Part shown: positions 1 to 64,000 of the stretch, piece by piece
Numbering within the stretch: position 1 is the stretch's first letter
How the letters are laid out: every line of letters starts with the position of its first letter
Source: Rugalucina vietnamica
Taxonomy: Eukaryota; Mollusca; Bivalvia; Lucinida; Lucinidae
Direction: 5' to 3'
Length of the DNA: 64,000 bases
Assembly: GCA_964017185.1 (NCBI GenBank)
Contig: OZ024870.1
Location: forward strand, 24,203,621-24,267,620
Program-made: the position numbers and the translations under genes
The notes under the pieces: model-generated
The model's database searches: none
Seen by the model: only the letters and a program-made list of their open reading frames with translations
Told to the model about the DNA's origin: nothing

Positions 1-40
1 CACAACAAGCAAAGCTTCTTATAAACATATGTACATGCAT

Positions 41-527
41 GACATACATAGAGGATATTCAAGTTTTTGGAGTGAATACGAGTTTTATTTCATTGAGAGA
101 AGTGAAAAAAATTTATATTTCATGAGTGCCGAAGGCACGAATGAAATATATAATTTTTCACTTCACGAGATGAAATAAAAGTCATATTCACGACAAAAAC
201 TTGAATTTTCTAAACTTGAATTTTCTTTTTATTATATTGCATGTAGTCATTGTCAAAATCTTAAATGACGTCATTACGTCACGTCATTACGTCGCTATTG
301 TGTGTAAACGTTCATTGCGTCAACAATAGCATAGATTATAAAATTTAGTTATGTATAAATTAGAAATTAAACGGTGGAATCGTAATTTGCGTATTCCCGA
401 ATCTTATATTTTCACATGTGAAAATATAACTTTTTTATATTTTCACATGTGAAAATATAACTTTTTCAAATATTGGTTATATTAAATGCATATTTCTCTA
501 TATTTCATCACTTGCCATATAATAAAT
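41..527. mobile_element. 487-bp insertion with a 75-base-arm hairpin
   Basis: The flanks (1-40 and 528-590) are contiguous in the related copy at 63897-64000, so 41-527 is absent there. Positions 57-133 and 134-206 form inverted arms (attcaagttttt ... aaaaacttgaat) with few mismatches. CRE-like tgacgtcattacgtcacgtc follows at 265-295. Confidence 0.65.
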
Positions 528-590
528 ATTTTTATCATTATTATCTTACTTAACAAATTAACAAGACAGTTGGTTTTGTTATATATTTAA
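528..590 (+). repeat. Repeat shared with the right edge of the window
   Basis: atttttatcattattatctt and the following 43 bases match 63937-64000 with few differences. 1-40 matches 63897-63936. Confidence 0.7.
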
Positions 591-916
591 CGCACGGCGA
601 AGACCATAAAGTGACTGCGATATTTTGTGGTTCGCTTACGCATGTGTGTTACATTGTATTGTTTTGTCACGGCTCAACAGAACAAGACCAGGCGCAAGAG
701 ACTGACCAGAGTTCAGATGGCTTTACCATAAATGATGTGGTAGATTAAACGACCGACATTACTTCAACATTTTTTTCCATGGACGCAAGGCATCAAACCC
801 TATTTTCAATTCTTGAATCAGTAGATAATGGTGCATACTTTGGGTGCAATGCAAGTAGAAGGACCCTTCTCAAGCCAGTTTTTACAGATGAAGATGTGCC
901 TACCTATTTTAATAAT

Positions 917-1142
917 GAGCCCCGTCGTGAGAAAACCGGATTTTACCCAGGCGAAAACAAAGGCGCAGATCAGCTTCGCAGCAACTGCGAATCTGATCAG
1001 CGCCTATTGTTTCGCTAGGTGGATTCCTCAACTTTCAATATCCAATATTTCCCGTGCCTAGTCATCTTCTGTGCTTGTACAGCTCGGGTTGTGTCAGACA
1101 TGGTAGGAAACCCCGAAGACCGGGTTTCTCGCGTCGCGGGTC
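917..1142 (+). mobile_element. MITE family A, copy 1
   Basis: About 226 bp, gagccccgtcgtgagaaaac to gtttctcgcgtcgcgggtc. It carries the internal dyad gcagatcagcttcgc / gaatctgatcagcgc. The family recurs at least eight more times in the window. Frames reading ENKGADQL come from it. Confidence 0.85.
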
Positions 1143-1745
1143 AATTATTCTAGTACATGAGACACTGTGGAATTATGTATACATTAATATCGCACCATAG
1201 CAGTACAAGTTATCAGACATTTTTAAGAATTTAAATGAAGGGTTTTCTCATGACGTGCCCCCACCTCATCGATTGGTATGTTTTATGAATGTGAAAACCG
1301 CACTTTCTGACAAAATGAATTGACGGGTCAAGGTTGTAGGACACACGTAGAAATAAACAAATACAGTGAAAATTTCATGTACTCTTGAAACATTTCTTTC
1401 AAAATAGACTTAAAATTGTTAACACTATAAACCATGAATTCCTGTTGTTGACGAGCACATATCAGTCTGCATTAAAAGCGTTAAGACAAAGAATTGTAAA
1501 TCAAGGGAAAAGTGTAATTGTGCATTTCACCAAAAGGTGTAATGGGTGCTCTTTAAAATGCAACATGATATACGAAATCAGTTTGAAGCACGTTTCGCAC
1601 AATGTAGGATAGACGACCAAATGAAAATGGAGGCAACGTCCTGACATGACCATAGCCGTTGGCTGGTGCGTAAAATCCAACCAAGCAAACAGAACAAACA
1701 AAACTTCCGCATACGGTTTTCTTTTTTTTATCTTGACTTAGATCG

Positions 1746-2006
1746 TTACAAGTACATGTATATGCATCGTGTTTTACTTATTTCAAGATGAAATAAAAAT
1801 AATTCGACTCTAATTTTCTGTCGTTTACGGCAAATCTCTGCTAGTGCCATTTTTTTTTCCAGAATATCATTGTCTACGCATATATGACCGCCGCACGAAT
1901 GAAATGTTACATTAGGGTCTCCGGATAGCTCACTCAGTAGCGTCGATGGCTTCATAAACCTATCAAATTGTTCCTGCATCGGCATTATTTCAATGGTTTG
2001 ATTCAC
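1746..2006 (-). other. Unassigned 86-codon frame, doubtful
   Basis: It reads MNQTIEIMPMQEQFDRFMKP and then VTFHSCGGHICVDND and MALAEICRKRQK. Composition looks protein-like, but I recognise no family. There is no partner exon. It may be an exon or a decayed transposon piece. Confidence 0.2.
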
Positions 2007-2275
2007 CGGGTGCTTCCTTGGTCCCGATATAAAAAGGTTTTGTTTGACTTTTTGGTACCGGATTTTTTTCTACTACATAAACACAGCAAATCTCCACAAA
2101 ACAGAGTCGGCAATAACAATAATTACATGGTCTATACCACCTCTTAACGAATCAAATACAAAATTATATTAAAATTGCGTTCAAAGCATTATTTTATGAC
2201 TTAAAATTCTTTCAATGACGTCATGATTGAGAATCAAATCAAATCATTGACCAAATTCAGGGAAGCACCCAGTGT

Positions 2276-2412
2276 GATTGTCACCTTCCGGGCACAACGG
2301 TTTCACGGAGTATGTCCCGACCGAACACTGAGAACTGCTGTGGCTCCCCCACGACCACAACCACCACTAGGCGGTCGGTGTCTAAGAAGCAGAATTGCTT
2401 AGCCAGTCATAA
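2276..2412 (+). mobile_element. SINE family E, body fragment without tRNA head
   Basis: tgtcaccttccgggc, cccgaccgaac, gagaactg and agcagaattgcttag match the body of the SINE at 34195-34536 (inverted there). Confidence 0.7.
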
Positions 2413-3044
2413 TTGCTTCGCCTGACGTCTGTTTCTTGCAAGCCACATAGATTTGCGTGATTCGTGACAGGAAACACTATAAACGTACCATGACCTTAGC
2501 ATGCATGTGATCGGTGCACAAGACCAAAATAAGATCTGTGTATGATTTTTTAAATTGAAAAACTTCAGATACCTTCAGAAAAACTCTTAAAACTTGGTAC
2601 GAAAGTTATCAAACACATTTGATCGTGTACAGGTACTAGAAGTATAGGGTTTTCACCAACTTAGTTGGACAGCCTTGAGATACCCCCCAGAAATCGATTA
2701 AAGTTTCTCGTATATCGTATATCGTATCTCAGACTAAGTTGGAAATGTCTATTAGGACAAACTAAGATCAAGGCTTGAAAATTCAGATTTAAAAAGAGAA
2801 ATTGCGCTATCCACGTATCGATAACAATAACTACATGTTAAACAGATATATGCGCCTTTGTTTTCGGATGTTTATGGTGTTCTGATGCGGTGGTTCATGA
2901 GTATCTGAGTCCGCTCTGGGTCCACTATGGAAGGCATACGGGAGAAAAGCATTACTTCAACTGAAAGTGTTTGATACTCTACCACCAGGCCACGGTGATT
3001 CCTTCATATGAAAGGACACATGGTGGTACATTATGAGGTGATAT

Positions 3045-3235
3045 TGAAGAAACATCAGAAAAACATGTCCATGAAAAGTATACCCCTCATACCCCACTTT
3101 TATATAGCAAAACTTTGGTGTGCAGGTGTATACCTATCGTTCTTATTTTTGCCCCAAATCATAGATTGTGGGTACTCGTTAGAACCGCCTCATCGAAGAA
3201 AAATAATAAAACATATCTACTGAAAATTCTCATTA
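3045..3235 (+). mobile_element. Fold-back family B, half copy
   Basis: It contains aaacatgtccatgaaaagta, cccacttttatatag and agattgtgggtactcgttag followed by gaaccgcctc, then jumps to the other arm. Confidence 0.7.
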
Positions 3236-4275
3236 TTTAAAACTTAAAGAATCTCTGTGTTGCATGGGCATGGTTTTGATAGGATTAGTTCCATATTCGA
3301 GGTTTGGCGTGAGTTTACTACAGTAAAAATGAAAACAAATGCAACAGTTTGATGGAAGTTCGCTGGTCTTGCAGTAAGTTAGATCTCCCACTGACGACGG
3401 GCTTTTGTCCTCAATCAAAACTGACACATGAACTGTACTTGTACATATTACTTGTTAGTACCCAGAAAGTTGCTAAGTGGCTCCGTCCCGACATCACTAA
3501 AACATTGTCAACTAGGACGTCAAACCACCAAAACAATCTCTTAACACAGACCAGAGACAGTGTGCACTACAAGTTATAGATAATCAACTGATTTTTGCTG
3601 CAAATCCAGGTTTCTAAAAATTAATCCACGCTGGTTTCCAGTGCTGCTCCCATCCACGCAAGATGGTAATATAGAATCTCTAGTCCTACTGTTCCAAAGA
3701 AAAGTCTGTAAGTCACGTACGAGTCCACTTTCTGTACAATAATAACCTCTTGGATTATTGTTTGTATTGTGGACGTTCAGCCAAATGAATATTTGTTGAA
3801 AATCCGTCAATACAGCCACTTATGCAAAGTCCAAAAGGCTTCACCTTATCGTATCCATCTATATGCAAAAATGAAATATGGACCAGGAACCGTCTAAGTA
3901 CGTCTTTAGTCTGGCAGCCACCCCATCAGGATCATGCTCTCTAAAGATTAGTCTGACGTCTTCCTTTCTGACAGCTAATTAACCGCGACCCACACATTTC
4001 TTATAATACATCATGCGATATCCGTGAAGCTGACCTGATCCTTGCAGTTTGGTTTGTATGAAATCGATGCCACATCCAATATCACTATAATATCACTAGG
4101 TGAAGGGTTTAAACCTTTAAATATTCGCTTCAAGTGACTTTCTCAAATGCGGACATCATGCGATGCGCTCTCCCAGTCTCCCTATACGTCAGTCTTAGTT
4201 GAAAATATTACGCCGCTAAACATTCTCTCGATGAAAGTTCCGCCATGTTTTTGACAAATATCCAGCCAATCACAG

Positions 4276-4540
4276 TCCAGGATTAAGTCGTTTCGACGAC
4301 ATAATATCTTGTAATAACGACTTATTAAGTTGCTTGGACAACATATTATCTTGATATAACAAGAAATTAAGTTGTTTGGACGACATATTATCTTGTTATA
4401 ACGACATATTAAGTTGTTTTAACAAGATAATTATCTTGTACAAACAAGATAATTAAGTTGATTAAACAAGATAATTATCTTGTGCAAACAAGATAATTAA
4501 GTTGTTTAAACAACATAATAAGTTGTTAAAACAAGATAAA
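4276..4540. repeat. AT-rich satellite of acaagataattatcttgt palindromes
   Basis: Alternating words of the type acaagataattatcttgt, ttaagttgtttaaacaa and acgacatattatcttg. About ten short degenerate units. Confidence 0.8.
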
Positions 4541-4682
4541 AAAGAAAAATAAAATGTCCCTTCCCGGGTTCCGTAGATTCACTTTAGTTTAAATGGTAAC
4601 CAACTCCATAATGATGTCATAGATGTTTCCACTGAAAAATCAATATAAAAAGACCAACAGAATACCATTTACAATATTACAT

Positions 4683-4928
4683 TATGAAAACTTGCCTATG
4701 CAATAAACAGAGATTTTTTTCAGATGTAATAATTAAAAAAATTCAGTAGAATTTTTTTTATATGTTTCTTATATTTACTCAAAACATAGGCGAGGCGGGT
4801 CTAACGAGTACCCACAGTCTATGTTTTGGCGCAAAAATAAGAAAAATAGGTATACCCCTGCATACCCCAGTTTCACTATATAAAAGTGGGATTTTTGGGG
4901 GTATTCCATATACGGACATGTTTTCCTG
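4683..4928 (-). mobile_element. Fold-back family B, copy
   Basis: From atgaaaacttgcctatgcaa to gacatgttttcctgat, with gaggcgggtctaacgagtac in the middle. One central arm is lost. Confidence 0.75.
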
Positions 4929-4999
4929 ATTAATGGTCATCATTTCTAACGCAAATCAGTGAAAGTGGGCACTTTGGTAGTCTCCAATAACTCTGACAT

Positions 5000-6229
5000 C
5001 TTTATCGAATATCATTCACCGAATGGAATTACGTGGTATTTTATTACCAATCTGACATAGTTTTATCTCCATATAAAATGACATCAAATTTTATAGAACA
5101 GATAAAAGAACAAAACTTCCCATATAAGTAAACAAAATGGAATAAACTGCGTATCGTTCTAATACGCCTCTACTTTTTTTACAAACGGTAAGTTTGGACT
5201 TTATCTTTGATTAAGAAATAATTTTGTTTACTGTGAATTCTTGAGATTAACGCTGGATGTTGGAGGACAACTTGCGATGCATTTATTCACGATGGCACTG
5301 ACAGCTTCACTCGTTAATGTATAATGTTTCGAAATAAAATGCAATTAAAGTAATGTTGCTTTGCAAAATCATTGCCATTCTCCATGCAAATTAATTTTGA
5401 CAAAGTGTTGACTGACTTTCAAATGATGTCGGGTATGTTGTTTCATCGCTTTCCTTTCTTTTTTCAAGAACTTATCGCTCAGTCTTTGGGAATTGGCAAA
5501 CAGTATAGCTCCATCGTTAAGGAGATAAGGAAAGCAATTAGAGAGGTCAGAGCATAATTTAAGGGAACAGAGATCACCATGGCGGGGCTTTATAATGAAC
5601 AGTATGATAGTACCACAGTGCAATATAACTGTGGTTTTAATAGGAATACCCATGACCTTTAAATGAAATATACACTGATAGGGAACACCGTTGCATATGG
5701 AAAGGGAATCATATAAAAAGAACGAAATTAAAAAATCTTCAATAGAGGAATGAAAATCCTTTAAAATTCATAATCAATATCAAGTATTTGTTTTCATCAG
5801 ATCCATACCAAATTGAAGTCTACACTAAGTTTTGTTGACATAACATAAATTACTTATTCTCAATTTCAGATTAAACGGTTCAAATATCTATTATAAGAAT
5901 GAGAATGTAGGTAATTAAATAAAAGCTGTAAATGAAAAGAAATCTCTAAATCATTCATTAAATGAAATTTTGGATTGTACTGCAGCTGATATTATACTTC
6001 TTGCCAGATATGAATTAATATCAGAACCGGCTTTTCTTTACACATGTTCTGTTTCAATAAATTAATGAAATACGATAGCAGTGGGCGAAAAGTGCTCAGA
6101 ATAAGATGTATCCACTGGCTTTTCTGTTGCAATAGAAATCAAACCATCTAATGGTCATGTTAACTCTGAAACTATATGTAAGAAAGCAATGTAATGCCCA
6201 TCACTAAAACACGCCAATGGAATATGTAA
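5000..6229. other. AT-rich stretch, nothing recognised
   Basis: I see no gene, repeat family or RNA. Short frames on both strands at 5369-5653 overlap each other and have no motif. Confidence 0.4.
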
Positions 6230-6915
6230 CAGGTGAAAAAGATGCTAATCACCTTTCTGCCCCGGCCGAGGATCGAACCAGGATCTCTTGCGTGCTAATC
6301 CAACACTCTACCGCGTCGCTGTAAAAGCCGGGTTGTACCACAAGGCGATACAAGTGTGTATTGTACCTAGCACTACTACATATCCCCCTCCATTTTAGAT
6401 TCGTCCCCGAATCTCGATTAGACATTCACGAACCTTAATTCGACACGGATGTGCTCCGAGCCATCCGATGGGTCATTTTACGTTTGGCGTCAAAACAGGT
6501 GAAAAAGATGCTAATCACCTTTTTGCCCCGGCCGAGGATCGAACCAGGATCTCTTGCGTGCTGATCCAACACTCTACCGCGTCGCTGTAAAAGCCGGGTT
6601 GTACCACAAGGCGATACAAGTGTGTATTGAACCTAGCACTACTATATATCCCCCTCCATTTTAGATTCGTCCCCGAATCTCAATTAGACATTCACGAACC
6701 TTAATTCGACACGGATGTGCTCCGAGCCATCCGATGGGTCATTTTACGTTTGGCGTCAAAACAGGTGAAACAGATGCTAATCACCTTTTTGGCCCGGCCG
6801 AGGATCGAACCAGGATCCCTTGCGTGCTGATCCAACACTCTAATTGCGTCGCTGTAAAAGCCGGGTTGTACCGCAAGGCGATACAAGTGTGTATTATACC
6901 TAGCACTACTACAAA
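6230..6915 (-). repeat. Three tandem 266-bp units, each with a tRNA-like segment
   Basis: The anchor cccggccgaggatcgaacca occurs at 6261, 6527 and 6793, exactly 266 bases apart. Read on the minus strand each unit has gcggtagagtg and the B-box-like ggttcgatcc, as in a pol III promoter. The acceptor arms do not pair as a true tRNA would. Confidence 0.82.
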
Positions 6916-7957
6916 TACAAACTGATTTTAAGTCCAGGTTGTGTTCCTTTCTTAAATAAATTATGAATGTTCTTTTTGGAATGGTCTCTTAATGGCGTTT
7001 TGAACAAAGGAGAACCCCCCTCCCCCACCCAAGAAGAAAAAAATACTACCAAAATATGTCTCATGGTGGTCTTAATTACGGGTTCTTCATAGCAGAATGG
7101 TTTGGTTGGCATTAACCACCATCACTACGACAAGCACATCTCCGATGTTTAGCAAGCTATTGACTTCTACAATTTAAGGCTGAAGAGCACACTTATTTCT
7201 CCAATATTAACTCTAGGTCTCAATAATCCTATTTGCTAATAGATTGTTAAATAATCCAAAGCGGTTCTTCAGTGTTTGTTTAATATGATAGGCACCGTGG
7301 TCCACACAAAAAAGTTAAGGTTTTTGCCATACTAGATTTTTTTTTCAAACAATTTAAGTCAACGACTCTAAGTCTTTTATCACATGTTTGTCCCAAAGAA
7401 AATAAAGCTTGTGGAATTAAAAACCTCGAAGAGATTGGATATTTATCAATTCGCACAGAGACAGTAAAAGCTAGTAAAAATTAGAGGCTTTACAGAACAT
7501 CTGTTAAGACATCTGTTGTTCTGTTTTTGAAAAACATTATCAATTCAAGGAGAATAAATTGTTCAAATCACACAGGTGAGAGAAATTAGCAATTAATTTA
7601 ACAGTGTGGGACAATGAAGTGCTGAATGGAAGCTGTCATATCTATTCATTGTACAAAATATAAAAAAGAAACGTTTCCTCATTTTAGAAGATGTAGCAGA
7701 ATGTCATCGAGCAGAACATATCTTAAGCAGTGGGTACTCTTACTTTTATTCAAAATGACTTACTAAACAGACAAGGATTTGGTTGGATAATATAGAAGAG
7801 CTGAAATTGTGTATCTTTCCTACAATCGTGTTATTTATTTTGAAAATAAAATCAGAATAGTGTATTTTCATAACATTAGCGTTATTACTAGTGTTGTCTA
7901 TGACGTATGTTACACGACTTTTGTAGAGGCATGTTTTTCCTCTTTTTATTATTGTTA

Positions 7958-8172
7958 AGGTCCCGAAGTTAAAAAAAACTTTTTTCAGGCTCAACTCAGC
8001 TGAGACTAAATTTTATCCTGCTGATAAATCTTAAAATGCCAACAATTGTTGGCATTTTAACATTTTTCAGCAGGATAAATTACAAGCTTAGCTAATCTTA
8101 GCCCGAATTTTCTACCAATTTTGGTTATATCTGTATTTATGAGCTGAGTTGAGCATGAAAAAAACTGGGACC
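7958..8172. mobile_element. Fold-back MITE, about 215 bp
   Basis: Ends aggtccc...caggctcaactcagct and agctgagttgagcatg...gggacc are inverted. A central dyad (tttatcctgctgataaatct / tttcagcaggataaa) surrounds the palindrome aatgccaacaattgttggca. Confidence 0.82.
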
Positions 8173-9509
8173 AGATCAACTGCGTAAAGTATTTGGTTCA
8201 AGTTTATCTATTTTGATATTTGTTTCATAGCTTCAGGCGATAAGGTAGTATACAACATGGTGCCAGAAGAAGAAGCCAACTAGGTGACGAGTAGAGTCTG
8301 ATTGTCGGAAAATCAAACACTGAAACACAGAAAGAAACTGTAATGATTGGGAGATATTTAATGAGTATAAAATAAAACTGGCACTTAATTGAAAGAAGTG
8401 TTGAATAAGGTGGAACGTCATGGCAACGTCGTATGAGAAGGTGTTGTCAGTTATATCTAAGAGACCCTCACAGAGACAAGATTTTGAAATCCAGTCTTTG
8501 TTACCATGGTTACGGAAGAAATCAAGACTGTTCCAAGAAATAAAAACAGGTGGGTGTTGATATTGCTTAAGGTAAACATAACAGATCATCTTCATATGTA
8601 TTATGTTTAATGCCTAATAAGTTATGTTGTTTTATAGATAATAATTTTATGCTAAATCCTCACTGATGCAACCATCTGGTTGTAGAATGCGGAAAATGCC
8701 ACACTTAACCAGCTCGTGACACAACTTGCTTACAATTTGTCATCAAGGCACGATAATTGTAATAGAGATATTTTAGATTTAGTGTTGTTGTGTTTCGTAC
8801 TTGGATAGTAGGTGACTTGATTCATTATAGGGGTTAAAATCGGTGTTCCTTGTTTTCAAGGCACTATTGTCATTTAGTTACATTGCAAACAGCTGACAGA
8901 AACATGATGTGACAGCGGCGTAGACTCAATGTTTGATACGAGTACTACGTATAATACATATGGTCATGAAATAAAAGTGGACAATAATACATTTGTAATC
9001 GACTTTATAATGGTTATAAATCGAAAATAATTAACAAGATAGTTTGTTTTCAGCCATTTATTAGGGTTGTTTCAATATTTGCATTTAGAACTGGGCTCAA
9101 TAATGATGATAATGATATCATCCGATTTTGTCCTAAGTTTATAATACGGTCGATTTCAATTTTACTCTTAGTAATCGCCAAAAAAGGCCCGACACTGGCA
9201 ACCACTCACTTCGCGATCTACTCGCCCTCCTGTTACTCAACCTTACAGTAAATTTGTTCACTCAACTTTCAATATAAACGATTAAATCAGACGTTACTCA
9301 CAACTATATCCGCTTGAAATGGACATTACTTTTAATGGCGTGATAAATGGCAAATTTCTCCATGTCAATTTCTCCCGAAATGTTTACCCAGGACAAATAA
9401 TATGCATTTGATTGACTTTAGCGGACACTAGGACATAGACAATGACATCAAATCACTGCCTATGACTGAATCGAAAATTGAAATCCATCGTTAGTAAACT
9501 CTTTAGGAA
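8173..9509. other. Unannotated stretch, nothing recognised
   Basis: A 120-codon minus frame (8595-8233) has no known motif and no splice partners. Otherwise AT-rich single-copy-looking DNA. Confidence 0.35.
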
Positions 9510-10317
9510 GATAAAAGTAGGCAATGATCAGGAAAAGGCGCAATCAGAAAGAGATTCACACTCCAAAATCCGAGGTGGCGAAAAACTAAATTAACAATCA
9601 GCTACTTATACTATGAAAACATATCGTAAGCCGAGTGAGCAGCTATTTTCCCAATAGGTGGCCACACAGTTACCTAAAAATATATAAACGTACAAAAGGT
9701 GCAAACAGCACAAACATTCAACGTCAACACCAAAACACAAAGAATCACCACAGAATTATCGCCTTTGAACGATCAGTAATATAAAATTACTGGAGGGCTT
9801 AAACAGGTTTTGCAGGTACCTAACCTCACACTCAGGTTCTGAGCTTCTGCAGTGGTTCACAACATTTAGTTTGTTGTTCCGTCTTCGTGTTGAATCTCTA
9901 ACTAGTCAATGAATCAACAAGGACAAACAAATAAATCATGATAACCACCATGGTGAATTCAAAACGAGGACTCGGATTCAGTAAAATGCCCGACGATGGA
10001 GATCCCTGGGCACCAAATAACTTACTGAAAATCCGGAGCAAAAGAAAAACACCAGTTGAACCCCGGCGGATCAAGCAATCCGGCCCCAACCAACTAAAAT
10101 GAATAGCTTAAGTCGAGGCCATCACAGAGTCTGACGCCCGACCCACCGGCGCACAATAAAAGAAGGCAGCATATTGGCCTGATTAGACTCGCATAACATT
10201 TGAGTTATATCTTTAGTCTGTAACGTATAATGATTTTTTTCTGAGCTGAAAAGAAAAAATCATTCCATCCTATAAGTTTCTTAATTTGTAAACCAAGTCA
10301 CCATAAAATTCAGGTTC
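9510..10317 (+). repeat. Dispersed repeat family C, copy 1 (first of a tandem pair)
   Basis: About 0.8 kb from agtaggcaatgatcaggaaa to caccataaaattcaggt. Landmarks: acatatcgtaagccgagtga, gaacgatcagtaa, gacgatggagatccctggg. It is non-coding; frames such as GAQGSPSSG come from it. Class unknown. Confidence 0.8.
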
Positions 10318-10335
10318 CGAAAGGCCCTCACGTAA

Positions 10336-11060
10336 AAGTAAGAGTAGGCAATGATCAGGAAATGGCGCAATCAGAAAGAAATTCCCACTCCTAAAACCGA
10401 GGTGGGAGAAATCTAAATTAACAATCAGGTACTAATACTAAGAAAACATATTGTAAGCCGAATGAGCAGCCATTTTTCCAATAGGTAGCCATTCAGTTAC
10501 CCAAACTTAACTAAAAACACGAAAACACACACACAAGGTGCTAACAGCACTAAAATTTAACACCAAGACATAAAACAATAAGAACCACCACAGAAGTATC
10601 GCCTTGGAACGATCAGTAATATAAAACTACTGTCGGGCTTAATCGATTTTACATGCCCATAACCTCACCCTCATCTTCTGCAGTGGTTCACAACATTTAG
10701 TTAATTGTTCGGTCCTCGTGGGGAATCTGTAACTAGTCAATGAATTCATCAAGGACAAACACATAAATCAGGATAACTAAAATGATGAATAAAAAACGAA
10801 GACTCACAGATTCAGTAAGCTGTCCGACGATGGAGATCCCTGGGCGCCTAATAACTTACTGAAAATTTAAAATCCGTAGCAAAAGAAAAACACCAGTTGA
10901 ACCCCGGTGGGCCAAGCAACAGACAAGAAGCCCCAGCCCTAACCAACTAAAATGAATAGCTTTAAGTCATGACCATCATAGAGTCTGACGCCCGACCCAA
11001 CGGCGTGCAATTAAAGTAGGCAGCATTAACCCAACATTAAATTTGGAATTCAACTCATCG
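10336..11060 (+). repeat. Dispersed repeat family C, copy 2, and the start of a third
   Basis: It begins agagtaggcaatgatcagga, shares the landmarks of copy 1 and ends near gcagcattaaccc. A new start (agtaggcaatgatcaggaaa) appears at 11088 but fades after about 20 bases. Confidence 0.78.
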
Positions 11061-12272
11061 TGTCTGCGATAACATTTAGAAAGGTACCAGTAGGCAATGA
11101 TCAGGAAAAAGTTTTACGAAGTTTATGATACAGATAGCCCAGCTGCAGAAATTTGGCTGTTAAATTTTTTTTACCGCGTTGAAGTTCGCAACATAATTGC
11201 AGACTTTAGCAAACGTAATAAGTTGCGAAATGTATACACCATAAGAAGCACGGTACCCAAAACCGGAAAATTTACAATATCAAAATCAAAGTCATCGTGC
11301 TTACCATAAACTTTAGAAGAAACAAATCCATCAGCTTGATTTTAAGAGAATCCATGAAATCTCTTTCGTAGCAGTATGAAATAAACGCTATGACGAAATA
11401 GAAATAAAAGATTCTTGACAAAAAATGTGAGGTCAGCACACACTGGCTAACGGTAGTAAGATAATGTTAAACGTGCATAGACCTCGCTCTGAAACAAAGT
11501 TCTAAGTGGTGATTTTCTTTTCTTTTCTTTTCTTTTCTTTTTTACTCTGGCCTTTTAAACCCTTTGGAAACTTAATACCTCTTTGACATTCAGGTGTTTG
11601 ATCCATATCTGATTAGTCGCTAGCCGGATATTTTAAGTCCATACCTGGCACTATTCACTAGTGTTACATAATACCTTGATGGATATTGCTCATGAACGTT
11701 TATGAATCTGGGTCTAACTGATATATTTCATAAACACTTGTAATAGCAAGTCTACCGAAGTGGCGATAGCAATGTTTAAATGAAGCAAAAGTGAATTTCA
11801 ATTTTGATAAAAAATGATCCAGTACGGTATTGTACCAGATATAAAGCATTTGCACGGCATAGTTCAGTTTTAAGGTGGCGTCATACCTAGCCGATTTTGA
11901 CACACGATGGCCACACGAATATGAAATTTTCAATTTCGCGCGATTTTCTTCACGAATTTGGTAAAAAGCCAATATTGAGCCGACGCATACACGAAGCCTG
12001 TCGATTGCAACACGATGGACATACGATGGACACACGAATAGCTCACGATTATACCCGAAGGACTCGCGAAGATAGGGGAACTGGCAGTTTTGCATACGAT
12101 GTTGTTGCGAATGATACACGAAGGCCTCACGATGGCTTCACGATGGCCTGACGACATCGTGTTAAGTGTTAAATGTATTCCCGATTGTGTCCCGAAGGCA
12201 TCACGTGAATCAGGAATTTATTATCGGTCAAGATTCATTTTCTTATAAATGTTTAATATGTTTGGCCCCATT

Positions 12273-12318
<46 letters not shown>
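12273..12318. repeat. (AAT)n microsatellite
   Basis: About 15 repeats inside the TTAA element. Confidence 0.95.
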
Positions 12319-12609
12319 GTCTTTGTATCGACAACCCTGTTTAAAGTTGCAAAATTTCAGTAATTCTCTTTGGCTCCATGTTGCCATACCTAAAGCGTCA
12401 CTGACGAGACTTTAACAGTCGAAACCGCGGCATGGCCCATCCCCTTTCTCATTAATGTGCTAGCTGCTCTTAAAGGATCTCAAGTTTTAATCTTTATTTA
12501 TGGGTTGGAGCCAAGGCTTGGAGTCATGGAGTGGTCTTAGGCTGCCGTATTGGAGTGGATTCTTGAAGTGGAACTCTGGAGGGAATGTTGCGAGTGACAC
12601 AGGAACTAC

Positions 12610-12652
12610 TTTTTTTTTCTTTTTTCTTTTTTTTTTTTTTTTTTTTTTTTTT
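12610..12652. repeat. Poly(T) tract
   Basis: About 43 bases, T with two C. Inside the TTAA element; possibly the inverted poly(A) tail of a lost retroposon. Confidence 0.85.
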
Positions 12653-13289
12653 AATACAAAGAAACTTTCCGATATGGGTGTTAATTTCAATCATAGCAAT
12701 TTCAATCATAGCCATACCATGATCAAACAGATTATCTAAGAAAAGGATCTACCAAAATGTACATGAATGATGTGCTAAGACATTAACAGTCATCTCCAAA
12801 ATAACGTTTTATCTGTTTTGTTTTGATATAGTTTTCTGCTCAACTCCGCAGTTCCACTGCAGTCCATGTCTCCATAAAATACACGGTACCTACATATACT
12901 GTAGGCTGGTGGTTGAACGAGCCCCAGTCTCATTTGCGTGCAAACATGGTTTCTTTTGAGAAAGCATTTTTGTATGCTTTCGTTGTTGACGTCCATATAG
13001 TAATAAGTTAATTAATATCAGTAACTTTACAACACTGTTCAAGCTTCATGGTGACAGTTTTCTAGTACTTTAAATCCATCTTTCACATGAAACTGACACA
13101 AAACTGTTCTTGTTTAAACGCTCGTTTGTCGAACTCTGCAATGAGTTTGTCTGTTAGAAGAAAAACGGGCGCTGCTTTAAAGACAGAGTAATGAACAAGC
13201 CAAATACATGTACCTGTAAGAGATGATGTTGCTCCTGCAGGAGTTTTTTTGTCATGCACCAACTTGATGTATAGCATCAGTGCTATCGG

Positions 13290-13790
13290 GATGTTTATCA
13301 TGATTTATTTGTTTGTTCTTGATGATTCATTGACTAGTTAGAGATTCACCACGAGGACCGAAGAACTAACTATTAAATGTTATGAACCACTGCAGAAGCT
13401 GAGGGTGAGGTTAGGCGCCTGTAAAACCGGGTTAAGCCCGCCAGTAACTTTGTGTTACTGATCGTTCCAAGGCGATACTTCTGTGGTGGTTCTTTTTGTG
13501 TCTTGGTGTTTAAAATTCTTTTGTGTCTTGGTGTTTAAAATTTTTTTGTGCTGTTGGCGCCTTATGTGTGTCTTCATAGTTTTAGTTAAGTTAAGGTAAC
13601 TGGATGGCCACCTATTGGGAAAATAGCTGCTCATTCGGCTTACGATATGTTTCGTGGTATAAGTACCTGATTGTTAGTTTGGTTTTTTCCCACCTCGGTT
13701 TTTGGAGTAGGAATCTTTTTCTGATTGCGCCTTTTCCTGGTCTTTGCCTACTTGCACCTTCTTTTTCCTATTTTTTTTTTTCATCGAAAT
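13290..13790 (-). repeat. Dispersed repeat family C, inverted copy inside the TTAA element
   Basis: It contains tgattcattgactagttaga, ctgcagaagctgagggtgag, ttactgatcgttccaaggcg and gctcattcggcttacgatat, the reverse complements of family landmarks. cttttgtgtcttggtgttta is duplicated locally. Confidence 0.8.
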
Positions 13791-14478
13791 ACGCCATGAT
13801 TTAAAAGTATTCCACTTGAGGCTTCTGAGAAAATGTTGTGTGGGTGCTAATTGTTTTTGTTTTGTATGTCTACGTTATCCGGGGAAGTATTATAACAGTT
13901 TTGGTTAATATCGTGTTTCCATCTTAGTGCCATCGTGTTCTAGATTTTTCAAATACGATGCTTATACGATGGCGTTGCGAAGGCCACCCGATGTCGTGTT
14001 GCCTTCGTAACACTATCGGGCAGCATCGTGTGTCCCTCGTAGTACCATCGTGTAGCAAAACCTAGCCGATGGTGCCGATGACCACACGACACAAGTACGA
14101 TGTAGTCCCGATGTGAGAAGATGGCCTCACGATGGCTTTACGATGGCCAAGATGTACTCGCGAACTCAACACGAAATTGAACCATCGTGTGTCCTTCCTG
14201 TATTTTTTTGGCATGTCAAAGATTTTGATGCCGCTCGCGATGGTACTGCCGAAGGCTTAAAACTTCTCCCGATGGACATACGATGGGTAACGATGCACTC
14301 ACGAATAGCCCGATGTCTTCACGATCCCCGCCGAATTTGAAAATTTTCATAATCGTGTGTCCATCGCGTGTTAACATCGGCTAGGTATGACGCCTACATT
14401 AAGCATTCCAAAGTTTTGAAGCCATTGGTTTTCCAGTAGCTTAGTATCGGACCTCAGTGGGTTAACAGAATGATTAAT

Positions 14479-14700
14479 GCGCCGCGTCATGAGAAAACCA
14501 GATTTTGCATATGCGAAAACAAAGCAGCAGATCAGCTGTGCAGCAGTTCAGCGCCTTTGTTTCCACTACACTGACAGTACAATACCTCTTCGTCTTTAAT
14601 CCAAAATTCCTAGATTCTAGACTTCTTCTGTGGCTGTACAGACCGGTTTGTGTCAGACCTTGTCGGTAACCCAAAGACCGATTTTCTCGCGGCGCGGCTC
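14479..14700 (+). mobile_element. MITE family A, copy 2
   Basis: gccgcgtcatgagaaaacca to gattttctcgcggcgcggct, with the internal dyad around cagatcagctgtgcagc. Confidence 0.85.
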
Positions 14701-14701
14701 A

Positions 14702-16633
14702 AATGTCGACGTTCGTACGTCTGTTGATTTACAGGTCACTGACACTATCAGTCTAAAAGATAGCGGTGTTTTGTCATACAAGGCCTGGGTGCGCAAATAA
14801 GACACTTTCAAATTAATAGATATGACTGATAATGCCATCGATCAACTGGGTTACTTTTCTTTTTCTTTCACGATTGAGGTCATTTTTGTTTAAAAGGATA
14901 TTTCCCTACTGATTAAATTATCAACAACTTTCTGATATTCCTTATCCTATGTCAAGTTTGACTTTTTATCAGACTTGACACCGGTCATTCTCGTATATAG
15001 TGTGATTTCTTTGACCATTCCGGTTGATCCTTACCTTAGATATACATTTGTTGATCGGACTGTTTCAAACGCAGTGTATTTTTTCAGTAATTCGATTCTA
15101 CAAACAAAACATGTTCACGTGCACTTTAGCATGCCCACGACACTCGCAAAATATCTAAAGCAAGTTTTAAATTTATTTCAATAGAAACCCATTTTCTAGT
15201 GTTTAGAAGACTTAATCTCCTGCTGGTCAAAGTATTTACTATATTTGTTCATACCCTTGTAGCATAGCCACATTATTTATTGTCCCCTCCCCGTGACCAA
15301 CATTGTCCTGTTTTAATTGGTAAGTTAACGGAACACGGTACCAGCATGACCTTTGCCACGACATGTTTACAAATTGACATTATAGTGATTTCATTAGGCT
15401 AAACCTTGTAAACAGTGTTCGTAGATTCGATGTTTTGCAGATCATGCCATTTACAGACAAAAATATATTGTTGCGAAGCTTGAAACCCTATAGTGTACTT
15501 TGTCTTCGCGAGTCGTTTGTCCTAACAAGACATAAACCGGATAACCTGATCTGTACTAGTTAATTATTTCTCGCTATCCATAATCCTAAATTCATCAATT
15601 GAAAATTCTGACGTAAATACGAGTGTTAAGAAACACCTTATCTCAACAATTTACACTGAAATATATTTTCAGCACTTGAGTGCAATCATAACAAAATTTA
15701 TGGTCCACTTTAACCCATCTCCAAACCCTTGTAAAATGGTTATCCCAATTTTTAAAATGTCATGGAGCCAGCTAAACCCTTAAATGAAGAATTTATTATA
15801 TTAAAGCAATTAAAGAAGCTTAACTCCATTGTTTTGTAGTGTTTAAAGTGCTATTATCCTTGAACATTTACATGTGACTTTTAAGTCTCGTCCGTGAAAT
15901 CCTGGAGTAGATCGTGATCGAATCTACGACCCTGGTCCCGAGATTATAAAGAAAACCCATGCCAGGAGGTTGGTGTAGACTAAACTATGCGCAAAATACG
16001 AAAAACACGACATTTCCGGAGAGCAATAACTTAATTTAATTTAATTTAAAGATGCTCTTTTAATTCTGATATGTAAAATAACAACACCCGGTATGCATTG
16101 TTTGAGACCATTTTTAAATTTCCCAGAATAAATAAAATTTTGTAAAAGTTTTATTTCACAAGTCAACATTAAACCGTCTCAGTGCAAACACTTGAACAAA
16201 ACATTAAACTGTTTTAATAGAAAACGAAAACATCAACGTTTAACATAAGTCAACAGTCTTTGAGAATTTTCATCGACTTGAGAAAAGTAAGGTACATGTA
16301 ATGCAACACATGAAATCATACAGTAAAATACTAATGATTGTGTGTGGATGTATGCAAGTTACGGGTGATTCAAGCGATTTGGAACTTAGCGAAACCACAC
16401 TGTGGTCACTGAAAACTCAAAGGGGTTAAAAAACGATTAGGAAAACCAATCATTAAAAGACAAAAAATATTCATTTGCCTCTGAATAACGACGATAGCAG
16501 TTCTTTATGGTAGACTAGGTAGATTAGCTTTCTGTTGACAAATATTGCGTCTGTACCAGTTGTTCTCAAACACTAAGTCTTTTATCTATATATGTGTAGA
16601 TAAAGAATAATATACGAACTCTAAAATCATACA
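14702..16633. other. Unannotated stretch upstream of the CNBD gene
   Basis: No exon of the missing CNBD 5' part could be identified. No family repeats seen. Confidence 0.35.
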
Positions 16634-16698
16634 ATACATACATACATACATACATACATACATACATACATACATACATACATACATACATACATACA
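16634..16698. repeat. (CATA)n microsatellite
   Basis: About 16 repeats of catacata. Confidence 0.95.
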
Positions 16699-16834
16699 GC
16701 CCATTGATGTAACGAAACAGTTTCTTGTTTTCTTTATGCAGACACCGAAGAGTTATTCGTGCACTGTAACTTGTTAAATGTGGGCTCATGATTTTCGATG
16801 AAGAGATTCGGTCGTATATAACGTATTATCATGT

Positions 16835-17445
16835 AAAAGACACTTCCTTGTCAAAATTACATACAATGACACTTGACACGGACAGCATTATTGAAACGAA
16901 TGTCAATGCAAACGTAAATCCGGTCTAGTACAACCTAAGTGTGGGGTTCATTGTTATATATTCTGTCATGTATAAAAGTTTTCTTTTATGTCACTCCATA
17001 CTAATGGCGTGCATTCAATGCTGCTGTTCAAGTACCACGAACGTGAAAACATGCAAATATAGCAAGACTGTGTATTATTGTATCCATTATTCTGCATGTG
17101 AGCTCGGCTGTTTAAACAACGTTCTGCAATTTCTCAAGAATCGATTAAATCAATTTCTAATCCACAGTTGACTTCGTGATGCTGCAACAAGACCTAATGA
17201 AGAGATTTAAAATGTTTTTCAAGTGTTAATGGATGTCCCGTTATGTTGCTAAACATATATAACAAAATAATTAATTTGGGAGCCATGACATGGCCGTGTT
17301 ATATTGAAAACCGCACTATAGTGAGGCACGTTATAATGAGGCTGAACTGTAAACATATTTTTCTCTTAAATTCCACGATGAAATGATTTTGATGTTGTTA
17401 ATGCAGAGCTTTGGTTTTAAAATAGACAAATTTATATATTCTTGC
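16835..17445 (+). repeat. Direct duplication, copy 1 (with a roughly 130-bp insertion)
   Basis: 16940-17255 is nearly identical to 19515-19830 (for example aatggcgtgcattcaatgct). Similarity resumes at gattttgatgttgt after an insertion near 17258-17386. Confidence 0.9.
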
Positions 17446-18215
17446 ACACCAGATAGAGAAATCTGACGTTTTACCCCATGTGATAAATTCTTTTCGTACA
17501 TACCTCTATCATAAAGATAGAAAAATTCCGGTATTTTGGTGGTGGTAGATAAATCGATCTTACACTGCTGGCTTGGTTGCTCATACAAGATAAGAAAAGC
17601 ACGCGACTAAATTCGATCGTTTCTAGCCCAAAGCAGCTGCTTGCAGCAATAATGTTCAAAAAAACTAGGCTAAATTGGTGTGAATTCATTGTGCATAATC
17701 TTGATTCACGCTCGTTTTCAACGAAAAACAAATCAAAACTGCATCTCTTTTGACTTTGACAACGATTTATTTACATTTGACGTCATATCCGTAATAAACA
17801 CTACGTCATCATAGTTAAAGCACGGTACCAGGTTACTTTACCGGTAAAATGAATTTAGGCCTGATCGGGGTATGTAAGAAAAGAATCCATCAGTGGTGTC
17901 CAGTGGAGAAAGGAAAATCTCAACCCTAGGGTCCATCGTTCCAGTGGGAAATTCGGCGAGCCTCGTTTCCCACTGGAACGGATGGACCCTCGGGTTGAGA
18001 TTTTCCTATCTCCACTTACCACCCATGATGGATTCTATTTATCTCACCCTCGTTATCTCACCCCAGTCGAACCTTGCGTCCATCATTCGTGTAAGGTATG
18101 GTTAGACAGATCTGTCCCTCGGGTCACAATTTGGCATCACTCGGCGAGCCTCGTGATGCCAAAATGTGACCCTCGGGACAGATTTGTCTATCCATACCTG
18201 ACACTCATGTAAGAT
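17440..18215 (+). mobile_element. Fold-back family D with two stacked hairpins
   Basis: It starts attcttgcacaccagataga. Hairpin 1 (17905-18010) pairs gaaaatctcaaccctagggt with the inverse near accctcgggttgagattttc. Hairpin 2 (18090-18205) pairs agacagatctgtccctcggg with gacagatttgtctatccata. Confidence 0.75.
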
Positions 18216-18485
18216 TCTTATAATCTGTTTAATTAGTCAGCGTTAGTTCATTCCGTCAGGAAATAAATTTCGAAAGCAAAAACTCTGAGATGACTGGCCT
18301 GAAAAAATATTGAATTTCGAATGACCACCACAAAGTCCTTGATCGAAGTTCTAACATGGGAATCATTGCATTTCAAGTGAACGGTCAAATTTAAATTTCC
18401 CCAATGCAAGTGCCAGATGAATAAGGACAAATCACTACAGGTATTCCTTGACATGTTTACGTTAAAGAGATACGCTTCTGTTTGT

Positions 18486-18700
18486 CCAAATAAAACATTT
18501 GGCTGAGCTGTTAAGAGCGCTGTTTCTTAATCACTCGTTGTGTCTGGTGAGGGTTTGAGCCCCGCACTGGCCACATGTGAGACAAGCCAAGTTCTGCTTG
18601 CGGGTGTGCCAGGTGCTTTTCTCGGCGTTCTCCCATTTTCGCCCACCTACTGTTTGGCCCATCTCATATGAGCTGAAATAATCTTATTCGGCGCAAAGGG
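18486..18700 (+). mobile_element. SINE family G, copy 1
   Basis: Head ggctgagctgttaagagcgc and gggtttgagcccc. Body ccacatgtgagacaagccaa and tctcatatgagctgaaataa. Confidence 0.8.
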
Positions 18701-18704
18701 ATCT

Positions 18705-19195
18705 CCATCGTCGGGCAGCTTACTGAATCTGTTGAGTCCTCGTTTTTGATTCATCGGGGGTGGTTATCATGATTTATTCATTTGTCCTTGATGATTCATT
18801 GACTAGTTAGAGACTAGGACCGAACAACTAACTAAAAGTTGTGAACCACTGCAGAAGATGAGAGTGAGGTTAGGCGCCTGTAAGGCCGGTTTAAGCCCCC
18901 AAGAAATTTATGTCACTGATTGTTCCAAGGCGATACTTCTGTTGTGGTTCTTATTGTTTTGTGTTTTGGAGTTGAGTTTTTGTGCTGTATGAGCCTTATG
19001 TACGTTTTCATATTTTTAATCAAATTCGGGTAACTGAGTGACCGCCTAGTGGGGAACAGCTGCTCACTCGGCTTACGATATGTTTTCTTGGTATAAGTAC
19101 CTAAGTGTCATTTTGTTTTTTTCCACCCCTCGGATTGTGGAGTGGTAATTTCTTTCTGATTTCGCCATTTCCTGATCATTGCCTACATTTACCTT
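18705..19195 (-). repeat. Dispersed repeat family C, inverted copy
   Basis: It begins ggatctccatcgtcgggcag and ends cctgatcattgcctac, directly downstream of a SINE, which it truncates or follows. Confidence 0.78.
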
Positions 19196-19219
19196 TTAGA
19201 AAGGGACGTAAAACTGAAT

Positions 19220-19249
19220 TAAAAAAAACAACAACAACAAGAACAACAA

Positions 19250-19282
<33 letters not shown>
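19220..19282. repeat. Poly(A)/(ACA)n tract
   Basis: A-rich with ACA repeats, following the inverted family C copy. Confidence 0.9.
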
Positions 19283-19283
<1 letters not shown>

Positions 19284-19432
19284 ATCCTTGTTTTGTTTCA
19301 GTAGCTCATAATTTTCTGTTTCCCATGGTTCTTTTCATTTCCAGTAACTTTCTTCATTTCTGTTATTCTTACTCTTACTTTCTATAGTCTCTCGGTCACC
19401 TTCGGCAATAAACTCGACTAATCATTCTATAG

Positions 19433-19885
19433 ACAAATTCCTTGTCAATATTGCATAAAATGGTACTTGACATGGACAACTCTTTATTGACACGAATGTC
19501 TAGTACAGCATAAGTGTGGGTTTCATTGTTATATATTCTGTCATGTATAAAAGTTTTCTTTTATGTCACTCCATACTAATGGCGTGCATTCAATGCTGCT
19601 GTTCAAGTACCACGAACGTGAAAACATGCAAATATAGCAAGACTGTGTATTATTGTATCCATTATTCTGCATGTGAGCTCGGCTGTTTAAACAACGTTCT
19701 GCAATTTCATGAAAATCGATTAAATCAATTTCTAATCCACAGTTGACTTTCGTGATGCTGCAACAAGACCTAATGAAGAGATTTAAAATGTTTTCAAATG
19801 TTAATGGATGTCCCGTTATGTCGCTAATTGATTTTGATGTTGTCAATGCAGCGCTTTGATTTTAAAATAGAATTGCGACATTTAT
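19433..19885 (+). repeat. Direct duplication, copy 2
   Basis: It matches copy 1 about 2575 bases downstream with only a few differences per 100 bases in its core, including the same 76-codon frame that carries no known motif. Confidence 0.9.
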
Positions 19886-20403
19886 ATAATTTGTTTATTA
19901 TGCGTTCGTAAGTTCAGCCAGTCCCAAATCACAAATACATTTCAAAAGCAAATGTTCTGAGAAGTCTGTTCTTAAGAAGGAAAAAATGAAATCCAAAGTA
20001 TAAAAAAGTCAATGAAAGTATAAGTATACAATGGAAACACTGCTTTTCTCTTTCTTTCTCTTTATACTGCCACACGCCCTCGCGGGCATTCCATGCAATT
20101 TTATGTAAAAAAAATCCTCACAGAAGAATAAAAAGCATACGTATTTTTTTTTTTCTTTACATGTTTTTGATGAAGTGACGCAATTTAATCAGAGTCAAGA
20201 AAAACTTATCTAGTTACAACTATGTAATTTTGGATGGAAAATAAAGAGAACTATATAAACCTTTCCCGTGAAACTGCCATGCTGCCTAACCTGCATCATG
20301 GAGAGGTCTTATGGAATATCTATGGTACCGGCCTTCCAGCTTTTGTACATAAATTTTCTTTAGAGAATCATTAAACTTTTCAACTTGTTGTCTATATTTC
20401 CAG

Positions 20404-20491
20404 ATTATTTGAAGGACATTTTGAGGAACTGTGGTCTCAAGTCCTTCAAAAGAGATGATATTGTCATTGAACAAGGCGAGCGGGGAGACTG
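20404..20491 (+). CDS. CNBD gene, first exon found (partial 5')
   Basis: It follows the acceptor ...tatttccag and ends at a gtaagc donor. The readable frame starts at the third base and encodes YLKDILRNCGLKSFKRDD, then the glycine loop EQGERGD of the first cyclic-nucleotide-binding domain. The split Cys codon (TG|T) is completed by the next exon. Confidence 0.85.
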
Positions 20492-23400
20492 GTAAGCTTT
20501 TTATTCAACTTTATTGATAGAGGAGACTTCTTTTGAATTCCTACTTGTATCCCAGACAACCATATTGAACAAATTTCAGCGACTTTAGCCAGTCTAGAAC
20601 AATATTATGCTAATTTCAAATTAATCTCACAATAAATGGCTTTGTCGTCATTTTGGCTATCAAAGCTAACATCATTGTAGTTTTTCATATCTCTAGCTAG
20701 ACGAACTATACCTGGTTTTATTACACTGCTAAAATATGTATTAACGGCATCAGTTCTGGAATAAATATTTAACTTCAAAACCTTCATTCAATTTTTAAGT
20801 TTTCGATCTTATAAAGATTTATGTACTCTGTTCTCAACTTCCATTTGTGGTTTAGTGGATGAGTTATGAGTCTTCTCTTTGTTTCAGTTTTTACATTATC
20901 CTGGCTGGAAAAGTCTCTATTTTCATCATCAGCAAAGATAAAGATGTCGTTGGAGCAGATGAACTGGCAGCATATGCTCAAATAGGTGCAAAAGACAAAG
21001 ATGGGAAACTTGACAGATCCAAACTGGGAAACTTCGCAACTAGTCTGGGTAAGATGGCATTTTCATTAGGTTTTCAATTTTCTACTTTTCCATATTCAAC
21101 TCATATAGTTTGGGTAAGATGGCATTCTCTTTGGGTTTTTCAATTTTCTACTTTTCCTTATTCAACTCATCTAGTTTGGGTAAGATGGCATTCTCATTGG
21201 GTTTTTCAATTTTCTACTTTTCCTTATTCAACTCATCTAGTTTGTGTAAGATGGCATTCTCATTGGTTTTTCAATTTCACATGATTTTTCCGGCTTATTC
21301 AACTCAACCACTTTTGGTAAAATAGCATTCTAACCGGTCCCGATAGCATAATGGTTACAGCGTTCGCTTCGGAAGCGGGAGGTGCGGGTTCTAATCCGGG
21401 CCGCGTCATACCAAAGACGTTAAAAATGGTACCAGTGGCTACCTTGCTTGGCGCTCAGCATTAATAAGGCAAGCACTGGCTTCTCTTCTCTCAAAAAGAT
21501 AACTTCAATGATGGGAGCTCCATGTAATACTCTGTTTATGAGGCGTTTAGAGTACTTGGCAGATTCAGATTCTCATTGGGTTTTCTATTTTCTACTTTTC
21601 CTTATTCAAATTAACTAGTTTGGGTAAGTTGGGTTTTCACTTTTCTATTTTTCCTTGTTCAACTCAACTAGTTTGGGTGAGGTGGCATTCTCATTGGGTA
21701 TTCAATTTTCTCTCTTCTTTTTTTGTTCCCTTATTGCTTCAAATTTCCCTTCTTTAGAGCAGTCTTTTCAGAACTTCATTATGCGTGATCTGATGTTTGA
21801 TCTGCTATCAGCACACAAACACGACCCTAGATAATGAGAGCCGCGTCATGAGAAAACCAACATTTTGTATATGCGAAAACAAAGGCGCAGATCAGTTAAC
21901 TGCGAAGCTGATCAGCGCCTTGGTTTTCGCTATACGGATAGTACAATTACTCTACTTTCTAAATCCAAATTTTCCAGCCTCTAGCCATCTTCTGTGCAGC
22001 ATGGTTTGTGTCAGACCTGTTCGGAAACCACATTGTTGGTTTTCTCATGAGGCGGCTCGAGAGAAGACTAGAATAAATAAGATGGCATGTGGTCATTACG
22101 ACAATGTACATATTATTTTAATCATGCTGTTCTGTACAACACACAGTTTGCTACAAATGTAACAATTCACGAGTAGGGGCATGGCATTTTCACTTTTTGA
22201 GATAGATTAAGTACCTGAGGGAAGTTTAACATACAATATTTTCTGTTCTAGCGATGAAATGCCAATGTAGATAAAAGAAACATAACAATAGACAATATTA
22301 AGTAAATTAATGTCTTTCAGGGTCTGGTGAACCATTTGGCGAGGTAGCTCTAATGTCCGAGGACTGCATCAGGACTGCCACAATCATAGCCGAGGAGCAA
22401 ACTCACCTTCTAGTGGTTGATCGAGCGTGCTATGAGCGTTGTGTCAGTAGTGTTCTTGCCGCTGAGTTCAGAGAAAAGCAAGCTTTCATAGACAATAACC
22501 CCCTATTCAAAACATGGCTACCACGATACAAGAAACAGCTTGCTATGGCGATGTATAAAGAGACCTGGGTGTATGACTCGGTATTGGTTAGACAGGGAGA
22601 TCCAGTATCAAATATCTATTTTGTAATCAGGTACTAAATTTTTTTCAATATATATTTTATATTAGCATTCCTCACGACATGTTTTCCTTGTTCGTGTTTT
22701 CAGACAGTCTTTTAGTTTGTTCTGATGTTTGCAAATGGTAAAGCGAAAAATAAATTCCGAACTATCAGCGAATTTTAACTTAGTTGTACGTGCTTATCCT
22801 AAAATAACCCATAGCCACAAGAACGGCCTTCAAAAAGTAATCGTATCATCATGTGTATTCCTCACTTGATTAACACTGGCAGTATGATTGTGTTTCAGTG
22901 GGCAAGTTGAAATTAGAACAGATCCATCATATCATCCTGTACAATATCCCCAGCTCTATAAACTGCTAGAAGACGAGAGGGAAAAGTAAGTGTTACATGA
23001 AACGCATAGATTTTTGTTTTCCATAATATTGCGTACATGTACGCAACGTTCACTATACACTGTATACATAATGTATCGGAGTAGTCAGTTTCCCAGTCGC
23101 GCACTTTTAAATGCACATTGCTTATCTGAAAATAAGAAATATAAAATTGTACGTTGCATAATTTTCCGATGATCAAAAATTGAGAAAGGAAGCTGAATTA
23201 ATTTCATACGTAAAATAGTTTTCAAACAATAATTAAAGTGTTCACTAATTACTGTTTGGTGCCCTGACGTTTGAGATTGTAATCTAGGCTCAAGCTCAAA
23301 GAGGACTGATTGTTTTTAATTTGCTTAAACCTTTGGCCTCTGCAAAAGCAGTGTGGATATGTGTGTTCCACTGCCATGTCATTTAGCTTAGCTTTGATGC

Positions 23401-25674
23401 AAAAATGAGTTTACCATTTTAGATTGATCAGGGAAAAGAAGAGCAAAACGAACCAAGACACGGAGCAAGCACCTCAACAAAAGAAAAGAGAAAATTCCAA
23501 AGTACTAAAGTTGTGCTATTTTGGAATAAATGAAGGATTAGGTAAGTAGTTTATCCATTAAACATGAGCTGAGGAGGATATTTAGGATTGATCCTTGCAT
23601 CAGTTTCTTTCTGTTCATAGTCGGTATTTTCAGGTATTAGGCTTATGATATTTCAAATTCTAAGATAATCGTTGTTGAATATTTACTCCTGATGGAAAAT
23701 ACTGGTTTGCTATTCAAGTTCCTCTTGAAGGACGAAACGCTTCTTTGGATATTATTTTATTGATGTCTATTGCATATATTAATCTATTTCAGGTGAGATT
23801 GAAGTCCTTTCTGACCTGGACACTTACATACAGACAGCCGTTTGCGCCGAACAAACTGACGTCCTTGTCCTAGAAATGAAACATTATGAAAGACTATTCG
23901 TAAAACGCCATCAGAAGACGATAGATGCCATGCGTCACAATCTTGAACAAAAACTGAACTCCAGAGTTTCTGTGTTGTCTGCCAAAGAAAATACAGATGT
24001 TCCGCTACTAGGACTTATTCAAATGAAATTAAATATGCTACACAACCCACAACCTGTTGTGACAGAAAAGAAGAAACGTGAAACATCTGTTCAAAGTGCG
24101 GAGAAACTATTTTTCAATCATAAAGGACCGTTGCTGGATTTAGACGGTCCAGGAAGTGTATTCTATATGATACGAGTACGAGAAAAATCTAGGTTGAAGC
24201 TCAAAGCACATCAAAAAGAAGGACAACCAAAGTCTAAATCGAATGAAAAGGGTCATGTTCACGCAATCCGAATACCTCAGACATTAGTTATGGCTGCACA
24301 GATTGCTGGTGCTAAAGAGATTAAGAGTGAATTAGGTGAAGATATAGAAAGAACTGAAGACAACGAAATAGAAATCGTACAAAATGAAAATATACCACAA
24401 AGAACCGGACACGTTATCAACAGAAATACGAATACTATGGTCACAACGTATACTCAAAAGAATGTTATATCCCCTCGATCGTTTCGTAGTATCCAAACTT
24501 CAATAAAGACTAACCAACCAACGGACGGAGATTCAGATTGCGAAGACATAACAACTCATAACTTGCCAGAATATGCTTCATCTTGGCCGCCGTCACATCC
24601 AGTGGCTAGTTATGTCAGTGGAGATCAGGAAATAAGACTTGGAATGTTAGAGGAAAAAGTTAAAGACTGGCTATATAGGGAGAATCCAAAAGCCATTACG
24701 AATGTGTCCAAGTTAAGGCGATTGCATCCCGAGGTAAGTAACATTTGGCATAGGTGGTTTGACGTTCTACTCAAAATATTTAGACTATTCATCAGGGAAA
24801 CATGTCCGTAAAATGTATACCCCCGTAAACCCCACTTTTATATAGTAAAACTGGGGTATGCAGGGGTATACCTATTTTTCTTATTTTTGTTCCAAAACAT
24901 AGATTGTGGGTACTCCTTAGAACCGCCTCGGCTCGCCGAGGCGGTTCTAACGCGTACCCACAATCTATGTTTTGAGCAAAAATAAGAAAAATATCAAAAA
25001 TGTTCTGGTGAAATTTTCAATTTTTAAAGCTGAAAAAAATCTTTGTTTGTTGCATGGGCAAGTTTTCGTTATGCTTGTTTAAACTTCCAGATATTGAGAA
25101 TATTTGCCACGTTATAAAATATTTTCAGTACAGTAAGACTGCAGTCGTGTGCACAATCGAGTCAAATATTACAGAAAATATAAAAATCTTGCGTCGGTAT
25201 GAATTATACCTGAGTAGTAAATACATGTCAAATAAAACGTTTAATTTTCTGATTTTATAATCTTGCGCAAAATAGTAGGGAACGCAAATATAATAGAAAG
25301 TCATAAATACAAATTGGACTTGAAAAAAATTGGACTCGAAAAAAAAAATAAGAATTAAAATCCTTTGGAAGCAGTGAAAACGAGATGTAGTTTGGGCCAT
25401 ATTGTGCATTTTCGGGTACTGAACCCTCATCAGTGACCGTAATTCGTGCATTTATGTATTTTAATCCTCTATTCAACAGGACCTAGATTGTCAACCTAGA
25501 CCAGGAAATAAAATTGTGATTCGACGACGAAGACGAAAATCTCGACATAGTGACGCGTCGAGTGGAACTGGTACTGCGAGTTCTGATGCGTCGAAAGAAC
25601 GTCTTGCTGTGTCAAGGCAGACAAAACCTGGAGCAAAACCTACAGAAAAATACAAGATATTACTAGGCCATTAA
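20404..25674 (+). CDS. Protein with two cyclic-nucleotide-binding domains (CNBD2-like), 5'-partial, seven exons
   Basis: Seven exons join in frame with AG/GT borders: 20404-20491, 20888-21048, 22321-22630, 22899-22985, 23423-23541, 23793-24733 and 25480-25674, ending in TAA. They give 633 residues without the N-terminus. Domain 1 shows the beta-roll signature GERGDCFYIILAGKV followed by the phosphate-binding cassette FGEVALMSEDCIRTATIIA, including the Arg-Thr-Ala that normally grips the cyclic phosphate. Domain 2 starts at VRQGDPVSNIYFVISGQVEI, is interrupted by a Lys/Glu-rich insert (exon 5), and ends with GEIEVLSDLDTYIQTAVC, where the arginine position reads Gln, so it may not bind ligand. 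The C-terminal third is hydrophilic, with a basic Arg-rich tail. The family is known as soluble cAMP/cGMP sensors; CNBD2 acts in sperm. Orthology to CNBD2 itself is inference. The first exon begins mid-codon, so at least one upstream exon is missing. The gene is convergent with the TRIM-like gene. Confidence 0.88.
20888..21048 (+). CDS. CNBD gene, second exon found
   Basis: The acceptor is ctttgtttcag and the donor is CTGG|gtaag. It encodes FYIILAGKVSIFIISKD and a variable loop between the beta strands of domain 1. The exon end and donor are the founder of a minisatellite that follows in the intron. Confidence 0.87.
21036..21720 (+). repeat. About seven 63-70-bp units carrying a splice-donor-like motif
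   Basis: The unit is aactcatctagtttgggtaa, gatggcattctcattggg, ttttcaattttctac and ttttccttattc. The first unit overlaps the true exon end and donor (actagtctgg|gtaag at 21039-21053). Later units keep tagtttgggtaag. Confidence 0.85.
21336..21570 (+). mobile_element. SINE family H, tRNA-derived with LINE-like tail (CNBD gene intron)
   Basis: Head ggtcccgatagcataatggt (A box) and cgggttctaatcc (B box); body ggtaccagtggctaccttgc. The tail catgtaatactctg... to ggcagattcagat matches the LINE 3' end at 32816-32872. It interrupts the minisatellite. Confidence 0.82.
21838..22059 (+). mobile_element. MITE family A, copy 3 (in a CNBD gene intron)
   Basis: gagccgcgtcatgagaaaac to ggttttctcatgaggcggct, with the centre gcagatcagttaactgcg and gctgatcagcgcc. 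Confidence 0.88.
22321..22630 (+). CDS. CNBD gene, third exon: phosphate-binding cassette of domain 1 and start of domain 2
   Basis: It runs from tgtctttcag to donor AG|gtacta, a weaker donor than the others. It encodes the cassette FGEVALMSEDCIRTATIIA, a helical linker, and the first strands of the second domain (VLVRQGDPVSNIYFVI). Frame continuity with exons 2 and 4 supports the borders. Confidence 0.9.
22899..22985 (+). CDS. CNBD gene, fourth exon
   Basis: This 87-base exon lies between tgtgtttcag and gtaagt. It completes SGQVEI of domain 2 and encodes a Tyr/Pro-rich stretch and an acidic helix (LLEDEREK). Confidence 0.82.
23423..23541 (+). CDS. CNBD gene, fifth exon (charged insert)
   Basis: The acceptor is accattttag and the donor is gtaagt. 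It encodes a Lys/Glu/Gln-rich insert (for example REKKSKTNQ) and then the strand KVLKLCYFGINEGLG that re-enters domain 2. Confidence 0.8.
23793..24733 (+). CDS. CNBD gene, sixth exon (large)
   Basis: This 941-base exon runs from aatctatttcag to GAG|gtaagt. It encodes the degenerate second cassette (GEIEVLSDLD...TAVC), a coiled helix, and about 270 residues of hydrophilic, probably disordered sequence. The only Met-initiated frame inside starts at 23876, but exon continuity shows coding begins earlier. Confidence 0.9.
24790..25078 (+). mobile_element. Fold-back family B, complete copy (CNBD gene, last intron)
   Basis: catcagggaaacatgtccgt to tgggcaagttttcgttatg. The central palindrome (gaaccgcctcggc / gccgaggcggttc), flanked by tgtgggtact / gtacccacaat, makes a long hairpin. 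Confidence 0.85.
25480..25674 (+). CDS. CNBD gene, terminal exon
   Basis: The acceptor is ctattcaacag. Sixty-four codons and a TAA at 25672-25674 encode an Arg-rich cluster (VIRRRRRKSRH) and a Ser/Lys tail ending ILLGH. No AATAAA was seen in the following 250 bases. Confidence 0.82.
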   Translation, partial: DLDCQPRPGNKIVIRRRRRKSRHSDASSGTGTASSDASKERLAVSRQTKPGAKPTEKYKILLGH

Positions 25675-25919
25675 CAAAAAAAATCAAAGACAATTCGAAG
25701 CAGATGTATGCAGGCAAACTGGTCTATAATCTAATCATAGTCCAACTACAACTTCCATTTATCTATAAAGCTATATTCACACGTTTACTGCAGTTTCAAC
25801 AATCATTGCCATGTTCATGCCACATGATTTCCATCATGCTATTTCATTTATATTCCTTATAGACTGTCTGTAACAGAATGTGTGTTCGTTTAAGAATTAT
25901 ATGCCTCTTAAATATTGAA

Positions 25920-26678
25920 TCAGGTACTTATACCATGAAACATATCGTAAGCCGAATGAGCAGCTATTTTCCCAATAGGTGGCCACTCAGTTACATTAAC
26001 TTAACTAAAACTATGAAAACACACATAAGGCGCCAACAGCACAAAAAATTTTAAACATCAAGACATAAAAAAGAACCACCACAGAAGTATCGCCTTGGAA
26101 CGATCAGTAACACAAAGTTACTGGCGGGCTTAAACCGGTTTTACAGGCGCCTAACCTCACCCTCAGCTTCTGCAGTGGTTCATAACATTTAGTTAGTTCT
26201 TCGATCCTCGTGGTGAATCTCTAACTAGTCAATGAATCATCAAGAACAAACATATAAATCAAGATAAACAGCCTGATGAATCAAAACCCAGAACTCACAG
26301 ATTGAGTAAGCTGCCCGACGATGGAGATCCCTGGGCGCCGAATAACCTACTAACTCCGGAGCAAAAGAAAAACACCAGTTGGACCCCGGTGGGCCAAGCA
26401 ACAGACAAGAAGCTCCGGCCCCAACCAACTAAAATGAATAGCTTTAAGTCGGGGCCATCATAGAGTCTGACACCCGACCCACCGGCGTGCAATTAAAGAA
26501 GGCAGCATAGTTATCAACCATGATTGGGTTAAAAACTAAGCATGCAGACTGTCGCATATCATTCAAGTTATAACCTATACGTCTGTTACGTGTTATGATT
26601 TTTCTGAATTGAAAAGAAAAATCATTAATTCCTATAAGTTTCTTAAATTTGTAAACCAAGTCACCATAAAATTCAGGT
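25920..26678 (+). repeat. Dispersed repeat family C copy between two convergent genes
   Basis: tcaggtacttataccatgaa to caccataaaattcaggt. It is the closest to copy 1 in its distal part and fills most of the 1.2 kb between the CNBD and TRIM-like genes. Confidence 0.82.
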
Positions 26679-26881
26679 AAATAAAGCATATTTTCATCCT
26701 TTTCGACACCTCTTACATATCACGCTTACGAGCAGGGCTAGTCAGAGCCAGTTCATTTTCTGAAATGTTGTACAAATGAAGGAGGCATACTACTATCAAG
26801 CAACAGAGAGTGCCTTGAATGTCCGCGAGGGCGTGTGAGAGTATGTGGATATAGGTAGAGAAGGCCTCCATCTTGTAGTAT

Positions 26882-26887
26882 TTTATT
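26882..26887 (-). promoter_or_regulatory. Polyadenylation signal AATAAA of the TRIM-like gene
   Basis: On the minus strand the sequence gttaataaaatac lies about 20 bases after the TGA stop. It is a canonical AATAAA, implying a very short 3' UTR. Confidence 0.6.
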
Positions 26888-26907
26888 AACCAAAATGTTC
26901 TCAGTCA

Positions 26908-27252
26908 TCACAGCTGCCATATTTTGAGCCTATCCGAGCCAGGATATCCAATAACGATGCGCCTAAGCTGTTGATCATAAGCCGCAGACCCCTTGAAATG
27001 AATACCATCTTCAATTGATAGCAACGTTCTGCAGTTTCCGCCAAGCGCTGTTGCAATAATATTTGTCCCCTCTTGTAAATAAATAATTCCATCTGAATCT
27101 ATACCAAACCCAGTGCAAGTGTCCAGTTTCCTCTGAGGTAAGGATTCGTGGTGGACTTTGATGATGTTGAGCTGCTTGTCAAACACTGAGACTGAGTGAT
27201 CGTATCTGTTCGTCGCAACGAGACGTTCTCCGTCGTTGGATACAATTAGACT
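26908..27252 (-). CDS. TRIM-like gene, exon 2 (terminal)
   Basis: It follows the acceptor ataatttttcag and continues SLIVSNDGERLVATNRYDHS. It encodes the last propeller-like blades and ends IWQL before TGA at 26910-26908. Confidence 0.9.
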   Translation of the reverse strand, partial: SLIVSNDGERLVATNRYDHSVSVFDKQLNIIKVHHESLPQRKLDTCTGFGIDSDGIIYLQEGTNIIATALGGNCRTLLSIEDGIHFKGSAAYDQQLRRIVIGYPGSDRLKIWQL

Positions 27253-29097
27253 CTGAAAAATTATAAGCACTTAGATATGAAGGTTTTGGAGATTTCGTTA
27301 TGTAATAGCAGTGTGATATTACAGGAAGAAAAAGGTATATATGTAACGGAGAAAACAATTTCCATTTTAGTTAAATTTTAATACAATATAAAAAGCGGAC
27401 ATTATATCATGCGACAATTATATCTATTTGAGAGTTATACGATCATGTTTACAAGCTAACATTTCTAGATTCATTTCTGATATGATAAATTAAACATTTA
27501 CCTGAAAATGATATCTGAAGTCCGTCGCCGAAATCTTCTCGCCTGCAAGGTTGTACACATAGATTGCTGTTCTTGGGCTAGCCATCAGTTCATCATTGTC
27601 CGCTCGGCACAGGCAATAAAGCCTCTCCCCAAAACCGGCTAACCCGTTACTTATTGACTTGGACCTTAATGAAAATGTCGTCTTCTCTTCAATATCATGT
27701 CGACAGTTCAACACCATTACAGTTTTCATTTTATGCATTGTAAACGATATTGTGGTGTCGTCAAGCGTACATATAGCGTTCAGAGGACCGGGAGCCACGA
27801 ATGGTTGACTGTATTCATTCAGGGTAAAATTTTCATTCACAAGTGCTAACCTCTCGTCATCGTGTATTACTAGTCTCCCATCCGGTAACATCACCAGTCC
27901 ATATACGTTCATCTTTATGGCATAGTCACCCGTCAGTATCGGCTTCCCGTATGTAATAGAACGCATCAAGTGTTCTCTAAGAATCATCTTCCTCAGAGTA
28001 TCATCTATAACAACTTTAAGCTTGTATCCCTCATTGGTCGATTCGGCGTCATACTTATCGCTGTACTTTTTCACGTCATCATTATAGATTTTCAAGTCCA
28101 TGAATATTTTAGCCTCGTCGTTTTTGCGAATATCGTTTTCCAGTTTTAGAATACGCTTTGTAAGTTCAGTTAGCGTCTCCTCGCAGTGCTTTAGGTTGTT
28201 CTCGTAAACTGCTTTACCTTTCTTAAACTTATCTTCGATTTCCTTCTCCATACCAGCTTGCATTTGGTCTAACAGTTTATCAATGCTTTCTCGAAACTTT
28301 GCCACCGACTTTATTGCATCTTCTCTCTGTTTTTCGTAGCTCCAGATGCTCTTCTGTTTCTCCTTTATCAATTTTCCGAATTTGGTCTTCAATTGCATCA
28401 ATTTCTCTTTGACTTCTCGGCAGCGCTTGTCTTTCCGAATCCCCTCGGCAGCTTTTGGTATGTATAAAACCGATTTACACCGCCTGTGGGCTGTGCCAGC
28501 ACAAACACTGCAGATTAACTCTGTATCGTCTTCACAGTAAAGTTCGATCAGCTTTTCATCGTGAAGTGCACACTTTTCAGTCGCAACAAACTTGGACTGC
28601 GGCTGTGTATGTTCATGGTCGTGAGTATGATAGGTTCTTACTGGTGCGTTCACAGAAATAGGTGTTTCGGGAGTCTCAGCTAGTTCGCCGTCTAAACTGA
28701 CAGATGCTAATGAATCCTCGTCAGTTCTTTTCCCGTCAACTATATTATGATTTTCCGTGATTTTCAGATTTTTATGATAGTCAATACATTCTGAACACAG
28801 ATTTTCCGTACATTCCAGACAATAGCCTCCACTTTCTACAGTTTTATTCTTTCTGTAACACGGTTCACATGGAATTACGACATCTTCTGCCAGCCTTTCA
28901 TCATTATTTCCTTGCGTATCCTCTGGTTTCAGTTTTAGCGTTTCCTTCATGGGATGTGTTGGTTCGCGTTTTACACCAATCTTTGACGTCGCTGTTGTTG
29001 ACTTCAGTGTCGAAGTTGTAGATAAAGTACTTGACTTTCTGGGCAACTTTACTTCTCTGCCTGTCTTTCTGGCTTGTTTATCTTGTTTGGTCGACAT
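26908..29097 (-). CDS. TRIM-like protein: two B-boxes, coiled coil, NHL-like C-terminus, no RING
   Basis: Exon 1 is 29097-27502 (532 codons, ATG at 29097-29095) and exon 2 is 27252-26908 (114 codons plus TGA), giving 646 residues. The donor CAG|gtaaat and acceptor atttttcag keep phase 0. Residues 1-70 are basic and Ser/Thr-rich with no RING. B-box 1 has Cys77, 80, 93, 96, 101, 104 with His108 and 117. B-box 2 has Cys176, His179, Cys188, Asp191, Cys196, 199, His204 and Cys207. A coiled coil covers about residues 215-330. Residues about 380-646 look like NHL/propeller blades (e.g. GLVMLPDGRLVIHDD, FGIDSDGIIYLQEG). Such B-box proteins are greatly expanded in bivalves and often linked to innate immunity. 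Without a RING, ubiquitin-ligase activity is doubtful. Substrate and role are unknown. Confidence 0.93.
27502..29097 (-). CDS. TRIM-like gene, exon 1
   Basis: It starts at ATG (29097) as MSTKQDKQARKTGRE. It carries both B-boxes, the coiled coil and the first part of the propeller-like region, ending ...DFRYHFQ at the donor CAG|gtaaat. Confidence 0.93.
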
Positions 29098-29406
29098 TTT
29101 AAGTTGACGTTAATGGCTTTATCGTATGCCTTTCATTCGCTAACACGGAATAGTGAGAAAGGCATTAGAACTTTTGATCACTTAATATTGCCAAACGACG
29201 GGCGACACCCCACAAAATTCATCTAAATTCTTTGGTGCGGTATCCGTCCACATTTCTGTTAGAGTCCTCCATTATTTAACTTTCTTCATTTGTGACTCAA
29301 ATATTGCTAGATCAATAAGCGGATCTTTCATAGTGTGCAGGCAGGCATGTGACTTAAAACAATACACGTATTTCATTATCATGACTTACAAAGTAAAACA
29401 AATAAT
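29098..29406 (-). other. Upstream region of the TRIM-like gene
   Basis: About 310 bases before the first MITE. No clear TATA box near the ATG. ttaagttgacgtta precedes the start. The promoter is likely here but not resolved. Confidence 0.3.
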
Positions 29407-29639
29407 GAGCCACCTTGTGGAAAAACAACAATGTGGTTTTTGAACAGGCCCGACACAAACCGGGCTGTACAGCCACAGAAGAAAGCTAGAAGCTAGAAAT
29501 TTCGGATTTAAGAAGAGGAGGGATTGCATTTTCCGAGTAGCGAAAACAAAGGCGTTGATCAGCTTCGCGGTTACCGCGAAGCTGATCTGCGTCTTTGTTT
29601 TCGCATATGCAGATTGTTGGTTTTATCACCAGGCGGCTC
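29407..29639 (-). mobile_element. MITE family A, copy 4
   Basis: gagccaccttgtgg to atcaccaggcggctc. The internal hairpin is gatcagcttcgcggt / accgcgaagctgatc. aaataat borders both sides. Confidence 0.85.
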
Positions 29640-30171
29640 AAATAATAATATAAATGAAATAGAAAAGACATTTGTATTAATGAAATTAATGAAAACGTTA
29701 ACATATTTGCAATAATAAGCTGTCAGTCACAACTGCCAAAAAGGTACCATGTCGAGGCACAGAACCCATGACATATCACAAATCAGCGCTTGCATATAAC
29801 TACATGTATGTAAACGTATTGTCCACGCCTTAGTACATGTAGCAATTTGAATACGGAAATACAGACGGGAGCTATGAAGAGGCCTGGAGAGGGTATTGTG
29901 GAAATAGAGTTTAGCTTCTGTATGTGCAAATAAGGGGATACGAATAAAAACACGTAGCCATCTACTTAACACATCACATACATAATATGGTCATTCATGA
30001 GGAGTCCACTAAGCGAAGTATAAAAGGGACTAGTACAATCATGAACACGTCCCCATGAAGAGACTAAAGCAATATATACATGTATTCTAGATAGAATATG
30101 CACAAATGGTAGACCAAGTTAGCGGCTATTTCTTAAAAGACGGTCATTCAGCTTCCTAAGCTGAACCAAAT

Positions 30172-30397
30172 GAGCCGCGCCGTGAGAAACCCGGATTTTT
30201 GCCCATACGAAAACAAGGACGCAGATCAGCTGTGCTGATCAGCACCTTTGTTTTCGCTACACGGATAGTACCATTCCTCTTCAATCTTCTTAAAAATCCG
30301 ATATTTCAAGCTTCTAGCCGTCTTCTGTAGATACACTGGCGGGTTTGTGTCAGACCTCTCAGAAACCCCGAAGACATGTTTTCTTGCGTCGCGGCTC
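30172..30397 (+). mobile_element. MITE family A, copy 5
   Basis: gagccgcgccgtgagaaacc to tttcttgcgtcgcggctc, with a shortened centre cagatcagctgtgctgatca. Confidence 0.85.
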
Positions 30398-30799
30398 AAT
30401 ATAAACAAATACTACTAAAACGGACATCAAATCGAGAAACACTAGCCAAAACAGAACTAGCGGACTTAACGACACGTTAACCTCCACTTCAGTTTGGTAG
30501 ATGGCTAAAACATTTAGATGAATGAGAGGTTTGCATTATAACTTTCCAACTAGACAGATACGTAAAATGTTGCTTGACAGCTGGAAATCACAGGAATATC
30601 GCACAACATCACTGAAATCTGAAACAAAAGAGGATAATAAGTGGAGCCTCGGTGGACCAAGCTACAGGAGATTACGCTCCGGTCCCAAAATCACCAAAGA
30701 AATTAATAAGAATGTGCGCTTTATGACATACTTTTTACGAGCTTTTGCCACTGATTAAAGTTGCTGCGCGCATTTTCATGTAAGCGACTAGTCTATAGA

Positions 30800-31000
30800 T
30801 GATGCTCATCAGGAAAATATGTCCGTGCAAGAAATACCCACTAAAACCCCACTTTCGTAATAGTAAAACTGGGGTTTGCAGGGGTATACCTAATTTTCTT
30901 ATTTTTGATCCAATACATACATTGTGGATACTCGTTAGAACCGCCTCAGCTGAAAAAAAATCTCTGTATATTGCATGGGCAAGTTTTCGTAATGTTAAAA
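30800..31000 (+). mobile_element. Fold-back family B, truncated copy
   Basis: atcaggaaaatatgtccgtg to gcatgggcaagttttcgtaa. The second central arm is deleted after gttagaaccgcctcagctg. Confidence 0.75.
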
Positions 31001-31337
31001 CACTTAAGTGGAAGCTGGTACTTTTCGTATCTTTTGTGATTACATGGTGACAGAGCTAGGATAATTACATAGTTTACCACCCCAAGCTCTAGCTCAACAA
31101 AATCTGCTTTTACCCTCCATTTAATCTTAGCACATTCCTTTTTAATCCTTACACCTCTGATTTTATTCTTTTTCCATACACTTTATCCACTGTGGCTTTA
31201 AGTAACCTGCACGTAATCATCGAAAGGGGAGTGTTTCAGTATATTAAGAAAGATGTAGTTGTAGAATTATGATGATGACGTCCAATGAACAAGTAAAACC
31301 GACCATAGGGAAGATATATTTGGAGGCAAAGTAGTCA

Positions 31338-31385
<48 letters not shown>
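31338..31385. repeat. (GAT)n microsatellite
   Basis: About 16 repeats. Confidence 0.95.
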
Positions 31386-31386
<1 letters not shown>

Positions 31387-31489
31387 ACTCAAACGAAAAC
31401 TTGGCCGACCCAGGCCGAAACGAGTATGAAATTTATAAAACGTCTCTGGTTTGTGACTGGAAATTAAGTTTTTGAAACTACGAGCATGA

Positions 31490-31690
31490 CTGGCATTTTA
31501 GGTCAACTGAAATGGGAAGGAGGAAGGATAGTAGACTTATACTGCTATACAAAGGTCTAAAGGGTAAAGCCAGAATAACTACAAATGATATTATCCCGAA
31601 GAATAGGCGTTGTAGAAATCAACACTCTTTGGCATTTCAGATACTCTCAGCTAGCAAAGAAACGTACAAAAGAACCTCATTCGCTCTAAT
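31490..31690 (+). pseudogene. LINE ORF2 C-terminal fragment, upstream half
   Basis: The reading RRKDSRLILLYKGLKGKARI, then PKNRRCRNQ, then ASKETYKRTSF is the usual C-terminal tail of jockey/CR1-like ORF2. It breaks off where an inverted-repeat element is inserted and resumes at 32635 with SFFPRTTRDWNDLP. Confidence 0.75.
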
Positions 31691-32629
31691 TAGCGCACAG
31701 GGCGCCTAATTTTCAAAATGTAACAAAATATCGATCTAATTAGCACACACTATGGTCGAAAATGACACATAAAAAGCGGAAATAACCATGTCAATAATAG
31801 CAATGATGATGTCACTCAATATTTCCAATCGTTGCAAAATATTGTTTGATGATTTAAGGTTAGATTTTAACGCGATCAACATGGTATTTATGTATAAAAG
31901 GCCTAGGGAGTTTAAGGCCTATTTTTGGCCTCATATTTTGGTAAAAAAAAAATAAATTTTGAAATTTAGATGAGAACAGTACTCATAAAAGCAGCCACAT
32001 GTCTGCTTCTTTTAAATCCAGACCAGCTTCTTCATTCATCCTATAAGTGTTGCTATGGTTACGTGCAGAAGAGCCATAGGTAGAGTACAGTTTGTAATAT
32101 TTCGCTCATCATAGTTTTTGGCCATTTCTGAACACAATTTTTAATTTTAAACTACCGGTCCACGCGTCAAACAAAATTATACTTTGCCCACAATATGTCT
32201 GAATGATACTTCATAATTATTTCATATTAAGAAATAGTTTGCCTCATGGGCCGGTAGTTGAAAAAATGTCGTTAAATTGTGAAAATTAGACATTAAAAGG
32301 ACAAAAAGTGTTATTTCTATGTTTTCTGGGCGTTGTCCTTGCAACGTTTATCATTTGTATGAAATAGTTGTACTAGAGTTTAAAAGCAGGGACATATATA
32401 CCTGCTATCAAGGACCCTATATCGATATAGGGTCCTTGCTGCTATTTGCAATACTTTTCTCATCGCAATTCCAAAATTCATTTTTTTTACCAAAACCTGA
32501 GGCCGAAATCAGGCCTTAAACTCCCTAGGCCTTTGTGCAAAATACCAAAATGCTAGTTGAGCACTATGTATGCTTTTCGGAAACGACCAGTGTGCGCTTA
32601 TTGGAGCATGTGCGCTAATTAGAACGAAT
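31679..32629. mobile_element. Non-autonomous inverted-repeat element splitting the LINE tail, with a second one nested inside
   Basis: Outer ends attcgctctaattagcgcac (left) and its inverse tgtgcgctaattagaacgaa (right). Inner inverted repeats of about 45 bases at 31898-31945 and 32486-32533 begin aggcctagggagtttaaggc. A perfect palindrome around tatatcgatata lies near 32400-32435, and a further inverted pair (actaccggtcca / tgggccggtagt) at 32147-32263. No coding capacity was seen. Confidence 0.75.
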
Positions 32630-32634
32630 ACGGT

Positions 32635-32886
32635 AGTTTCTTTCCAAGGACTACCAGGGACTGGAATGACCTCCCTGATTTTCTGATCTCCTCTGCTGAA
32701 ATTTCTTATGACTGTGTATCCAAGTTCGCATCTCTTGTGAGAGCAAGGGACTCTCCTGGTGCAACCCCTGGTGAAATATTATCATTCTGGCGTGTCACCA
32801 GTAACCATTCAGATTCAGATCCACGTAATACTGTTTTAGAGGTGTTTGGAGTACCTGGCAGATTCAGATCCAATATTATGGTATAA
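32635..32886 (+). pseudogene. LINE ORF2 C-terminal fragment, downstream half, and 3' end
   Basis: It reads SFFPRTTRDWNDLPDFL, the classic end of non-LTR ORF2, and stays open to TAA at 32884. The last 70 bases (gtaatactg... to ggcagattcagat) are shared with the tail of a SINE at 21510-21570, so they are probably LINE 3' UTR. It ends about 145 bases before the STEEP1 ATG. Confidence 0.78.
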
Positions 32887-32921
32887 AGTCCATTTCGGTA
32901 GTCCGTTTCGGTAAATATTCA

Positions 32922-33014
32922 ATGGCGACTCGGGACAAGATGACCTGGAACCCTCACACGTCGGGAAAACGACGTATCAAAACACGAGTAAACAAGCATG
33001 TCATGAAATTGTAA
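32922..33014 (+). promoter_or_regulatory. Possible 30-codon upstream ORF before STEEP1
   Basis: ATG at 32922 (context aatATGG) runs 30 codons (MATRDKMTWNPHTSG...) to TAA at 33012-33014, 15 bases before the STEEP1 ATG. If transcription starts upstream of 32922, it could damp STEEP1 translation. The transcript start is unknown, so this is only a candidate. Confidence 0.3.
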
Positions 33015-33029
33015 ACAAAACGTAGGAAA

Positions 33030-33150
33030 ATGCCAAAAGTTGTTTCTCGAAGTGTGGTGTGTACTGACACTACTGACCAAGAAGAGTACAAAGGAAACAA
33101 ACCTCTTAATGTTTACTACTGTATCTGTGGACAGATGTCGTTGATTCTTG
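33030..33150 (+). CDS. STEEP1: STEEP1 exon 1
   Basis: ATG at 33030 opens [16 protein letters not shown], a near match to the conserved N-terminus of the family. Donor CTTG|gtaataa. The first cysteine pair (CICG) is encoded here. Confidence 0.95.
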
Positions 33151-36100
33151 GTAATAACGACATTTCACTAATTGTCATATGTTTTCGCGCGTTTTTTTTT
33201 TTTTTTTTGTTTGTTTTTTTTTTTTTTTTTTTTTTTTTTTCATTTTCAGGGAGCAGCAAATCTTAGGAAGAATTGTATGTAGGAGTTACAACTAGGGTGA
33301 CCAAGGGTCCAACAATTACACTGATTTATACAATTTGGCTTATCTTAAAAGGAGGCCTGAACAGGTCTAAGAGCTGACATTTCAAGTCTTTAAATCTACA
33401 GACTTACTAGATTTACAGACTGTCTGTAAATCTACAGACTTGTTAAGTCTGTGGATATAAAGACAGTCTGTAAATCTAAAGACTTGTAAAGTCTATATAT
33501 TTAAAGACTTATGCAGTATTTCATCGAATTTTGGAATACCAAGAAAAAGCGCATTCTATATTTAACGTAAATGAATGACCTATACATGTACGATATTTGG
33601 TGTGTAAAGTTCGTGTAAAAGTATGGCCTTATTTCCGTGTACTGATAGCAAATAATAATTAAATGTATTCCTTGTTGATTATTCTCCCTTTGACCATTGT
33701 TGGCGATGAATGTCACCCGATCAGATGATTGCTTGCGTTATCAACTGTTGAGTTATAGTATATGGGAGAAAACTTTTGTATACAAAACACATTTATTTGT
33801 TTCTTCCATTATTCAATGTTAAGTCAACAAACGATGAACATTTTTCTGCACTATGCAACTGCTTATGTAATAAAGCAAATCACAATTGTTTATCAGTGCG
33901 AATTTTCCGTATTTCATAATTGTTGCTATTTCTTCGTTTTAGTCTTTAATTCTATAGACTTACAGGTCTTTATATCTAAAGACAGTCTGTAAATCTAAAG
34001 ACAGTCTGTAAATTTATGTCAGCTCTTAGACCTGCTGAATGTTGTGTAAGAGCAAACCATGTCTGTCGAAAAGCAAAGGTGGGCCGCACCCTGAGGTGAT
34101 GATCAGAAATTGATCGACTCAGTATCAGAAGATAGATAGATAGCAAAGGTGGTTCTTAGGTTCCTTTACTGGAATGGACATTTTCTATTTTGTTGATCCT
34201 GGTGTACTTTACTTACTTACTGGAGATAGACGTCAAGCTAGGCATTTTTACTTAGCTAAGCAATTCTGCTCTTTAGACGCCGTCTGTCTAGACTCTAGTG
34301 GTGGGGGAAAGCCAGGGCAGTTCTCGACGTTCGGTCGGGAAATACCCTGTGAAACCACCACGCCCGGAAGGTGACAGTCAAACCATTGGTACATACCGAT
34401 GCAGGAACCATTGATAGTTTTTCAATAATTGATAGTTTTTACTGGCGTCGCCAGTGGGATTCGAACCTGCACGGCAGAAGTACATAGCTAGTCAGAAGCC
34501 ATACGCACTACCGACTGAGCTATCCGGGTGCCCCTTTTTGGGATAAGTTTGCTGGCAGACTCCTGGTCCAGTAGGAGATAAACAAGCACATTCCTATTAG
34601 GAAAGCAGGTACTAGAGACGTGAAAGTGAGATAGCCGAGTGGTTAACGCACTGGCTTCTTGTGCTAGAGGTCCCGGGTTGGATTCCCGCATGACATGATA
34701 CAGTGTGCCGTCCTTCGGATCGGGACGTTAACTGGAGGCCCCCTGTGCAAGGACAGTCATCCCCTCTGCAGGTTAAAGATCCCTACACAGGTTCTATCCT
34801 CATGCTGTCCCAGATAGCATGACAACGTTGGCCCAACGTAGGATTTCGGTAGTGTGCTACGTTGGGCCAACGTCGGTAGCTTACGTTGGCCCAACGTCAT
34901 TTTGCTCATCGGGCCTCCGTTGGGTACCAACACGTTGGCCCAACGTGTACTGATAACATCGATTCAACGTTGATTCAACGTTGGGCCAACGTTACATTTA
35001 AGTTGGCTTAATGTTAGTTAGCCTATCAAATGCCAACCTTAGTATCTGTGCACTAAATGTTGAAGTATGCTAGCAGTAAACTGAAATAGACAAAAAAGAC
35101 TGCACATGTTTCGGTATCTTTATTAGAAATACATGTATCAAACAAATATATATTCAAGATCTGTTCCTTTGTCAGGCTGTGCGGATGAGTCCGTTTTTGG
35201 TAGCCCTCGTCATTGTTAAGGCTGTTCCTTTTCCGATTGTGCGGTGACTGCGCATAGATGTACAGGCCGATCTGTTTTTGACCTGTTTCCTTGTAAGTCT
35301 GTGTGGGTTACCTTACATGAACGCGCTGGCTCGTCTGTTCATTCGCTGGTCTAGTGAATTCGCAGGTTGTCTTTTCCTACTATAGTCTGTGCAGGATGAT
35401 TCTTCCTTGATAGACTGCATAGATGTGCAGAAGGATCCATTCCCTTGTTTGACTGTTCGACTGTGCAGACTGATCTGCTCCGTTGTTAGAGGTTTCCATT
35501 TCTTTTTTAGAATGTGTACATGCTGATCTGGTTTGGGATGCGCAAACTGATCCTTTCTATTTTAGCAGAAGTATCTTCATCACGGCACAACTTATATAAA
35601 TCTGAAAATAAATCAATAAATAAAATGCATAATTTATTTTCAAATGACATGTTCATCTAATTTTCAAAACATGATAATAATGATGATAATAATAAAACAT
35701 GCTTTAACATGTTCAGCAAAAAAGAACATTACCAGAAAAAAAAATTAAATGGAGGGAAAAATAATTTACCATTTCTTTCTTCTGCAACATTTTCTTTGTC
35801 TCTTCAAACTGCAATAAGTATCTGTTGCTAATTTAGCCGCTACGCGAGAAAACTGGTTTTGGAGATTTCCGACCAGGTCTGACGCAAACCGGCCTGTAGA
35901 CTATCAAAAAAACGCTACAGACTTGAAGTATTGGCTATAAGCAGAAGAGGAATAGTGCTATACAATAGCGACAACAAAGATGCTGATCCGCTGTGCTGTT
36001 ACTGCACAGCTGATCTACGCCTTTGTTTTCGCACAAAACAAAAGTCCGGTTATCTCATGACGCGGCTCAATTATCCATAGATAATTGTGACCAAATATTC

Positions 36101-39100
36101 TGTTCTTCTGGGTATCATGTTTCAGATAAATTTGTGGTGAAAGCAGTAGGTGACCTGTCTGTTTTATGATAACAATTAATTTGATTATACCTAATGTGTT
36201 TCTTATCTAAGCATGTGCATCAAAAAGCTAGAAAAAATGGAAAAATAATTTTTATCAATTCAAACATAATTATACGAATATTAAATCTACTCTTAATTGC
36301 ACCAATAAATAGTTACACATATTATTTAAGACAAAATTTGGCTTTCACAGGAATACATTACGTGTGCGATCAGCGTGTGCATCTACACAGTCAATCAGTG
36401 CAGGTCAATTACTATCTAAGCCTATGCATGAGGAAACTAACAATCTGGGTTTCTGACCAGGTCCGACACAAGCCAGACTGTAGAGCAGAAGAAAATAGAA
36501 ATTTCAGATTTAGAAAGAATAGGCAAATGTACTTTTTCTGGAGCGACAACAAAGGCGCTGATGAGCTGTGATGTTACTGCACAGGTGATAAGCGGCTTAT
36601 CACCTGTGCAGTAACTGCACAGCTGCGCCTTTGTTTTCTCGTCTTTGTTTTCTCATATACAGAATGTTGGTTCTCTGATGCAGCGGCTCATCTAGTATAA
36701 AGGTGATGTCGTGAAAAAGTTTGCCTTTTGCGAATTTCACCATATGACAAGAAACAAACCAGTACACAGGTCCTTGAAATGTTAGATTTAGGATGATACG
36801 GGTTTAACTTTAGGCAGCGATAAGAAAAGCACTGATCATCTGTGGGTTGACTGTGCAGCTGCTCTGTACCTTTGATTCTGCATGAGCAAAATGTGTGTTT
36901 TCTTGTTGTATACCACATTTTAATGGACTGTTGGTTTGAGGTAAGCCGACAAGTAAAACGGCTTAATTACATGTTTGCAGAACAAAGATTGGTCAAATTC
37001 GGGAATACGTTAGATTGAAACTGGAATGTCCTGGTCTATATGCAACTTACGCCTGATCAGATTATGTAACAACTTACGCCTGATCAGATAATGTAAAGGC
37101 TTTTCTATAGTTGTTTTGGCCATTTAAGAGTTTGAATTGTCACTTTTTCGGGTTTGATGTGCTAACGTTGGGCCAACATTATACACATGTATGAACATTT
37201 TAGGAAACCAACGACGTTGGGCCAACGTTGGGCCAACGTTACACATATGTATGTACATTTGGCGAAACTTACGATGTTGGGCCAACGTTGGGCCAATGTT
37301 ACAATAATTGAAAAGAAAAAAAAAATTTTTCAATGAAAGGAAAATGTTTTTCCCATCACTATGCCAACTTTAAGTATTATTTGACTGTCTAAATTAAATT
37401 AATAAGATTTTGTGTCACAAATGGGTCAACATAGATCCAACCTAGGCCCAATGTTAGACTGCCAACGGCTAACCATTTACCAACGATGCGATTCAGTGCC
37501 AACGTTGGGCCAACTTTGTCATGCTATCTGGGGTGATGATGCATGTAGGCTTATCCTGCAAACACAATGTACAATGTACACCTCCCAAGAATAATCAGAA
37601 ATTGATTGATGGGAGTAACAAGAAAACAAAACAAAACATAGAGATGGATTTCCCTGGATTACCCAAGAAATCCGCAGACTCATGAGAAAAAGAGATAAAC
37701 TCTATAGGCGCTGGTCAAGATCAGGCAGACCTGATGACCAGAAGAAATTCCTAGACCAAAAGCACTTAGTTCCCAGAATAACAGACAGGGCCTACGAAAA
37801 GTATCTGAAAGACATCCTAGGTATTTATAATGAGGAGGATGACCTTGTTGACCCTCCCAAGGTCAAAACCGAGAAATTGTATTCCCTCCTGAAACATTCT
37901 AAACAGGATTCTAGTGGAATCGCATCACTGAAGGCCAACAATAAAACTTATACTGAAGACCCGGATAAGGCCAATGCCCTAAATGCTCAATTTAACTCGG
38001 TCTTTAGCCCCATAAGCCTTAAGCAAATTGCTCAGAGGACACAACAGGACTTACATGATTCTGGCACAAAGCAACCTTTCAGACCCAGCCCACACCCCAA
38101 AATGCCTGATATTCATGTTTCTGTACAAGGCATAGAGCAACTGCTCAAATCTCTAGAGCAACTGCTCAAATCTCTAGACAAACTTAAGCCAATTATTCTA
38201 CAGACCCTCCATAAGGAACTCACTCCAATACTGCAAATGATTTACCAAAGATCCCTTGACACAGGAAAGCTCCCTTCCATTTGGAAAGAGGCAAATGTAT
38301 CCCTTCTCTTCAAAAAAGGGGATAAAACCGACCCATCCAACTATTGTCCTATCTCCTTGACCTGTGTCCTCTGCAAGGTGCTTGAGCATGTCGTGGCTTC
38401 TGGAATCTCTAAACATTTCACTGACCAACACATATTATTTGAACTGCAGCACGGGTTCCGAGAAAAGAGGTCCTGCGAGACACAATTAATAATGCTCTTC
38501 GATGAACTCCCCAAAAACATGCAAGCTAAAAAACAGACCCATTTGGCTCAGAAATTTCTCAATCAAAAATTCAAAGAAAGTCGGAACTTTATAGTTCGTT
38601 TTTTTAGCCAGGAAAACTAATGATATTCATGCTTTTACCTCAGTTGACATTAATATTGTAAGTAATTGTAGTCTAACTTCCTCAGATACCAAATCCTTTG
38701 TATTTTGAGCGTGCTGAGTGTAAAGTCCCTCTTTATAGTCAGTTTTGGCTGCTACAACTTTACCAATCCTGACTTTGTGCCTATTTTTGGACAGCACTAT
38801 TAATCAACACAAGAAAGGTCAGACTCAGACATAATAAAGCACCCCAACACCTCTAATGTGACTTGAGTATGGGTAAGTGTATTCCTTGGACCAAATCCAC
38901 TTGGACCGCTAGCGGTCCAAGTGGATTTGGTCCAAGGAATACACCTACCCCTTGAGTATGAACACAAAGTTGGCAAAATATATAAATCAAGATTTCATTG
39001 ACTTTTAGAAAGCAAAATATCACAAGTATTGACTTTTGGAAAAACAAATGTACAGATTTTAAGAAACAAAAAAGCCTTTATTGCTGTGTTGCTACATAAA

Positions 39101-42100
39101 GAGATATTTTATCATTATTTCCATACTAAACAAGGAATTCAGAAAGGAATTTAACACCGCGATTTTTCTTAAGTTTTGCATTTTGCGCATATTTTTTCCC
39201 AATTGCAAGGGCCCTGCACCCATTCCCCAAAAAGGTGAAAAGGAACACTGTGTGGTTTTCTGTGCTCTATCTGCAACACTTACTTTTTGTCACAAAGTAC
39301 CCAGTTCGGAATTTGCATGTCTATTTATAGCTCACCACTACATTACTCTCCCCTCCGAGAAGACTTGTCCCAACATTCTCCCACCACTGCCACCACATGT
39401 AAACTATAGAATAGTCAGCAACAGTTAAGCCCATCAGTGAAAAAGCATGCTCATTCACAAAGGGTGGTTTACCATTACGAAAACTTGCCCATGCAATATT
39501 CAGAGATTTTTTCAGCTGTAAAATTGGAAAATCTCATCAGAAAATTTTTGATATTTTTAATATTTTTGCTCAAAACATACACGCTGAGGCGGTTCTAACG
39601 AGTACCCACAATCTATATTTTGGAGCAAAAATAAGAAAAATAGGTATCCCCCTGCATACCCCAGTTTTGCTATATGAAAGTGGGGTATAAAGGGGTATAT
39701 ATTACACTGACATGTTTTCCTGATGCTGCGCTACATAGTTTACACTTACTCATTTCTACAACTTCTTTGTTGGAAATTTCCGTATGTTTTCACAGTGTAT
39801 GGTCACAGTTGGGTAGAAATCTCATAGAATTGTTGATACTGATTGCTTTGTGTTGAACACTCAAGGCACTTTCACATTTGTTTCAGACTGTCCCTTAGAG
39901 AAACTCCCAAAGAGACCTAGAGATAATGCCAGAGTGATTGACAGTCAGAAGCATGCAAACAAGCTCACCTGTGATCCGGATGATATTGTTTATTTGAGAA
40001 GGTAGGTTATTAACCCATATTTGACGAATGGATTCGCCCAGCATTATCAATTGGGTGAGGCCACTTTCATTTTTAGGGGTGTTAGGAGTGATTTTTAATT
40101 TTTATCTAATTTTTCGATGAAATTCTTCCAAGCAAACAGAATAGCCCCAGATGGGACGCTGCGATCTGCGGCGTCACATCTGCAGCTATTCTGTTTCCCT
40201 AAGTCCCACAAAAAGGACACCAGGCTTAGATGAGTTAATATTGTGGTATTCCATGATTGAAGCAGTTGCTTACTGAGGCTTGACTATGGACAGTTGGAAA
40301 TGGATGTAGCGTAGGTTTATGTAGGTTTATGGTGGGATAACTGTGTTTTTGTTAGATGTTTGGATGATGAGTAAAATAAATGTGCAGGCTAAAGTGGGAT
40401 TATAAGAATCTTACATGTCTTTGAGTGTCAGATATGGATAGACAAATCTGTCCTCAGAGTGCCAAACTGTGACTTTCAGGACAGATTTGTCTATCCATCC
40501 CTGACACGCATGATAGATTCTTTTTCTTGCATGCCTTAATACCCCGAGGCTTGAATTTCATAACATTTTCATTGAAAAAACACTGCAGTTGTGTCAGCCA
40601 TTTTGTAATAGAACGTTTCTGACGTTGTCGTGACTTGTGCCCTTAATGACGACATAACATGGCATCCTCTACAACCAGTGTTATATAGGAACACACGCAC
40701 ACAGGTGCGCCTGGGGTGAGATAACAAGGGTGAGATAAGAATTTCTCAAGTAGGGTAAAATGTAGGATTTCTCTATCTGGTGTGCAAGAAAAATGTATGT
40801 TTTGTGCTAAGGCTAATGACAAAGTAAATAAAAATGTGTTTACATGAAGATACCAAAATATTTTTTCTGTATTTCAGGCCTGGTGGCATTGAGAAACAGT
40901 ACAGACAAAAGTGTAAAAGGTATCGGGTTAATTTTTCTGATATTTGAAATATTTATAAATCAATTGTTTTTCGAGAAAATTGTCTCTTTTCACTCTACTC
41001 CTGCTTATTCAAGAATATCATGTACAAAGATTAGCGGCTTGTGGAAGTCTTGTCCTCAAACAGTCTTGCATAATGGCATCTGTGAAATGTATACCCTCTT
41101 AAACCACACTACTACATAGTGAAACTGGGGTATATAGAGGTAAACCTATTTTTCTTAATTTTGCTCCAAAAACATAGATTGAGGGTACGCGAGGAGGTTC
41201 TAAATTCTAATGTGTACCCTCAATCAAAGTTTTGTGCAAAAATAGGAAAAAAAAATCGGAATTTTTCCTCTGTAATATTCATTTTTTTCCAGCACAGTAA
41301 GAAAAATCTGTATATTGCATGGGCATGTTTTTGTAATGCTGTCCTGACATGACCTCTGTTGTTGACAAGGACCATGAACTAACTCAACAAATTCTTTCCC
41401 AGCTTGTATACATGTATTATTACTAAAAAAATGCCCATGTGATATACAGATTTTTCCTCAGGTGTAAAATTGAAAATTTTCTGTTGAAAAATTCTGATAG
41501 TTTTTCTTATTTTTGCCCAAAACATAGATTGTGGGTACACGGTTCTAACGAGTACCCACAATCTATGTTTTGGAGCAAAAATCGGTGTACCCCTGCATAC
41601 CCCAATTTTATTCTTTAAAAATGGGGTATTAGGGGGTATTCATTACACAGATACGTTTTCTCTGATGTATTTGTAAGGTCTAACACCCACAAAAATACAC
41701 ATGATATTGCTCATGTATTGTACATGTAGGTGTGGCCTGTGGCTAGGATACCATCACCAGGGTAGAAGTAGTGTTATGTTTATTGTTGATGGAGCACTCA
41801 AAACAGATGGGGTTAAAACAGATGTCTACAGTCAGATTGCACAACCAAAGAAGGTAGGAGTTTCTAAAATTTCAAGAACAAAAATGTTAGCTTAAAACTT
41901 GTTAATATTCATACAGATTTATCGTCCAGTTTCATTTGTTGATAAACAAAATAGGTATCAAATATGGTTTTCCATTCATTAACATTCGCTAGGTCCCGAG
42001 GGGAGTGTTGAAAACCGAGGGTGCAACCCGAGGTTTTCAACACTCCCCGAGGGACCTAGAGAATGTTAATGAATGACAATCATTTTTGATCATTATTATG

Positions 42101-42170
42101 GCATAATTATACCCCCAGCATTTATGCCGACGGGTATATAGCTTTCGCTTTTCCGTTCGTCCGTTCGTAT

Positions 42171-42201
<31 letters not shown>

Positions 42202-45200
42202 CGTTTCTTCGTTCGTAATTCCGGAACGTTCGTGGAATTTACGTCAAAGTTTTGGTTAAAGTTTCTCTTGAGGTGTATATCTCATCAACCAATGGTCAGA
42301 AACCATTCATATTTGGACCATAGGTACCCTATAGGGTTTGCTTTGTTTCCATGAGTTCGGACCCCAGGGCCCATGCCCGGGGGTAGGGCTGGAGGTCAAA
42401 ATCTAGGTCACCTTTAAAATATGCTGTTTACAATTTTAATGTTTCTTCTATAAGTCCATATCTTAACAAACAATCATAGGGATGTATTCTTATTTAGTTC
42501 ATAGATACCCTATAGGGTTTGCTTTCATACTCCATGCTCGGTACCTTCTCCAGGGGGTGGGGCTAGAGGTCAAAATCTAGGACTTATTTATAATATGATA
42601 AATATCATGATAAATTTTCTGTAAGTCTGTTTTCTTGACATCCACAAAGTTTTATCAGAAAGCATTCATACTTAGACCATAGGTACCATGTAAGGTTCAG
42701 ACACTAGTCTAGGGTCCATGTGCGGGGGGTGGGGCTAGAGGTCAAAATCTAGAACTTCTTTAAAAAATGTATTTCTTTACTTTTCTTTACCACCATGTTT
42801 AGAAATGATTCGTACTTGCACCAAAGGTACTCTATAAGGTTTGCCTTGTTCCTAATGGTATTAGACTCTAGGGTTCGTGCCCTGAGGGTGGGGCTAGAGG
42901 TCAAAATCTAGGACATCTTATTTTTATTTTTTTTTTTTTTAAATATTATTGAAGAATGACATTCTACTTTACATCTAGGACCGAGGACCTGACCCTCAAT
43001 GTCCGCGATCAAGTCCTAGATTGAGTATACAAGTCAGCTCTGTATACTGCTCTAAAATAGATCTGTCATTCTACTACAACCCCCCCCCCTCCCAATGGTT
43101 TTAGACAGTGTTTTTTGCAAATATAAATTTGTAAGATTTACTTGTTGAGGGCACTCTCTTTCATCAGGAATTGAGGTTTAATGTGTCACTGTCAGTGAGC
43201 ATGTCTGGATTGGGGGCGGTGGGCTGAGGGGTGGGGGCGTTGGAGGGAGCTACCAGCCGGGGGTATACGTGCCTCTCAAGGCACTTTTTCTAGTAAATTC
43301 TGCACAAACGAAAGAAACAATGGTGCACTATACAATTGTTGCCCTTGAGTGAGGGTGACATGACAATTTGTTCACCCGAGGCAGGTAATATTGCCCTCAC
43401 CGAACCACTTTTAAAACAAATTAGCGGCATGCCACACGACAAACGCATGTAACTACAAAAGCAACAGCACATTTAGGCGAATATGACGTCAGAGGGTAAT
43501 AAGATCATGCGACATGACAGAAAAGCACCCTCCACGTGCACTGTAAACAAAGGCATGTGACTACAAGTGCAGCTGCACGTTTTAAGGCAGATATGACGTC
43601 AGAGGGTAATATGATCATGCGACATGACAGAATAGCACCCTCCACGTGACATGCTCTGGACCAATCAAAATCCATGCTCAGCCAATGAATATTAATGAGG
43701 TATAATAATATAGGGTTATTGCACTGATATCGTTGATTATTAATTAACTTATTAGTATATAGTACTTATACAGAGAATTTGGTCTGTGTCATACTGGTGA
43801 TGTTTCTTTTTTCGTGTAGTCTATACTGGATTTCACCTCGACCTAATACAGCTGACCTCGCACTAATACGGTTGACCTCGTATCTATATGGATTGACCTG
43901 CTATCTATATGGAAATCCATACACCTGATGGGTCAGAATTCACGTGCAAGGTCACGCGCCGTGTTGAATGTGTTGAAACAAAAACAATGGCGGCGATTCA
44001 GCCGATCGAGTGAAATAGTGAACCAACAAGCAAAAATCATGTCAGCATCTTTGAAAAGAATGTCAGACATGGGCGCTAAGAATGGCGAAGTTATGCTTGA
44101 GGTGCTAGCGGATGAAATGGGTCGATATGGACATTTGACAGTTAATTAATAAAAATCTCATTAATCAAGTTATTTCGTATTGGACCAGTTACAGGTCCTC
44201 GGTCAGCTGTATTGGACCTCGGCCTTCGGCCTCGGTCCAATACAGCTAACCTCGGACCTGTAACTGGTCCAATACGAAATAACTTGATTAATAACATTAT
44301 AATATTGTCCCGAGTTGGGATATCGAAGGACGCGAGCTTGCGAGTGTCCGGAGATTACCCAACGAGGGACAATATTCACCGATATCAGTGCGATAACCCT
44401 TTTATTATATAGCTATAAATATCTGCTTCTCATATTTGATGTTTTGTTGAGAGTTAGCCTTAAAAAATTAAAATATCTACACGAAGACCGCGGTAATATC
44501 TAAACAAATGTGATATCTTTTTTGCACTAGTGCAATATCAGATGATATCATTTTTGCACTATTACTTTCGGAAGCACATTTTGCAATCGAATCATTGTTG
44601 CTGACATTTTCTCTTCTTTTTTTCGGCTTAAGTTGCTTAAATCTGAAAGTGACAAACTTCGGCTGACGTTTCGGCCCGGTATGACGTCATGTCCCAATTT
44701 TACAATTTTGCATGATGACCCTCAAGTCAAGAATTTGGCAATGTTTCATAAAAAGAATTTTTCGCTTTTAACAAAGTGTGCAATATCAAGTAAGTGTGCA
44801 GATATCGTCTGATATCTGCACACTTGTTACTTGGCTTTTATCCCTACGTTTTAATCATTTGATATTTATAGCTATATAATAATATATTTTACAGCCTCAT
44901 CACATTTACATACACGTAAAAGTTTTCATCCTTATGCTTGTTCAGGGTGGACTTCAGTTACTCATTATTAGCACGTTTTGCGTGGTGCCCGGTAAAATAG
45001 ATAAAAGCCAGCATGTGCTCGAGAATAATGCTATATTAATACATGGCTTTCTTTTCATTAATATATGGCTGTTAATATCATGGTGACACAGTTATTTTTG
45101 CGATAATAACTTAACAGATGAGATTCTTACATGTACATGTATTTGTACATATTTTAGTCAAATTAAGTGACATGCACTAACTGGTCATAACTAAAGAAAT

Positions 45201-46698
45201 TGATTATTTACGGTAGCCAATTTTCTTCATAAAATATAAGTACCTGATGTCTGTAGCATAATACATCAAGACATTTTGGCTAAAAAAAAACCGGTAAAAT
45301 ATTTGAGAAATGGCACAAAATTAATTCTTCAGTCTTCATAAAACACTTTAGTCTTTCTTGCACACCAGATAGAGAAATCCTACATTTTATCCCATGTGAG
45401 AAATTCTTTTCTCACCCTCATTATCTCACCCCGGTCACACCCTGCGTTCAAATGTTCTTTTTTAACACTGATTGTATAGGACGTCACGTAATTTCGTCGT
45501 TAAGCGCACACGTCACAATGACGTCAAAACGTTTTAAATCAAAATGGCAGACGCCGCGATTTTATCATTTTTCTAGGTAAATAGTATAAAAATCAATCTT
45601 CGCTGCATTAAGGTTAGCAAGAAAACGAATCCATCATTCGTGTCAGGTATGGATAGACAAATCTGTCCCTCGGGTCACAATTTGGCATCACTCGGCGAGC
45701 CTCGTGATGCCAAAATGTGACCCTTGGGACAGATTTGTCTATCCGTACCTGACACTCATGTAAGATTCTTATAATCTATTTTCTGATTGTTGTAAGTACT
45801 TGACCTGCTCAATGTACTTTTGAAAGCTGGTGAAATATGTTTTATCTTAATTTCGTAGAACTGTGTAATTATGAAAACTTATTCTCCACTTTCTAATATT
45901 GCAGGTGACATTGACTAAGCAAACCAAGAATATGGGTAAATTTAGTTCTGTGACTGTGTCCACACTGGAAGATGAGGAGGAGGAAATCGAAGCGGTAAGA
46001 TTGCAGAACCAGTCCATGAAATTAAATATTGTTAAATTCAGGTCAGTGACTGTGGCTGCATTGGGCTGGTAAAGAAAATGACTATGAACTATATATTCTG
46101 CATGGATTTTGTAAAAGGATTTTTTATACGAAATCAGATAGTAATTAATACCGGTATCCTGTTTTTATTGGGTGCTGCATTTCTATATGATCATAGCTGT
46201 TTTCCCCAAAAAATGTTAAAAATGCTGGAAAAGTAATTGAGCCTTCACATGAAAAAAAAAACAATCTGGGTTTCTGACCAGATCTGACACAAACCAGGCT
46301 GTACAGTACAGAAAATAGCTAAAAGCTTCAAATTTTAGATTTAGCAAAAAGAGAGACTATCTATGTAGCGAAAACTAAGGCGCTGATCATCTGTGCAGTA
46401 TCTGCACAGCTTATCTGCGGCTTCATTTTCGCATATATGCCGATTATTTGTTTATTTGTGTATGTGACCACTTGGTTACCAACTTTTTGCATGTTATTTA
46501 TGTATGTACCTCCTGTTGTTACATGAAAATGTTTCCTGGAGAGAATAAAGAATTGAATTGAATCTTTTTGATGGCTCAATTGTGTTTTCTCTTATCATTT
46601 TGCAGAAAGAAATTGCTGACTCGTATGCTGACAATGCCAGAGTTATTGAGAAACAGATGTTGAGAAAAGGAATGAGCAAGAGAAAGCTTATGGAACAG
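33030..46698 (+). CDS. STEEP1: STEEP1 (STING ER exit protein), six exons, last exon not found
   Basis: Exons 33030-33150, 39887-40001, 40878-40919, 41730-41853, 45905-45994 and 46606-46698 join in frame to 195 codons with canonical AG/GT borders. The product starts [14 protein letters not shown] and contains [28 protein letters not shown], the [10 protein letters not shown] zinc-ribbon-like cysteines, [29 protein letters not shown] and [16 protein letters not shown], in the same order as vertebrate STEEP1 (CXorf56, about 222 residues). Known role in mammals: it binds STING, promotes membrane curvature and helps STING leave the ER. Cytosolic/ER location is inferred by homology. The C-terminal 20-odd residues should lie in one more exon, which I could not find up to 64000. 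Intron 1 (6.7 kb) and intron 4 (4.1 kb) are filled with transposons. Confidence 0.95.
33192..33241. repeat. Poly(T) tract just inside STEEP1 intron 1
   Basis: About 50 bases of T with two G, 40 bases after the exon 1 donor. Confidence 0.9.
33362..34034. mobile_element. 673-bp inverted-repeat element with CTGAA target duplication
   Basis: Left end caggtctaagagctgaca, right end its inverse tgtcagctcttagacctg. CTGAA stands on both sides (33357-33361 and 34035-34039). Subterminal repeats of acagtctgtaaatctaaaga occur several times at each end. The interior is AT-rich and non-coding. It lies in STEEP1 intron 1. Confidence 0.85.
34195..34536 (-). mobile_element. SINE family E, tRNA-derived, full-length
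   Basis: On the minus strand the head reads gcacccggatagctcagtcg (A box) and ggttcgaatcc (B box), followed by a body with tgtcaccttccgggcgtggt and a tail of agtaag repeats. The acceptor stem does not close, so it is not a functional tRNA gene. Confidence 0.82.
34624..34808 (+). mobile_element. SINE family F, tRNA-derived
   Basis: gagatagccgagtggttaac (A box), gggttggattcccgc (B box), then tgccgtccttcggatcggga and gttaaagatcc, a module that resembles widely conserved SINE central domains. The 3' end is cut by the 2.7-kb inverted-repeat element. Confidence 0.78.
35836..36068 (-). mobile_element. MITE family A, copy 6 (inside the 2.7-kb element)
   Basis: gccgctacgcgagaaaactg to tctcatgacgcggctc, centre gctgatccgctgtgctgtta / gcacagctgatctacgcc. 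Confidence 0.82.
36427..36689 (-). mobile_element. MITE family A, copy 7, plus a degenerate neighbour to about 36920
   Basis: It runs from catgaggaaactaacaatct to ctctgatgcagcggctc. Its central dyad is enlarged (ggtgataagcggcttatcacc). 36700-36920 looks like a decayed copy (gcactgatcatctgtgg). Confidence 0.75.
37601..38620 (+). pseudogene. LINE (non-LTR) ORF2 fragment: reverse-transcriptase N-terminal part, broken
   Basis: The frame is open from about 37601 ([20 protein letters not shown]) through 38620. It holds the linker between endonuclease and reverse transcriptase, then early RT motifs [39 protein letters not shown] and [14 protein letters not shown], typical of jockey/CR1-like elements. 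Faults: a direct duplication of LLKSLEQ near codons 150-165, loss of the usual segment between DKLK and PIILQ, Cys for Arg in the NYRPISL motif, and truncation before the FDxV and YxDD catalytic motifs. It lies in STEEP1 intron 1 and cannot encode active RT. Confidence 0.88.
38872..38950. mobile_element. 79-bp almost perfect hairpin with a direct duplication
   Basis: Arms 38871-38910 and 38911-38950 match with one mismatch in 40; the centre is gctagc. The word cttgagtatg stands at 38862-38871 and 38951-38960, a 9-10-bp target-duplication candidate, as in Mutator-like MITEs. Confidence 0.82.
39470..39724 (-). mobile_element. Fold-back family B copy (STEEP1 intron 1)
   Basis: cattacgaaaacttgcccat to gacatgttttcctgatg, with gaggcggttctaacgagtac inside. 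Confidence 0.8.
39887..40001 (+). CDS. STEEP1: STEEP1 exon 2
   Basis: Acceptor catttgtttcag, donor AG|gtaggt. It encodes [19 protein letters not shown] and continues to IVYLRR, collinear with the vertebrate protein. Confidence 0.94.
40403..40795 (-). mobile_element. Fold-back family D copy (STEEP1 intron 2)
   Basis: Inverted relative to the others: tagacaaatctgtcc / ggacagatttgtcta hairpin at 40438-40497, ending ctctatctggtgtgcaagaa. Confidence 0.75.
40878..40919 (+). CDS. STEEP1: STEEP1 exon 3 (42-base micro-exon)
   Basis: Acceptor ctgtatttcag, donor AG|gtatcg. It encodes [13 protein letters not shown], matching the family block RPEGIERQYRKKC. Confidence 0.93.
41030..41345 (+). mobile_element. 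Fold-back family B, diverged copy (STEEP1 intron 3)
   Basis: It contains gtgaaatgtataccctctta, ctgggg, ccaaaaacatagattgaggg and ends gcatgggcatgtttttgtaa. Confidence 0.7.
41425..41663 (-). mobile_element. Fold-back family B, second copy in STEEP1 intron 3
   Basis: aaaaaatgcccatgtgatat to acagatacgttttctctgat. Central arms tgtgggtacacggttctaac / gagtacccacaatctatg. Confidence 0.72.
41730..41853 (+). CDS. STEEP1: STEEP1 exon 4
   Basis: Acceptor tgtacatgtag (a pyrimidine-poor tract), donor AAG|gtagga. It encodes [10 protein letters not shown] and VMFIVDGAL, ending IAQPKK. Confidence 0.92.
41973..42074. mobile_element. 102-bp near-perfect hairpin (STEEP1 intron 4)
   Basis: Arms pair cattcattaacattc with gaatgttaatgaatg and ggtcccgaggggagtgttga with tcaacactccccgagggacc. 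The loop is about three bases. Confidence 0.8.
42260..42960 (+). repeat. S1-type degenerate tandem array in STEEP1 intron 4
   Basis: About four units with accataggtaccctataggg, ggtggggctagaggtcaaaa and tctagga. Preceded by gacgggtatatagctttcgc and a (GTTA)n stretch at 42173-42202. Confidence 0.8.
43437..43663 (+). repeat. Two tandem 113-bp units with perfect CRE palindromes
   Basis: Both contain gcagatatgacgtcagaggg or gcgaatatgacgtcagaggg, atcatgcgacatgacagaa and caccctccacgtg. TGACGTCA is a perfect CREB/ATF site, but no promoter evidence exists here. Confidence 0.7.
43701..44413. mobile_element. Fold-back element in STEEP1 intron 4
   Basis: Outer inverted ends share agggttattgcactgatatc. 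Within it is a hairpin with 65-base arms (44160-44224 and 44228-44292) carrying about six mismatches and a three-base loop. A 73-codon frame at 43928-44149 lies inside; it has no recognised motif. Confidence 0.75.
44398..44891. mobile_element. Short AT-rich inverted-repeat element
   Basis: Ends ttattatatagctataaata (44400-44420) and the inverse tatttatagctatataataa (44863-44883). Inside are paired ttttgcactagtgcaatatc and gcagatatcgtctgatatct dyads. It overlaps the right end of the preceding fold-back element. Confidence 0.6.
45355..45775 (+). mobile_element. Fold-back family D copy (STEEP1 intron 4)
   Basis: cttgcacaccagatagagaa to taagattcttataatct. The hairpin 45650-45745 (atctgtccctcgggtcacaa / tgtgacccttgggacagat) is nearly perfect. 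Confidence 0.8.
45905..45994 (+). CDS. STEEP1: STEEP1 exon 5
   Basis: Acceptor ctaatattgcag, donor GCG|gtaaga. It encodes [19 protein letters not shown], the most conserved block of the family. Confidence 0.95.
46250..46568 (-). mobile_element. MITE family A, copy 8, interrupted (STEEP1 intron 5)
   Basis: It starts with caatctgggtttctgaccag and holds ggcgctgatcatctgtgcag. It is broken after atatgccgattatttg by about 110 bases, then ends near tttttgatggctc. Confidence 0.65.
46606..46698 (+). CDS. STEEP1: STEEP1 exon 6 (last exon found)
   Basis: Acceptor cattttgcag, donor CAG|gtttgt. It encodes [16 protein letters not shown] and [12 protein letters not shown], the penultimate part of the protein. 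Confidence 0.94.
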
Positions 46699-47409
46699 GT
46701 TTGTTTTTGCTTGATTCTTGGATGGAATTGTCATCTGTATTTAAAAGATATAAAGATTTGGCTCCCATAAACAGTTTAATTACCCAGGGATGATAAAGTT
46801 CAGGATTACTCAGGATTTCAGGATTTAGCACTCCTGTATGGTATATGTAATTTCATACATACATGTACTAATGTCAAATACAGTTTAAACAGTTAAATCA
46901 GATATTTGTCATAAATTAAGCATACAGTACAGTTGTCGCGATGCTTTGAGCGCACACGCATTTGCGCGTTGCGTGTAGGGGATTATCTTTACTCGCGAGT
47001 CACTCGCGAGTCACTCGAAACTTCGCCCAATCTTGTGCGATCATCTCGCAAATGTGCAAAACCACTTGTCAAACACGTGCGACGTGAATCAGATATGCGC
47101 GTTTTATACAATTTAAACAATCTTGCTCATAAGGTGTCTTGTAAAAATGTTTCATGTTGAATTTTCATGCCCGCCTGATGTCAACATGTACATTTGATTG
47201 CATAGATTGCTGCCTGGTCCAAGTATTCATACTTTATACATGTAGATATCTTCGTACAAAGGTACATGCAGTACAAAGCGACTATGCTAGAGATACATGT
47301 ACATGAAGAATATTCGTCTGACCTGAAGGAAAATTGATACACTGTATATTTTCTATCTAAATAATGAGAAGAAAATAGTGTAAACATTCTTTTTCTCAGT
47401 CTTGGTAAT

Positions 47410-47600
47410 TAAACAGATACACGTAGGAAATGATCAGGAAAAGGAGCAATCAGAAAGAAATTCTTTTACTCCAAAAACCGAGGTGGGAAAAAAAAAATGA
47501 CAATTAGGTACTTATACTTAGAGAACATATCGTAAGCCGAGTGAGCAGCTACTTCCCAATAGGCGGCCCCTCAGTTACCCGAAATTAACTAAACATCACG
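47410..47600 (+). repeat. Dispersed repeat family C, 5' fragment
   Basis: gaaatgatcaggaaaaggag to gttacccgaaattaact, followed by a fold-back family B element. Confidence 0.72.
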
Positions 47601-47604
47601 AAAA

Positions 47605-47880
47605 CATTTCAGTGCAATGTATACTCACTTGAACCCCACTTTTCTAATAGCAAGACTGGGGTATACAGGGGTATACCTCATTTTCTTATTTTTGCTCCAA
47701 AACATAGATCGTGGGTATTCGTTAGAACCGCCTCGCCTCGCGGAGGCGGTTCTAACGTGGACCCACCTTCTATGTTTTGAGTAAAAATTAGAAAAGTTAA
47801 CAAAATCTACAGAAAATTTTCATTTTTACAACTTTGGAAAAATTAGTATATTACATGGTCATGTTTTCGTAATGACTATA
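47605..47880 (+). mobile_element. Fold-back family B copy
   Basis: gtgcaatgtatactcacttg to ggtcatgttttcgtaatg. The central hairpin is gaaccgcctcgcctcgcgga / ggcggttctaacg. Confidence 0.8.
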
Positions 47881-48304
47881 AAAACGTGCATAAATTAGTT
47901 ACTTGGTCCTCGTGGGGAATCTCTAAACACCATTGAATGTAAACACACAAACATTTACAGTATGTCGTGTATGTGTATGTGTCGTATATGCAGCTGTAAA
48001 ACCAACTTGTTAAAACATAAACCTGCGTTATTTTGATTTGTGGTTTTACGTCCCGATTAACAATTTCAGTTACACGAAAAACAAACATTATAAAAAGCAG
48101 GAAAATATAAATAAAACTCCAGTAAGTTCATAAGTGAATACTAGTCTAAACGCAATTTTACGCGGTGGGCTGTGGTTTAATTTACCTAGATGATGGTAAA
48201 AATAAGATAAGCAAGATGAGCCTCAATCATTTTTAGCTTGCCTGCACGAAGTGCACAGAGCTATTGCTGTCACCTCGGTCGTCAGCGTTTACGTGTACGT
48301 CTGT

Positions 48305-49445
48305 AGGGGACCGGAATGTCCGCGGCCCGGAATGTCCGCAAAAAAATTAATTTGTTTTAAATATGTATTAAAACATAAATAATCGTTAAATAAGTCTATT
48401 AAATGCAAAAATTCTGGGAAATAATTTTCATAAAAACAAAAAAAAGAACTTAGAAAAAATTCCTTGCGGACATTCCGGGACGCCCCAAAGGGACCGAAAT
48501 GTCCGCAGGCCCGAAATGTCCGTAAATGTTGTTTTCTCTTTAAACCGATATAATACCCATCTATTATGCTTTATCAATGCGATAAAACAAGTGAATTTTA
48601 AACATAATGACCATTTAACCCACAAACCACGAGTGTCTGATTATAATAAAACATGTTTGACCGTTTGGTTACAATTTCTTCCATGTTTACACAATTGTAA
48701 TTCTGTCGTTTAAATTATTGCATTCCAACGGTAAATTTTAACTCTTAAGTGAGTTTACATCACATAATTCATAGTAATTACCAGTTTTAATAACTATAGT
48801 TTCAATAAAATATCTTGCGGGCATCCCGGACCATTTAGATCGCCCCGCAATGTCCGCAACATTTAAAATTTATACTAAATGAGGAAAACGCTTAATGATT
48901 AAAATGCATGGCATATTATTGCGAAAGTTGAAGCAACTAATGTAAATTATGGTCCACAATGCCTATTATTAACAGATCCGATGACTTTGGTCCCCACTGA
49001 TTTTATTATTGACAGCAAATTATTGATAGCATTATCTTTAAGATATGCTTTGCTTGTGTTTCAACGAACAGTCGGAACCCTTTTAGTTTACACCCTTGTA
49101 ATTCTTACGTAACAAATGCATTTCAACCGGACATCTTCAATGAGTTAACATGACAATATTTATAGTTTTTAACAGATATAATAGGGATAGTTTCAATAAT
49201 AATGTTGCGGACATTCCGGGCCATTTTGGCCGCCCAGCAATGTCCGCAAGATTTAAAGTTTATCACAGATCTGATCACTTTGTTGTTATGTTATGTTATT
49301 TGAATACATCATCTTTAAGATATATATTTCTTGTGTTTCAATAGACAGTCGGGCCTTTTATATGTTTACATGTCTTAATTAATAGTTATTAACGGTTTTA
49401 AATATTTTTTATCAACATAAAATGTTGATGACATTCCGGGTCACG
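48305..49445. repeat. Array of GGAATGTCCGC motif clusters
   Basis: Paired clusters at 48311-48345, 48463-48530, 48816-48862, 49202-49254 and 49425-49445 hold ggaatgtccgc and its inverse gcggacattcc. They are separated by AT-rich spacers of about 150-350 bases. Confidence 0.75.
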
Positions 49446-49671
49446 GGTCATAAGTACTCATAAATTTTCAGAGAATTCCATTCTTGTAACTTTTATTACG
49501 TTTGTTCAATGCCTATCCAATATTAGTCTCTGTATATTAAAAAACAACGTAATTAGGAGCGAAACGGTAGCATTACATCAAAAGGTACAAGTATGCAAAG
49601 ATCAGGAACTGTTTGAAACTGTTTGAAACACTTTTAAGTGTTCAAACTAAATCATATACAATTAATTGACA

Positions 49672-50142
49672 ATGTCCCATATTCACATACATGAACTTTG
49701 GTTATCGAAAACGTTACATGGGAAATAAGAGAAATTAAATGCTGAGTGGCTGCGGAACCAGTGTTTGTATTTGTGTATTGAAAAGGTAAGCGGAATAGTT
49801 CTTAGTCGGTGCAATATCCGACTCTGTGTATTCGTAGCAGGGGGGAATACCTGTCATTATCACCCCTAATAAACAATCCAGGTACAATATCCCATATCAA
49901 ATTCAAATGCGCATCATAGGTGATTATGAGCTCATATGGTTCAAACGACCCGGGGCTATTTACAATTGAAGCCTGTGCAATACGGAACATAGACATAATG
50001 CATGTAAAGCGGTCGATATAAATAAATTCACTTGTGAAATTTCATCAAAAGCACAAAATTGGCATTTTCGCACCAAGTTAGTCGGAAGATTTGTAGCTCC
50101 ATCACGGCATGACTTAAAATTGACGATTAGGCGCCACACACA

Positions 50143-50184
<42 letters not shown>

Positions 50185-50345
50185 GTTGCGGTATTGTTTC
50201 ACCAGTAAACTATTCTGATTCTGAACCATTATTTCGAGGAATCATATAACATGTGCACGTTGACTAGGACGTTAACCAATAAGTTAAGTTTATTTTATAT
50301 ATCTCGTGAAAGGCATATGAAACAAACATGCGTGGCATAAGACGT
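49672..50345 (+). repeat. Direct duplication with CA microsatellite, copy 1
   Basis: It shares tgtcccatattcacat, gttcttagtcggtgcaatat, acaatatcccatatcaaa and aaagcggtcgatataaataa with 51696-52390. (CA)n is at 50146-50182. Confidence 0.88.
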
Positions 50346-50657
50346 ACATATGTCAATTAACCATTAAACATGTGCATAGCGACGATAGCGATGCATTATC
50401 GTCATCACGGCATGACTGATCATAGTTGACTGACAATAAGTTAAGTTTATTTTATATACTGATGCTTATATGTTTTAATGGAATTGCATAAACCACTTTT
50501 CCTGGGTAGGCTCAGACACTCTGGGGTAGTTAACCCGTAATCATATGGTCAGCCTAGCAATTTCTCGTGACCGGACTTGGCGCGGGCCCATATTTCCATC
50601 TGAATATTTAATTTGTCCATACGTGATATAATTCATTGCTTATATTATGACAAAAAC

Positions 50658-51178
50658 GGTAGGTCTAGATAGCGAAAAGAGGCTTTTTCCCGAAAATATG
50701 TGAAAAGAGGCATTTTACCATTAAATAGAGACAAAATATGCGTGAATTCCAATTTTTCCATTTATTTAAGATAAAATATTAATATTGCTTCTTTAAAAAA
50801 TCACGATATCGATGATAATCTTTATTTGTAGAGTCAGTAATGGGTATATTAACCAAGGTGTCATGAGCAATATACGCGTGCCAGCTAACACCTACCGTGA
50901 TAAGTCCCACCTAGTAATTAAAGATGCCCTGTCACTAAGCCATCGCACCTATTTGCCAACGTTTAATATTTCAGAAATTCTTGCATTATGGCATGCTGCT
51001 ACTATCGTACTCTCTGAAATAACTAATTTATATTGCATCAGGAGCCTATAATCTCTTATAGGCTCCTGATTGCATCATATGCATCATAAACGACTATTTT
51101 GGCATTCAAACACCTCTTTTCGCATCTTTTCGCATCTTTCCGCAAAAAGAGCCTCTTTTCGCTATCTAGTCCCACCCT
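50658..51178. mobile_element. 521-bp hAT-like non-autonomous element
   Basis: The ends share ctagatagcgaaaagaggc in inverted orientation, and gacaaaaac abuts both sides (50649-50657 and 51179-51187), consistent with the 8-bp duplication of hAT elements. The right end reads CAGGGTGGG inward, as in many hAT ends. Internal repeats of cttttcgcatc sit near the right end, and a small palindrome (aggagcctata) near 51040-51065. It is non-coding. Confidence 0.8.
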
Positions 51179-51499
51179 GACAAAAACACTGCTGGTAAAA
51201 CTGAAAAAATATATCAGTTTCTGTGTGGTTTTGAAAGCTGCAGAATTGTTTAACACAATGTTCTAGCATTCTAGGACATGATAGTTCGCGCAAGTACATG
51301 CACTTCTCTCTAAGTAAAGGTTTCTACTTGTAAAATGATAGTGTTATCAACCTAATCTTCTAGGTGTGAACATAGGTATTTGTTTGTGATAAATACAAGG
51401 TGTGAACACACGTATTTGTTTTCTGAATGACGATTTTCCTATCACTCAATCTTACTCAAAGTGTCATTTTACTTAGTATAAATACCAAACTGTTAATTC

Positions 51500-51580
51500 A
51501 ATTTTTCCTCATCTCTGTTTTTGGAGTGGACATTTCTTTCTGGTTGCACCATTTCCTGATCATTACCTACTTTTATCTTT
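51500..51580 (-). repeat. Dispersed repeat family C, terminal stub
   Basis: tttttggagtggacatttct and cctgatcattacctactttt match the inverted family end. Confidence 0.6.
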
Positions 51581-51695
51581 ATAAAGCTTCTCTAATTCTG
51601 GTTCCAGGAACGGACTTTATTATTGTTACTATTATTTCTTGATTAATGATAATGCTACGAATGCGATCCGGCTGAGAGAGTGTGCTGGTCGTGTT

Positions 51696-52118
51696 TATGG
51701 AACATTTCCCATATTCACATTCATGGACTTTGGATATCGAAAACGTTACATGGGAAATAAGGGGAATTTAATGCTTCGTGGCTGCAAAACCAATGCCACC
51801 TCCGTGAGTGTATTTGTGTATTGGAAAGGTACGCGGAATAGTTCTTAGTCGGTGCAATATCCGACTCTGTGTATTCGTAACAGGGGAATACCCCTCACTA
51901 TCACCCCTAATAAACAATCCAGGTACAATATCCCATATCAAATGCGTATTATGAGCTCATATGGTTTAAACGACCCGAGGCTATTTACTGTGCAATACGG
52001 AGTATAGACATAATGCATGTAAAGCGGTCGATATAAATAAATTCACTTGTGAAACCTTAAAAGCACAAAATTGTAATTTTCGCACCAAGTTGGAAGATTT
52101 GTAGCTCCGTCACGGCAT

Positions 52119-52162
<44 letters not shown>

Positions 52163-52390
52163 GGTGCGGTATTGTTTCACCAGTAAAATATTCTGATTCT
52201 GAACCATCATGTCGAGGAATCATTAAACATGGGCATGGCAACGTTATGCTTTATCACGGCATGACTGAAAATTGTTGACTTGGACGTTAACCAATAAGTT
52301 ATGTTTAATTTATATATTTCGTGAAAGGCATATGAAACAAACATTCGTGACATAAGACAGTCATACATGTATGTCAATTAACCACTAAAC
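51696..52390 (+). repeat. Direct duplication with CA microsatellite, copy 2
   Basis: Same landmarks about 2.02 kb downstream, with small deletions. (CA)n is at 52124-52159. Confidence 0.88.
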
Positions 52391-52499
52391 ATACGCGACC
52401 AATACGTTTGCGCGAAGGCTTTTGCGCGACTTTTGTATGCATACGTTTGAGCGAATGTTTTACCACTTTCACTCTACATTTGCGCGATTATACATTCTT

Positions 52500-52640
52500 A
52501 TCTAGGTGATTATGAGCTAATATGTTTCAAACGACCAAGGGCTAAATTTACAATTGAAGCCTGTGCAATACGGAACATAGACATAATAATGTATGTAAAG
52601 CGGTCCACGTTTGAAACTTCATTAAGTACAAGACTGCCAT
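52500..52640 (+). repeat. Third, partial copy of the same duplicated unit
   Basis: taggtgattatgagctaata, caattgaagcctgtgcaata and cggaacatagacataat match copy 1 near 49915-50000. It is preceded by a gcgcgaa-rich stretch (52395-52495). Confidence 0.75.
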
Positions 52641-53889
52641 TTTCACACGATTTGAACAGGCTGTGCCAAAGACCACTTATCGTCCGTCAAAAATACTATC
52701 TCGCTCCGACATTCGGTTAGGATTTTGCAAAGTTGCTTCGCATTGACATTATCTCCTTTTGAAAAAAAAATAATAATCAAATAGTAAACTTTAACCATTC
52801 ATTAAAGCTTTTCCTTTAAATGTATCGAACGTTTTTATTGTGAATCGTTTGGGGCTTCGATTGAAATGTGTGGCAACATTGGCTGCTTAAAACCTCATCG
52901 ATTCGAAAGAAAAATGGCATACAATTTGTAATGTGATTTTCCATTGTAACCAATTTGTTAATGTTGGGCCTGAAAACATCACCCCAGTATGTTGTTCGAG
53001 CAGGAAAATTCGAATTAATTTTAACTAAATGAAGCAATCAGCAATCAGTGATCTATAATACAAAATCTATCTGTAAATCTACTGTCCCTGCAGCAATGCA
53101 ATAATATCTAAAGAAGTAAGTAAGTAATGGTTTATTTAAGTGTCACATATCAAATACAGATACATATACAAATACAACAAAATATACATTTGATACCCAG
53201 CCTGTTAGGCTTACGAGACACTATAATTTGGCATTTTGCCTGTCATAATGATGATGATAATAACTTTAAATAACACGAAGGCAAGTCTAAAATATGACAT
53301 TTACGTTAATTGTCCATGGTATTTACACTATGTACAGAGTTTGTGAATTCTCCGTACATCGAGCCGACTGCGAGCGGGCTACCCAACCCTACTCCAGTGG
53401 AGGGGGAGGTACGATTTATCCAGGCTCCAGATCAGTCAGTGACGACGCACCTGTCTCGGCGTGCGTCTGTTAACAACGGAGTGTTGACTCACTCGCTCGA
53501 TGTTGATTTAAAAATCTATGTACAAGCTTTTTACAGTCATTCATGCATAAACCATTTGCAACCATTTTCTGTTTCCGTATGACGTTAGCTATTAGTGGGA
53601 CGATGAAACACTTTCATCCATGCATGTATCACTAGAATTGTTTAAAGGCATATCTATTACAGATAACGTTATATATACAATTGTACATGTACATGTAATA
53701 AAATAATTTCTGTTTTAAACACATGACCAAGCAAGAGACAACTATTTAAACAAATACTGCGTTGCTGATATTCTTACTTTAAATATGAAATAAAGTAAAT
53801 GACAATAAGGATGTACCGCAATTGAATAAGCTCGAGTTATAGGACTCGTAGTCTATTGCTGGAAGACTTGGTCTCCACACTTTAAACTT
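52641..53889. other. Unannotated stretch with agtaagtaag-type tail sequence
   Basis: agtaagtaagtaatggttta at 53115 resembles the agtaag tail of SINE family E, and the following 250 bases may be retroposon. A 90-codon frame at 53310-53582 (GLPNPTPVEGEVRFIQAP) is not recognised. Confidence 0.35.
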
Positions 53890-54123
53890 GAGCCGTCTCA
53901 TGGGAAAACCAACAATCTGCATAGGCGAAAACAAATACGCAGATCAGCTTCGTGGTAACCGCGAAGCTGATCAGCGCCTTTGTTTTCGCTACTCGGATAG
54001 TAAAATTCCTCTTCTACTAAAATCCGAAATTTCAAGCTTCTAGCTCTTTTCTGTGCTTGTACAGGCCGGTTTGTGTCGGACCTGTTCGGAAACCACATTG
54101 TTGGTTTTCCAACGAGGTGGCTC
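53890..54123 (+). mobile_element. MITE family A, copy 9
   Basis: gagccgtctcatgggaaaac to ttttccaacgaggtggctc. The internal hairpin is gatcagcttcgtggtaa / ccgcgaagctgatc. actt borders both sides. Confidence 0.85.
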
Positions 54124-54699
54124 ACTTGTTAATTCATAAAACTTTAGTAACGCATCAAAAATGATGTGATTTGTATAAAGCGTTATTTTGACCCCGTGCA
54201 TTTTTAAAAGGACGTGTGGCAGCATTCCTTTATAATTCAAACCTATACCTGAAACATGCCATGTTGCAGTTTGCTGTTGTTGAGTGAAATAATAAATAAA
54301 TAAACCTTTTATTTCTTTAATGACATGACTGGTGAAATTGATTTAATATTTTCAGGTAAACGCCCCGCCCACCGAATTCAGTGATTGTTTATATAAGGTG
54401 GGTTAGGGTATAAAACATCTGTAATTGGATTGGTTGAGAGAATAAGGGCGGCGCAAAGTGCAATGCTTGAAATTACCATCGGCCATTAATCAAAAGTGTG
54501 TCATAACTGATTGCACTAAACAGCCTCCTGGTGATAAGCGACTACCTTGGGGGACATAAACGCTAACTTTTTCTAAGAAATTTAAAAATTCTATGAAATC
54601 TTATAAATTAATGTGTTTCCGAAAAAGAGTAAAAAGAACTTCTCACTTCATTCATTTATTTGAAAAGAAAACGCTACATGTTTGTATGCTTGAAACAAT

Positions 54700-54759
54700 C
54701 GTTCGTTCGTTCGTTCATTCATTCATTCATTCATTCATTCATTCATTCATTCATTCATT

Positions 54760-54810
<51 letters not shown>

Positions 54811-54811
54811 G
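54700..54811. repeat. Compound (TTCG)(TTCA)(TTCT) microsatellite
   Basis: The three tetranucleotides follow one another without break over about 110 bases. Confidence 0.95.
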
Positions 54812-54889
54812 TGTCTAATGATCACTCGACATAACAGAAACAGAATCGGAATCAGAATAGTTTACTAGTAAAAAAAATACCGCTTTGTG

Positions 54890-55760
54890 TGTATGTGAGT
54901 GTGTTTGTGGGGGGAGTGTCTAACGTCCAAGTCAACATTTTTCAGTTGTTACTGCTATGTACATGTATCATGGTTCGACAAACCTAATCATAACTTATTG
55001 TGTAGCGCCTAATCATCATTTTTAGTCACAAATGCGAGTATGCGCGTGTGTGCATACGTGCACGCATGCGTCCGTGCTCGGGCGTGCATGTGCATTGACA
55101 AGTGTAACAGACCAGGTTATTCCTTAATTTAACTTCTTACTTCTTATTTCTAATGTACATATGTTCGTGCGAGTGTACAAGTGTGAGTATGCATGGGCCC
55201 GCGCGATCATGTCTGTATGTGTTTGGCATTGGCAAATGCATGCGCAAATGCACGTGTGTGCATGCGAGCTGGCGCGCGCGTGCCATCACGCGTGCCTGCA
55301 CCCGTGCTCGGGAGGTTATTCCGTATCTCTAACTTCTAACTTCTTATTTCTAACTTTAAAGTTCTTACTTCTAACTTCCATGTTTGTATGTTGACATAGA
55401 TGCTTGAGCCTGTATATATGTTCGCGTGTGCAGACACCATACCGTCCGTCCGTACATCTGTCTATGCTTGGGTCTGTACTGCACAAGGTCGTTTCTGTAT
55501 ATGTATGTATAAATAAATGCTTATGTTCGATATATGCATCACGCATGCTCGTATGTTCGTGCGAGTGCACGAGTGTGTGCATGCGTGCATGCCCGCATGT
55601 GTGTGTGTGTGTGCGCGCGCGCGCAAATGCACATGACCATACATTCGAAAGGGCGATCGTGTGTGCGCTTGCATGCATGCATGTTTGCTTATTCATGACT
55701 GTATGTACACATGTTCGTACGAGTGTGCGTGCGTGCTTGGGCGTGCTTGCGTGTGTAAAA
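54890..55760. repeat. GT/GC-rich alternating purine-pyrimidine region
   Basis: It includes tgtgtgtgtgcgcgcgcgcg at about 55602-55623 and ggcgcgcgcgtgcc at about 55272. Two blocks each hold acttctaacttcttatttct. Several open frames here are composition artefacts. Confidence 0.75.
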
Positions 55761-55894
55761 AAAAACGTGTTTTAGAACTGCCATATCTGGAAGGCCCGTC
55801 TTGCACTTATTCAATTTCTAAAATTGGTATGTACATGCATTTCTAATCGAACCCAGACCGGACTGCACATTCTACATTCTGACCAAGTAGAGCA

Positions 55895-55975
55895 CTGTAG
55901 CACCGATAACTGTCCATCAACGATAACTGTCCACCATGGACACTTATCGTTGCAGCCGCAACGATAACTGTCCAC
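55895..55975 (+). repeat. Left 81-bp terminal inverted repeat
   Basis: It holds four alternating copies of the motif GATAACTGTCC / GGACACTTATC in both orientations. It is identical to the inverse of 61952-62032. Confidence 0.95.
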
Positions 55976-56079
55976 AAGCTAAATGGACAGTTATCGTTGA
56001 GAATGTAGGTTTATAATTTACTTTCAACGATATCTGTCCATTTTCGTAGAACACCACGATATTTGCTCAATGATGTTAA

Positions 56080-56960
56080 ACCGTTTCGGTTAGTGCATAC
56101 CTTGACAACCACTTACCGAAAATCATTCATACTTGGGCCATAGGCACCCTGTATGCCAGGCTTTCATTCCAAGGCAATGAATCCCGGGGTGGGGCTTGAG
56201 GTTAATATACAGACCACCATAAAATGGCTTTTCTGAGGTCTAATTTTGCAGGTGTCTATGACGGTCTTGACAGCATAAATACTTTGATCATATCATACGT
56301 ACCCTTCTAGAAGTCCAGATCTTGGCAACTGCTTATCAGAGAAGATTTAAACTTGGACCATAGGTACCCTGTTAGGCTGGCTTTCATTCTATGACATCAC
56401 ACCCATATGTCTATGCCCGGGGGTGGGACTAGAGGTTAAAATCTAGAACACCTTCTGTTCTGTGGTATAGTTTTCTAGAAGTCTAGATCTTGGCAATAAC
56501 TTATCAGAGAGGATTTAAACTTGGACCATAGATAACCCGTAGGGTTGGTTGCCTTTCATTCGAGGCTCCTAGGTCCATGGCGGGGGGTGGGGCAAGAGGT
56601 TAAAATCTAGAACATTTTCAAAATTTGGCTGTTTTGCGATATAATTTTTATAGAAGTCATTTTCTTGACAACCACTTACCAGAAAGCATTCATACTTGTA
56701 CCACATCTATCCTGTAGGGTTGGTGCATTGGGCTCCTGTGTTCATGCTAGGGGTGGAGTTAGAGGTTAAATCTAAAACACTTTCATAAATTAGCCAAAAT
56801 TTACATTTTAATTCATATCTTGATAGCTGTAGATCAGAAAGCATTCATACTTGGGCCATTGGTGCACTGTCAACTTAGCTTTTATTACGTGACATCCGAC
56901 ACCAGGGTCCATGCCAGGGGTGGGGCTAGAGGTTGAAAACTAGAACAGCTTAAAATGTTT
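56080..56960 (+). repeat. S1 degenerate tandem array, about five units of 160-220 bp
   Basis: Each unit has ttggaccataggtaccctgt, then ggggtggggctagaggtt and aaatctagaac. Related arrays lie at 42260-42960 and, inverted, at 60830-61660. Confidence 0.8.
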
Positions 56961-58500
56961 TTTTTTTTTTTTTCTTTTACACCTTGACACCCAGTTGGTA
57001 TAAGAACATACTTCTTTCGGATAATAAGTATGTATGACCAGACCCTTAACCCAAAAGTAGTCATAGGTCACAATGACCTAATTTCATGGTCCAGTGATTT
57101 TGTCTTATATCTTGACACTCAGTTAGTATAGGAACATGCTTCTTTCAGATAATGAGTAAGTATGAATAGAATTTTGACCTGAAAGTAGTCATAGGTCACA
57201 GTGACCAAATCTCATGGTCCACTGATTTTGTCTTATATCTTGACACTTAGTTGGTATTTGAACATGCTTCCTTCAGATAATGAGTGAGTATGACCAGACC
57301 TTTGACCTAAAAATAGTCATAGGTCACAGTGACCTAATTTCATGGTCCAGTGATTTTGCCTTATTTTTTGACACTCGGTTGGTATAGGAACATGCTTCTC
57401 ATAGATTATGAGTGAGTATGACCAGATATTTGACCTGAAAGTTGTCATAGGTCACTGCGACCTAATTGTCTTATATCTTGACACTTAGTTGGTATTTGAA
57501 CATGCCTCCTTCAGATAATGAGTGAGTATGACCAGACCTTTGACCCAAAAGTAGTCATAGGCCACAGTGACCTTATTTCATGGTTCAGTGATTTTTCCTT
57601 ATTTTTTGACACTCGGTTGGTATAGGAACATGCTTCTCATAGATAATGAGTATGACCAGATATTTGACCTGAAAGTTGTCATAGGTCACTGCGACCTAAT
57701 TTCATGGTCCAGTGATTTTGTAATATATCTTGACACTCTGTTGGTACAGGAACATGCTTCTTTCAGAAAATGAGTACGTAGGTCCAGACCTTTGACACAA
57801 AAGTTGTCATAGGTCACAGTGACCAAATCTCATGGTCCGCTGATTTTGTCTTATATCTTGACACTTAGTTGGTTTTTGAACATGCTTCCTTCAGATAATG
57901 AGTGAGTATGACTAGACCTTTGACCTAAAAGTAGTCATAGGTCACAGTGACCTAATTTCATGGTCCAGTGATTTTGTCTTATATCTTGACTCTCAGTTGG
58001 TAAAGGAACATGCTTCTTTTAGATAATAAGTAAGTATAACCAGACCTTTGACCCAAAAGTAGTCATAGGTCACAATAACATAATTTCATGGCCCAGTGAT
58101 TTTGTCTTATATCTTAAAACCCAGTTGGTATATGAAAATGCTTCCTTCAGATAATGAACGAGTATGACCAGGCCTTTCACCTTAAAGTAGTCATAGGTCA
58201 CGGTGACCTAACTTCATGGTCCAGTAATTTTGCTTTATAGCTTGACACTCAGTTGGTATGTAAGCATGCTTCTTTCAGATGAGTGAGTACGACCAGACAT
58301 TTGACCCAAAAGCAGTCAAGGGACTTTGTGACCTAATTTCATGGTCCATTGATTTTGCCTTATATCTTGATGCTCAGTTTGTATATGAACAGGCTTTTCT
58401 CATATAATTTGTGAGTATGACCAGCCTTTTGACCAGAAAATAATCATTGGTCACTGAGATCAAATTTCATGGTTTAGTGATTTTGCCTTGTATCTTCTAC
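56960..58500 (+). repeat. S2 minisatellite, about twelve units of about 125 bp
   Basis: The unit runs cttgacactcagttggtata, catgcttctttcagataatg, gagtatgaccagacctttga, agtagtcataggtcacagtg, cctaatttcatggtccagtg. Units differ by scattered substitutions. An inverted partial copy lies at 60590-60830. Confidence 0.88.
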
Positions 58501-59450
58501 AGCAAGAGATGTGTGATCAAGATTTTACATGGTTATGGGTCGATAGCACCGAATTTTTGACTTCAAAATAGTTATAGCTATATTTCATAGTAAAATGAAT
58601 TTGCCTTATATCATCATGGCCTTGGGATGTCTGTGTGGTGAGTTAGAGTTGGCTCCAGTTTGACAGAACCAAATGCAGTCGAGCTACGCTGTCATGCGAC
58701 AGCTCTTATTATTTTTAATAGGATTGCGTTTAGAGATCTGAAAAACATACATATCGTTTATGAATATCATTTTTCGTATACGAACTAACGGACACACTGC
58801 ATAAAATGGGCTTGGACTGTATTCGTTTGACCCTAAATGACGTTTGAATCGGGAAATACAGAATTTTCAACAGATATTTTTAATTCATTTGTTAACATGC
58901 ATGGTTATATTCATCTTTTGTGTATTTTATTAAAACTGATGCAATCTTTAACCTGTTTTATCATATCTTGTGCAGACATCCTGAAAACCTTGCTAAGGCA
59001 TGAAGTACCCTTTTGTAGTTCTTGACGGCAGGGTCATATTTACTGTGGTTGCAGTGTCCGGAGGTAGGTGGCATAGCTATCGGATGACCTGCTTTAAGGT
59101 GTTATCGTCGATGTCTGAGGACGACAGTTTTACTATGTGCACTATAAAGCATCTCACAGCTGTAAACAGACATCGACTACTTTTAAACTTTTAAAACAGA
59201 GAACCCGAGTGTTTACAGTTTCATAAAGGAAGAAATAAAATTTGATTAACATATTTTGTTGATATAATACCTACCATTGTCTCAATCTGTAAAAGGCAGA
59301 TCGAGTTTTTTGCTTATTTCTAACGTTTATTTCAATAGCATACGATACGATACAACCTATCCTATCTTCTCCACAGCAGGACATTTTATATCTGATTGCA
59401 TGCACTTCATAACAGTTTAGTGTGATCAAGTTTTCGTCCTGATCATGGGA
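58500..59450. other. Spacer of the large element, no gene seen
   Basis: About 0.95 kb with no clear repeat, except a stretch near 58675 (cagtcgagctacgctgtcat) that resembles the end of S1-type arrays. Short open frames at 58837-59194 have no recognisable motif. Confidence 0.4.
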
Positions 59451-60590
59451 ACTTTTACCTGTCGTAAACAGTTATCGTTGACAATGCAACTATAAGTGTC
59501 TGTAATGAACAGTTATTGTTGCAAACTCAACCGGGTGTGTCTATCATGTAATGTTTGAATATTTCATTTACTGATTCACACATCCAGATAGTTTAGTGTA
59601 TCACGAACAGATATTGTTTAAACTTTTTTCACTGATTTGAATGATTTCATCTATGGTGAACAGTTATCGTTGACAGTGCAACCGCTTCTGTCTGTAATGA
59701 ACAGTTATCGTTGCAAACTCAACCGGTTCTGTCTATCATGTACAATAATCTTTGAAAATTACATTTGCTGATTCACACATCCAGGACAAGGCTTTTCAGA
59801 TAGATAAGTGTATCAGGAAGAGATATTGTTTAAACATTTTCACCTTTTTGAATGATTTCATCTTTGGTGAACAGTTATCGTTGACAGTGCAACCGCTTCT
59901 GTCTGTAATGAACACTTATTGTTGCAAAACCACCCGATTCTGTCCATCATGTACAATAATCTTTGAATGTTTAATGACTGAATTAGACAGCCTCTTTTCA
60001 AATAGTTGGACGTCTCAGGTGCAGAAATTGTTTGATGTTTGGCTGTTTTGAATCATTTTACCCGTCGTGAACAATTATCGTTGACAGTGCAACCACATCT
60101 GTCTGTAATGAACAGTTATCGTTGCAAACTCAACCGGTTCTGTCTATCATGTACAATAATATTTGAAAATTGCATTTACTGATTCACACATCCAGGACAA
60201 GGCTTTTCAGATAGATAAGTGTATCAGGAAGAGATATTGTTTAAACATTTTCACCTTTTTGAATGATTTCATCTTTGGTGAACAGTTATCGTTGACAGTG
60301 CAACCGCTTCTGTCTGTAATGAACACTTATCGTTGCAAAGCCAACCGATTCTGTCCATCATGTACAATAATCTTTGAATGTTTAATGACTGAAGTAGATA
60401 GCCACTTTTCAAATAATTGAGCGTCTCAGGTGCAGTAATTGTTTGAAGTTTGGCTGTTTTGAATCATTTTACCCGTCGTGAACAGTTATCGTTGACAATG
60501 CAACCATATCTGTCTGTAATGAACAGTTATCGTTGCAAACTCAACCGGTTCTGTCTATCACCCGGTTCTGTCAACCGGTTATGTCACACT
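59450..60590 (+). repeat. Tandem array of 411-bp units rich in ACAGTTATCGTTG
   Basis: The anchor attcacacatccagg recurs at 59574, 59771 and 60182 (last interval 411 bases). Each unit carries two copies of gaacagttatcgttg followed by acagtgcaaccgcttctgtc or caaactcaaccggttctgtc. The similar 99- and 85-residue frames in adjacent units are by-products. Confidence 0.82.
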
Positions 60591-61660
60591 GACAAAAAAC
60601 TACTTTCAGGTCAAAGGTCTAGTCATACTCGCTCATTATCTGTAAGAAGCAAGTTCATATACCAACTGAGTGCCAAGATAAAAGGCAAAATCACTGGACC
60701 ATGAAATTAGGTCATTTTGACCTATGGCTACTTTTGGGTCAAAGGTCTGGTCATACTCAATCATTATCTGAAAGAAGTATGTTTTTATATCAACTGAGTT
60801 TCAAGGTATAAAAGAAAAACATTTTAGATGTTCTAGTTTTCAACCTCTAGCCCCACCCCAGGCATGGACCTTGAGTATCGGATGTCATGCAATAAAAGCT
60901 AAGTTGACAGTGCACCATTGGCCCAAGTATGAATGCTCTCTGATCAACAGCTGTCAAGATGTAGACTAAAATGTAAACTTTGGCTAATTTATGAAAGTGT
61001 TCTAGATTTTAACCTCTATCCCCATCACCAAGCATGAACCCAGGAGTCTGATGCTAGCGCATGGAAACCAACACGACAGTGTATATGTGGCCCATGTATG
61101 AATGCTTTCTGGAAAGCGGTTGTCAAGATATGGACTTCTAGAAAACTATATCGTAGTGCAGCCAATTTTTGAAGGTGTTCTAGATTTTAGCCTCTGGCCC
61201 CACCCATGGGCCCAGGGGCCGGATGTCATGGAATGAAAATCAACCCTACAGCTCCAAGTTTGAATCCTGTCTGATAAATAATTGCCAAGATCTGGACTTT
61301 TAGAAAACTATGCCACAGTACAGCCACAATCTTTGAAGGTGTTCCTGATTTTAACCTTGGGCATGGACCCATAAGACGGATGTCATGGAATGAAAGCCAC
61401 CTCTATAGGATTCCTATGGTTCAAGTTTGAATCCTCTCTGATAACTAGTTGTCAAGATCTGGACTTCTAGAAAACTATACCGCAATACAACCAATTTATA
61501 AAGGTTTCCTAGATTTTAACCTCTAACCCCACTCCCAAGCATGGACCCAGGGACCCGATGTCATGGAATGTAAGCCAACCCTACAGGGTACCTATGGGCC
61601 AAGTTTGAAATTTCTCTGATGAATAGTTGCCAAGATCTGGACTTCTAAAATATATACTGC
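60590..61660 (-). repeat. Inverted S2 and S1 arrays (right arm of the large element)
   Basis: 60590-60830 is the reverse complement of S2 (for example ctggaccatgaaattaggtc). 60830-61660 is the reverse complement of S1 (for example cctctagccccacccc). They can pair with the left arm at 56080-58500. They are followed by a gacacggacacgaacaag-type simple stretch at 61663-61710. Confidence 0.8.
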
Positions 61661-61951
61661 AGTGTGACGCGGACACGGACACGAACAAGAACGGGAACGC
61701 GTACGACCGAGGTTACTACAACAGCCCTTTGCACTTCGAGCAGTCGAGCTAAAAACCAACCGTACAGAGGGCATATGATCCAAGTTTAAATCTTGTCTGC
61801 TAACTGGTTGTCAAGATATAGACTCCTTGTGTTTTTTTGTTTCTTTTCAAAAATGGACAGTTATCGTTGACACTGCAGGTCATATCAACTACAGTAACGA
61901 TAAGTGTCCATGGTGGACAGTTATCGTTGAAAAATCAACGATAGTTGTCCA

Positions 61952-62032
61952 GTGGACAGTTATCGTTGCGGCTGCAACGATAAGTGTCCATGGTGGACAG
62001 TTATCGTTGATGGACAGTTATCGGTGCTACAG
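61952..62032 (-). repeat. Right 81-bp terminal inverted repeat
   Basis: Exact inverse of 55895-55975. Further copies of GGACAGTTATCGTTG continue inward to about 61852. Confidence 0.95.
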
Positions 62033-63040
62033 AGCACAACACATCATATGAAACCATAGCCACTGTGGAAAGGTTTGATTTCTTTCTAAGCTATGCTAAA
62101 TGTAATTATCTTGAATTACGGTGATGTGATCAGACTGCGCGATAGCGTATCAAACTGTCCACATGCATGAAACTGCAGGAGCTATACCCAAAACATAACA
62201 GTTTGTATACGTTTGATGTATTTCAATACATCATAGCTAATTTATTTCAAATCAGCACATCAGCAAACGACTGTCAAGTTTCTAAATGGTATGGTCGCAC
62301 ACGGACAAAGACACTGCATAAGCACTGACGAATGTTATCAAATACATTATTCACAATTTGCATTTGCTTAACCTGTAACAACGATCAAAAGTGGTGTACA
62401 ACAAAAAATAAGCAGTTCAGTATTTCAGCGTTTTAATATATTTCCGCTGATCAGACAGTTGCTGAATTCAGCAGAAATTTCAGCGTTTTATTCTGTCCCT
62501 GTTTGTACAAATGTGCGCGTATAAATTAGACATTTTATTCAGAATAAAATCCAAAATTGGAATAGTAAATATTTTGGAATAGTTTTCATTGCTTGTTTCT
62601 AGCATATGAAAAGTATTTTTTTGATGTCCAAATCTAATAAATAAGTAGATGTCTATTGCAACCAATTATGACACACAAATATGGTCAGTTTTATGACCCC
62701 TGAAAGTAGCCAGCTACCTGCGTCTTTTAAAGCCCCGCCCACTTTGCAACCCTTTGTACAGCGTGTGTACCTGTGTGTGAGCTCCGCCCACTTTGCAACC
62801 CCTTGTGTAGCGTTCATATGAAGCGAAATTTTGTCCATATTTACCACCCTAATAAGCTTTCAAAGGTGACATTCTATGGAAATACTGAATAAATAATGTT
62901 ATTAGCTTCATTGATGTACCCCCCCCCTGTAAATAACTAAGACAAATATATACTGAACAAAAAAAAAGAAACGCAAAATCACGTCACCTGAACTTTTTAT
63001 AATTTGCGCATTCGCCCTTTTTATGCTTTGATTGATTTTT
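62033..63040. other. Unannotated stretch between the large element and a SINE
   Basis: The only regular feature is a short repeat of ccgcccactttgcaaccc at about 62734 and 62785. No gene seen. Confidence 0.35.
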
Positions 63041-63044
63041 TTTT

Positions 63045-63283
63045 TATTCAGTTTAACGTCCCTTTCAAGATTATTTCAGCTCATATGAGACGAATCAATC
63101 AGTAGGTGGGGCGACAACGGGAGAACACCGAGAAAAACCACCCGACACACCCGCAAGCAGAACTTGGCATGTCCCACATGTGGCCAGAGCGGGGCTCGAA
63201 CCCACACCAGATGATCGAATGGTTAAGTGCGGTAATAAATATCAGCGCTCCTAACCACTCGGCCACGGGGGCCGCCTGCTTTG
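63045..63283 (-). mobile_element. SINE family G, copy 2
   Basis: On the minus strand: cgtggccgagtggttaggag, gtgggttcgagccccgct, ccacatgtgggacatgccaa, tctcatatgagctgaaataa, then gacgttaaactgaat and a run of A. It is nearly full-length. Confidence 0.85.
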
Positions 63284-63896
63284 ATTGAGACAGAGACAAT
63301 AAACACGACCAGCACACTCTCTTAGTCGGATCGCATTCGTAGCATTATCATTAATCAAGAAATAGTAGACATTTCCAACTTAATCCGATATTGATATGGG
63401 AGTTTGACATGGTAGTTCGGATAATTTTTTTGAGGGACATTGTCAAGGACAACATGTAAGCTAATAGGTGAAGACATTGTATACAAACATGTTCATGTAT
63501 ATACACGGGATCTATCGGTAAATCGCTTATTGAGGCGCCGTGCTGTCTTAGGAAATAAGATTATGGCATTTTTATGCGTCGGCGAGATCATAACAATTGT
63601 ATTCTCCCACATCTTTTCAGCGGCCCTTGGATGGTGGTCGCCCGGGGTGGGGGTGGACGCAATATATCGGGTTTGAGAACTTGTACAGATGCACACCTTC
63701 GCATGCGTCACTAGACATTTCCTACTTGCTAGCAAAATGACGATAGCGAGTTACTTTTTCGCCATTGCTTCTTCGTGTTTTACCGACAACGCATAAACGC
63801 CGGTCCTTGGAATATGTCTTGCACTAAGTTAGGACTTTTCTAGGTCCCAGTATTGTTTGAAACTTAATATTATACTCAATATCAAGGTAGAGTATG

Positions 63897-64000
63897 TACA
63901 ACAAGCAAAGATTCGTGTAAGCATATGTACATGCATATTTTTATCATTATTATCTTAGTTAACAAATCAACATGACAGTTGATTTTGTTATATATTTAAC
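63897..64000 (+). repeat. Second copy of the left-edge repeat, without the insertion
   Basis: tacaacaagcaaag...gtacatgcat joins directly to atttttatcatt, whereas 487 bases separate these at the left edge. The repeat continues beyond the window. Confidence 0.7.

Follow-up and report, generated by a model that had tools for sequence, protein, structure and literature searches.

A probable young family of non-autonomous foldback-type transposons with one-word terminal repeats in Rugalucina vietnamica

Structure of the element

The window, a 64-kb stretch of the Rugalucina vietnamica genome, contains a repeat-rich element whose parts are listed in Table 1. Its outer ends match perfectly in inverted orientation over 81 bases (55895-55975 and 61952-62032), the next outer base pair being mismatched. 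Since the outermost matching pair (C 55895, G 62032) is part of the two GAGCAC copies of the target duplication, the true terminal inverted repeat (TIR) is perfect over 80 bp and not 81 bp. This border, one base further in, is supported by the genome ends scored, of which 8 out of 40 match only from base 2 onwards, and the flanks of 41 end pairs agree with it. An earlier note on this DNA, made from the sequence alone, was right about the inverted match; the TIR length of 81 bp and the borders 55895 and 62032 each have to be corrected by one base pair or one base per side, and for the AGCA that it predicted as target duplication GAGCAC was found.

Table 1. Features of the element in the window
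Feature	Positions	Strand	Basis
Left target duplication copy, GAGCAC	55890..55895	.	Flank comparison
Whole element, 6,136 bp, TGTAG...CTACA	55896..62031	.	Inverted match and flanks
Left TIR, 80 bp; four words, outer two in same orientation, then alternating	55896..55975	+	
Left subterminal word region; words at 55984 (+) and 56025 (-); differs from right side	55976..56040	+	
Left arm, ~165-bp repeat, five units (L1-L5)	56092..56951	+	
Left arm, 128-bp repeat, twelve units	56972..58479	+	
Middle stretch; no repeat reported within window, no coding found	58520..59440	.	
Inner array of ~205-bp units with a higher-order period of 411 bp; words in direct orientation at 41-bp spacing	59465..60580	+	
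Right arm, 128-bp repeat, two units	60577..60816	-	
Right arm, ~165-bp repeat, six units (R5-R0; R0 a half unit)	60826..61827	-	
Right subterminal word region; one module more than left by arm alignment	61851..61951	-	
Right TIR, 80 bp, identical to left TIR	61952..62031	-	
Right target duplication copy, GAGCAC	62032..62037	.	Flank comparison

The two arms are inverted relative to each other and are 78.5% identical over 936 columns. Among the ~165-bp units the pairs L5-R5, L4-R4 and L3-R3 share 90%, 82% and 81% identity, and the first 128-bp units of the two arms share 88%. Clear co-linearity is limited to L5-R5 and L4-R4: unit L2 is equally near R1, R2 and R3 (81, 81 and 80%), L1 reaches no more than 69% identity with any unit on the right, and the second 128-bp units of the two arms are as near or nearer to other units than to each other. 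A stretch near 61696-61755 in the right arm is 82% like positions 48230-48289 of the window and looks foreign to the arm. Units related to the 165-bp repeat are also present within another element of the window (42256-42940), and a short hairpin-like tail follows the left 128-bp array near 58680-58710.

The longest stop-to-stop frame in the element has 100 codons for amino acids, and a six-frame Pfam scan of it returned a sole match (PG_1098_Fer, 16.6 bits) under the cut-off of 27, in agreement with the earlier statement that no transposase is encoded between the ends. Long inverted arms, inner tandem repeats and a non-coding middle together give the element the structure of a foldback transposon. 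With no coding of its own, it would need a transposase supplied in trans, a description that rests on this lack of coding.

The word ACAGTTATCGTTG has 15 exact sites in the 64-kb window, and 23 at up to one mismatch, all within the element (mean of 0.06 sites at up to one mismatch in shuffled sequence). At two mismatches there are 31 sites, three of them elsewhere in the window. The stretch 59450-60590 holds 8 exact words, 11 at up to one mismatch and 14 at up to two, so that an earlier count of at least twelve in this stretch is reached at two mismatches only. That the word is common to the TIRs and the internal array is confirmed by the four words of the left TIR and the 8 exact ones of this stretch.

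Copies in the genome

The outer 34 bases of the TIR occur in 137 exact copies in the genome (reversed control, 0). Among 100 ends listed there are 38 pairs less than 25 kb apart, all but one of which (37/38) span 6 to 18 kb. A target duplication is present at all 41 end pairs with flanks read: 23 are exact over 6 bp, 12 over 5 bp and 2 over 7 bp, and 4 have one mismatch. With shuffled partners the mean number of exact duplications is 0.07, against 37 observed. The exact 6-bp targets fit NWGCWN, with a GC centre in 18 of the 23. For two copies empty sites were found, the host repeats occurring also uninterrupted in the window. One copy of 128 bp consists of little beyond the two ends and has its own 6-bp duplication, ATGGTA.

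Mean divergence among 11 copies is 1.8% for the left arm, 0.2% for the left TIR and 0 for the right TIR; the right-arm mean (8%) was set aside, some copies (L014, L019) having gaps and insertions that distort it. The identity of the ends is partly due to selection of the data, since of 616 candidates 40 were scored, all of them perfect, and the pairs added later came from a search with exact 34-mers; six loosely scanned partner ends (L019, L022, L023, L024, L027, L032) show one mismatch in 480 bases. The earlier note had proposed a transposon-like unit with recent activity or gene conversion and a genome-wide search for its ends, and had named the lack of a second copy, or related copies with other borders, as grounds to give the proposal up. 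Neither was encountered: the recurring paired ends, the duplications and the two empty sites establish its transposon nature, and the small divergence of left arms and ends bears out the recent activity.

Coding content of other copies

A longer relative with a transposase on the same ends, also suggested earlier, was not found in the parts of the family copies read, the longest of them in part only. Long copies and interiors (L018, L020/L031, L029, L030/L032, L036-L039) contain family repeats, simple repeats and unmatched DNA, with reverse-transcriptase frames identified by eye in L029 (688 aa) and L037 (754 aa). Six-frame Pfam scans of the unmatched stretches L018:4947-9243 and L020:5402-9852 gave no families; for the unmatched stretches of L030, L031, L032, L036 and L039 the check was one for long frames alone. 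Apart from nested insertions, no coding was recognised in the family copies read. A pair 55.7 kb apart on contig C11, with the duplication GACCTA, had no recognisable transposase in four pieces (11.2 of the 55.7 kb), of which two carry family repeats, one a reverse-transcriptase-like frame and one mostly unmatched DNA. The viral contigs had no matches to the family patterns or to the polymerase described below, and a literature search with the sequence letters matched only an unrelated yeast paper.

One copy, C1:18717842-18731632 (L016/L017), carries genes for a DNA polymerase B (PF03175, E 8.7e-21), an origin-binding-like protein and a zinc-knuckle protein. It has the same 80-bp ends as the copy in the window and arms 97.5-98.4% identical to it in aligned blocks, enclosing 8.9 kb of other DNA. 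The named relatives of the polymerase are from Mercenaria and Crassostrea, cnidarian ones being lower-ranked. As the autonomous partner this copy was considered and rejected, its polymerase cargo looking like a separate nested element.

Interpretation

These data very probably describe a family of DNA transposons that is young, non-autonomous and of foldback type. Both arms would descend from a single ancestral arm through an inverted duplication, and a DDE-type transposase made elsewhere would recognise the ends via the word TGGACAGTTATCGTTG. Since movement would require nothing but the ends, copies that lose or gain inner repeats would keep their mobility. The TGTNR-type ends and the duplication of about 6 bp hint, less firmly, at a transposase of the integrase-like group. 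We know of no family that combines TGTAG-type ends with NWGCWN targets; together with a duplication length varying from 5 to 7 bp, this leaves the superfamily unassignable.

Satellite-like loci typically have tandem arrays and inverted arms, and a satellite or segmental inverted duplication would make the arms a product of local rearrangement and the matching flanks a coincidence; dispersed copies with common borders, duplications at 41 of 41 pairs and two empty sites refute this reading, which has practically no probability left. Rolling-circle insertions are not known to produce target duplications, and it is the 5-7 bp duplications found here, with the perfect TIRs, that disfavour a Helentron-type (HINE) element as in oyster. 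Such an origin of the whole element is most improbable, in spite of the inner tandem arrays (in oyster such elements carry satellite-like arrays, according to the sections cited of PMC7492417), the hairpin-like tail near 58680-58710 and the related 165-bp units in the other element at 42256-42940; the arm repeats themselves may derive from a Helentron/HINE-type element. The gene-bearing copy on C1 could also be the autonomous parent of a self-synthesising family, Polinton-like or virus-derived, with the copy in the window as a deletion derivative. Its identical 80-bp ends, matching arms and PF03175 polymerase fit this, as do 6-bp duplications, given for Polinton in the part cited of PMC10045372. 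Against it, 31 of the polymerase matches (23 on C1-C10) were set against the end pairs listed, which were found by exact 34-mers and stop before contig C12, and none of the 22 other polymerase copies on C1-C10 lay inside an end pair. In the other polymerase copy with flanks read, an 8.5-kb copy on C8 split into two pieces, the homology to the cargo starts at a border of its own (L033:323 = L017:6648), with no TIR-like sequence and no word. The polymerase of the C1 copy is moreover truncated and fused to a rearranged piece, and the flanks of this copy agree over 5 bp, one mismatch included. We consider such a parent very unlikely.

Within the preferred reading of a foldback family, the inner array probably derives from the end motif, of which it might be an amplified and partly decayed copy. 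Each of the 11 complete gene-less copies compared has it, with 11 to 38 words, and 223 of the 239 inner words have the same orientation, the exception being L013 with 7 of 22 reversed. A function kept by selection, as a transposase-titrating sink, enhancer or replication site, would account for this, as opposed to a by-product of repeat slippage and gap repair. It is nevertheless unlikely: the copies are young and have the array by common descent, the stretches that separate the words are repeated no less faithfully than the words themselves, and the array is absent from the 128-bp copy and the polymerase-bearing copy.

It is conceivable, if rather doubtful, that the family stands for a superfamily, or a branch of one, not yet described among the integrase-like cut-and-paste transposons of molluscs. 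Its 80-bp ends would be built from a single word used in both orientations, its duplications would be of 6 bp (5-7) centred on WGCW, and in its large non-coding copies the inner array would act as a variable transposase sink that sets copy activity. For specialists it is a worthwhile new family and no surprise: a recent one, with near-identical ends, large non-coding copies, empty sites and a sharp target rule. As ends, cut spacing and target are fixed, the source transposase should be traceable. The 128-bp copy suggests how little mobility may require, and the end-like inner array offers a natural test of whether internal end motifs control mobility or merely ride along, besides being informative on the growth of foldback arms and satellite-like arrays.

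Comparison with known systems

En/Spm elements have subterminal motifs in both orientations, as here, and sea urchin TU and Galileo have long repeated TIRs; their termini and duplication lengths probably differ from those found here. The termini TGTAG fit the TGTNR of Ginger1 and Ginger2 as given in the sections cited of PMC2836005, where Ginger1 has TIRs of 40-270 bp and 4-bp CCGG or CCGT/ACGG duplications, which are not found here, Ginger2 in animals has 4-bp duplications in AT-rich RTATAY targets, and TDD-4/5 have 5 bp. In the part cited of PMC10045372, IS3EU and GingerRoot usually have 6-bp duplications, complete IS3EU always ends in TA..TA, and GingerRoot mostly so, with TG..CA occasionally; the present family, with no transposase recognised in the parts of its copies read, has TG..CA ends and duplications exact over 6 bp in 23 and over 5 bp in 12 of 41 pairs. 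The ~6-bp duplication of Polinton/Maverick elements, as given in the same part of that source, is found, with 5- and 7-bp classes besides; of their genes the copies read contain one apparently nested polymerase, with no integrase domain among its frames.

The HINE of Crassostrea gigas is likewise a bivalve element with short satellite-like arrays. In the account cited (PMC7492417) its inverted repeats are subterminal and 11-12 bp long, and it has a 3' palindrome; the present family has 80-bp TIRs and a target duplication. Tetris and other foldback elements, as portrayed in the sections cited of PMC4079207, resemble the family in their long domain-structured TIRs with inner tandem repeats, a middle without coding, copies that vary in structure, an autonomous partner looked for and not found, and a miniature relative with common ends. 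Tetris is placed there with Mutator and has 8-10 bp duplications; the present family is set apart by its mostly 6-bp (5-7) duplication, WGCW target, TGTAG ends and an array resembling the end motif.

Ends and coding content of the element

The two ends of the element are identical in inverted orientation across 81 bases (55895-55975 against 61952-62032), the next base pair outward being mismatched. Two readings of the border were compared: a 4 bp duplication AGCA, as predicted in the earlier note, with CTGTAG ends, and a 6 bp duplication GAGCAC, present at 55890-55895 and 62032-62037, with TGTAG ends. The genome copies favour the GAGCAC reading; in the pairs read, the flank matches begin directly outside TGTAG...CTACA, and all 40 ends scored (of 616 candidates in a search with the 81 bases) were 100% identical, eight of them from base 2 only. 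The element is therefore 55896-62031, with TGTAG...CTACA termini and GAGCAC as its duplication, so that the 81-base identity of the TIRs is real but their borders lie at 55896 and 62031.

No reading frame above 100 amino acids is present in the element and its six frames gave no Pfam match above cut-off, in agreement with the earlier claim that no transposase is encoded within. The short word repeated in the TIRs and the inner array, ACAGTTATCGTTG, occurs in the window 15 times exactly and 23 times with at most one mismatch, always within the element; at two mismatches there are 31 sites, three of them outside. As a single strand, the left 156 bases fold far better than shuffled sequences (z -8.5). 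Elsewhere in the window, an Rfam SECIS_1 match (26402-26469, minus strand, 39 bits against a gathering threshold of 35) lies within a dispersed repeat (25918-26678) and may be a SECIS-like hairpin that arose by chance or is carried by the repeat.

Copies, target duplications and empty sites

In the 1.09 Gb genome (47 contigs) the outer 34 bases have 137 exact copies, 72 forward and 65 reverse, and the reversed control has none. Among 100 ends listed, 76 form 38 correctly oriented pairs less than 25 kb apart. Their spans have a median of 10.05 kb and extremes of 128 bp and 18.3 kb, the shortest pair read being the 128 bp copy, followed by the window copy. Of the 24 ends with no partner within 25 kb, two are the ends of a 55.7 kb pair on contig C11.

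Flanks were read for 41 pairs (the 38 listed, the C11 pair, and L015 and L019 on contigs beyond the listing), and a target duplication was seen at all 41: exact in 37 (6 bp in 23, 5 bp in 12 and 7 bp in two) and with one mismatch in four (5 bp in three, 6 bp in one). Shuffled partners gave a mean of 0.07 exact matches and a maximum of 2. In the 23 exact 6 bp targets, A/T stands at position 2 in 18 and at position 5 in 21, G at position 3 in 21 and C at position 4 in 20, with a central GC in 18 (chance 3e-22 at 38% GC); the 5 bp targets are, by eye, without a comparably clear centre. The copies insert at NWGCWN, most of them with a 6 bp duplication.

Empty sites, which the earlier note had proposed as a check, were found in the window for two copies. 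The repeat holding copy L011 is continuous at 29457-29640 (89%) and 54072-53889 (87.5%), and that holding L023 at 189-44 (94%) and 74-206 (87%). The L011 site GCGCT, whose two flanking copies have one mismatch between them, occurs once and exactly at 54072-53889 and with one letter different at 29457-29640; the L023 site GATGA likewise occurs once and exactly at 74-206 and with one letter different at 189-44.

Arms, inner array and the minimal copy

At each end words occur both ways round, alternating apart from the outer two. The arms carry units of about 165 bp, five on the left (L1-L5) and six on the right (R0, a half unit, and R1-R5), and units of 128 bp, twelve on the left and two on the right; in both kinds left and right are mutually inverted. 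Aligned over 936 columns, the arms are 78.5% identical. For the 165 bp units the best partners are L5-R5 (90%), L4-R4 (82%) and L3-R3 (81%); L2 is equally near to R1, R2 and R3, and no right unit is more than 69% identical to L1; co-linear pairing of units 2-5 came top among 24 pairings (334), with a close runner-up (326). Among the 128 bp units L1 is closest to R1 (88%). From these comparisons we infer that both arms go back to a single ancestral arm, the duplicates of which have since diverged by 10-20% or more. Since the outer 80 bp are identical while the arms are that far apart, the ends were probably conserved or homogenised independently of the arms. Between 11 copies the mean difference is 1.8% in the left arm, 0.2% in the left TIR and 0 in the right TIR, values for the ends that partly reflect how the ends were found; six partner ends from loose scanning showed 1 mismatch in 480 bases.

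A possible other element at 42128-43296 of the window contains four units akin to the 165 bp repeat (55-73% identical) and, by reading, has TATACCCCC at its start and a hairpin at its end. It is perhaps of Helitron type, and may have supplied the arm repeats.

The word array is found inside all 11 complete gene-less copies compared, with 11 words (window copy) to 38, of which 223 of 239 have one orientation. Its 41 bp unit contains one word and an apparent decayed inverse word (two of the latter located at 4 mismatches, the rest by reading), which suggests that the array arose by amplification of part of an end. The 128 bp copy (L035, C6:21928206-21928333), by reading 44 left-end and 84 right-end bases, has its own target duplication, ATGGTA, and is a natural minimal element; either the two ends suffice for movement or a longer copy shed its interior once inserted.

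Long copies and the polymerase element

A longer relative with a transposase between the same ends, as envisaged in the earlier note, was not recognised in the copies read, the longest of which were covered in part. The ends of the C11 pair (C11:4311428-4367135) have the matching duplication GACCTA, and the pieces sampled from between them contained family repeats as well as one reverse-transcriptase-like frame; other long copies contain reverse-transcriptase frames and simple repeats. The copy at C1:18717842-18731632 has family ends and arms around 8.9 kb of other DNA encoding a type B DNA polymerase, a 248 amino acid protein and a zinc-knuckle protein, and was considered as the family's parent. 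The polymerase is multicopy (83 rows from the 72 scored of 13,871 candidates); of 31 rows taken, 23 have frames of 1,109-1,155 amino acids, and 13 have stops within the match. Of the rows taken, 23 lie on C1-C10; only one of these, the nested C1 copy itself, lies between listed ends, and a second copy whose flanks were read has its own border, with no trace of family ends in the pieces read. The C1 copy was rejected as parent on these grounds, and we regard the polymerase element as a distinct mobile or virus-like unit that inserted into it. The element has an end of its own, with a short tandem repeat; the nearest named relatives of the polymerase are from Mercenaria and Crassostrea, and the scanned frames contain no integrase domain.

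The 248 amino acid protein has no Pfam match. Its model (mean pLDDT 79) resembles, with borderline scores (best E 8.8e-4 viral and 2.8e-3 PDB; TM about 0.3 by query), the origin-binding domains of circovirus Rep, papillomavirus E1 and polyomavirus T-antigen. A catalytic histidine motif of the usual kind does not stand out in the protein's consensus.

Polymerase element features on stretches of other genome copies
Feature	Stretch	Positions	Strand
Polymerase element, piece	L016	4130-9649	
Polymerase element, piece	L017	1-6648	
Polymerase element, piece	L033	323-3501	
Gene of the 248 amino acid protein	L016	7696-8439	+

Comparison with known systems

No published account of the family was found in the literature searched; Repbase and Dfam, which lay outside the search, may list it. 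To our knowledge the 5 bp duplication class together with the WGCW rule matches no known family. Movement would depend on a DDE-type enzyme supplied in trans and binding the word.

The TGTNR form of the ends is reminiscent of Ginger and Gypsy (PMC2836005), and TG..CA ends are occasional in GingerRoot (PMC10045372). The 4 bp CCGG duplications of Ginger1 (PMC2836005) and the TA..TA ends of IS3EU (PMC10045372) are unlike those of the family. A Ginger-type source of the enzyme is conceivable, because such elements have been reported, in small numbers, from molluscs (PMC10294476). In structure the family is a foldback element like Tetris (PMC4079207), the 8-10 bp duplications of which are absent here.
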